Below, piece by piece: positions 1-38,380 of a stretch of 38,380 bases of DNA; the first letter of the stretch is position 1; each line of letters starts with the position of its first letter. The stretch is from positions 1-38,380 of the forward strand of contig JAAFJN010000021.1 of NCBI GenBank assembly GCA_013298845.1, in the 5' to 3' direction. A model generated the notes under the pieces. It did no database searches, was not told the DNA's origin, and saw only the letters and a list, made by a program, of their open reading frames with translations. A program made the position numbers and the translations under genes. Source of the DNA: Chitinophagales bacterium (GTDB lineage: Bacteria; Bacteroidota; Bacteroidia; Chitinophagales; Saprospiraceae).

Positions 1-1450
1 CCCGGTCAATCACCGACTTGTTATAGCGGTTACTCATCGCAAATTTCCCGTTGACGCCGTAGTTTTGTTTGGGCGTTTTTAAATTGTACACCAAACCCGT
101 TACGTTGCCATCGCGGTAGTTGCCAAAACGCGTTGTGTTGGTATTAATCAGGGCAATAGACGAGTTATTTTTAAGGTTTTGGTCAAAAACAATGATGTTT
201 TTATTGACAAACGACGAGGTTTCCACTTCACGGGTTTCGTTGGTCGCATCGTTGCGAATCACCGCGTGCGAAGGGGCTTCTACGGCGTTGAACAACCCGA
301 TTCCCAGCCCACTATTGGTGCGCCCACTAATTTTGGTAGCGTTGAGCAACAGCGAGTTGCTTTGGTTCGATACCACGGTTTCGTTGTCGCCCTGTTGGTC
401 GTACACGTCCCAGTAACCAACCGGTAACCCGCCCACGCGACGGGAATAAAACAAACCTCCTTTGTTAAATAACTCCGTTCCTTCGGTAAAAAAAGGCCGA
501 TTTTCCCGAAATCTGATCTCAAACGGCGATAAATTCAGTACGTTTTGATCCGACCGCACCTGGCCAAAATCGGGAACCAGCGTAGCATCCAGCGTAAAAG
601 CCTCGTTGATGCCGTATTTAACATCCATACCAATGGAATAAGGAGTGCTGTACGACTGGCCGGGCTGATTGTACAAATGATTGGCGTAACCCGCCACAAA
701 AGGGGTAGCACTCAGCCGCAAGGGCGCTTTGATGCCTTGAATTCCCTGCATAATGCCCATTTGATTGAGGGAACCATTGATATTGGCTTTGATTTCGTTC
801 CAGCAATAAGTTTCCCCGTTTCGGGCTACGCGCCGGTACAGGTTGATGCCCCATTCCTGCACTTCTTTTTTGGGAAAACGAACGGCGCTGTACGGAATTT
901 CAAATTCGGCCGACCAACCCTGTTCGGTGAATATGGCCGCCGATTTCCATACGGCATCCCAAGAGGAATCTTCCCCGTCGGCATCACCGTTGTTGGGATT
1001 GGCATTCGCAATGGAAAATTTGGAATCGAACTGCACATTTTCGGGTGAAATACCAAAAGATACGGCATTTTGGCCATCGCGGTAGGTATCCAGAATCACC
1101 GCAACAAAATCGGTGTTTTCCAATTGGTCGCGTTTGGTTACCCGGCTTAAAATCGAGTCGCGGTGCGGCGCATAACACTGGAACGCTACGTAAATAGCGC
1201 GGTTATCGTACGCCAGTTTAACCTCCGTCCGGTAAGTGGCCGGTGTTCCCGGATTGGGCCATGAACGGTAAAACTGTTCTGCAACGGCGGCGTTTGCCCA
1301 TACGGACTCGTTCATTTTGCCGTCAATGACCAGTTTTTCATCGGTGCGTTGAATGGAATAAACGCGTTTGGAAGCCAAAGTTGCTTCTTGGGCCGATAAA
1401 TAAGGGCCGGAAATAAGTGCGCTGAAAAACAGCCAAAAAATTCTGTACAT
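1..1450 (-). CDS. DUF5916 / CBM9-like outer-membrane-type protein, partial (C-terminus beyond window)
   Basis: The frame is open from the ATG at 1450 to the window edge (483 codons) with no stop, so the 3' end is missing. The product begins with a hydrophobic signal peptide (MYRIFWLFFSALISGPYLSAQ). A carbohydrate-binding-family-9-like domain follows at about residues 30-210, recognisable from IDGKMNESVW, the repeated aromatic/acidic beta-strand pattern and WSAEFEIPYSAVRFP. After about residue 260 comes the DUF5916 region with the characteristic FRENRPFFTEGTELF. Family members are usually 700-850 residues and are predicted to end in an outer-membrane beta-barrel. The ligand and role are not established. 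It lies downstream of ftsY on the same strand with a 182-bp gap, and I see no strong promoter in that gap. The family call is firm; a function in sugar or polymer binding is inference from the CBM9 fold. Confidence 0.85.
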   Translation of the reverse strand, partial: MYRIFWLFFSALISGPYLSAQEATLASKRVYSIQRTDEKLVIDGKMNESVWANAAVAEQFYRSWPNPGTPATYRTEVKLAYDNRAIYVAFQCYAPHRDSILSRVTKRDQLENTDFVAVILDTYRDGQNAVSFGISPENVQFDSKFSIANANPNNGDADGEDSSWDAVWKSAAIFTEQGWSAEFEIPYSAVRFPKKEVQEWGINLYRRVARNGETYCWNEIKANINGSLNQMGIMQGIQGIKAPLRLSATPFVAGYANHLYNQPGQSYSTPYSIGMDVKYGINEAFTLDATLVPDFGQVRSDQNVLNLSPFEIRFRENRPFFTEGTELFNKGGLFYSRRVGGLPVGYWDVYDQQGDNETVVSNQSNSLLLNATKISGRTNSGLGIGLFNAVEAPSHAVIRNDATNETREVETSSFVNKNIIVFDQNLKNNSSIALINTNTTRFGNYRDGNVTGLVYNLKTPKQNYGVNGKFAMSNRYNKSVIDR

Positions 1451-1632
1451 ACAAGAAGGTGTGGTTGAGTGCGCAGCGGTTTTGTTTACACTTTGCACCC
1501 TACGTTTCGGCCACACAGACGCATTTACTTTGTTTCAGTTGCACAGAAAGTGGCAGACGGGTATTTTTTAAGTACAGACGGCGTTATTTTATCGGTGAAA
1601 AAAAGCGCCGTCGGCCGTGATGTTCAACAAAA

Positions 1633-2586
1633 CTAAGAAAACAGGGACTCCACAAACGCGCGTTTGTTGAAGATTTGTAGTTTGTCAATGCTTTCGCCCA
1701 CGCCCACGTATTTGATCGGAATCTTAAAGGTATCGCTGATGCCCAAAATAACACCACCTTTCGCCGTACCGTCCAATTTGGTTAATGCCAAAGCCGTAAT
1801 GGGGGCTACCGCCGTAAATTGTTTGGCTTGTTCCAACGCGTTTTGGCCCGTTGAGGCATCCAATACCAGCAATACTTCGTGTGGTGCACCCGGCAGGTTT
1901 TTTTCGATGGAACGGTGAATTTTGCCCAATTCCTGCATCAAACTGGTTTTGTTTTGCAAACGACCGGCCGTGTCAATAATCGCTATATCGCATTGGTTAT
2001 CCATCGCGTATTTGGTGGTTTCAAAAGCCACGGCGGCGGGATCGGTGTTCATTCCTTTGGAGTAAAAATCGCACCCTACGCGATTGGCCCAAATACCGAG
2101 TTGATCCACGGCACCGGCGCGGAAGGTATCGGCGGCACCCAGCACAACTTTGTATCCTTTGTTTTTAAACTGGTGTGCCAGTTTGCCAATTGTGGTGGTT
2201 TTCCCAACGCCATTTACGCCAATAACCAACAGTACGTACGGGCGGGTTCCGGTCGGAAAATCGTAATCTTCAATGTCTTCCGTGCCGTTTTCGGCCATCA
2301 TTTGCACGATTTCGGTGCGCAAAATTTCGTTTAATTCACTGGTATTCAGGTATTTGTCTTTTGCAACGCGGGCTTCGATGCGTTGAATGATTTTCACCGT
2401 TGTTTCTATCCCTACATCCGCCGAAACCAAAGCCGATTCCAGTTCGTCCAGAACTTCTTCGTCAACGGTACTTTTTCCGGCTACTGCCCGGGAAATTTTG
2501 CTAAAAAAACCTTCTTTGGTTTTTTCCAAACTTTTGTCTAAATCTTCTTTTTTCTCGCGGTTAAAAAATTTACTAAAAAAACTCAT
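1633..2586 (-). CDS. ftsY: signal recognition particle receptor FtsY
   Basis: This 317-residue SRP receptor GTPase docks SRP-ribosome complexes at the inner membrane and, with Ffh, delivers nascent membrane and secreted proteins to SecYEG. The N-terminal helical domain (about 1-100, with SFFSKFFNREKK as a possible membrane-contact helix) precedes the NG GTPase domain. Visible motifs are the P-loop GVNGVGKT (123-130), DTFRAGA (153-159), DTAGR (205-209) and TKLDG (269-273). It ends with the conserved GVGES...DL-like segment. It lacks the long acidic A domain of E. coli FtsY, as usual in this phylum. The start at 2586 is fixed by the conserved N-terminal helix. A MITE-like palindrome begins 19 bp upstream of the start codon, so the native leader and promoter appear displaced or replaced. 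Confidence 0.97.
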   Translation of the reverse strand: MSFFSKFFNREKKEDLDKSLEKTKEGFFSKISRAVAGKSTVDEEVLDELESALVSADVGIETTVKIIQRIEARVAKDKYLNTSELNEILRTEIVQMMAENGTEDIEDYDFPTGTRPYVLLVIGVNGVGKTTTIGKLAHQFKNKGYKVVLGAADTFRAGAVDQLGIWANRVGCDFYSKGMNTDPAAVAFETTKYAMDNQCDIAIIDTAGRLQNKTSLMQELGKIHRSIEKNLPGAPHEVLLVLDASTGQNALEQAKQFTAVAPITALALTKLDGTAKGGVILGISDTFKIPIKYVGVGESIDKLQIFNKRAFVESLFS

Positions 2587-2597
2587 TTGCTGATTTT

Positions 2598-2771
2598 AAT
2601 TTTTAGTAAAAACTTAGCCAGCGGTTTCGAGTCAAAAAAGCAGGCAGATTTTGGTCAGACAAGCCGCTTTTTTGAGTTCGATGCGGCGCATCGGACGAAA
2701 AAAACGGCGAAGGCTGGGTAAAATCTGACCTTTTTTGGCCGAAACCGCTGGCTAAGTTTTTACAATTTTTA
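2598..2771. mobile_element. 158-bp MITE-like palindromic element with 24-bp terminal inverted repeats and 8-bp target duplication
   Basis: The arms 2606-2629 and 2740-2763 are perfect 24-bp inverted complements, starting GTAAAAACTTAGCC on the left. The interior is also an imperfect palindrome: 2662-2683 resembles the complement of 2687-2708, and AAAATCTG at 2719-2726 mirrors 2644-2651. The whole unit could therefore fold into one long hairpin. The element is bounded on both sides by the same octamer AATTTTTA (2598-2605 and 2764-2771), as expected for a target-site duplication. No transposase is encoded, so it would be non-autonomous and moved in trans. The host IS family is unknown; 8-bp duplications occur in several families. 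It sits between the LytTR regulator and ftsY. An open frame across it has no coding character. Confidence 0.8.
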
Positions 2772-2833
2772 CAAAAAAAACGCCGACTCAAAGGCTTCGT
2801 TTTTATCAATTTATTTTAGGGCGTGACAAAGTA

Positions 2834-2869
2834 CCAAACCCCGTCTGACGCGGGCCGAACGGGGTTTGG
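2834..2869 (-). terminator. hairpin just after the LytTR regulator gene
   Basis: The stem CCAAACCCCGT (2834-2844) pairs perfectly with ACGGGGTTTGG (2859-2869) around a 14-nt loop. It lies 6 bp beyond the stop codon of the LytTR gene. The following U-tract on the minus strand is short and interrupted, so it may be a weak terminator or a 3'-end stabilising hairpin. Confidence 0.55.
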
Positions 2870-2875
2870 CCCTAC

Positions 2876-3649
2876 TTACAGTTCTCCGTACATCCGGCGC
2901 ATGGCATCCATAATGACCGGGCGTTTGCGGCGGGAAACTTCCACTTTTTCGGAATTTTCCAATTCGAGGAAACCCTCGTCTTTAGAAAATTTCTTCATGT
3001 AGTTCATGTTGACAATGTTCTTTTTGTGAACGCGCAAAAAGTTGAATTTGGCCAAAGCATCTTCGTACGTTTTGATGGTTTTGGCGGTGGTAATTTTTTC
3101 GCCACCGTTCACAAAAAAATGCGTGTAATTGTCCTCGGCTTCCAAACGAACAATATCGGTCAGGCGCACAAAGTGAATACCTTCCATGGCCGAAATACCG
3201 ATTTTTTCAAAAGCATTGGTGCTTACCGACGGGTAGTTTTGTTGCAGTACCTCCAACCGTTCTTTGGTGTTGCGGCCGTTTTTGCTGCTAATGCTGATGC
3301 GGCTTACGGCGCGTTGCAAATCCATGGGGTCAATGGGTTTTAACACGTAATCGAGGGCCGAAAAATCAAACGCCGTGAGGGCGTATTTGTCAAATGCCGT
3401 GACGAATATTATCTCAAACGGAATTTCATCCAATTGGTTCAAACCCTGAAAAATCAAACCATCGGGCAACATCACATCCAAAAATGCCACGTCAAATTGA
3501 TTTCCACTGTCTTCGGCGGCAAGTTTTAACAAATCAGCGTTGGAGCCGCCGGTGGCTACAACTTCGACATCAGGACAATATGTTTTCAGCAGGCCGCGCA
3601 GGTTTTCTACGCTTTCTGGCTCATCTTCGATGATTAGTGCTCGTGTCAT
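2876..3649 (-). CDS. LytTR-family response regulator (REC-LytTR)
   Basis: This 257-residue two-domain regulator has a receiver domain at about 3-120. It shows the acidic pair E8/D9, phospho-acceptor D58 in FLDVMLP, T84 and K104 in VLKPID. The LytTR DNA-binding domain spans about 148-250, with FVRLTDIVRLEAEDNYTHFF, LRVHKKNIVN and RRKRPV typical of the family. It should be phosphorylated by a LytS/YehU-type histidine kinase and bind direct repeats upstream of targets. No kinase gene is adjacent, so the partner is encoded elsewhere. The gene is divergent from the GNAT acetyltransferase. A weak -7-like GACCTTTG is visible upstream. Targets cannot be named from the sequence. Confidence 0.95.
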   Translation of the reverse strand: MTRALIIEDEPESVENLRGLLKTYCPDVEVVATGGSNADLLKLAAEDSGNQFDVAFLDVMLPDGLIFQGLNQLDEIPFEIIFVTAFDKYALTAFDFSALDYVLKPIDPMDLQRAVSRISISSKNGRNTKERLEVLQQNYPSVSTNAFEKIGISAMEGIHFVRLTDIVRLEAEDNYTHFFVNGGEKITTAKTIKTYEDALAKFNFLRVHKKNIVNMNYMKKFSKDEGFLELENSEKVEVSRRKRPVIMDAMRRMYGEL

Positions 3650-3770
3650 AAATCGGTGGGTTTTTTATGATAAATATGATTTGAAAAAAAGAGTGGCAAA
3701 GGTCGCACATTTTTTTGATAAATGTATGCGCCACAAAAGGTCTGAACCGATAGATTTTTGATAATTACGC

Positions 3771-3778
3771 TACATTTG
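3771..3778 (+). promoter_or_regulatory. -7 box TACATTTG for the GNAT gene
   Basis: TACATTTG matches the Bacteroidota -7 consensus TAnnTTTG and would start transcription at about 3783-3786. That is upstream of the ATG at 3797 but downstream of an in-frame ATG at 3758, so it supports the shorter protein. No clear -33 TTTG at the usual distance. Confidence 0.6.
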
Positions 3779-3796
3779 CCGCCTAAATTTCAAAGT

Positions 3797-4258
3797 ATGC
3801 AACTCAACTTTACTTGTGTGCCTTTTCACGAACTAACCCCGTACGAATTGTACGATATGCTGGCTTTGCGCCAAGAGGTTTTTGTGGTGGAGCAAAATTG
3901 TCCGTACCTCGACACCGATGGCAAAGACCTCCATTCGTACCATTTGATGGTGCGCGACGAAGCTGGTACCCTGGTGGCTTGCACGCGTTTGTTGCCCAAG
4001 GGTTTGTCGTACCCCGAGTATGCTTCCATTGGGCGGGTCGTAAATTCATCAAAAGTGCGTGGGCTGGGCGTGGGTAAACAATTGATGGAAAAAAGTATCG
4101 AATTGTGCCGTCACCTGTTCAACGACGAACCCATAAAAATTGGGGCGCAGACTTATTTGTTGCGATTTTACGGAAGTTTGGGTTTTGCTTCTACCGGCGA
4201 AGAATATCTGGAAGATGGCATTCCGCACACTAAAATGGTTTGGATAAAACCTTTATAA
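3797..4258 (+). CDS. ElaA-type GNAT N-acetyltransferase
   Basis: The 153-residue protein resembles ElaA/YvbK-like GNAT enzymes, which transfer an acetyl group from acetyl-CoA to an amine; the natural substrate is unknown. The N-terminal segment YELYDMLALRQEVFVVEQ followed by CPYLDTDGKDLHSYHL is the ElaA signature. The acetyl-CoA pyrophosphate loop is RGLGVGKQL (88-96), and the conserved end EDGIPHTKM is present. An in-frame ATG exists 39 bp earlier, but the -7 box and family length favour 3797. Its last 29 bp overlap the convergent aldo/keto reductase gene, so the two transcripts have complementary 3' ends. Confidence 0.88.
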   Translation: MQLNFTCVPFHELTPYELYDMLALRQEVFVVEQNCPYLDTDGKDLHSYHLMVRDEAGTLVACTRLLPKGLSYPEYASIGRVVNSSKVRGLGVGKQLMEKSIELCRHLFNDEPIKIGAQTYLLRFYGSLGFASTGEEYLEDGIPHTKMVWIKPL

Positions 4259-5144
4259 CGTCCTGATAGTCAAATATATCCGTGTTAAGGTGCCATTCGA
4301 TGGCCTCCCGTAATTGCGGCAGCGAACGCGGCCCGATAATAGCCCCGCCAATTTGCGGGTGCCCTAAAGCGTAAATCATGCCCAACTGCTGCATGGTCAC
4401 AATGGGTGGGCGCACAAAAGCCAAATTAAGATCGGGCAACAGGGCTTCTACCTGAGCCAATCGTGGCTCAAACGCACTGCGGTCACCGCCCCGCAGTTCA
4501 AACGTGCCGTTGTTTTGGGTGAATTGGCCAAATTTTAAGCCGCCAGCGCTCAATCCATAGGCCAAAAACCGGTGTTTTCCGATGCTTTTTTCGGTAAATG
4601 GTTTGTATCGGCCGAGGTCACTCGTGAAGATATTGTGTTTTACCTCGATGGAAAAATTCATTTTTAACTGCTCGTTGATATCAGCGTGCACCTGCGGGTG
4701 TTTAATGCCCGAAAGCCCCGGTTGTATGCCTTCCGCTTGAAGTGTGAACAGCGTTTGAAGCGTTTGTTCAACGGCTTCGTGGTCGTCGCGGTTGTCCCAA
4801 TGCAGCATAATACCGTGCAGGTTTTGGCCCCAAATCCGGCGGTATTCGTCGGTCATCATCATCAAAAACGACGGTGATAAATTGTGTTCGGGGCTACGCA
4901 TATTATCCATGCTGCCCACTTTTACAATAATTTTTAACTGGTTGGAGAGGCCGTGGGCCTGGCAATATTCGGCCAGTATTTTTTCGGCGGCCCGGAAGTC
5001 GGCCGGGTTTTGGTTGATGGGGTAGTTGGTGGCGGCGTCCACCTCCGAATAACCGGCTTTTAACCATTCGTCCAACAATAAAAACGCCGTTTCGCGGGAA
5101 ATGCTCCAGCCCCATTGAGCCGTGCCAAGTATCAGTGATTTCAT
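4230..5144 (-). CDS. aldo/keto reductase family protein
   Basis: A 304-residue TIM-barrel oxidoreductase, presumably NAD(P)H-dependent. The catalytic tetrad is visible as D36 and Y41 (VDAATNY), K75 (IIVKVG) and H115 (MLHW). The C-terminal cofactor part carries GAIIGPRSLPQLREAIEW, which matches the GxxxxxQLxE-type AKR signature. Many AKRs in this subgroup act on sugars or aldehydes; the substrate here cannot be inferred. Its start ATG overlaps the stop of the upstream VWA-protein gene by 4 bp (ATGA), implying translational coupling. The 3' end overlaps the convergent GNAT gene by 29 bp. Confidence 0.9.
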   Translation of the reverse strand: MKSLILGTAQWGWSISRETAFLLLDEWLKAGYSEVDAATNYPINQNPADFRAAEKILAEYCQAHGLSNQLKIIVKVGSMDNMRSPEHNLSPSFLMMMTDEYRRIWGQNLHGIMLHWDNRDDHEAVEQTLQTLFTLQAEGIQPGLSGIKHPQVHADINEQLKMNFSIEVKHNIFTSDLGRYKPFTEKSIGKHRFLAYGLSAGGLKFGQFTQNNGTFELRGGDRSAFEPRLAQVEALLPDLNLAFVRPPIVTMQQLGMIYALGHPQIGGAIIGPRSLPQLREAIEWHLNTDIFDYQDVIKVLSKPF

Positions 5145-6358
5145 GATTTTAGTACAATATTTTGTTCACCGGCCCATTGTTTCAGGTCGCGTTGCTCGAT
5201 GGCAGCGGCCATTAAATCGGGGAAAATATCGGGGGTGCAGGCAAAAACGGGAATATTGATTTCGGCCAAAAAACGGGCGTTTTCGCGGTCATAGGCCGGT
5301 GAACCATCGTCGCTCAACGCCAACAAAACCACTACTTGAACCCCTGATTCACTCAACTGCATACAACGTTCGCGCATACCTCCCGAATCACCACCTTCAA
5401 ACAAATCGCTGAGTACAACCAAAATTGTTTCGGAAGGTTGAGTAATGAGCGATTGACAATAACATAAAGCGTTATTAATGTCGGTACCGCCGCCCAATTG
5501 TACCCCAAACAATAAATCCACCGGATCGCTCAGGTGAACGCTTAAATCGGCAATTTCGGTGTCAAAGGCCACCAAACGCGTGCGTACACCCGGCAGCGAG
5601 GCCAGTACTGCGCCAAATATCCCGGAATATACCACCGAGGTACCCATGGAGCCGCTTTGATCGAGGCACAGGATAATATCTTTTATGGCTTTTCGGTTTT
5701 TGCGGCCGTACCCAATTTTTACCTCCGGAATAATGGTTTTGTATTGGGGCTGGTAGTGTTTCAGGTTTTTTTTGATGGTGGTATTCCAGTCAATTTCGTT
5801 AAAACGTGGATTTCGTTTGCGGGCTTGCCGGTGTAAAGCGCCGGAAACGGCCTGTTCAAATTTCGTTTTTATCCGTTCCATGAGTTCGTCCACCACCTTT
5901 TGTACCACTTTTCGGCCCGTTTCGCGGGTTTGTTCGGGCATGAGGTGTTTGAGTTCGAGCAGGGTCGCTACCAGTTGTACATCCGGGATGGCCGATTCGA
6001 GAATTTCGGGTTCGAGCAGCATTTTTTGGCGGAGCGTGGGTCGTTTCATGGCGTCTTTTTGCATGATTTCGACCACCGAACCAGGGAAATATTTGCGAAT
6101 ATCGCCCAGCCAACGGGCAATAGCCGGAGTAGAGCGTCCGCCACCGCCTTCGGCACCGCTGTAACTGAACCGCCGCCGCCGCTCGTATTCGTATAAGGCA
6201 TCGAGGGCGGCGTCTATTTCGCCGTCTTTACCCGACAGTTGTTCACTGGTGCCATCGGCCTCGCCACCACCCAACATCAGCCGCCAGCGGGTGAGGGTAG
6301 CGGTACCGGGCGGGTTGGGGTCGGTTACTTCCGGTTGATCTGGTTTATTTTCTTGCAT
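5141..6358 (-). CDS. VWA (CoxE-like) domain protein
   Basis: A 405-residue protein with no signal peptide. The first 220 residues are polar and helical, with a glycine-rich stretch SGAEGGGGRS around 67-76. The C-terminal von Willebrand A domain (about 225-400) has a complete metal-ion-dependent adhesion site: D233-x-S235-x-S237 (DQSGS), T292 in GGGTDINNAL and D318 in VLSDLFEGGD. Such cytosolic CoxE-like VWA proteins normally work with a MoxR-type AAA+ ATPase as a chelatase-like chaperone pair. No MoxR gene is in this window, which is unusual. It forms a two-gene operon with the aldo/keto reductase (4-bp overlap). The partner and target are unknown. Confidence 0.88.
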   Translation of the reverse strand: MQENKPDQPEVTDPNPPGTATLTRWRLMLGGGEADGTSEQLSGKDGEIDAALDALYEYERRRRFSYSGAEGGGGRSTPAIARWLGDIRKYFPGSVVEIMQKDAMKRPTLRQKMLLEPEILESAIPDVQLVATLLELKHLMPEQTRETGRKVVQKVVDELMERIKTKFEQAVSGALHRQARKRNPRFNEIDWNTTIKKNLKHYQPQYKTIIPEVKIGYGRKNRKAIKDIILCLDQSGSMGTSVVYSGIFGAVLASLPGVRTRLVAFDTEIADLSVHLSDPVDLLFGVQLGGGTDINNALCYCQSLITQPSETILVVLSDLFEGGDSGGMRERCMQLSESGVQVVVLLALSDDGSPAYDRENARFLAEINIPVFACTPDIFPDLMAAAIEQRDLKQWAGEQNIVLKS

Positions 6359-6459
6359 AAATGCTAAAAAAGAGAAAATACACTGTTTGGCTGTGTATTC
6401 TGGTTACTCTGCCGCAAAGTTGCGTATTTTATAGAAAAGTACTTGTGTTTGGCACTGTT

Positions 6460-6489
6460 TTTGCTATTTATTTTGCCAAAATAACTTTG
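6460..6489 (+). promoter_or_regulatory. promoter P1 upstream of the haloperoxidase-like gene
   Basis: TTTG at 6460-6463, an 18-bp spacer and TAACTTTG at 6482-6489 give a full match to the Bacteroidota sigma-A pattern TTTG-N18-TAnnTTTG. The predicted start is about 6494, giving a leader of about 100 nt. Confidence 0.75.
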
Positions 6490-6499
6490 AAAAAATCAA

Positions 6500-6529
6500 T
6501 TTGGGATTGAGTGAATCGCTTTAGTTTTG
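6500..6529 (+). promoter_or_regulatory. promoter P2 upstream of the haloperoxidase-like gene
   Basis: TTTG at 6500-6503, 18 bp, then TAGTTTTG at 6522-6529. It has the same spacing as P1 and lies exactly 40 bp downstream of it. The predicted start near 6534 leaves a leader of about 60 nt. Confidence 0.7.
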
Positions 6530-6594
6530 CGCTGTTTTTACCCATAACTGACGCATTTTTAATCCACTTAGTCTCATGCACTTAACATTTTACA

Positions 6595-7971
6595 ATGCAA
6601 AAAAATTATTTTACCCTTTTAGTTATACTGGTTTTAGGTGGGCTTTTCACAACGGCCTGTAATGAGGTTGAACAACCGGCCAGCGTTGAAACAGTTGCCG
6701 ATTTTGACCATTCAACTGTGTCGCGCTGGAACGACGTTTTTTTACAAATCGAACGTCACGCAGTGGGTTATCGCCCTGGTCCGGCTCCCCGTGCTTTGGC
6801 GTACATCGGTTTGGCAACTTATGAGGCTTGCGTGAGCGGAATGCCAGCCTATCAAACTTTATCGAACCAATACGCCGGATTAAATATCCCGGCGGCAAAC
6901 CCGGCGGTACAATATTATTGGCCGGCGGTAGTATCAGGTGTGCATTCGTTTATGCTGCGCCGCTTTTTTATTACACAAGACCCGCAATACCTCGCGTTGA
7001 TTGATAACACTGATAACCAACTGGAGGCTTCTTACAAGGCTCAGGTTGGTGGCGAACGCGTGGATATTTCGTTTGCGTACGGCCAATCGGTGGCTAATGC
7101 CGTTTGGGAATGGTCAAAAACCGATCCTTTTGGCCACGATGCTTTTTTGGAGCCGTTTAACAACTACGTTTGGCAAAATTTTTACCAACAAGACGGTGAT
7201 TGGGCGCCCACGGTTCCCGGTCCCGGCCGACCAATGTTTCCGTATTGGGGCAAAGTGCGCACGTTCGCCATTGCCGAAACGGATAAATTGTGTCGCGCCC
7301 CGCTGCCTTACGGTGATGCACCCAGTTCGCCGCTGTTTGTGCAGGCAATGGAAGTGTACACTCGCAGTTTTGCCAGCCCTACTTACGATGATAAATGGAT
7401 GGGCGAATTTTGGAGCGATGATCTTTTGGATTTGACTTTTAGCCCCGGCCCGCGCTGGATTGCGGTGGCGAATCAGGTGTATGCTTTGGAAAATACCAGT
7501 TTGGAAACGGCCATTGTGTCCAACGCAAAAGCCGGTATGGCCATGAATGATGCGGCGGTGGCTTGTTGGCACTCCAAATACCATTACAACATTGAACGGC
7601 CGGAAACGTATATCCAACGGGAGATTGACCCCAATTTTGAACCGGCTTTGAATAACCCTCTGACGGGTACCACGGGTATTTCGCCTTCATTCCCGGCCTA
7701 TCCTTCGGGGCACTCAACGATGGGTGCGGCGGCGGCGGAAGTGTTGTCGTCCATTTTTGGGTACAATTACGCGATGGTGGACAAATGCCACCTCGGTCGC
7801 GCCGAGTTTATAGGTACGCCGCGTCCGTTTAGTTCATTTTACGAAATGGCCAACGAAAACGCCATATCGCGCATTCCGTTGGGCGTGCATTTTCGCATGG
7901 ACTGCGAAGAAGGCGTGCGTTTGGGTTTGCTTTGTGGTCGCAAAGTGAATGACTTACCTTGGTTGAAATAA
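6595..7971 (+). CDS. vanadium-dependent haloperoxidase / PAP2-superfamily lipoprotein
   Basis: A 458-residue exported protein. The lipobox LFTTAC puts the lipidated cysteine at residue 22, so it is probably anchored to a membrane facing the periplasm or outside. The vanadate/phosphate site of the vanadium-haloperoxidase/PAP2 fold can be traced as K328 and R335 (SKYHYNIERPE), PSGHS at 370-374 (S371, G372, H373) and R426...H432 (ISRIPLGVHFR). Members either oxidise halides with H2O2 or hydrolyse phosphate esters, and the sequence alone does not decide. Bacteroidota have many such vHPO-like lipoproteins of unknown substrate. Two tandem promoters precede it and a strong bidirectional terminator follows, so it is a single-gene transcript. 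Confidence 0.88.
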   Translation: MQKNYFTLLVILVLGGLFTTACNEVEQPASVETVADFDHSTVSRWNDVFLQIERHAVGYRPGPAPRALAYIGLATYEACVSGMPAYQTLSNQYAGLNIPAANPAVQYYWPAVVSGVHSFMLRRFFITQDPQYLALIDNTDNQLEASYKAQVGGERVDISFAYGQSVANAVWEWSKTDPFGHDAFLEPFNNYVWQNFYQQDGDWAPTVPGPGRPMFPYWGKVRTFAIAETDKLCRAPLPYGDAPSSPLFVQAMEVYTRSFASPTYDDKWMGEFWSDDLLDLTFSPGPRWIAVANQVYALENTSLETAIVSNAKAGMAMNDAAVACWHSKYHYNIERPETYIQREIDPNFEPALNNPLTGTTGISPSFPAYPSGHSTMGAAAAEVLSSIFGYNYAMVDKCHLGRAEFIGTPRPFSSFYEMANENAISRIPLGVHFRMDCEEGVRLGLLCGRKVNDLPWLK

Positions 7972-7993
7972 AGTCAAATAAGGATAAAAAAAG

Positions 7994-8036
7994 AGCCGTC
8001 GCTGCGTGTTTTGTGCACGCAACGACGGCTTTTTTT
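7994..8036. terminator. strong bidirectional intrinsic terminator
   Basis: The arm AGCCGTCG..GCGTG (from 7994) pairs with CACGC..CGACGGCT (8016-8030) around a short loop. It is followed by seven T on the plus strand and preceded by a run of A, which becomes the U-tract on the minus strand. It serves the haloperoxidase-like gene and the convergent small membrane protein. Confidence 0.88.
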
Positions 8037-8079
8037 ATGCTTTTGGCCAAAAACGCTGGTTTCGGATGGAGTACCGTTT

Positions 8080-8439
8080 TTAGGATTTTTGCAGAAGCGC
8101 CTTTCCGTAAACGCCCGTTAAAACCCCCAATCCAGCCATTAAACCACCCAACATACCGGTTCCGGTGAGCAGGTGCCAACTTTGCAGGCCGCCGAACAGT
8201 TCACCCATTTTGGCGGCCAAAACGCTGTTGTTGGCGAAATTAAAAAACGCCGCCACGCCATACCATAAAAAAAAACCGGCGGCAAAACCGGTGGCAAAAG
8301 CCGCCCCGGCGCTTAATGGGAATAGAATACCGGCTATTCCCCCGCCAATGGCTGTCATCCACCAGGGTAATCCGAGGAAACTGAGGCTGCCAACGGCAAT
8401 GACTACGGCCGGCAATCCGGCTAAATTTTTTATGGACAT
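8080..8439 (-). CDS. small hypothetical membrane protein
   Basis: A 119-residue, very hydrophobic protein with about four predicted membrane segments: AVVIAVGSLSFLGLP, MTAIGGGIAGILFPL, FATGFAAGFFLWYGVAAFF and LLTGTGMLGGLMAGLGVLTGVY. It is rich in glycine and alanine and has no recognisable enzymatic motif. I chose the ATG at 8439. The frame stays open for 57 more codons upstream, but that stretch is composed of the REP-like repeats and is not plausible coding sequence. No homologue is recognised and no function is proposed. It shares the bidirectional terminator at 7994-8036. Confidence 0.65.
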   Translation of the reverse strand: MSIKNLAGLPAVVIAVGSLSFLGLPWWMTAIGGGIAGILFPLSAGAAFATGFAAGFFLWYGVAAFFNFANNSVLAAKMGELFGGLQSWHLLTGTGMLGGLMAGLGVLTGVYGKALLQKS

Positions 8440-8472
8440 GATTTTTATATGATTTTTTAGAAATCCCCGTAC

Positions 8473-8663
8473 GGGCAGCCCTCGTGGCTGCCCATCAATA
8501 ATTTTACAAAATCCCCATATAGGCAGCCCTCGTGGCTGCCCATTAATAATTTTGGATAACGGCACATCCGGGGCAACCACGAATTGCGGGTAACGGCACA
8601 TCCGGGGCAACCACGAATTGCGGGTAACGGCACATCCGGGGCAACCACGAGGGTTGCCCCTAC
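8473..8663. repeat. REP-like palindrome cluster with a 34-bp tandem repeat
   Basis: Two palindromes at 8473-8493 and 8521-8541 have the form GGGCAGCC-ctcgt-GGCTGCCC. They are followed by a 34-bp unit repeated at 8557-8590, 8591-8624 and 8625-8658; the units contain GGGGCAACCACGAATTGC. The last unit ends in the intact palindrome GGGCAACC-acgag-GGTTGCCC followed by CTAC (8660-8663, GTAG on the minus strand). The architecture, GTAG at the foot of a hairpin, is that of REP sequences mobilised by RAYT transposases (established for other bacteria); no RAYT gene is present here. The TAG inside this GTAG is the kbl stop codon. Confidence 0.85.
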
Positions 8664-9856
8664 GGGATGACGTTTAATGATTTACCTACTTTGGTGAACG
8701 CTGCGACGGCTTTTTCCAAATGTTCCTGTTCGTGGGCGGCGGACAATTGCACGCGAATTCGCGCTTTCCCCTGCGGTACTACGGGATAAAAGAATCCAAT
8801 GACGTAAATACCTTCCGATAGTAGTTCTTTGGCAAATTGCTGCGCGAGTGGCGCATCGTACAACATAATGGGCACAATTGGGTGATCGCCGGGGATAATA
8901 TCAAAACCGGCGTCGGTCATGGCCTTGCGGAACCATTGGGTATTGTGCTCCAATTTATCGCGCAGCACCGTACTTGAACTCAACAAATCCATCACTTTAA
9001 TGCTGGCGCCCACGATGGAAGGTGCCAACGTGTTGGAAAACAGGTATGGGCGTGAGCGTTGGCGCAACATTTCAACTATTTCCTTCCGCGCCGAGGTGAA
9101 ACCGCCCAATGCACCACCCAGGGCTTTACCCAGGGTGCCGGTAATAATATCTACCCGGCCCATGACATTGCGGTACTCGTGGGTGCCGCGGCCGGTTTTA
9201 CCCAAAAAGCCCGAAGCATGGCATTCGTCAATACCCACCATTGCTTCGTATTGGTCCGCCAGATCACAAATTTTATCCAACTGCGCAATGGTGCCATCCA
9301 TCGAAAATGCGCCGTCGGTGAAAATCAAAATGCGCCGCACACCAGCCGCGCGTGCTTCTTTTAGGCAATCTTCCAACGAATTCATGTCGTTGTGCTTGTA
9401 CCGGAACCGTTTGGCTTTGCACAGGCGAATACCGTCAATAATGGAGGCGTGGTTGAGTTCGTCGCTGATGATGGCGTCTTGTTCACCCAGCAGGGGTTCA
9501 AACAAACCACCATTGGCGTCAAAAGCCGCCGCGTACAGGATGGTATCTTCGGTGCCGAGAAATTCGGCTATTTTGCGTTCCAGGGTTTTGTGCAAATCCT
9601 GCGTGCCGCAAATAAACCGCACCGATGACATGCCGTAGCCGTGTGAACGGATAGCGTCAATGGCGGCTTCGATCACATCGGGGTGGCTGGATAAACCGAG
9701 GTAGTTGTTGGCGCAAAAATTAAGGACCTGCTTTTGTACAGTGGTATCAATAATCGGGCCTTGCTGCGTGGTGATGATGCGCTCTTCTTTATACAATCCG
9801 GCGGTGCGGATGTCATCCAGTTCTTTCTGGAGTTCTTTTTGTACGTTTTGAAACAT
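8660..9856 (-). CDS. kbl: glycine C-acetyltransferase (2-amino-3-ketobutyrate CoA ligase)
   Basis: This 398-residue PLP enzyme of the alpha-oxoamine synthase family interconverts 2-amino-3-ketobutyrate plus CoA with glycine plus acetyl-CoA in threonine degradation. Seen motifs are FCANNYLGLS (48-57), NHAS (135-138), GIDECHASG (208-216) with PLP-contacting D210, and the Schiff-base lysine K244 in TLGKALGG. Length and C-terminus (GKSLNVIP) match Kbl rather than BioF or HemA. The ATG at 9856 is preferred over one 39 bp upstream because the latter overlaps a -7-like box (9886-9893). The stop codon TAG lies inside the GTAG foot of a REP-like repeat. Threonine dehydrogenase is not adjacent. Confidence 0.95.
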   Translation of the reverse strand: MFQNVQKELQKELDDIRTAGLYKEERIITTQQGPIIDTTVQKQVLNFCANNYLGLSSHPDVIEAAIDAIRSHGYGMSSVRFICGTQDLHKTLERKIAEFLGTEDTILYAAAFDANGGLFEPLLGEQDAIISDELNHASIIDGIRLCKAKRFRYKHNDMNSLEDCLKEARAAGVRRILIFTDGAFSMDGTIAQLDKICDLADQYEAMVGIDECHASGFLGKTGRGTHEYRNVMGRVDIITGTLGKALGGALGGFTSARKEIVEMLRQRSRPYLFSNTLAPSIVGASIKVMDLLSSSTVLRDKLEHNTQWFRKAMTDAGFDIIPGDHPIVPIMLYDAPLAQQFAKELLSEGIYVIGFFYPVVPQGKARIRVQLSAAHEQEHLEKAVAAFTKVGKSLNVIP

Positions 9857-9885
9857 AAATAATTTGTGATTGAAATGGTCGGGCA

Positions 9886-9893
9886 CAAATGTC
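9886..9893 (-). promoter_or_regulatory. candidate -7 box for kbl
   Basis: On the minus strand this reads GACATTTG, one mismatch from TAnnTTTG, 29 bp before the kbl ATG. It overlaps the more upstream ATG at 9895, arguing against that start. No clear -33 element. Confidence 0.4.
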
Positions 9894-9945
9894 ATTAAGT
9901 TTTTAAAAATAATGGTAAAAAAATGAGTAAAAAGCGGAAAAGGGG

Positions 9946-9953
9946 TAATTTTG
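9946..9953 (+). promoter_or_regulatory. -7 box TAATTTTG for gapA
   Basis: TAATTTTG is a full match to TAnnTTTG, 41 bp before the gapA ATG at 9995. It lies downstream of an in-frame ATG at 9923, so it supports the shorter GapA. The -33 region is not clear. Confidence 0.65.
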
Positions 9954-9994
9954 CGGCTCTATTTGAATTTTCTATTTTTAAAACATACAAACAC

Positions 9995-10987
9995 ATGGCA
10001 AAAAAACGTATAGCCATTAACGGATTTGGCCGCATCGGCCGTCTGACATTCCGCAACCTCGTTAAAAACAGCGATGTTGAAGTGGTAGCGATCAACGACC
10101 TTACAGACAATTTAACACTTGCGCATCTGCTCAAATACGACACGATGCACGGCAAATTTGAAGGTACTGTAAGCGCTGATGCTGATTCCATTACGGTAAA
10201 TGGCCACAAAATTGCTGGTCTTGCTGTTAGAAATCCTGCTGAACTTCCCTGGGCTGCTATGGGTGTTGATGTGGTGTTGGAGTGCACCGGTATTTTTCTG
10301 GACAAAGAAAAAGCGGGCCTTCACCTTCAGGCGGGCGCTAAACGCGTTATCCTTTCTGCGCCACCTAAAGCCGATGATGTTCCCACTTTTGTAATTGGTG
10401 CCAACCACCAGGACATTAAGGACACCGACCTTATCATTTCCAACGCATCTTGCACCACCAACTGCCTTGTTCCAATGATCATGACGTTGGACCGCGCATT
10501 TGGCGTGGAGCAGTTCTTTATGAACACCATTCACGCGTACACTGCCGACCAAAATTTGCAGGATGGTCCTCACAAAGACCTCCGTCGTGCACGTGCTGCG
10601 GCTCAAAATATTGTTCCCACCAGCACCGGTGCCGCAAAAGCAGTAGTTTTGGTAGCCCCGCACTTGAAAGGTAAAATTGCGGCGCACTCCATGCGCGTGC
10701 CCGTGGCTACCGGTTCCGTAACCGACGTTGTTGCTACCATCAAAAACGCCGCCACCGTGGAAGAAGTAAACGCTGCATTTAAAGCCGCTGCCGACAGCCA
10801 CTTGCAAGGTATTTTGGAGTACAACACCGACGAAATCGTTTCTGGCGACATCGTGCGCAATACCCACTCTTGTATTTACGATGCTCCGTTGACGCAAGTG
10901 AATGGCAACACCGTTCGTATCGTGGGTTGGTACGACAACGAGGCTGGCTACTCTGCTCGTTTGGCGCAGTTGGCTTCTATGATTTAA
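9995..10987 (+). CDS. gapA: type I glyceraldehyde-3-phosphate dehydrogenase
   Basis: A 330-residue glycolytic enzyme that converts glyceraldehyde-3-phosphate, NAD+ and phosphate to 1,3-bisphosphoglycerate. The NAD-binding motif INGFGRIGRL (8-17), D35 at the end of the second strand (typical of NAD preference), catalytic C153 in SNASCTTNC and H180 in HAYTADQ are all visible. The phosphate-binding segment PTSTGAAKAV and the C-terminal WYDNEAGYS are intact. The start at 9995 (MAKKRIAING) fits the family and the promoter; a longer frame begins 72 bp earlier. It precedes pgk by 93 bp with a hairpin in between, consistent with a gapA-pgk unit that may be partly attenuated. Confidence 0.97.
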   Translation: MAKKRIAINGFGRIGRLTFRNLVKNSDVEVVAINDLTDNLTLAHLLKYDTMHGKFEGTVSADADSITVNGHKIAGLAVRNPAELPWAAMGVDVVLECTGIFLDKEKAGLHLQAGAKRVILSAPPKADDVPTFVIGANHQDIKDTDLIISNASCTTNCLVPMIMTLDRAFGVEQFFMNTIHAYTADQNLQDGPHKDLRRARAAAQNIVPTSTGAAKAVVLVAPHLKGKIAAHSMRVPVATGSVTDVVATIKNAATVEEVNAAFKAAADSHLQGILEYNTDEIVSGDIVRNTHSCIYDAPLTQVNGNTVRIVGWYDNEAGYSARLAQLASMI

Positions 10988-11025
10988 TTGACAACAAGTA
11001 ACGCTACTCGTTCAATAATTTTTTG

Positions 11026-11060
11026 AGGCGCGGGTCTAATGTTGAGTTAGGCTCGCGTCT
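11026..11060 (+). terminator. hairpin between gapA and pgk (attenuator or weak terminator)
   Basis: A 14-bp stem (11026-11039 with 11047-11060, three G-T wobbles) closes a 7-nt loop. It is followed only by TTCCATTT, without a long U-tract, and the hairpin ends 20 bp before the pgk ATG. It could reduce read-through or form part of the pgk leader. Confidence 0.45.
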
Positions 11061-11080
11061 TTCCATTTAAAGTATCTACT

Positions 11081-12283
11081 ATGAATATTAACTTTAAAGA
11101 TCAAAAAGCATTGGTTCGCGTTGATTTTAACGTACCATTGGATAAACAGTACAATATCACGGATGATACCCGTATTCGCGAAGCATTGCCCACTATTCAG
11201 CACATTCTCGCGCAAGGTGGTTCCGCCATTTTGATGTCGCACCTTGGTCGTCCGCTCGAAAAACTCAACGCCGACGGCACGATCAATAAGGAGAAATTTA
11301 CGTTGAATCACCTGGTAAAACACCTGAAAAAGAAACTAAAAACCAAGGTGCATTTTGCGGATGATTGCATTGGTAAAAGCGCGGTGAAAAAAGCCGCCGC
11401 CCTCAAACCAGGCGAAGTATTGCTCTTGGAAAATACCCGTTTTTACGTGGAAGAAGAAAAAGGCGACGAGGCATTTGCCAAAAAATTGGCGGCCTTGGGA
11501 ACCGTTTATGTGAACGACGCGTTTGGTACTGCGCACCGTGCACACGCCAGTACAACCGTTGTGGCGCACTTTTTTGACAAAGACCACAAGTGTTTTGGTA
11601 TGCTTATGGATCGCGAAATCGCCAACGCAACCCGCGCCATGAAAAATCCGGCAAAACCTGTTACCTGCGTTACGGGTGGTTCGAAAGTGAGCGACAAAAT
11701 CATGTTGTTGGAAAAATTCCTCGATTACGCGGATAATATCCTTATCGGTGGTGCTATGGCATACACGTTCTTTTTGGCGAAAAAAGGTGCGGTGGGTAAT
11801 TCATTGGTGGAACCTGAAAAAATCAAAACTGCTTTGGAATTTTTGAAAAAAGCCAAAGCGGCCGGGGTTAAAGTGGTGCTGCCCAAAGACAGCGTTTGTG
11901 GTGATAAGTTCGCCGCCGATGCACAGGTGCAAATCACCAACAGCAACCAAATCCCAAACAACTGGATGGGATTGGACATTGGTCCGGCGGCAGCGCGTCA
12001 ATTTGCGGGCATTATTCGCAAAAGCCAAACCATTATCTGGAATGGCCCCATGGGCGTGTTCGAAATGCCTGCTTTTGCCGAGGGTACTAAAATTGTTGCC
12101 AAGGCTTGTGCAGCAGCCACTAAAAAAGGCGCTTTCACCATGGTGGGTGGCGGAGACTCCGTTGCCGCAGTAAACCAGTTGAAATTGGCCAAAAAAGTGA
12201 GTTTTGTATCCACTGGCGGTGGTGCAATGCTGGAGTTTTTAGAGGGTAAAGAATTGCCGGGTATTAAGGCTATTGCCGAATAA
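11081..12283 (+). CDS. pgk: phosphoglycerate kinase
   Basis: This 400-residue enzyme transfers phosphate from 1,3-bisphosphoglycerate to ADP. Visible conserved parts are VDFNVPLD (14-21), R31 in DTRIREALPTI, SHLGRP (53-58), LLLENTRFY (114-122), VNDAFGTAHRAHAS (144-157), GGSKVSDK (199-206), NGPMGVFE (321-328) and the nucleotide-binding GGGDS (356-360). Length is normal for bacteria. It follows gapA on the same strand, the common pairing of the two consecutive glycolytic steps. REP-like palindromes follow 29 bp after its stop and may act as the transcript's 3' hairpin. Confidence 0.97.
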   Translation: MNINFKDQKALVRVDFNVPLDKQYNITDDTRIREALPTIQHILAQGGSAILMSHLGRPLEKLNADGTINKEKFTLNHLVKHLKKKLKTKVHFADDCIGKSAVKKAAALKPGEVLLLENTRFYVEEEKGDEAFAKKLAALGTVYVNDAFGTAHRAHASTTVVAHFFDKDHKCFGMLMDREIANATRAMKNPAKPVTCVTGGSKVSDKIMLLEKFLDYADNILIGGAMAYTFFLAKKGAVGNSLVEPEKIKTALEFLKKAKAAGVKVVLPKDSVCGDKFAADAQVQITNSNQIPNNWMGLDIGPAAARQFAGIIRKSQTIIWNGPMGVFEMPAFAEGTKIVAKACAAATKKGAFTMVGGGDSVAAVNQLKLAKKVSFVSTGGGAMLEFLEGKELPGIKAIAE

Positions 12284-12311
12284 GGGCAATTGTGAACGAA
12301 TAACTCACGTT

Positions 12312-12411
12312 GGGGCAACCACGATGATTGTGGGCAACCACGAGGGTTGCCCCTACAATTATTTTATTATGGTGGGCAACCACGAGGGTTGCCCACAATT
12401 ATTATTTTATT
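12312..12411. repeat. REP-like palindromes in a roughly 40-bp tandem duplication before the DUF2167 gene
   Basis: A degenerate unit (12312-12330) is followed by two intact palindromes, GGGCAACC-acgag-GGTTGCCC, at 12332-12352 and 12374-12394. The first is followed by CTAC (GTAG on the minus strand). Both are followed by nearly the same A+T-rich tail (ACAATTAT...TTATTATG), so the block is a tandem duplication. The tail of the second copy runs into the ATG of the downstream gene at 12412; the matching ATG of the first copy is at 12369. Confidence 0.8.
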
Positions 12412-13332
12412 ATGAAAAAACTTTCCTTTTTGCTGCTTGCAGCCGTTGTTTTTTTACAATCTTTTCAAACTGTTCAGGCACAGGAACAAGAAATGACCGA
12501 GGCGCAAATGATCGCCCGCATGACTTTTGTGCTCGACTCCATCGAAAAAGCCTTTCAATGGCAAACCGGTAAAGTTGATCTTCCCGGCGGCATGGCTTCG
12601 ATTAATGTCCCTGCTAACCTGCGTTATCTCAACCCGGAACAAAGTTTATTTGTGCTAAATGACATATGGGGTAACCCTCCGGGTGTGACTACTGCGGGCA
12701 TGTTATTCCCCGTCAACATCAGCCCTTTGTCGGATAGTACCTGGGCTTTTAACCTCAATTTTGAGGAAATGGGCTACGTAAAAGACGGTGATGCCGACGA
12801 CGTTGACTACACGGAATTGTTGGATAACATGAAAAAAGAGGCGGTTGAAGCCAGTAAATTGCGTACCCAACAAGGCTACGAAGCCATTGATATCGTTGGC
12901 TGGGCCTCACCTCCGTATTACGATAAAGATAAAAAAGTGCTGCACTGGGCCAAAGAAATTAAATTCGGCACCGGTGAAGCCGGTAATACCCTGAATTACG
13001 ATATGCGCTTTTTGGGCCGCAAAGGGGTACTTTCGCTCAATGCCATTAGTGGTATTAACCAATTGGACTTGATTAAAGGGAATATTTCCGCCATAACAAA
13101 TGCGGTTTCTTTTAACGAGGGCCATCGCTACGAAGACTTCGACTCTAACGTTGATGAAGTCGCAGCCTGGACTTTGGGTGGTTTGGTTGCGGGTAAAGTT
13201 CTGGCGAAAGCGGGATTTTTCGCGGTTATTCTCAAATTTATTAAACCTATCCTTATTGGTGGTGCGGCTTTGGCGACCGCTACTTGGCGCTGGTTTACCA
13301 GTCGTCGGCAGAAGGACGAAGGCGCTGAATAA
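12412..13332 (+). CDS. DUF2167 membrane protein
   Basis: A 306-residue protein with a signal peptide (residues 1 to about 23, ending VQA-QE). A DUF2167 body follows, showing VDLPGGMASINVPANLRYL near residue 50, VLNDIWGNPP, the segment GWASPPYYDKDKKVLHWAKEI, and NYDMRFLGRKGVLSLNAIS. One or two hydrophobic segments lie near the C-terminus (about 250-285), followed by the basic tail SRRQKDEGAE. The family is widespread, membrane-anchored and of unknown function, so none is proposed. The open frame extends 28 codons upstream, but that part is REP-like repeat, so I use the ATG that opens the signal peptide. A strong terminator follows at 13362. Confidence 0.88.
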   Translation: MKKLSFLLLAAVVFLQSFQTVQAQEQEMTEAQMIARMTFVLDSIEKAFQWQTGKVDLPGGMASINVPANLRYLNPEQSLFVLNDIWGNPPGVTTAGMLFPVNISPLSDSTWAFNLNFEEMGYVKDGDADDVDYTELLDNMKKEAVEASKLRTQQGYEAIDIVGWASPPYYDKDKKVLHWAKEIKFGTGEAGNTLNYDMRFLGRKGVLSLNAISGINQLDLIKGNISAITNAVSFNEGHRYEDFDSNVDEVAAWTLGGLVAGKVLAKAGFFAVILKFIKPILIGGAALATATWRWFTSRRQKDEGAE

Positions 13333-13361
13333 TTGCCTGCGCTTTGCGTTGGGTGTACAAT

Positions 13362-13413
13362 AAAAGCCCGTTGTGATTTACTTTTTGGGGTAAATCGCAA
13401 CGGGCTTTTAATT
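13362..13413. terminator. intrinsic terminator after the DUF2167 gene
   Basis: AAAAGCCCGTTG.GATTTA (13362-13380) pairs with TAAATC.CAACGGGCTTTT (13391-13409) with one mismatch and a 10-nt loop, followed by AATTTTT. The flanking A and T runs make it usable in both directions. Confidence 0.85.
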
Positions 13414-13443
13414 TTTATGCGACGTGGATTTTTATTCGAAATC

Positions 13444-13602
13444 GTGGGCACCCACGAGGGGTGCCCCTACGGATGCCCGACGTGGATGCCCGACGTGGAT
13501 GCCCGACGTGGATGCCCGACGTGGTTTTTTATCCGAAATCGTGGGCACCCGTACGTTGTTTTTTTATCCGAAATCGTGGGCACCCACGAGGGGTGCCCCT
13601 AC
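13444..13602. repeat. REP-like palindrome cluster downstream of the S9 peptidase
   Basis: Two intact palindromes of the variant GGGCACCC-acgag-GGGTGCCC are each followed by CTAC: 13447-13470 and 13579-13602. A partial copy begins at 13543. The text ATCCGAAATCGTGGGCACCC precedes the partial copy and the second copy, with one mismatch before the first. The last CTAC (13599-13602) supplies the TAG stop of the S9 peptidase on the minus strand. Confidence 0.82.
13471..13522. repeat. 13-bp tandem repeat, four perfect copies
   Basis: The unit GGATGCCCGACGT occurs four times without interruption at 13471, 13484, 13497 and 13510, directly after a REP-like CTAC. Since 13 is not a multiple of three, all frames are read successively and no conserved peptide results. 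It is unlikely to be coding. Confidence 0.9.
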
Positions 13603-16508
13603 TCGGGGGCGTCTTTTTCGAGGGGCGGAATGCCGCGTTGCATCCAACGGGGTTCGGGGGCATCCATCAAATAATAATCAAAAAATTGCTCCATCCGGCG
13701 CTGAAAATCAATACGATTGGGCAATTTTACGGGCCAATGCGGTTCGTCGTTGTAATTGAGCAGCCAGGCCGGTTTGCCTAAACGTCGCAGACAGGTGAAA
13801 AACTCCAGTCCTTGTTCCCACGGTACTGCACCGTCTTTGTCGTTGTGCATCAACAATAACGGCGTTTGCACTTTGTCCAACGAAAACAGTGGGGAATTTT
13901 CCAAATAATGCATGGGTTTTTCCCACAGCGTTCCCCCAATTCGGCTCTGCTGTTTTTCGTATTGGAAATGGCGGCTCACCCCCGATTCCCAACGAATTCC
14001 TCCGTACGCCGAGGTCATGTTCACCACCGCAGCCCCGGCTTCGGCGCAGCGGAACAGGTTGGTTTTGGTCACGATGTAGGCCGCCTGGTAACCGCCCCAC
14101 GAGTGTCCCTGCAAGGCTACCCGGTCGGGATTGATACCACCCATCGCAACAACCGCATTTACGCCGCTGACAATGGCGTTATAGGCCGATTCGCCGGGGT
14201 ACCCAATCTGGTACGGGATATCGGGTAAAAAGACCACGTAACCACGACTGGCGTATTGAACGTAGTTAATTTGCGACCGTCCGTAAGCGGGTGGGCGGTG
14301 CTGGTACAAGCCATCCGATAGTTTTTCGTAAAAATTAACAATCATCGGGTAGCGCTTTTTGGGATCGAAATTAGCGGGTTTAATGAGCATACCGGCCAGC
14401 GTATCACCCGTTAAGGAGCGCCAATGCACCAATTCGATACTGGGCCACGCGTATTCCTTTTGTTGAGGATTAACGTCGCTGATTTGTACGTTTTTAGACG
14501 ATTCACCGTCTTTTTCGGGCAAAACGGCGTAACGCAAATTGGGAAATTCTTCAAAATTTTGCCGCGTATAAACTACTACGTTGGCCTTTTTGGCTTTTTG
14601 AACGTTACGGCCAAAACTGTAAGGACCCGTCATCCAAGGCGTTGTTTTTCCGGTGGGCAGGTGTAACCAATGGTACGAGTCCTGCTTGGTCTGGTGGTTA
14701 AAGCCGTGCACCAATACCGTTCCGTTTGGGTCAATGGTTTGCTCTTCGGGATTGAGGCGCATGTACCGGTACGTTGTTTGCACCGCCGCGCCATTGGTGA
14801 TGCGCCGCATGGACAATGGTTTGTCGAGGTCGCTCCACCAAATATCGTATTTGTCGTACAGCAAAACGGCTTTTTCACCGGTCAAAAATCCCGCAAAACC
14901 GAAGTTGCCCGGTGCATCAGGGGTGTCATCTTCTTCGTCGTAGAATTTATTTTTTTGATTGTTGCTCAATTTAACCGGTTCGGCTTTTTGCAACGAATGC
15001 GCCCACCAGGCGGTGTCTTTTTCCGACCAGTACAAAACATAATTGGCCCCCGGCGAAATGCTTTGATTGCCAAATAGTTGTTTTAATAATGGCTTTTTTG
15101 CCCCCGTCGTCAGGTCAAGTGCGTACAAGTCACGGGCGGCTTCTCCCAACCATTGCGATGCCTGCATATACGGTTCGTCGTTGGTAGCCAAGGCCATATT
15201 GGCGTTGCGGTCGCGGTGGTACAACACCCGCAATTCGGGCATATTCACGTCGGCCAGCGGCACCATTTTGTTTTTCTGATCGAGGTGGCACACCACCGGC
15301 CAGGCTTTTTTGGCATCTTCTTTCATGCGCTCTTTTAATACGGTATGGAGATACGGCGTTTCGGTAGCCCACACTTCTACTTTGGCAATTTCTTCGGGCA
15401 GTAGGGTGGTATCGGGCTGCACCGGCGGCGGCATAATGCCAAAGTAGAGTTTAGAGCCATCTTTGCTAAACGTCGGTTTCCCATGTTCGCTGATGAGCCA
15501 GTTTCCTTTTACCGTTGCCGTGGCGGGTTGAGTTGGCAACCAAGGCGCGTTGTTTTGGGCGATAATTTGCGCACTGTCTTTGGCGGAAAGTTGCCCCAAG
15601 GCCAGTTGCCACGGGCGGACAACGGCTTTTGTGGTATCGTTATCCAACAAAAAAGCGGCTTTGTCGCCGTTTTCGTGGAGTTGCAGTTGTTTGAATTTGG
15701 CTTTGCCGCGCCATAGGGCCTTGTTGCTTTTTTGGGTCAATTGTCGCCCAAAAACGCCTGAAACAACCTCTTTTTTGTGCTGCCACTGCCAGGCGTCACC
15801 TATTCCGGTGCTGGCGTACAGCACGGAGGGTGCCCGTTCAGCGATGGCGTATTCTTTGACAAACGGAATGGTATCGGTTGTTTTGGTGGAAAGTTGGCGA
15901 ATGAGCAATTGCGACCCATTATCGGCGCTTTCTTTTTTGGTTTTGGCGCGTTTTTCGGCCAGTTTTTCGTTGGCCTTGACAATGGAATCGGGTAGGGGAG
16001 CCGCCGTGGTGTCTTTGGGTGCGGCTTTTTCTTTGGTTTTGGCGGCTGGTTCGAGTTGAATCACCAACCAGTCGGACCAAAATTCGGGCAGAGAATAGGT
16101 CTTTACACGGGCAATTTTTTCCAATGCTCCGGTGCTGATTTGATAGATGCCGAGGGTGTCTTTGGGCAAATCATCGGCTTTGGTTTTTTTTCGTTTTAGC
16201 GCCCGAACGGAGTCCAATGGCGGTTTGATGGTAAAGGTTAACCAGCGGCTATCTTCCGAAATTTGTGGGTTTTCGGCTCTTTGAAAAGTAACTGTGGTGT
16301 TGTTACCAGCATTCCAAAGGTGTACCGTTGCGTCACCTTCCGAAACGGAGCGGATTTGGTAAGCAACCCATTGTCCATCGGGGCTAATGGTTTGTTTTTC
16401 AATACTTTTCCAACGCGGAACGTCGGTTTGCTGAATTGCTTTTTGCTGGGCCAGCAGGCTAATGGTTAGGGGAAAAAGGGCAAAGTATAACGCGAGTAGT
16501 TTTTTCAT
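13599..16508 (-). CDS. S9-family (prolyl oligopeptidase-like) serine peptidase, exported
   Basis: A 969-residue protein with a signal peptide (MKKLLALYFALFPLTISLLAQ). It has a long beta-propeller-like N-terminal region with repeated ISPDG/WLTF/LYF blades (about 25-680). The C-terminal alpha/beta-hydrolase domain carries S803 in GHSWGGYQA, D892 in NDKDGAVPW and H924 in DEPHWPVK as the catalytic triad. It should cleave short peptides in the periplasm or at the cell surface; specificity is unknown. The ATG at 16508 is chosen because it opens the signal peptide; the frame extends 52 codons further into repeat DNA. A -7 box ends 4 bp before this ATG. The stop TAG lies in a REP-like GTAG. Confidence 0.92.
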   Translation of the reverse strand: MKKLLALYFALFPLTISLLAQQKAIQQTDVPRWKSIEKQTISPDGQWVAYQIRSVSEGDATVHLWNAGNNTTVTFQRAENPQISEDSRWLTFTIKPPLDSVRALKRKKTKADDLPKDTLGIYQISTGALEKIARVKTYSLPEFWSDWLVIQLEPAAKTKEKAAPKDTTAAPLPDSIVKANEKLAEKRAKTKKESADNGSQLLIRQLSTKTTDTIPFVKEYAIAERAPSVLYASTGIGDAWQWQHKKEVVSGVFGRQLTQKSNKALWRGKAKFKQLQLHENGDKAAFLLDNDTTKAVVRPWQLALGQLSAKDSAQIIAQNNAPWLPTQPATATVKGNWLISEHGKPTFSKDGSKLYFGIMPPPVQPDTTLLPEEIAKVEVWATETPYLHTVLKERMKEDAKKAWPVVCHLDQKNKMVPLADVNMPELRVLYHRDRNANMALATNDEPYMQASQWLGEAARDLYALDLTTGAKKPLLKQLFGNQSISPGANYVLYWSEKDTAWWAHSLQKAEPVKLSNNQKNKFYDEEDDTPDAPGNFGFAGFLTGEKAVLLYDKYDIWWSDLDKPLSMRRITNGAAVQTTYRYMRLNPEEQTIDPNGTVLVHGFNHQTKQDSYHWLHLPTGKTTPWMTGPYSFGRNVQKAKKANVVVYTRQNFEEFPNLRYAVLPEKDGESSKNVQISDVNPQQKEYAWPSIELVHWRSLTGDTLAGMLIKPANFDPKKRYPMIVNFYEKLSDGLYQHRPPAYGRSQINYVQYASRGYVVFLPDIPYQIGYPGESAYNAIVSGVNAVVAMGGINPDRVALQGHSWGGYQAAYIVTKTNLFRCAEAGAAVVNMTSAYGGIRWESGVSRHFQYEKQQSRIGGTLWEKPMHYLENSPLFSLDKVQTPLLLMHNDKDGAVPWEQGLEFFTCLRRLGKPAWLLNYNDEPHWPVKLPNRIDFQRRMEQFFDYYLMDAPEPRWMQRGIPPLEKDAPE

Positions 16509-16512
16509 CCGG

Positions 16513-16520
16513 CAAATATA
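16513..16520 (-). promoter_or_regulatory. -7 box TATATTTG immediately before the S9 peptidase ATG
   Basis: TATATTTG on the minus strand is a full TAnnTTTG match and is separated from the ATG at 16508 by only CCGG. The predicted transcription start falls on or next to the ATG, suggesting a leaderless or nearly leaderless mRNA. No clear -33 element. Confidence 0.55.
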
Positions 16521-16570
16521 ATATAGGCGGTGTTTTTGCCGGTGAATGGTGGTATTTTTTTGTTGTGGTG

Positions 16571-16676
16571 GGCGTAGGGGTAGGCCGTGGTAGGGGTAGG
16601 CCTTGTGCCTACCCAACCACGGCCCACCCCAATCACGGGGGCCACCACGAACGGGCAACCCCAATCACGAACGGGC
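16571..16676. repeat. degenerate REP-like units and a larger hairpin
   Basis: This is the first half of the gene-free stretch 16509-16865. GTAGGGGTAGG is repeated, and a long inverted repeat joins GGCCGTGG (16583-16590) and GGGTAGGC (16594-16601) to GCCTACCC (16607-16614) and CCACGGCC (16617-16624). Truncated units with CCAATCACG follow. Short open frames across it are repeat-derived and not believable genes. Confidence 0.7.
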
Positions 16677-16869
16677 AACCACGAGGGTTGCCTCAATCAC
16701 GAACATGGCCCCGTAGGACAACCACGAGGGTTGCCTCAATCACGAACATGGCCCCGTAGGATAACCACGAGGGTTGCCTCAATCACGAACATGGCCCCGT
16801 AGGATAACCACGAGGGTTGCCTCAATCACGAACATGGCCCCGTAGGACAACCACGAGGGTTGCCCCTAC
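16677..16869. repeat. 43-bp REP-derived tandem repeat (four copies plus terminal REP)
   Basis: Copies begin at 16677, 16720, 16763 and 16806 with only C/T differences at the last base. Each unit starts AACCACGAGGGTTGCC and ends CCCCGTAGGA plus C or T. A final partial copy (16849-16869) ends in the intact form GGTTGCCCCTAC. The last CTAC (16866-16869) overlaps the fabD stop codon. The exact 43-bp period suggests recent amplification by slippage or unequal exchange. No gene is supported here. Confidence 0.9.
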
Positions 16870-17747
16870 AGGGCGTCGGTGACGGCCTCTTTATTGATTT
16901 TGCGGATCATTCCCCGCAGTACGGCACCGGAACCACCTACCTCGATAAACGTGGTAATGCCGTTGGCGATCATATTTTCAATCGTTTGGGTCCAGCGAAC
17001 GGGAGATGTTAATTGCGCAATCAAATTAGCGCGAATGTCCTCCGGATCGTTTACTGGCTGTGCGTGTACATTTTGATAAATCGGGCAAATCGGCACTGCA
17101 AAATGCGTGCTACGAATGGCTTCAGCCAATTCATCCTGGGCTGGTTGCATCAGTGGAGAGTGAAATGCACCACCTACCGATAAGGCCACCACCCGTTTGG
17201 CGCCGCGCTCCTGTAACAAAGGCGTTACCAGTTCAATTCCTTTGCGGCTACCGGAAATCACTAATTGTCCCGGTGTGTTGTAATTGGCGGCCACCACCAC
17301 TTCGTCGGTGATGCTGGCGCAGATTTCTTCCACCGTAGCATCATCCATACCGAGTACGGCGGCCATGGTGCTGTCCACCAGTTCGCAGGCTTTTTGCATG
17401 GCCATTGCGCGTTTGCTCACTAGTATAAGGCCATCTTTGAAGGATAAGGCACCCGTGGCCACCAAGGCTGTTAATTCACCGAGAGAGTGACCGGCAGCGG
17501 CATCGGGGGTGAACGCATCACCGGCCATACGTGCGCGCACGATACTTTCCAAAAACACGGCGGGCTGGGTAACTTTTGTTTGCGTCAGGTCTTCTTTGGT
17601 ACCTTCAAACATAATATCCGTGATGCGCCAGCCTAAAATATCATTGGCCTCTTCAAAAAGTTCTTTGGCGAGGGAATTGGACTCGTATTGTTCTTTGCCC
17701 ATCCCTTCAAATTGGGAACCTTGTCCCGGAAAAACGTATCCTTTCAT
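16866..17747 (-). CDS. fabD: malonyl-CoA:ACP transacylase
   Basis: A 293-residue enzyme that moves malonyl from CoA to acyl carrier protein for fatty-acid elongation. Motifs are FPGQGSQ (6-12) with Q9, TQPA (60-63), nucleophile S88 in GHSLGE, R113 in SKRAMAMQ, the NYNTPGQ segment (155-161) and H196 in GGAFHSPLM. It closes with EVGGSGAVLRGM. Length is close to the usual 290-310. It lies 13 bp downstream of the SUMF1-like gene on the same strand, so it is probably cotranscribed; no other fab gene is nearby. Its stop is TAG within the GTAG of a REP-like repeat. Confidence 0.96.
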   Translation of the reverse strand: MKGYVFPGQGSQFEGMGKEQYESNSLAKELFEEANDILGWRITDIMFEGTKEDLTQTKVTQPAVFLESIVRARMAGDAFTPDAAAGHSLGELTALVATGALSFKDGLILVSKRAMAMQKACELVDSTMAAVLGMDDATVEEICASITDEVVVAANYNTPGQLVISGSRKGIELVTPLLQERGAKRVVALSVGGAFHSPLMQPAQDELAEAIRSTHFAVPICPIYQNVHAQPVNDPEDIRANLIAQLTSPVRWTQTIENMIANGITTFIEVGGSGAVLRGMIRKINKEAVTDAL

Positions 17748-17760
17748 ATTTTAAATTTTT

Positions 17761-18672
17761 CTATCGTTGGCGTTTCCATTGCGTGGGGTTTTCCCACGAC
17801 GATACGCACCGAAATCCAAGCCAGTGCGCGGGTTTTTCGTAGGTTATATCCTTGTATAAATCACAGGTTTCTACCGATTGATTGACGTAACAACCTTTGG
17901 CAATTCCTTTTTCGGCCACCATTTCTGATACGTTGCCCACCATACACCACAAACCGCTGGCATTTTTTAAACCACTTTTGGTGGGTAATGGTGTTTTTTG
18001 ATGGGGTTGTCCGGCCACCAAACAAGAACCGAGTCCCTGTTTTTTTAACGCTTTTTGGTGACTTTTTTTCTTAAAATCATAACCATACGGCGCAGTAGCC
18101 GCCGGATGTAGCCCGGTAGCGGCATTTCCCCAAATTGCCTTGGAGGGCAAACGGAAATGTGCCACGAGAATGGTGGTATCCGGTTGGGTATAATTCCGGA
18201 ATTGGCCATTTTGGTAACGTTCCACTGTAAAATAGCCCGTGCTGTCTGGCTTTTCGGGCGGATGCAAACCAATTTTTCCCGCTAATACCAAGGCGCGTTC
18301 GTACACGCGGTCGGTTCTCCATTGCGCGTAAGCGGCAGCCTGCGCTTGCGAGACCCCAACCACCGGGTACATATCGTACATGGGGTGCGAAAAATATGAT
18401 TCCCGCAATGAACTGCCGCGTACGGTCATCGTATCCCAAACGGATGTATCGGGCAACGCCATTTTGTACATGTGGCTGTTCTCGCCTACAACCTGTTTGA
18501 TCCAGGCTAAATACTCCCGGTAGTCAATATTGGATATTTCAGTGGCATCTATGTAAAGTCCAGGCTCCAGCCGAACACCGTTGGGTGGTGCTTTTATGGT
18601 CTGGGCGGTAGTGCTGTTGTGCGCGATTCCGCAGAATATTAAAATACAAAGTACTAATTTAAGCAACTGCAT
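17761..18672 (-). CDS. SUMF1/formylglycine-generating-enzyme-like exported protein
   Basis: A 303-residue protein starting with a signal peptide (MQLLKLVLCILIFCG... to TTAQ). The SUMF1/FGE-sulfatase domain is recognised from GLYIDATEISNIDYREYLAW (38-57), YPVVGVSQAQAAAYAQWR, RLPSKAIWGNAA, GLWCMVGNVSEMVAEKGIAKG and the closing HWLGFRCV. In Bacteroidota such proteins include GldJ/GldK-like structural relatives, and many are not true formylglycine enzymes; I cannot assign activity. I prefer the ATG at 18672, which overlaps the xisI stop by 14 bp; ATGs at 18702 and 18717 are in frame but would precede the hydrophobic signal. It is followed by fabD after 13 bp. Confidence 0.75.
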   Translation of the reverse strand: MQLLKLVLCILIFCGIAHNSTTAQTIKAPPNGVRLEPGLYIDATEISNIDYREYLAWIKQVVGENSHMYKMALPDTSVWDTMTVRGSSLRESYFSHPMYDMYPVVGVSQAQAAAYAQWRTDRVYERALVLAGKIGLHPPEKPDSTGYFTVERYQNGQFRNYTQPDTTILVAHFRLPSKAIWGNAATGLHPAATAPYGYDFKKKSHQKALKKQGLGSCLVAGQPHQKTPLPTKSGLKNASGLWCMVGNVSEMVAEKGIAKGCYVNQSVETCDLYKDITYEKPAHWLGFRCVSSWENPTQWKRQR

Positions 18673-19000
18673 AACCAGTAAAGGGACGTTTATATGGTGC
18701 ATGAAAAGCCAGGACAATATCCTCTTTTTTTATGCCCTCCGCGACTAGTTCATCGGCAACTCCAGAGTCAGTCCAGTCTTGCTGTATCCAGACCTTGTCA
18801 TCCTTTAAATCAATGTGAAGTACACAACCATGAATACGTTGCATCTTACTCCACCCTATATCCATAAGATAAAAGTGGCCATTTTCATCATCAAAAACTA
18901 TTTGTGACTCGTATTCTTCAAACCCTTCGGGAGGGCTTCCTGTACCGTAGCGTGTAATAATTTTTTTGATGGCATTCCTGTATGAAATTATCTTATCCAT
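18659..19000 (-). CDS. xisI: XisI family protein
   Basis: A 113-residue protein matching XisI almost end to end: the start MDKIISYRNAIKKII, then GFEEYESQIVFDDENGHFYL, GWSKMQRIHGCVLHIDLKD, KVWIQQDWTDSGVADELV and the end DIVLAFHAPYKRPFTGYA. XisI was first named in Anabaena as a factor needed for fdxN-element excision. Homologues are widespread in cyanobacteria and Bacteroidota without that element, so the name says little about its job here. It overlaps xisH by 13 bp and the SUMF1 gene by 14 bp. Composition is visibly AT-richer than the neighbours. Confidence 0.92.
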   Translation of the reverse strand: MDKIISYRNAIKKIITRYGTGSPPEGFEEYESQIVFDDENGHFYLMDIGWSKMQRIHGCVLHIDLKDDKVWIQQDWTDSGVADELVAEGIKKEDIVLAFHAPYKRPFTGYAVA

Positions 19001-19401
19001 TGAGTAATAATGTTTGTAATTGGCGAAAATACAAGCAAATATAATCCTTCCTCCTCAATTGCTTCTTGTCCAAATGGCTCTTTAAAGAAACTATTCCAAG
19101 TATCTTCAGGAATTGCGAGAATTAAAACTCGATCCGACTCTTGCTTTCTCAGTACCCTCAAATAGTTTCGATATTGACCAAGTGCTTCGTGGAAATCATG
19201 GATAATTGATTTTGAAAGAAAGCTTTTGACTTCTACCAATATTTTTTCATGTCCACGTTCGGCTGCAAAAATCTTTTCGGCCCCTAAATCAATTTCCATT
19301 CGTAAACTATAATGCTTTAGTGGATACGGATCATGGGTTATTGTCCAGCCGTCCTTCTCTAAGGCTTCACGCACATTATTGTGATAGATATCCTTTGCCA
19401 T
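18988..19401 (-). CDS. xisH: XisH family protein (PD-(D/E)XK nuclease-like)
   Basis: A 137-residue protein with the XisH signature MAKDIYHNNVREALEKDGWTI, then EIDLGAEKIFAAERG, ILVEVKSFLSKSIIHDF and ALGQYRNY. D38 followed by E57-x-K59 (VEVKS) is the core of a PD-(D/E)XK nuclease fold, so metal-dependent nucleic-acid cleavage is plausible but unproved. I use the ATG at 19401; the frame extends 26 codons upstream, but those overlap icmF and lack family similarity. It begins 12 bp after the icmF stop and overlaps xisI by 13 bp. A 60-base sample (19081-19140) is 35% G+C against 50% in icmF (20041-20100), suggesting horizontal acquisition. No XisF-type recombinase is present. Confidence 0.92.
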   Translation of the reverse strand: MAKDIYHNNVREALEKDGWTITHDPYPLKHYSLRMEIDLGAEKIFAAERGHEKILVEVKSFLSKSIIHDFHEALGQYRNYLRVLRKQESDRVLILAIPEDTWNSFFKEPFGQEAIEEEGLYLLVFSPITNIITQWIR

Positions 19402-19412
19402 TGGTGTTGAAT

Positions 19413-22400
19413 TTACATATTTCTCCGATACTGCCCGCCAACCTCGTACAACGCGTTGGTAATTTGCCCCAAAGAACAAACTTTTACGGCATCCATGAGT
19501 TCAGCAAACAGATTTTTGTTCAAAACAGCCGCTTGTTGCAAATGCCGTAACGCCTGTATCGCTTTGTGGGCATTGGCGTTGTGGAGTTGTTGTAAAGTGG
19601 TAATTTGCGCTTCTTTTTCTTCTTCGGTGGCGCGAATGACTTCTGCGGGCAGAATCGTTGGCGAACCATCTTTAGATAAAAACGTATTTACCCCGATGAG
19701 CGGCAATTCGCCCGTGTGTTTGAGCGTCTCGTAATACAGGCTTTCTTCCTGGATTTTTCCGCGCTGATACATGGTTTCCATTGCGCCTAACACCCCGCCG
19801 CGTTCGGTAATTCGGTCAAATTCCAGCAATACCGCTTCTTCGACCAAATCCGTCAATTCTTCAATGATAAAAGAACCTTGCGTGGGGTTTTCATTTTTGG
19901 CCAAACCCAATTCGTGGTTGATAATCAACTGTATCGCCATGGCCCGGCGCACCGATTCTTCCGTTGGCGTCGTAATGGCCTCGTCGTAAGCGTTGGTGTG
20001 GAGCGAATTGCAGTTGTCGTAAATGGCGTACAATGCCTGCAAAGTGGTGCGAATATCGTTAAAAGCAATTTCCTGCGCGTGCAACGACCGACCCGAGGTT
20101 TGAATATGGTATTTCAGCATTTGGCTGCGCTCGTTCGCCTCGTACATCTGCTTCATGGCTTTTGCCCAAATGCGGCGCGCTACCCGCCCAATAACGGCGT
20201 ATTCGGGATCTACGCCGTTGGAAAAAAAGAACGACAAATTGGGCGCAAAATCGTCCACGTTCATGCCCCTGCTGCGGTAATATTCCACAAAAGTAAACCC
20301 GTTGGCGAGGGTAAAAGCCAATTGCGAAATCGGATTCGCGCCCGCTTCGGCAATGTGGTACCCCGAAATGGACACCGAATAAAAATTCCGCACCTTGTTT
20401 TTGATAAAATACTCCTGCACGTCGCCCATTACGCGCAAACTGAATTCTGTGCTAAAAATGCAGGTGTTTTGCGCCTGGTCTTCTTTGAGAATATCGGCCT
20501 GAACGGTACCCCGAACGGATTGTAACGCTTTGTTTTTGAGTTCCAGATACACATCGGCGGGAAGTACTTCGTCGCCGGTAATGCCCAGCAACATCAACCC
20601 GAGGCCGTTGTTTCCTTCCGGCAAATCACCGTGGTATTTAGGACGCTCAAGTCCGTTATTGTCGTATTTTTCCTTTAATTTTTCCTCAACAACATGTTCT
20701 AAACCATTGGCGCGAATGTATTTTTCGCATTGCTGGTCGACGGCGGCATTCATAAAAAACGCGGCGACTGTGGCGGCCGGTCCGTTAATGGTCATCGAAA
20801 CCGAGGTTTTGGGATCGCACAAATCAAAACCGGAATACAGTTTTTTGGCATCGTCCAAACAACACACCGATACCCCGGAATTACCCACTTTTCCGTAAAT
20901 ATCGGGGCGATAATCGGGGTCTTCGCCGTATAAAGTCACCGAATCGAAGGCCGTTGACAAACGCGCAGCGGGCAAACCCAGCGAAACGTAGTGAAACCGT
21001 CGGTTGGTGCGTTCGGGGCCACCTTCACCCGCAAACATCCGGGTAGGATCTTCGCCCTGGCGTTTGAACGGGAATACACCCGCCGTGTAGGGAAATTCGC
21101 CCGGAACGTTTTCTTGCAGCGACCAGCGGAGAATTTCGCCCCAATCTTCAAATTTGGGCAGCGACACCCGTGGAATACGCGTGTGCGAAAGACTGGTGGT
21201 AAATGTGCTTTGCCGAATTTCCTTATCGCGCACTTTATACACGTATTCGTCGGCGGCGTAGCGCTGGCGTTTTTCCTGCCAACCCTCCAATATCCTCACG
21301 CAATCGCCGTCTAAGTCCTTGCGCAAATTGTTGAGTTGCTGTTGTAAAACGGCAATGGTCGCTTCCATGTCCCGTTGGCCCGACAATAAAGCGATGGTGT
21401 TTTCCAAGGCGTAGAGTTTGCGGGCGTGGGCGACCTGTTTGGCGGCCCAGGTATCGTATTTGCGGTTGTTTTCGCTGATTTCGGAGAGATAACGCGTCCG
21501 GTTTGGCGGAATAATGTACACTTTTTCCGACATTTCACCCGTTGCCGCAAAAGACGATTGCAAACCCGCGTTGCATTTTTCGTTGAGCAGGTAAATAATC
21601 CGGCCGTACAGTTGGTTGACGCCCGGATCATTGAACTGGCTGGCGATGCAACCAAAAACGGGCATATCATCTACTGCAATGTCCCAGGCGTTGCGGTTGC
21701 GTTGGACTTGTTTGCGCACGTCGCGGAGTGCGTCGAGGGCGCCGCGTTTGTCAAATTTATTAATGGCAATGACATCGGCGAAGTCCAGCATGTCAATTTT
21801 TTCCAATTGCGTGGCTGCACCAAACTCGGGTGTCATGATGTACAACGAAACGTCAGAGTGGTCAATGATTTCCGTATCGGATTGGCCAATCCCGCTCGTT
21901 TCGAGAATAATCATGTCGTAGTGCGCCGCTTTTAGAATGTCAACGGCGGCGTGCACGTATTTGGATAATGCCAAATTGCTTTGGCGAGTGGCCAGTGACC
22001 GCATGTACACCCGTGGGTTATTGATGGAATTCATGCGAATTCGATCGCCCAATAGTGCACCGCCCGTTTTGCGTTTGGAAGGGTCCACCGACACAATAGC
22101 GATGTTTTTTTCGGGAAAATCGAGTAAAAAACGGCGCACGATTTCGTCCACCATCGAAGATTTACCCGCACCGCCGGTACCGGTAATGCCCAAAACGGGG
22201 GTATGTTGAATTTTGCCCGCCAACAGCGGCGCAATGTCTTTTTCGTAAAGGTCGGGGTTGTTTTCGGCCACCGAAATCATCCGCGCCACCGAGCGGTTTC
22301 GGTCGGAGCCGGTTTGTTGGCCGTCGAGTACTTTTAGTTCACCGTTGACGGAAAAACCAACGGGGAAATCGCATTTTTGAAGCACATCGTTAATCATGCC

Positions 22401-22799
22401 CTGCAAACCCATTGCGCGACCGTCGTCGGGGTGATAGATGCGCGTGATACCGTACTCGTGCAATTCGGCGATTTCGGAGGGCAAAATAGTGCCGCCGCCG
22501 CCGCCGAAAATTTTGATATGTCCGGCTCCGCGTTCTTTCAGCAGGTCGTGCATGTATTTAAAATACTCGTTGTGGCCGCCCTGGTACGAAGTAATGGCAA
22601 TGCCCTGCACGTCTTCCTGAATGGCACAATCCACAATTTCCTGCACGGAACGGTTGTGCCCGAGGTGAATAATTTCGGCACCGCTGCTTTGCATAATGCG
22701 GCGCATGATGTTAATGGCGGCATCGTGACCGTCGAAGAGGCTGGCGGCGGTGACGAGGCGAATTTTGTGGTGTGGTTGGTATGGTGTGGGCTGGGTCAT
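19413..22799 (-). CDS. icmF: fused isobutyryl-CoA mutase IcmF
   Basis: A 1128-residue fusion enzyme that interconverts isobutyryl-CoA and n-butyryl-CoA, using adenosylcobalamin, with a built-in G-protein chaperone. The order is diagnostic: an N-terminal B12-binding domain (about 10-145, base-off ligand H25 in DGHDAA and GGGGG near 99-103), a MeaB-like GTPase (about 200-400, P-loop GTGGAGKS 207-214, [30 protein letters not shown] 347-350), then the acyl-CoA mutase barrel (about 560 to the end, beginning [13 protein letters not shown]). The TAGVFPF substrate segment is of the IcmF type rather than methylmalonyl-CoA mutase. It probably heads a transcript continuing through xisHI, the SUMF1-like gene and fabD. 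The true preferred substrate remains an inference. Confidence 0.93.
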
Positions 22800-22860
22800 T
22801 TAAAAAAATGATTTATCTTGCAAAAAAAATATCATACGAGTGGTTTTCGAGTTATATGGT

Positions 22861-24207
22861 TTACTCTTTCACCAAGTCCATTTTACCGGCGGCTTTGGCC
22901 AGTTTCAAAACGGCTAATTTATAACCAAACACCTGTTGCCAATAGTTTGTTTCGGCTTCGGTGCGCGCCGTTTGGGCGTTGAGCAAATCGGATAACGGGA
23001 TCTCACCGGCTTTGTACCGCAATGCCAGTTTATCCGTAATTTCCTGCGCCAACCCCACGTTTTCCTGCTGTACTTTCAGGCTGCTCAAAGCGGCTTTTAG
23101 TTGGGTTTTGGCTTGTCGGAATTCCAGTTTTTTGGCGGCTTCCAATTGGCGGACATCCTCCTGGATTTTTTGGCGCTCTACTTCGAGTTGGGCTAATTTG
23201 TGTTGGCGCTTTTTGCCATCGAACAACGTAGTTTCGGCTTTTACACCCACCATCGCCATGCCGCGCCAATATTCTCCAAAAACGTTTAAATTATTGCTTT
23301 GGTGCTGCATCCAGACGTTTGCGTATGCACTGACCACCGGACGATACCCAGTTTGTTGCGCGTGGGCCTGCACTTGATTTAACTGATCTTGCAACGCCAG
23401 CAGGCGCGTTTCGGTCAGCGATGCCGTTTCGAGTTCCAGACCGAGCCATTGCAGCGAGTCGGCGGCGGGTGGGGTAGTGGGTGTTTTGGTTTCAAGGGGC
23501 GTTTCGTACGGGATTCCGCACAAAAACTGCAAGGTTTCGCGCAGGGCTGCAATACCGTTGAGCAAGTTTTGCTTTTGGGTATTCAGGTTGGTCCACGCCA
23601 CTTTAATCCGTTTTACATCGGTGGAAATGATGTAGCCGTTGTTGAACTGCAATTCCGCCATGTTTTGCAACGCTTTTAATTTTTCCAAATTAGCGTCCAC
23701 CGAGCGCATCAATTGGGTGGTTTGCAACAGTTGGAACCACACTTGGGCGGTTTGAAAACGCACTTCGTCACCGCTGCGGTTGACGAGTAGCCCCGTCAGT
23801 TGGCGGGAAATATCAGCGGCGGGTAACATGCGGCGACCGGCTTCACTGTACAAAATTTGTTCGGCCTGCACGCCGCCGGTGAACTGAAAAGGTTGCCCAA
23901 ACGGCACCGCCACAAACGATTCATTGGGGCGATCAATCACGGAACCCGGCACGTATTGGGTGGGCACCACGGGAAAAACATCGAGGTGTACACCGGCTTT
24001 TACCTGCGGCATACCCGCACTGCGTTGTTCTTTGAATTTATGTTCCAGCGCCTGTTGGTCCAGTTGGGCTTTTCGTACTTGCCCGCTGTTGGCCACGGCA
24101 AGGTTTTGCGCTTGTTCCAACGACAAAACGGTGCTGTTTTGGGCAAAAAGGCCCGTATTAAACAACAAAAAGAAGGCAACGCACAGGGCGGGAATCTTCG
24201 TGATCAT
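22861..24207 (-). CDS. TolC-family outer-membrane efflux protein (in frame with upstream mtaB)
   Basis: Read from the internal ATG at 24207 this is a 448-residue TolC-like protein. It has a clear signal peptide (MITKIPALCVAFFLLFNTGLFAQ) followed by two repeats of outer-membrane-factor helices. Long amphipathic coiled-coil segments include LAQLEVERQKIQEDVRQLEA and KTQLKAALSSLKVQQENVGLAQE, and the family ending RYKAGEIPLSDLLNAQT is present. TolC trimers form the outer-membrane duct of efflux pumps or type I secretion; no membrane-fusion or inner-membrane pump gene is adjacent. The same frame continues upstream without a stop into mtaB. Translation from the internal ATG is the only route giving an exported product with an N-terminal signal. 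Confidence 0.85.
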   Translation of the reverse strand: MITKIPALCVAFFLLFNTGLFAQNSTVLSLEQAQNLAVANSGQVRKAQLDQQALEHKFKEQRSAGMPQVKAGVHLDVFPVVPTQYVPGSVIDRPNESFVAVPFGQPFQFTGGVQAEQILYSEAGRRMLPAADISRQLTGLLVNRSGDEVRFQTAQVWFQLLQTTQLMRSVDANLEKLKALQNMAELQFNNGYIISTDVKRIKVAWTNLNTQKQNLLNGIAALRETLQFLCGIPYETPLETKTPTTPPAADSLQWLGLELETASLTETRLLALQDQLNQVQAHAQQTGYRPVVSAYANVWMQHQSNNLNVFGEYWRGMAMVGVKAETTLFDGKKRQHKLAQLEVERQKIQEDVRQLEAAKKLEFRQAKTQLKAALSSLKVQQENVGLAQEITDKLALRYKAGEIPLSDLLNAQTARTEAETNYWQQVFGYKLAVLKLAKAAGKMDLVKE

Positions 24208-25533
24208 TTTGGCCAATACCGATTCTCCGGTGGCATCAAAATCGCCCAATTTTACCTCGCCGATGGTATTGAGCAGGCCCGGTTCAAAGGGCATTTCAAT
24301 TTTGACGTAATTATCGGTGAAGCCCGTCAGCAATTCGGGGTTTTTGTGTTGTTCGAACAAAACCGGCCGCGTTTCTCCCATAAAACGACTGTAAAACAGG
24401 CGGCGTTTCATTTCCGACAAACCGCGCAAAGCCTGGTTCCGGCGGCGGCGTTCCTCCACGGGAACAACGTCGGGCATGGTCGCGGCGGGGGTATTGGCGC
24501 GTTCCGAATAGGTAAATACGTGGAGATAAGAGATGTCTAAATCGCTGATAAACTGGTAGGTTTCCAAAAAATCGGCTTCGGTTTCGCCGGGAAAACCCAC
24601 AATAACGTCGCAACCAATGCACGCGTGGGGCATGTACTGGCGAATAGCCGCCACGCGGTCGGCGTACAGTTGGCGTTTGTACCGACGGCGCATATCGCGC
24701 AACTGTTTGTCGTTGCCCGATTGCAGTGGCACGTGAAAATGGGGCATAAAACGCTGGCTTTCGCTCACCATTTGAATAATTTCTTCGGTGAGCAAATTGG
24801 GTTCTATACTCGAAATACGAAATCGGCTGACCGTTTCAATGGTGTCTAACTCTTTGACCAAATCGGCAAAAAGTGCTTCTTTTCGCGGCTTTTCACCCTC
24901 AATAACGGCCGTTCCGTTGCCAAAATCGCCCAAGTTGACGCCCGTTAACACAATTTCTTTTACGCCCATGCTGGCAATTTGGCGGGCATTGGTCAACACA
25001 CTTTCCACGGTATCCGAACGACTGGCACCACGCGCCTGCGGGATGGTGCAAAACGAACATTTATAGTCACAGCCATCCTGTACTTTAAGAAAAGAGCGGG
25101 TCCGGTCGCCAAAAGAAAAAGACGAAGTGAAGGTATTTACATCGCGCACCTCCCCGGCGTGGACCATTCCTTTGCCCTGGGCTTTGGACAAATCATCCAC
25201 GTAATCGAGGATTCGGAATTTTTCACCGGCACCCAATACGAGATCAACACCCGGAATTTCGGCAATTTCCTGGGGTTTGAGTTGGGCGTAACAGCCGGTT
25301 ACCACCACAAAGGCATCGGGGCTGCGGCGAAGGGCCTGGCGAACTACTTTTTTACACTCTTTATCGGCTTGTTCCGTAACCGAGCAGGTATTGAGGACAT
25401 AAATATCGGCTTCTTCTTCAAATTTGACGGGTAAATAACCGCTTTGTTCAAACAAGCGCGCCAAAGCCGATGTCTCGGAATAGTTGAGTTTACAACCTAA
25501 TGTATGAAATGCGACCGTTCGTGGTGTTGCCAT
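22861..25533 (-). CDS. mtaB: tRNA t6A37 methylthiotransferase MtaB, open frame continuing into TolC
   Basis: The first 442 residues are MtaB, the radical-SAM enzyme that converts t6A37 to ms2t6A in ANN-decoding tRNAs. The UPF0004 cysteines C14, C50 and C81 bind one iron-sulfur cluster. The radical-SAM triad C155/C159/C162 (GCDYKCSFC) binds the other. SSIEPNLLTEEI and FHVPLQSGNDKQLRDM are family segments, and the TRAM domain ends near VKLGDFDATGES. Instead of stopping, the frame runs on into a complete TolC gene, giving 890 codons. At the junction the bases GCCAAAATGATC hold four A. With three A, mtaB would end in TGA overlapping the tolC ATG (ATGA). A one-base homopolymer change, real or an assembly error, is the likeliest explanation. 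Confidence 0.85.
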   Translation of the reverse strand: MATPRTVAFHTLGCKLNYSETSALARLFEQSGYLPVKFEEEADIYVLNTCSVTEQADKECKKVVRQALRRSPDAFVVVTGCYAQLKPQEIAEIPGVDLVLGAGEKFRILDYVDDLSKAQGKGMVHAGEVRDVNTFTSSFSFGDRTRSFLKVQDGCDYKCSFCTIPQARGASRSDTVESVLTNARQIASMGVKEIVLTGVNLGDFGNGTAVIEGEKPRKEALFADLVKELDTIETVSRFRISSIEPNLLTEEIIQMVSESQRFMPHFHVPLQSGNDKQLRDMRRRYKRQLYADRVAAIRQYMPHACIGCDVIVGFPGETEADFLETYQFISDLDISYLHVFTYSERANTPAATMPDVVPVEERRRRNQALRGLSEMKRRLFYSRFMGETRPVLFEQHKNPELLTGFTDNYVKIEMPFEPGLLNTIGEVKLGDFDATGESVLAKMITKIPALCVAFFLLFNTGLFAQNSTVLSLEQAQNLAVANSGQVRKAQLDQQALEHKFKEQRSAGMPQVKAGVHLDVFPVVPTQYVPGSVIDRPNESFVAVPFGQPFQFTGGVQAEQILYSEAGRRMLPAADISRQLTGLLVNRSGDEVRFQTAQVWFQLLQTTQLMRSVDANLEKLKALQNMAELQFNNGYIISTDVKRIKVAWTNLNTQKQNLLNGIAALRETLQFLCGIPYETPLETKTPTTPPAADSLQWLGLELETASLTETRLLALQDQLNQVQAHAQQTGYRPVVSAYANVWMQHQSNNLNVFGEYWRGMAMVGVKAETTLFDGKKRQHKLAQLEVERQKIQEDVRQLEAAKKLEFRQAKTQLKAALSSLKVQQENVGLAQEITDKLALRYKAGEIPLSDLLNAQTARTEAETNYWQQVFGYKLAVLKLAKAAGKMDLVKE

Positions 25534-25603
25534 GTTTTACATTGTTTTTGAAAAAGCACCGCACATTCATCATAAAACGGGCGATGCTTCTTCAAAAAGG
25601 CCG

Positions 25604-25611
25604 CAAAGTTA
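25604..25611 (-). promoter_or_regulatory. -7 box TAACTTTG for mtaB
   Basis: TAACTTTG on the minus strand matches TAnnTTTG and lies 70 bp before the mtaB ATG. The -33 region is not convincing at the usual spacing. Confidence 0.55.
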
Positions 25612-25639
25612 CTGCAAAATCTACACAATTGTATTTTTG

Positions 25640-25656
25640 GCGGGCTAAACTCCCGC
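25640..25656 (-). terminator. weak hairpin after the T9SS protein gene
   Basis: GCGGG (25640-25644) can pair with CCCGC (25652-25656), 14 bp beyond the stop of the secreted-protein gene. On the minus strand CCAAAAATAC follows, with no U-tract, so termination is doubtful. Confidence 0.25.
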
Positions 25657-25670
25657 TTTAGGGGTTGTTT

Positions 25671-28553
25671 TTATTGCTTAATAAACGTTTTAGCCGTGGC
25701 CATCTTGTTTTGATTCCAATATTGAATTGCGTAAACACCGGCGGTTAAATGGGCTACGTTTACCGATTGTTGTTCGTTGGTACCGGCGGGAAAAATAGCC
25801 ATAGTTTTGCCTTCCACGTTGCGAATGACGTAATAACTGCCCGGCTGTGCAGGCGCGCCATTGTGTGAGATAAGCAGGACTTCGGTGGTGGGGTTAGGAG
25901 AAACCTGGAACCGGTTCGCCGGATTGCCCCAAGCCTGCGTCGTACCGCTGGTGGCTTTGGCGATAAAGTCTTCTTCGATGCGGTGCTGCACCGTGTTGGT
26001 TATAATGGGCGCGTTGTTGTCGAACTGAATTTGGGCGGTGTTCAAAATATCGGTGCCCAGCGGCGTGGTGGTTTTGGGTTTAACACTGAACGATACCCAA
26101 CCAAAACTGCTAAAGGGATTCGCCGGGTTCACCGGTGGGATATAAACATTTTCAAAGGTGAATTTCAAATTTGGGCCATTTCCTTCAAAACTAAACCCAA
26201 ACGGGGCGTAACTTCCGCTCAGAGCAACTGTTGCTGGATCTAGCCAAGCCGATAAAGTATCCCGAACAATGACGGTTTGCACCGTGTCGGTGGTGGTATT
26301 CAGGTAACGAATGGTGTACGTTAATTGCGTTTCCGGGGTAATCAGGTAATCGGGGCCGTAACCGACGGGGTAGGCATCTTTGCCGTTGGTGAGGAAGGAG
26401 TTGTTGTTTTCAACGCATTCGCTGTCTTCCCACGGATTGCCTTCGTCGAGAAAAAACTGGTTCGAAATGCCCGTGGTAAATACGTTGCCGTTGCAGGCTT
26501 CTACCGACAAGGCGGGTTTGGAGGCACCCGGGTGGAAGGCTTCCTGTTCTACTTCGATGCGCCAGGTAGAGCCATTGTACGGCACCGCAATGGGCATGGA
26601 TAAACCAGCGGCCAGCGGACCCACCTGACCTTCGTGCACCATCACGAGGTCTTCGATAACGATGTATTTTACGGCTTCCGTCATGTCGCCATTACCCACG
26701 TTTTTGATTTCAAAACGCAGTGAATCGTTGTCACAAACGGCATTTACGGCTACACTCGCTCCGCTCCATTGGGCATTGGGGGGCAAACAGTCGCCCGGCG
26801 GAAAGGCAGTTGCCGAAACACAATGCGATTGGCCATTGACGCTTTGGCAAGATAAAAAGGCCAACACATTAAACGTGCCGCAATCGCCCAATGGCACGTT
26901 GCCCAATTGGAAACGATACGTGTTGTCGCTCAATAACGTGTACGAAACCGACGACGATAATACCACCAAATAACTGTCAAATTCAATGTCAACGTACGCG
27001 TCGGTGGCATTTTCGGTGCCTTCGTTGCAGTACTGAATCCAGTAGTTGTTGTTGCTGCAACTGGATAAATAAGGCGCCAAAACCTCAACGGTCATGGCCG
27101 GACAACTGTAATTGGCCTGAAGAACAACATTGGCCTCCACTGTGTCATTGGCCGGAACCACCACGGTTAAATTGGGATTACAGGCCGTCCAAAGTCCGCT
27201 GTTGTCCACAAATAACACCTGGTACGTACCCGGTGAAAGTCGTTTTTGAAAACGTCCGTTGGCGTCGGTTTGTACAAAATACTGATTATTCCCGGCGTCT
27301 TCCAACAACACGGTATTGTTGGCCAAGGGCAAATCTGCGCTGCCGTATTGACAATTGGCATCCAAATCTTTAACCACAATTCCTTTTAATAAACTGCAAT
27401 CCGAAGGCACCCCAGTCACGGTATAAGCGGCCGTAAGCACCGTAGATTGTCCGTCGGTCACGGTAACGGTATAAGTACCGTTGCCGATATTGTTCAAATA
27501 CGCATTGGTGGAACCATTGCTCCATTGGTACTGAATGGGCGTAACGCCGCCGTTGAGTATTGCCCAGAGGTAATTATCATCTTCGCAAGTGGCCGCTGCG
27601 GTGTATTCCATCGAAAGAATGGGATCACACACGTTAAAGTTATCCAATAAAGAAAGATAAGTCTGGCAATAGGAGGTATTTCCATAGTAGTCTTTTACCC
27701 ATAATTCCACCAGATTATCCCCAATTTCCGAGCAATCATACACCAGGTTATTAATGGGCGCTCCGGCGGAATCAACGGGAAAACCCGTGCCCGTGCCCAC
27801 TTTACGGATAGACAAGGCTATCGTCGGGGTAGTGCTGTAGTTGTCTTCCGTGTATTGTAAAAAATCGGATGCCCACAACTGAATACTACCCGTTTGCATA
27901 ATATTGGCGGCTAAGCCGTTGAGGCATACCACCGTCGGGGGCTTATGGTCTTCAACGCGGATATTGTAGGTACGGGCAATGCTATCTATGTTGTTGTAAA
28001 CCGAAAGTTCGAGCACGTGGTTGCCATACGGCAATTGAGCATCGGTGTACACCGTGGGTTCCGCCGCCGTGTAAAAAACCAGTTTCACCTCGGTTGCCCC
28101 GGTAGCGGCTACCCCGATTCGGTATTTTTGGTCGCTGGGTACCGGGCGCGCGTCAAAAATGGCCGAATATTGCCCCATATAATTGGGATCATTGACGTTA
28201 TCGTACCAAATGCTGCCATTCACGGCTTGGTTGAGGAGCGTAACCACACTTTCCTGGGTGCCGTTATTGTCAAGGTCTAATTTTAAAACAAAATTGAAAT
28301 TGGGCGCCGTGCCGCAAGTTTGTTCTAAGGTAAAAGCGGGTACTGTGCCTTCCGCTAAATCGTCAAAATTACCCGAATTAGGGTCTTCGAACCAGAGGTC
28401 ATTCCAGAGGTTGCTATCGTTATTGGTAATATCGCTGCCCACAATGGGCGTATTATTCGGGGTTAGCCAGTTTAGACACTGCGCAAAACCGCTTGTAGTG
28501 CAAGTCGTCAGTAAGAGGACGAAAACAATGGTGTTAAAAAAATATCTAATCAT
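25671..28553 (-). CDS. T9SS-secreted multidomain adhesin-like protein
   Basis: A 960-residue cell-surface or extracellular protein. It begins with a signal peptide (MIRYFFNTIVFVLLLTTCTTSGFAQ). The body is all beta: a large N-terminal region, an SprB-like repeat around 320-385 (YQWSNGSTNAYLNNIGNGTY and TVTVTDG), an SdrD/CNA-B-like fold around 390-455 (GIVVKDLDANCQ, QTDANGRFQKRLSPGTYQV), and a DUF11/DUF7619-like conserved repeat around 730-875 ending in IQFDNNAPIITN. The last 80 or so residues are a type A T9SS sorting domain (VSPNPTTEVLLIS, LTAGVYAIQYWNQNK), which directs export and surface attachment. I take the ATG at 28553; an upstream in-frame ATG at 28637 lacks a signal. Ligand unknown. 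Confidence 0.88.
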   Translation of the reverse strand: MIRYFFNTIVFVLLLTTCTTSGFAQCLNWLTPNNTPIVGSDITNNDSNLWNDLWFEDPNSGNFDDLAEGTVPAFTLEQTCGTAPNFNFVLKLDLDNNGTQESVVTLLNQAVNGSIWYDNVNDPNYMGQYSAIFDARPVPSDQKYRIGVAATGATEVKLVFYTAAEPTVYTDAQLPYGNHVLELSVYNNIDSIARTYNIRVEDHKPPTVVCLNGLAANIMQTGSIQLWASDFLQYTEDNYSTTPTIALSIRKVGTGTGFPVDSAGAPINNLVYDCSEIGDNLVELWVKDYYGNTSYCQTYLSLLDNFNVCDPILSMEYTAAATCEDDNYLWAILNGGVTPIQYQWSNGSTNAYLNNIGNGTYTVTVTDGQSTVLTAAYTVTGVPSDCSLLKGIVVKDLDANCQYGSADLPLANNTVLLEDAGNNQYFVQTDANGRFQKRLSPGTYQVLFVDNSGLWTACNPNLTVVVPANDTVEANVVLQANYSCPAMTVEVLAPYLSSCSNNNYWIQYCNEGTENATDAYVDIEFDSYLVVLSSSVSYTLLSDNTYRFQLGNVPLGDCGTFNVLAFLSCQSVNGQSHCVSATAFPPGDCLPPNAQWSGASVAVNAVCDNDSLRFEIKNVGNGDMTEAVKYIVIEDLVMVHEGQVGPLAAGLSMPIAVPYNGSTWRIEVEQEAFHPGASKPALSVEACNGNVFTTGISNQFFLDEGNPWEDSECVENNNSFLTNGKDAYPVGYGPDYLITPETQLTYTIRYLNTTTDTVQTVIVRDTLSAWLDPATVALSGSYAPFGFSFEGNGPNLKFTFENVYIPPVNPANPFSSFGWVSFSVKPKTTTPLGTDILNTAQIQFDNNAPIITNTVQHRIEEDFIAKATSGTTQAWGNPANRFQVSPNPTTEVLLISHNGAPAQPGSYYVIRNVEGKTMAIFPAGTNEQQSVNVAHLTAGVYAIQYWNQNKMATAKTFIKQ

Positions 28554-28562
28554 GTCATGGGC

Positions 28563-28586
28563 GTTAAAGTGTTTTTGTACTTTAAC
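28563..28586. promoter_or_regulatory. palindrome in the leader of the T9SS protein gene
   Basis: GTTAAAGT (28563-28570) and ACTTTAAC (28579-28586) are perfect inverted complements separated by 8 bp, 9 bp before the start codon on the minus strand. It could be an operator or an mRNA hairpin limiting ribosome access. Confidence 0.45.
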
Positions 28587-28689
28587 GATACAAAAGTGGG
28601 GATGATATGGGTTGGATAGCAAATACATTTTTGCCAATTCGTAAAATAAAAATTGGGTATTTTTTTGCTAAAAAATTGATTTTCAATGT

Positions 28690-28719
28690 TTTGAAAACAA
28701 ATATTTTATAATAAATTTG
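28690..28719 (+). promoter_or_regulatory. promoter for the 490-residue hypothetical protein
   Basis: TTTG (28690-28693), an 18-bp spacer and TAAATTTG (28712-28719) form a full Bacteroidota promoter. The -7 box ends 10 bp before the ATG, so the leader is very short. Confidence 0.75.
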
Positions 28720-28729
28720 CCCAAAAAAA

Positions 28730-30202
28730 ATGAAGAACAGCGCAATTTACCAATTACTCAGCGCCTTTAGCCCGGCAGAAAGTAAAAATTTGCTGCTTTG
28801 GCTCGAATCGCCTGTGCACAACCGGCGCGAAGCACCCCTTTTTCTGGGGCAATATTTGTTGCAATGCCTCAAAAATAAACAAAACCCGGAAGAATCGGCG
28901 GCTTGGGCTTTTATCATTTCCAAACAACCGGGTGACGCGCTCAAAGAACGACGGGGCCGACCCGCTAAACAGCAACCGCGTAGCGAGCGCCCGTCCGATC
29001 AGCAAAACGCCGTTCAATTGCGCCTGCTGATGAGCGAATTATTACACCTCACCGAAGACTTTATGGTGTATCAACACCGCCAACTCCATGAGGTGCGCCA
29101 TGCCATTGACCTCCTGGCGTGTTACCGCGAAAAAGGACTGGACAAACCCTTTGAAAAAAACATCCATCAGGCGCAGCAGGTGAACCAACGGCAACCTTAT
29201 CGGCACACCACTTTTTGGGATGCACAGGCCGATATCGCCTTTGAATGGTACCAATACGCCGGAAATAAACGAAAAACCGAACAATTGCACCTCGAAGAAC
29301 TGGCGCAACAATCGGATATGGCTTACGCGGCCCGCAAACTTCGGGAGGCGTGCCTGGCCATTACCTACCAAACGGTGTACAAAAATACGATGGATCAGGG
29401 GTTGTTACCAGCCCTGCTGACCTACCTCGAACAAAGCCCCCGCCTGCTCGAAGTGCCCGCCATTGCCTTGTACTTTTATTGTTACCAATTGTTTACCCAC
29501 GAACAATCGTTTGCCTGGTTTGAACGATTTAAAACCTTGTTGTTGGAGCAGCAACACCTGCTCCCGCCCGATGAGCAACGTACCCTGCACTTGTTGGGCA
29601 TTAATTATTGCATTTTAAAAATCAACCAAACCCACCGCGAGTACTGCCAAGAAGCGTTGGATTTGTATCAATCGGGTTTAAAAAGTGGGATTTTAGTCGA
29701 AAATGGCGTGATTTCGCACATGGCGTTTAATAATATCGTGAGCATTGCCCTAAAGGTAAATGCCACCCAATGGGCGCACGACTTTATCCGGCAATACGAT
29801 ATTTACCTCGAAAAAAAGCACCGGAGTGCCACCGTTTGTATGAATCTGGCGCGCATTTACCATATTCAAAAAAACTACGCGGCGGCTTTGCGCGAACTGG
29901 CGCAGTTTGATTCGCGCGACCAGGCCAATAACCTTCTGGCGCGTTCTTTACAAATCAAAATTTATTACGAAACGGAAGATTTGGATGCCCTGGAACTCCA
30001 CCTTCAAAGTATGCAATTGTTTATCCGGCGGCAGCGGGTGATTGGTTACCACAAAACCAATTACCTGAATATTATCCGCTACACCAAAAAATTGATGTTG
30101 CACAACCCCAACGATAAAGCGGCCCGACAGGCGTTGCGGGAAAGTATCCGGGCCGAAACCCACCTGACGGAAAAAGAATGGCTGTTGGATAAATTAGCCT
30201 GA
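28730..30202 (+). CDS. hypothetical alpha-helical protein, 490 residues
   Basis: I do not recognise this protein. It has no signal peptide or membrane segment and is rich in Q, L, A, E, R and aromatic residues. Regular helical stretches suggest a cytosolic alpha-solenoid, possibly TPR-like: pairs such as ATVCMNLARIYHIQKNYAAA near 365-385 have the spacing of a TPR helix pair. A basic, low-complexity linker (KERRGRPAKQQPRSERPSD) lies near residues 72-90. The opening IYQLLSAFSPAESKNLLLWL may be an N-terminal helical module. It has its own consensus promoter and overlaps the convergent DNA methyltransferase gene by 9 bp. Coding is well supported by the promoter, length and codon pattern; no function is proposed. 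Confidence 0.85.
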   Translation: MKNSAIYQLLSAFSPAESKNLLLWLESPVHNRREAPLFLGQYLLQCLKNKQNPEESAAWAFIISKQPGDALKERRGRPAKQQPRSERPSDQQNAVQLRLLMSELLHLTEDFMVYQHRQLHEVRHAIDLLACYREKGLDKPFEKNIHQAQQVNQRQPYRHTTFWDAQADIAFEWYQYAGNKRKTEQLHLEELAQQSDMAYAARKLREACLAITYQTVYKNTMDQGLLPALLTYLEQSPRLLEVPAIALYFYCYQLFTHEQSFAWFERFKTLLLEQQHLLPPDEQRTLHLLGINYCILKINQTHREYCQEALDLYQSGLKSGILVENGVISHMAFNNIVSIALKVNATQWAHDFIRQYDIYLEKKHRSATVCMNLARIYHIQKNYAAALRELAQFDSRDQANNLLARSLQIKIYYETEDLDALELHLQSMQLFIRRQRVIGYHKTNYLNIIRYTKKLMLHNPNDKAARQALRESIRAETHLTEKEWLLDKLA

Positions 30203-31129
30203 GACTTGTTGCAACATGCGCAGCAACGACCAATAGCCGCGCCCAAATTCTTCGGTCATTTGCTGAATAGCCGCTTTTTGGGTCATTTTTTGGCCTTTTA
30301 ATTCCGAATAACGCTGCGTTACCCGTTCGCGTTCAGCCTCCGAAATACGTTCGCCCTGGCGGGTGCGTTTCCGGGGCGCGGGGGTGCGCAAGGTGGGAAT
30401 TAAACTGCCGGGAACAATTTTTTTTATTTCCCGAATCTGATAATCAAACGCAACGCTGCTTTTTTCAAAACCACAGGCGCGGCGATTCAGGCCAATGGCC
30501 ACTTTGGCGGTGGAAAAACTGCCCAGAAAAAAATCACAAACCAAGTCGCCTTCGTTGCTGGAGTATTGGATCATTTTGACGAGCAACTGGGTAGGCAGTT
30601 CGTTTTTGTTTTTTATTTTACCGTGCTTGTACTCTTTGTTGATGATCCATACATCTTCGCGGTCCTGGTAATTGAGCGAGCCTTTGCTTTCATCGTTTTT
30701 TTCCATTTCCCCGTATCGGGAAAAGGTGTTAAACACGGGTTGACCACCCGGTTTTACGTAATACAGGATGTGATAATGCGATGAAATGTATTTTTTACGG
30801 GTGTAAACCCCAAAATTATACTTCCAAATAATGTGGTTGACTTCCTGCAAAGATGTGTTTTGCAGAGCGTTCAGGATATGAATTAAATTGGAATAACCCG
30901 ATACAATGTACAGCGAACCACCGGGCTTCAGCACCCGCTCGGCTTCTTTGATCCACGCCAGGGAAAAAGCCGGATATTCTTCCGCCGGAACTTCGACGTA
31001 ACCATCGAGCACCAAACTTTCGTTGCGATTGTAATGCTTGTGCAGCGTATCGCCCGCAATGCCGTAGGGCGGATCGGAGATAATTAGATCCACGGAGTTG
31101 TCCGGCAGGTACTCGCGTGCGCCTTCCAC
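30194..31129 (-). CDS. solitary beta-class DNA methyltransferase (N6-adenine or N4-cytosine)
   Basis: The catalytic motif IV DPPYG precedes the SAM-binding motif DFFLGSFSTA, the order of beta-class amino-methyltransferases. Between them, YNFGVYTRKKYISSHYHILYYV and a variable stretch form the target-recognition region. The C-terminus (after about 240) is basic and helical (PAPRKRTRQGERISEAERER) and ends in what may be a small helix-turn-helix. No restriction endonuclease is adjacent, so it may be an orphan regulator-type enzyme or a partner of a distant gene. The only standard start is GTG at 31129, which removes the conserved first strand FYHADC seen in frame upstream. The open frame continues to 31195 with ATT codons at 31162, 31180 and 31195 but no ATG, GTG or TTG. 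Confidence 0.88.
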   Translation of the reverse strand: MEGAREYLPDNSVDLIISDPPYGIAGDTLHKHYNRNESLVLDGYVEVPAEEYPAFSLAWIKEAERVLKPGGSLYIVSGYSNLIHILNALQNTSLQEVNHIIWKYNFGVYTRKKYISSHYHILYYVKPGGQPVFNTFSRYGEMEKNDESKGSLNYQDREDVWIINKEYKHGKIKNKNELPTQLLVKMIQYSSNEGDLVCDFFLGSFSTAKVAIGLNRRACGFEKSSVAFDYQIREIKKIVPGSLIPTLRTPAPRKRTRQGERISEAERERVTQRYSELKGQKMTQKAAIQQMTEEFGRGYWSLLRMLQQVSG

Positions 31130-31193
31130 ACAATCGGCGTGATAAAATGCGGGCTGTTTAATGGCAGTGAAGGTTAAAATTTGAACAAAAAAA

Positions 31194-31268
31194 ATGAGTT
31201 ATGAGCGAAACATCGGAAAAAGAGCACCTAAATGCCTTATCACCAACGTACCTTCACTCATAACTCAT
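31194..31268. repeat. inverted repeat between clpC and the methyltransferase gene
   Basis: ATGAGTTATGAG (31194-31205) and CTCATAACTCAT (31257-31268) are perfect 12-bp inverted complements, with three further matching bases after one mismatch, separated by 51 bp. It spans most of the gap between the two genes. It has no U-tract; its role is unknown. Confidence 0.6.
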
Positions 31269-31286
31269 GCATCAAAATCAAAACAA

Positions 31287-33848
31287 TTACTCTTCGCTAA
31301 TTTCCTTGCTTTTTTTCTTCTTTGGGCTGGCCGCTATAATCACGATACCATCTTTGGCTTCGTTCATGTTAGCCAACAACTCGGCACCCTCGGCGGGTGA
31401 TTCGTTCAGAATGTATTCGGCAAGCGGATCTTCGATGAACTTTTGAATGGCGCGGTGCAGCGGACGAGCGCCAAATTGCGGATCGTAGCCTTTGTCACTC
31501 ACAAATTCTTTGGCTTCATCGCTGAGAATCAATTGGAGTTTCATGTTCTCCAAACGTTTCATCAATCCGCCGAGTGCGTTATCAATAATGCGGTAAATTT
31601 CTTCTTTGCCCAACGGATTGAACACGATAACGTCGTCAATACGGTTGAGGAATTCGGGCGAAAACGTGCGTTTCAACGCCGTTTGAATCACCGCTTTTGC
31701 CGATTCTTCGATGGACTCTTCGCGGGCTTTGGTCGCAAAACCTACACCCTGGCCAAAATCCTTCAACTGACGCGCTCCGATATTGGAGGTCATAATGATC
31801 AACGTGTTTTTGAAATCCACTTTGCGACCCAAACCATCGGTCAATTGACCATCGTCGAGGACTTGCAGCAGGATATTAAACACATCCGGGTGGGCTTTTT
31901 CGATTTCGTCGAGCAATACCACGGAGTACGGTTTGCGGCGCACTTTTTCGGTGAGTTGACCACCTTCTTCGTACCCAACGTACCCCGGAGGCGCACCAAT
32001 AAGGCGGCTGACCGAGAATTTCTCCATGTATTCGGACATATCAATCCGAATGAGGGCATCTTCGTTATCAAAGAGGTAACGGGCCAATGCACGGGCCAAT
32101 TCCGTTTTACCAACGCCCGTTGGGCCGAGGAAAATAAAGGAACCCACCGGTTTTTTCGGATCTTTCAAACCAACGCGGTTGCGCTGAATGGCTTTGGATA
32201 CCTTGACGATGGCTTCGTCCTGGCCAATGACCATTTTGCGCACATCTTCGCTCATGAGAACGAGTTTTTTGCTTTCGCTTTCGCCCACCTTTTTGATCGG
32301 AATACCGGTCATCATGGCTACAACTTCGGCAATATGGTCTTCCTCCACCGGGTAACGTTTGGTTTTGGATTCTTCCTCCCAAGTTGCTTTGGCAAATTCC
32401 AAATTGCGGGCGGCGCGGCTTTCCTGATCGCGCAGGGCGGCGGCGTCTTCGTATTTTTGGTCGCGAACGGCTTTGTTTTTGGCCTCTTTGAGTTCTTCAA
32501 TGTCTTTTTCCATCTGCTCGATCTCCTTCGGCACCACAATGTTTTTGAGGTGAACGCGGGCACCTACTTCATCCAACACGTCAATGGCTTTATCGGGCAG
32601 GAAACGATCGGTAATATAGCGGTCGCTGAGGCGCACGCAGGCTTTGATGGCTTCTTCCGAGTAGGTTACGTTGTGGAATTCTTCGTATTTACCCTGGATG
32701 TTTCTGAGGATATGGATCGTGTCTTCCTGGCTTGGTGGTTCTACCAATACTTTTTGGAAGCGACGGTCGAGTGCGCCGTCTTTTTCAATGTACTGGCGGT
32801 ACTCATCCAATGTGGAGGCCCCGATGCACTGGAGTTCGCCGCGGGCGAGTGCAGGTTTAAAAATATTGGACGCGTCGAGCGAGCCGGTTGCGCCACCGGC
32901 ACCTACCATGGTGTGGATTTCGTCAATAAAAAGAATCACGTCGCGGTTTTTCTCCAATTCGAGCATAATCGCTTTGATGCGTTCTTCAAATTGACCACGG
33001 TATTTGGTACCGGCAACCAAAGCCGCCAAATCGAGCATGACGAGGCGTTTGTTAAACAGCGTACGGCTTACTTTTTTCTGGAGGATACGGAGGGCCAAAC
33101 CTTCGACGATGGCGGTTTTACCCACGCCCGGTTCACCGATCAGGATCGGGTTATTCTTTTTGCGACGGCTCAGGATTTGACTAACGCGTTCGATTTCGCT
33201 TTCGCGACCAATAATGGGGTCAAGTTTACCTTCTTCGGCCAAACGGGAAATATCACGTCCGAAATTATCGAGGACCGGAGTCCGGCTTTTGGGTTGACCT
33301 TTAGGTGCTCCGGTACGGCTATAACGTTCGTCTTCTTCTTCGTAATTGCCGCCTTCGCTGGGGGCCTGATTGACCAGGCCGGGGTGATTAAGATCTTGTT
33401 CTGAGCGCACGTATTCAAGTTCTTTTTTAAATGATTCATAATCTACGAAATACTCATTGAGTAATTGCGTAGCGTGAGTGTCGCCATGTTTGAGCAGGGA
33501 CAACATCAGGTGTTCGGGGAATATCTCCTCGCTTCTCAGATTCTTAGCCTCGATAAAAGTAACTTTCAAAACGCGCTCCACCTGTGTGGTAACAGGTACT
33601 TTATCTACAAACAGATTTTCAGCAGGTGGATAGTTGGAATAACGCGGAATAGAGCGCTCCAATCTTTTGCGAAGATCATTCACATCTACAGATAAGGAAT
33701 CGAGTACACGGACGGCCAATGACTCCCGTTCCCCAATGATACCCAGCAATAAATGTTCGGTGCCTACGTAATCATGCCCCAAACGACGCGCTTCCGAGCC
33801 GCTTTGATGGATAATTTGTTTGACTACCGGGGAAAATTTTTTGTTCAT
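31287..33848 (-). CDS. clpC: ATP-dependent Clp protease ATP-binding subunit ClpC
   Basis: This 853-residue Hsp100 unfoldase feeds proteins to ClpP. The Clp N-domain repeats (about 1-145) are followed by AAA+ domain 1 with Walker A GEPGVGKT (238-245) and Walker B VILFIDE (304-310). The middle domain includes the UVR-type segment [14 protein letters not shown] (463-476), which marks ClpC rather than ClpA or ClpB. AAA+ domain 2 has Walker A GPTGVGKT (575-582) and [11 protein letters not shown], plus the C-terminal D2-small domain ([24 protein letters not shown]). Length is normal. No mcsA/mcsB or ctsR neighbour is seen. A promoter with an overlapping inverted repeat lies about 45 bp upstream. 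Confidence 0.97.
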
Positions 33849-33893
33849 AACAGAAATGATTAATCCTCATAAATCAACGGTACAAAACCGCGA

Positions 33894-33923
33894 CAATGTT
33901 AGGTGTTTTGTCAGAATTACAAG
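33894..33923 (-). promoter_or_regulatory. candidate clpC promoter
   Basis: On the minus strand CTTG (33923-33920), an 18-bp spacer and TAACATTG (33901-33894) fit the pattern TTTG-N18-TAnnTTTG with one mismatch in each box, 45 bp upstream of the ATG. Confidence 0.5.
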
Positions 33924-34174
33924 TGCTTTTTTTATCTGATTTTGTAATTTTAACAAAAAACTACCAGAATAAGTTCACACTCGGTTTTTATACGGAACGT
34001 TATCAGGTTTCGTGCATCATAATATGGGGATTTTACGCACAAAACCTGCTGAGTCAAAGTATATCATCCAAATGAACAAGGTCTATTGTAAAAATCAGGC
34101 CAAAATATTTCTTATGACAGAAAGTCAGGGAGAACTCCGCTTGTAAATTTTTCTTTCCTTTTTGACAAATGCGC

Positions 34175-34182
34175 TATATTTG
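34175..34182 (+). promoter_or_regulatory. -7 box TATATTTG for the STAS-led operon
   Basis: TATATTTG is a full TAnnTTTG match, 61 bp before the STAS ATG. No clear -33 element at 18 bp; a TTTG occurs 10 bp upstream only. Confidence 0.6.
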
Positions 34183-34243
34183 CCCTGCTTTTTAAAGCAA
34201 TTTTTGTTTTTAATGAGTCTAATATATTGAAAATCAATTTTTT

Positions 34244-34600
34244 ATGAAATATAGAGTAGATAAGCAAGAGCGTTTTGCAATTTTGACGCTGGATGAAGAA
34301 AATCTAAATTCTGCCATTGCCCCCCAGTTTAAAAGTGATTTGATTATCCTGAATAACGAAGGGATTCCCGGCCTAATCTTAGATATGACGAATGTCAAGT
34401 TCGTTGATTCCAGTGGCTTAAGTGCCATTCTGACAGGTCACCGCCTGTGGAAAGAAAACGGAACTTTTATCGTTGCCGGTGATTTGCACCCCATGGTGAA
34501 AAAATTAATTGAAATTAGCCGACTTGATTCCATTTTCCGCCTCGCGCCCAGTGTTAGCGAAGCCGTTGAATTGATTCACAAGGTCCCGGCTGCAAAATGA
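34244..34600 (+). CDS. STAS-domain anti-sigma-factor antagonist-like protein
   Basis: A 118-residue single STAS domain of the SpoIIAA/RsbV type. The likely phosphorylated serine lies in the loop FVDSSGLSAIL (53-63), and the N-terminal strand-turn pattern (YRVDKQERFAILTLDEENLNSAIA) matches the family. Such proteins bind and neutralise anti-sigma kinases, or act in phosphatase-controlled partner switching. No anti-sigma factor, PP2C phosphatase or alternative sigma gene is adjacent, so the pathway is unknown. It overlaps the TrmH-family gene by 4 bp (ATGA) and should be translationally coupled to it. Confidence 0.9.
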   Translation: MKYRVDKQERFAILTLDEENLNSAIAPQFKSDLIILNNEGIPGLILDMTNVKFVDSSGLSAILTGHRLWKENGTFIVAGDLHPMVKKLIEISRLDSIFRLAPSVSEAVELIHKVPAAK

Positions 34601-35286
34601 TGACTCCGGCCCGGGAACAGAAACTGCGCGAGGCCGCCCGCCAAACGCAGTCGAATATCACCGTTGTGCTGGAAAATATCCACGATCCGCTCAATATCAG
34701 TGCCGTTATGCGGACTTGCGACGCGGTGGGAATTCGAGAAATATTCGTCATTTACACCAAAAATTATCTCGATAAACGGGGCCTTGTTTTGGGTAAACGC
34801 ACTTCTGCGGGCACGTTCAAGTGGATTGATGCCTATATCTTTGAAAATTTAGAGGAGTGTTTTAAACGAGTACGGGAGCGTTACGGCCGCGTTTTGGCGG
34901 CTTTGCCCGGACCGGTTAGTTCTTCTTTGTACAATCTTGATCTCACCGCGCCCACGGCCTTGTTGTTTGGCAACGAAGATGATGGTTTGAGTGAAGCGGC
35001 TATTGCACATTGCGATGGCTTTTTTACCATTCCGCAGGCCGGTTTTGCCGAAAGTCTTAATATTTCAGTGGCCTGCGCCGTTTCGTTGTACGAGGCTTAC
35101 CGCCAAAGAAACGTAAAAGGTTACTACACCGAACATCCTTTATTGTCCGAAGCCGAGCAAGATTTATTGGTGCAACGCTGGACAATAAGGCTAAAAACCC
35201 AAAAATTCCATAACCGGGGCACCCCGGTAGATGAAAACTCGCCCGATTTACTACCAGTTTATTCCATACGTACTACACCACCCTGA
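34597..35286 (+). CDS. TrmH/SpoU-family tRNA or rRNA 2'-O-methyltransferase
   Basis: This 229-residue SPOUT methyltransferase carries the three family motifs: N33 and R39 in NISAVMRTCDAVG (motif 1), ALLFGNEDDGLSE (motif 2) and IPQAGFAESLNISVACAVSLYE (motif 3). These residues form the knotted SAM site and dimer interface. The layout, with a short N-terminal helix and no extra RNA-binding domain, is closest to TrmH (tRNA Gm18), but rRNA targets cannot be excluded. The start ATG overlaps the STAS stop by 4 bp. The last part (LKTQKFHNRGTPVDENSP) is a family-variable tail. Confidence 0.9.
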   Translation: MMTPAREQKLREAARQTQSNITVVLENIHDPLNISAVMRTCDAVGIREIFVIYTKNYLDKRGLVLGKRTSAGTFKWIDAYIFENLEECFKRVRERYGRVLAALPGPVSSSLYNLDLTAPTALLFGNEDDGLSEAAIAHCDGFFTIPQAGFAESLNISVACAVSLYEAYRQRNVKGYYTEHPLLSEAEQDLLVQRWTIRLKTQKFHNRGTPVDENSPDLLPVYSIRTTPP

Positions 35287-35356
35287 TTACTTCTTGCTTC
35301 AGGAATCCACAATGCTGTCGTTGTGGCATTGCAACCCAAACTACGCACAACTACTT

Positions 35357-36292
35357 ATGATTCAGGTTTCATTAGTTATCCCGTTAAAAAACGAAGAAGA
35401 CAGCCTTCCCGAACTGGAAGCCTGGATTCGTCGTGTGTGTGAACAAGAACAGTTGACTTACGAAATTTGGTTTATTGACGATGGCTCCACCGACAAATCC
35501 TGGGATGTTATCGTTGCGCTCCAACAAATTAACCCTTGCATCAAGGCCATTAAATTCCGGCGCAATTACGGTAAATCAGCCGCTTTGCACGTTGGTTTTG
35601 GCGCGGCCAATGGTGAGGTGATTATCACCATGGACGCCGATTTGCAGGATAGCCCCGACGAAATTCCGCTGCTGCGTAACATGATTTTGCAGGATGGCTA
35701 TGATTTGGTCAGCGGTTGGAAGAAAAAACGCCACGACCCTTTGAGCAAAACTTTGCCGAGCAAATTGTTTAACGCCGTAGCCCGCAGCATGAGCGGCATT
35801 TATCTCCACGACTTTAATTGTGGCTTAAAAGCCTACCGGCACACCGTGGCTAAATCCATTGAGGTGTACGGCGATATGCACCGTTGGATGCCGGTGCTGG
35901 CCAAATGGGCGGGTTTTTCGAACATTGGTGAAAAAGTAGTGGAGCACCGCGCACGAAAATACGGCTATTCCAAATTTGGTTGGTCGCGCATCATCACCGG
36001 TTTTTTGGATTTGTTGTCGGTGTATTTTGTGGGCAAGTTTGGCAAAAAACCCATGCACTTTTTTGGCACCCTGGGCACTTTATCCTTTGTTTTTGGGTTA
36101 GGGATTTTGATTTGGCTCAGCGCTAATAAACTCTTTTATAACGAATACGGTATTGCCGATCGTCCCGCTTTTTTCTTTGGTATCCTTGCCCTGATCATTG
36201 GTACTCAATTGTTTTTGGTGGGATTTCTCGCCGAACTCATTAACCGAAATGCGGTAAACAAAGACCAATACCTCATTGAAAAAGAGTTGTAG
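35357..36292 (+). CDS. GT2-family glycosyltransferase with C-terminal membrane helices (DPM1/GtrB-like)
   Basis: A 311-residue enzyme with an N-terminal GT-A domain: VSLVIPLKNEEDSL (4-17), DDGSTD (41-46), GKSAALHVGF, and the metal-binding D93-x-D95 in TMDADLQDSPDEI. FNCGLKAYRH is typical of polyprenyl-phosphate glycosyltransferases. Two hydrophobic segments near the C-terminus (LGTLSFVFGLGILIWLS and FFFGILALIIGTQLFLVGFL) would anchor it in the inner membrane. It probably charges undecaprenyl phosphate with a sugar for surface-glycan or lipid modification; the sugar is unknown. I take the ATG at 35357 because MIQVSLVIP opens the domain. Upstream ATGs are in frame, but they lie in or near the end of the TrmH gene. 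Confidence 0.92.
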   Translation: MIQVSLVIPLKNEEDSLPELEAWIRRVCEQEQLTYEIWFIDDGSTDKSWDVIVALQQINPCIKAIKFRRNYGKSAALHVGFGAANGEVIITMDADLQDSPDEIPLLRNMILQDGYDLVSGWKKKRHDPLSKTLPSKLFNAVARSMSGIYLHDFNCGLKAYRHTVAKSIEVYGDMHRWMPVLAKWAGFSNIGEKVVEHRARKYGYSKFGWSRIITGFLDLLSVYFVGKFGKKPMHFFGTLGTLSFVFGLGILIWLSANKLFYNEYGIADRPAFFFGILALIIGTQLFLVGFLAELINRNAVNKDQYLIEKEL

Positions 36293-36327
36293 TTGCGCTT
36301 TATTGGAATTAATTACAAACACTTTAT

Positions 36328-37551
36328 ATGGAATTAGTAAACGGAAAGTATGAATTTACCGGTGGCATTAGCCCGCTGGATTTGTGCAAAGAATACGGCA
36401 CACCTTTATATGTATACGATGCCGCCGTGATGGCGCGCCAATACCGCCGCCTGGTGGCGGCTTTTCCTTATCCAAAACTGCGCATTCACTACGCCTGTAA
36501 AGCGCTGACCAATATCCACGTATTAAAACATTTTAAAAGCCTGGGTTCCAGCCTCGATTGTGTCTCCATTCAGGAAGTGCACATGGGCATTCATGCGGGT
36601 TTTGAACCGCAGGACATCTTGTTTACGCCCAATTTTGCCGGTTCCGATGAGTTTGACGAAGCCGTGGCCCTGGGGGTAAAAATCAATATTGACGCGATTC
36701 CCATGCTCGAAAACTGGGGTTTGCACCATCCCAACGTGCCGGTTTGTATCCGCATTAACCCGCATTTAATGGCGGGCGGGAACAGCAAAATCAGCGTAGG
36801 GCACATTGATTCTAAATTTGGCATTTCCATTCACCAGTTGCCGCACGTGATGCGCATTGTGGAAAGCCAAAAACTAAAAATCAACGGTTTGCACATGCAC
36901 ACCGGTTCGGATATTCTGGACGTGGAAATTTTCCTGAAAGGTGCCGAAATTCTCTTTGAAGCCGCCCGCAAATTCCCCGATCTCGAATACATTGACCTGG
37001 GCAGCGGTTTCAAAGTGCCTTATAAACCCGAAGATATCGAAACGGACGTGGAAGAATTGGGCGAAAAATTAAGCGCCCGTTTTGTGGAGTTTTGCCAGGA
37101 ATACGGCCGCGAACTCACCCTGATGTTCGAACCCGGCAAGTTTTTGGTGAGCGAATCCGGTTATTTGCTGGCCAAATGCACATTGGTAAAACAAACCACA
37201 TCTACGTCATTTATTGGGTTAAATACGGGCTTAAATCACCTGATTCGACCCATGTTTTATGGTTCTTACCACAAAATTGTCAACGTTACGGAACCCACGT
37301 TCAAGCCGCGGATTTACACGGTAGTGGGCAATATTTGCGAAACGGATACTTTTGGTCACGACCGCCGCATTGCCGAAGTTGTTGAGGGCGATATTATTGC
37401 CTTTTACAACGCCGGAGCCTACGGTTGGATGATGTCGTCGAACTATAATTCCCGTTTCCGCCCGGCGGAAGTACTCATCACCGATGGTAAAGCCAAATTA
37501 ATTCGCCGTCGCGAAACGATTGACGATTTACTTGCTACGCAGATGTTGTAA
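36328..37551 (+). CDS. lysA: diaminopimelate decarboxylase
   Basis: A 407-residue fold-III PLP enzyme that makes L-lysine from meso-diaminopimelate. PLP lysine K58 (YACKAL), H191 (HMHTGSD), the glycine loop DLGSGF (223-228), EPGK (268-271), C337-E338 in GNICETDTF and the AGAYG segment (362-366) are visible. EPGK replaces the commoner EPGR. Length matches Bacteroidota LysA. It starts 36 bp after the glycosyltransferase gene and ends before the rimO promoter. No other lysine-pathway gene is nearby. Confidence 0.95.
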   Translation: MELVNGKYEFTGGISPLDLCKEYGTPLYVYDAAVMARQYRRLVAAFPYPKLRIHYACKALTNIHVLKHFKSLGSSLDCVSIQEVHMGIHAGFEPQDILFTPNFAGSDEFDEAVALGVKINIDAIPMLENWGLHHPNVPVCIRINPHLMAGGNSKISVGHIDSKFGISIHQLPHVMRIVESQKLKINGLHMHTGSDILDVEIFLKGAEILFEAARKFPDLEYIDLGSGFKVPYKPEDIETDVEELGEKLSARFVEFCQEYGRELTLMFEPGKFLVSESGYLLAKCTLVKQTTSTSFIGLNTGLNHLIRPMFYGSYHKIVNVTEPTFKPRIYTVVGNICETDTFGHDRRIAEVVEGDIIAFYNAGAYGWMMSSNYNSRFRPAEVLITDGKAKLIRRRETIDDLLATQML

Positions 37552-37558
37552 AAAATTG

Positions 37559-37566
37559 TACCTTTG
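37559..37566 (+). promoter_or_regulatory. -7 box TACCTTTG for rimO
   Basis: TACCTTTG is a full TAnnTTTG match, 22 bp before the rimO ATG and directly after lysA. No clear -33 element at the usual distance. Confidence 0.55.
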
Positions 37567-37587
37567 CGGCCTTTTTACGACAAACAC

Positions 37588-38380
37588 ATGCGCACCAAAA
37601 GTTTCCGACAAGATAAAATCAACGTAGTAACGCTGGGCTGTTCCAAAAATCTCGTGGACAGCGAAAATCTCATTACCCAATTGCGCGGTAATGATTACGA
37701 CGTTACGCACGAAAGTGAAGATAGCGATGCCAATATCGTGATTATCAATACCTGCGGCTTTATTGACCTGGCTAAACAGGAAAGTATTGAGACGATTGTA
37801 GAACACGCCGAAATGAAAAAAGCCGGTATGATTGATAAACTTTACGTAACGGGCTGTTTGTCTCAACGGTATAAAGACGACCTTGAGGTGGAAATTCCGG
37901 AGGTGGATGCTTATTTTGGTACCCTCGAAATGCCCGCTTTGTTGGCCAAATTAGAAGCCGACTACAAAGTGGAGTTATTGGGCGAACGCCAAATCACTAC
38001 TTTGCCGCACTATGCCTACCTGAAAATATCGGAAGGCTGCAACCGTACCTGCTCTTTTTGTGCTATTCCGCTCATGCGGGGACAACACGTGAGCCGCCCG
38101 GTGGAAGAACTGGTTTTTGAGGCGCAAAATTTGGCCAAACGCGGCGTAAAGGAACTTATGCTGATTGCCCAGGAATTGACGTATTACGGCTTGGATTTGT
38201 ACAAAAAACGCGAGTTGCCCCGCTTGCTGGAAGCATTGGCCGCCGTGGAGGGCATTGAGTGGATTCGCCTGCATTACGCGTATCCGTCCAAATTCCCGCT
38301 GGAAATCCTGGATGTTATTCGCGACCAACCCAAGGTCTGTAACTATTTGGATATGCCCTTGCAGCACGCCAGCAAAAAAA
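37588..38380 (+). CDS. rimO: ribosomal protein S12 methylthiotransferase RimO, partial (C-terminus beyond window)
   Basis: The frame is open for 264 codons from the ATG at 37588 to the window edge. The UPF0004 part has the cysteines in VTLGCSKNLVDSE, IINTCGFI and VTGCLSQRY. The radical-SAM site is EGCNRTCSFCAIP (C-x3-C-x2-C). GQHVSRPVEELVFEA and MLIAQELTYYGLDLY are RimO-specific; MtaB and MiaB have different segments here. RimO adds a methylthio group to an aspartate of ribosomal protein S12. About 160-170 residues, including the TRAM domain, should lie beyond the window (inference from family length). Confidence 0.93.
   Translation, partial: MRTKSFRQDKINVVTLGCSKNLVDSENLITQLRGNDYDVTHESEDSDANIVIINTCGFIDLAKQESIETIVEHAEMKKAGMIDKLYVTGCLSQRYKDDLEVEIPEVDAYFGTLEMPALLAKLEADYKVELLGERQITTLPHYAYLKISEGCNRTCSFCAIPLMRGQHVSRPVEELVFEAQNLAKRGVKELMLIAQELTYYGLDLYKKRELPRLLEALAAVEGIEWIRLHYAYPSKFPLEILDVIRDQPKVCNYLDMPLQHASKK

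What the first reader, a model, noticed from the sequence alone, without database searches (positions are those of the whole stretch)
8660..16869. Stop codons of three genes are supplied by the GTAG foot of REP-like repeats
kbl (8660-8662), the S9 peptidase (13599-13601) and fabD (16866-16868) all end in TAG, and in each case TAG is part of GTAG directly followed by GGGCA, the start of a REP-like palindrome. The codon before the stop ends in G in all three (CCG, GAG, CTG), and the proteins look full length. REP elements mobilised by RAYT transposases carry a GTAG tetranucleotide at the hairpin foot in other bacteria (established). This suggests insertion at or into stop codons, or selection for copies that leave coding intact and add a 3' hairpin.
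Basis: partly seen in the sequence, partly recalled or inferred. Interest (0 to 1): 0.75.

Follow-up and report, generated by a model that had tools for sequence, protein, structure and literature searches.

The report
REP hairpins docked on stop codons
In this bacterium, small repeated hairpins of a known transposase-associated kind sit directly behind the stop codons of about twenty genes, and in more than half of those that could be compared with relatives the gene already ended there, so the hairpin used the stop as a landing mark and left the gene intact.

Summary
It extends over the genome: of 109 copies examined in 45 stretches, 19 start exactly at the base after a gene's stop (14 TAG, 5 TAA, 0 TGA), and 15 more lie 6-24 nt behind one, foot towards the gene. 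Stem covariation is strong, and a RAYT-like gene of the same genome is followed by two copies with GTAG feet. This is a GTAG-type REP family.

'Supplied by the repeat' is not borne out in most testable cases: in 9 of 15 stop-abutting genes with relatives, a relative without the repeat ends at the same codon; fabD, L081, L084 and L096 have such relatives with the same stop. Four of 15 are shorter than all relatives read, so supply remains possible there, S9 included. Stop sites are used 4-6 times more than the supply of GTAG/GTAA sites predicts, and more than in sister genomes sampled: insertion bias or retention acts too. That GTAG REP ends often provide TAG stops is in print (PMC3733652); the order of events, TAA use and orientation bias are added here.

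The parts
8660..8662 (-). TAG stop of kbl; with G8663 it forms the GTAG foot
8639..8659 (-). REP palindrome GGGCAACC-CTCGT-GGTTGCCC, directly after the kbl stop
   Evidence: predicted RNA hairpin, z -3.05
8548..8650 (.). three 34-nt tandem units behind and overlapping the kbl-proximal REP
   Evidence: D5
8473..8493 (+). REP copy with GTAC foot (8469-8472), not at a stop
8521..8541 (+). degenerate REP copy (ATAT foot)
12332..12352 (-). REP copy with GTAG foot (12353-12356), not at a stop
12374..12394 (-). REP copy without the foot
13446..13466 (-). REP copy with GTAG foot (13467-13470), 132 nt behind the S9 stop
13599..13601 (-). TAG stop of the S9 peptidase; with G13602 it forms the GTAG foot
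13578..13598 (-). REP palindrome GGGCACCC-CTCGT-GGGTGCCC, directly after the S9 stop
16866..16868 (-). TAG stop of fabD; with G16869 it forms the GTAG foot
16845..16865 (-). REP palindrome GGGCAACC-CTCGT-GGTTGTCC, directly after the fabD stop; followed by TAC, so GTAG can pair with CTAC (double foot)
   Evidence: z -3.71
16634..16891 (.). 43-nt tandem array with further REP copies (e.g. 16673-16693, 16716-16736) behind fabD
   Evidence: (D1)
16594..16614 (+). REP of the AGGC stem type with GTAG foot (16590-16593), inside the 5' part of the longest S9 ORF (13599..16664) but outside the trimmed gene call (13599..16508)

Best explanation
The repeats are a REP family of the GTAG type whose compact unit in this genome is a GTAN foot plus a 21-nt palindrome (8-bp stem, loop usually CTYGT). 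They were most likely spread by a RAYT-like HuH transposase acting on single-stranded hairpins (inferred; a RAYT-like gene followed by two such copies is shown). At most of the genes in question the copy was joined immediately 3' of a pre-existing stop whose bases, usually NNG-TAG or NNG-TAA, served as or coincided with the foot, so the protein end is unchanged (native stop position shown for 9 of 15 testable genes; that the foot itself came from the target is inferred, best supported at L096). GTAR at a gene end is a site where such an insertion costs nothing. Copies then grew into tandem arrays away from the gene (inferred). Their excess in the first 30 nt behind stops, foot towards the gene, over both site supply and sister genomes points to insertion preference for the coding strand at gene 3' ends or selective retention of a 3' hairpin; the data do not choose between these.
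For: Exact docking: 19 of 109 copies at distance 0 and, of the 3'-end-nearest copies, 15 at 6-24 nt. Stops at distance 0: TAG 14, TAA 5, TGA 0; G precedes 15 of 19; all 266 called genes with a stop: TAA 165, TAG 64, TGA 37. Supply test: 10 of 27 GTAG copies against 33/392, p 4e-5; 5 of 13 GTAA copies against 42/650, p 9e-4. Native ends: 9 of 15 genes end at the same codon as at least one relative without the repeat in the 30 nt shown; L096 has a CTAG foot and relative G006 reads TTC TAG with no repeat; L081's two relatives read AAG TAA and AAA TAA; 4 of 4 relatives of L084 have TAG; 4 of 29 fabD relatives read NNG TAG. No called gene has its 3' end inside a copy; 6 copies overlap a called gene, three inside L094's gene, one inside L079's, two at gene starts, although insertions carrying their own stop should be out of frame two times in three. 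In 47 non-stop GTAN copies each position upstream of the foot has at most 0.13 bits and each downstream at most 0.26. Covariation: 48 of 48 unfiltered exact matches pair at both free positions; 46 double-change cells against 13.4 in shuffles. RAYT-like gene at G000:C89, 205-aa open frame: TAA, 5 nt, GTAG and the palindrome, second copy about 170 nt on. Orientation at gene 3' ends: 44 foot-facing to 16, 34 to 3 within 30 nt; at 5' ends 17 to 18.
Against: No empty-site allele of the same locus in a near strain was available; the best fabD relatives share 80% identity, so the G of the foot cannot be dated. Four of 15 proteins are shorter than every relative read (L070 by 15 residues, S9 by 3-9, L104 by 3, L067+3915 by 1) and may owe their stop to the repeat; L079 is 2-3 longer than 4 of 4. 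CCG precedes the foot in 3 of 19 stop copies and 11 of 47 others, hinting at a longer element-borne foot in some. In sisters G018 and G020 about ten bases upstream of GTAG are conserved, so there GTAG travels with the element. Published biochemistry treats GTAG as the guide motif of the REP, with cleavage at CT (PMC8266576, passages). The RAYT-like gene scores 47.9 bits, below the 80-bit cut-off, and its copies are seen on its 3' side only, near a contig end. Gene calls come from a simple script; tandem copies are not independent. The pairing filter dropped 12 of 105 matches with up to 2 mismatches in the stretches, one of them 2 nt behind a stop without a foot (L064), so 'none at 1-5 nt' holds only for the 109 kept.
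Confidence: 0.6

Rival explanations
1. The repeat supplies the stop: the element carries GTAG, inserts near a gene's 3' end, and in-frame cases end the protein at the foot.
For: GTAG is 63 of 73 and 20 of 20 feet in sisters G018 and G020, with conserved bases upstream. L070 is 15 and S9 3-9 residues shorter than relatives. CCG before the foot recurs. PMC3733652 says the termini 'provide' the stop codon (section 15).
Against: Same end codon as a relative without the repeat in 9 of 15 genes; same stop codon without repeat for fabD, L081, L084, L096. No called gene has its 3' end inside a copy.
Confidence: 0.17
2. Pure selection for a 3' hairpin (terminator or RNA protector) without a target motif: any hairpin just behind a stop is kept.
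For: Excess within 30 nt of stops beyond site supply. Predicted RNA folds better than shuffles at the three genes, z -3.05, -2.23, -3.71 (at S9 the minimum-energy fold uses other pairs). No excess in sister G018, whose listed copies are nearly uniform.
Against: A symmetric hairpin should not need the foot towards the gene, yet 34 of 37 within 30 nt face it. TGA is used 0 of 19 times. GTA is kept at 50 of the 90 other copies. No T-run directly follows the palindromes of the three genes (read).
Confidence: 0.15
3. Chance or ORF-calling artefact: GTAG contains a stop codon, so some open frames end there.
For: TAG in the foot ends any frame that reaches it in phase; the gene caller is home-made.
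Against: 15 of the 19 proteins have relatives over their last 70 residues and the three of the window match Pfam families. 10 of 27 GTAG copies against 8% supply, p 4e-5; GTAA 5 of 13, p 9e-4.
Confidence: 0.03

Closest known systems
GTAG REP super-family, Di Nocera et al. 2013 (PMC3733652; sections 5 and 15 and search passages read; author name recalled)
   Same: Short palindrome, GTAG at one end, close to gene 3' ends, termini that often coincide with TAG stops, tandem clusters.
   Different: The survey lists GTAG repeats in Proteobacteria, Cyanobacteria, Chloroflexi and PVC and CGTC repeats in Bacteroidetes among others; here the host is Bacteroidota, feet are GTAG, GTAC and GTAA, and TAA stops are used. 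The sections read do not say which came first, stop or repeat.
TnpA_REP subclass 2.4 REPtrons, Quentin et al. 2018 (PMC6006769; passages read; author name recalled)
   Same: Bacteroidetes among the hosts, GT[AG]G feet, double-foot copies, NHFH motif, REPs beside the gene and, in sisters G029 and G034, inside it in frame.
   Different: G000 protein has FQ for WQ and YIIQNP for YIxNNP; no tree was made.
RAYT genes with REPs close to or immediately behind their own stop codon, Nunvar et al. 2010 (PMC2817692; passages read; author name recalled)
   Same: REPs directly behind a stop codon.
   Different: There the rayt gene itself; here unrelated host genes.
REPtron biochemistry of E. coli, S. maltophilia and Marinomonas, Corneloup et al. 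2021 (PMC8266576; outline, passages, section 29 read)
   Same: GTAG 5' of a hairpin recognised by a HuH transposase; GTAC in place of GTAG shifts cleavage sites in one system.
   Different: There GTAG is a guide carried by the REP; here at stop codons it appears to belong to the target.
IS200/IS605 insertion behind a fixed short target (recalled)
   Same: Insertion immediately 3' of a short target that becomes the left foot would explain docking on NNG-TAG.
   Different: No gene-carrying mobile element and no transposition shown here.

Membership tests
GTAG-type REP | Short palindrome with conserved stem pairing | tested here: met
   48 of 48 unfiltered exact matches pair at both free positions; 97.8% of cells paired on 40 of 43 distinct copies
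GTAG-type REP | GTAG tetranucleotide at the 5' foot | tested here: inconclusive
   G000: GTAG 27, GTAC 22, GTAA 13, GTAT 3 of 109 copies; sisters GTAG 63 of 73, 20 of 20, 18 of 26 in G018, G020, G024, but 1 of 14 in G029
GTAG-type REP | Dispersed, mostly extragenic, many copies | tested here: met
   108 matches with up to 2 mismatches in 6.37 Mb, reversed control 3; 49 loci in the stretches read; 6 of 109 copies overlap a called gene
GTAG-type REP | RAYT-like gene with copies of the family beside it | tested here: met
   G000:C89 gene followed by two copies on its 3' side; activity untested
RAYT/TnpA_REP (NF047646) | Score above the curated cut-off | tested here: not met
   C89 gene 47.9 bits against 80, E 4.7e-12; the G000 gene at C12 scores 85.8 but has no such copies beside it
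TnpA_REP subclass 2.4 | NH[IFV]H, WQ, YIxNNP motifs | tested here: inconclusive
   NHFH met; FQ and YIIQNP in G000; WQ and YIVQNP in G029
TnpA_REP subclass 2.4 | REPs inserted in frame in the tnpA_REP gene | tested here: inconclusive
   seen in relatives G029 and G034, not in the G000 gene
Intrinsic terminator | Hairpin directly followed by a T-run | tested here: not met
   none behind the palindromes of the three genes (read); other copies not tested
REP mobilisation | Single-strand cleavage and strand transfer by the RAYT | not testable with these tools
   needs purified protein

The most novel reading that the evidence does not exclude
REP copies in this lineage insert as bare palindromes immediately 3' of a GTAR already present in the genome and recruit it as the foot, so that the stop codon itself completes a new, cleavable REP; stop codons would be a coding-neutral target class, giving REPs an IS200/IS605-like target rule.
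Probability: 0.35. Interest if true: 0.7.

Novelty: new member of a known kind. Interest (0 to 1): 0.45.

Why it matters
How REP sequences spread is described as poorly understood (abstract of PMC8266576). Stop codons mark the target side of each insertion to the base, so families like this let the question 'does GTAG travel with the REP or belong to the target?' be read from sequence. If the target supplies it, REPs have a target rule and a reason why they collect harmlessly at gene ends.

Tried and rejected
A stricter reading, that the repeat always brings GTAG, was dropped after the relative comparison. The five IS200-like genes (about 155 aa), the RAYT-like genes at C12 and C78 and the hit at C52 were set aside as the cognate enzyme: palindromes of this family were not seen in the fetched flanks. 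The G000 hits at C45 and C47 were not inspected. Rfam found nothing in the window at gathering scores. A PDB search with the RAYT-like protein gave no match at E 1. Of the papers found I read passages or sections of four (PMC3733652, PMC2817692, PMC8266576, PMC6006769); only PMC3733652 was seen to make the stop-codon point for host genes; the rest are listings. No tree, structure prediction or fold search was made.

Rows left out: of 108 core matches 100 were listed, and stretches were fetched around those. In the stretches, copies were kept at up to 4 mismatches with at least 7 paired positions; 12 of 105 matches with up to 2 mismatches fell to that filter, and 16 of the 109 kept have 3-4 mismatches, three of them overlapping 13-nt tandem units in the window. 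Sister copies from G018, G020, G024 and G029 are those; of six further genomes only the 30 loci were read, 31 copies, 2 at distance 0, one of which (G001) rests on a 63-codon open frame at an end of the sequence. Of 39 other genus genomes with a fabD match 29 loci were fetched. Absence of a repeat in relatives is judged on the 30 to 60 nt shown.

Full report
What is there. The three gene ends are as described. Directly behind each stop lies a palindrome of 21 nt, 8-bp stem and 5-nt loop CTCGT, on the coding strand of the gene. The genome has 6.37 Mb in 89 contigs; the window is contig 14. Titles of the best kbl relatives point to Saprospiraceae, Bacteroidota. The core pattern GGGCNNCCCTYGTGGNNGCCC has 108 matches with up to 2 mismatches, its reversed control 3.

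It is a structured family. Of 48 unfiltered exact matches in the stretches read, the two free pairs are complementary in all: 94 Watson-Crick and 2 G-U of 96 cells, in seven combinations. On 40 of 43 distinct copies with a GTAN foot, 97.8% of cells pair, with 46 double-change cells against 13.4 in shuffles. The foot is GTAG 27, GTAC 22, GTAA 13, GTAT 3 of 109 copies; the remaining 44, many inside tandem arrays, do not have GTA there. In 47 non-stop copies chosen for GTA, positions outside foot and palindrome carry at most 0.13 bits upstream and 0.26 downstream.

Position. With a simple gene call (299 genes, 45 stretches), 19 of 109 copies start at the base after a stop, none at 1-5 (1 and 2 are impossible with a GTAN foot), then 6 and upwards. 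One copy dropped by the pairing filter lies 2 nt behind a stop without a foot (L064). Reduced to 49 loci and the copy nearest each gene end: at 60 gene 3' ends 44 nearest copies face the gene with the foot and 16 with the back; within 30 nt 34 to 3; at 35 gene 5' ends 17 to 18. Without the distance-0 cases the numbers within 30 nt are 15 to 3, although GTAN sites on the two strands are 68 to 87, p 0.001. Supply of sites: GTAG 33 at stops and 359 intergenic, GTAA 42 and 608; observed at stops 10 of 27 and 5 of 13, p 4e-5 and 9e-4. The 33 and 42 include the occupied sites, which makes the test conservative. The other four of the 19 have ATAG or CTAG feet.

Comparison with sisters. By one open-frame rule, 20 of 109 copies abut a stop in G000 and 4 of 133 in G018, G020, G024 and G029, Fisher p 1.2e-4; 2 of 31 in six more genomes. 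G018 alone has 3 of 63 GTAG copies at stops, in line with the supply measured in G000 (p 0.49). Tandem copies are not independent, so p values are rough. Feet are mostly GTAG in G018, G020 and G024, not in G029, and 16 of 31 in the six further genomes; G018 and G020 have conserved bases upstream.

Did the repeat bring the stop? Of 19 stop-abutting genes, 15 have relatives among the loci read; L067-4760, L076-4295 and L097 have none and L092 only a glycine-rich chance match. In 9 of 15 at least one relative without the repeat has the same length: L066, L067-4102, L072, L073 (weak, 51% identity), L081, L084 (1 of 4), L096, kbl, fabD. fabD ends in AL in 19 and GL in 7 of 29 relatives; 6 of 29 use TAG, 4 of these NNG TAG. 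kbl has the same length as 46 of 80 relatives. L096 is the clearest: its foot is CTAG, and relative G006 has the same TTC TAG with no repeat. Against: L070 is 15 residues shorter than 3 of 3 relatives, S9 3-9 shorter than 4 of 4, L104 3 shorter than 2 of 2, L067+3915 one shorter than 3 of 3; L079 is 2-3 longer than 4 of 4; L074 goes both ways. So the window's own three split: fabD docked, kbl most likely docked with a changed last residue, S9 open. One kbl relative (L111) has a hairpin with another loop behind its own stop.

Copies and coding. Six of 109 copies overlap a called gene: three inside one long gene of L094, one inside a gene of L079, two at gene starts; no called gene has its 3' end inside a copy.

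The enzyme. Y1_Tnp finds 5 IS200-like and 2 weaker genes. The RAYT model NF047646 adds, among others, G000:C89:233-661, 205-aa open frame, 47.9 bits against a cut-off of 80. Its stop TAA is followed by ACAAC, GTAG and GGGCAGGCCTTGTGCCTGCCC, and a second such copy lies about 170 nt on, near the contig end. Its relative in G029 (35% identity) and a similar gene in G034 lie among copies with GTCG, GTTG or GTAG feet and carry copies inside the gene in frame, as reported for subclass 2.4 (PMC6006769, passages).

How it most likely works. A single-stranded palindrome is joined behind GTAR; stop codons preceded by G are coding-neutral places for this; arrays then grow by tandem duplication. These steps are inferred; shown are the exact positions, the native stops and the RAYT-like gene. 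The excess near stops with a fixed orientation is inferred to be insertion preference or retention. PMC8266576 (passages) treats GTAG as a guide carried by the REP; both can be true if joining happens at matching tetranucleotides.

Known or new. [quoted passage not shown] I therefore file this as a new member of a known kind, with a testable twist.

Noticed in passing
L261 (G029:C80) and L267 (G034:C57): RAYT-like genes that contain REP palindromes inside their coding sequence, in frame.
   Followed up: partly
L063/L258 (G000:C78): A second RAYT-like gene flanked by a different REP type, GTAC-TGCCGAAC-CCC-GTTCGGCA, several in tandem.
   Followed up: partly
L062/L250 (G000:C12): The best-scoring RAYT of the genome is flanked by long repeats (GGCGGCACAGCCGCC...) instead of short REPs of this family.
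   Followed up: no
G005, G024, G030, G032 (listings): Many copies in these sisters come as pairs roughly 50-80 nt apart with the GTAG feet facing each other.
   Followed up: no
L094 707-4927: Three REP copies lie inside one long called gene of about 1400 codons.
   Followed up: no
window 13471-13522: Four tandem 13-nt units GGATGCCCGACGT between REP copies behind the S9 gene.
   Followed up: no
L064 4011 (+): A poorly paired copy 2 nt behind a stop codon, without a foot; left out by the pairing filter.
   Followed up: no
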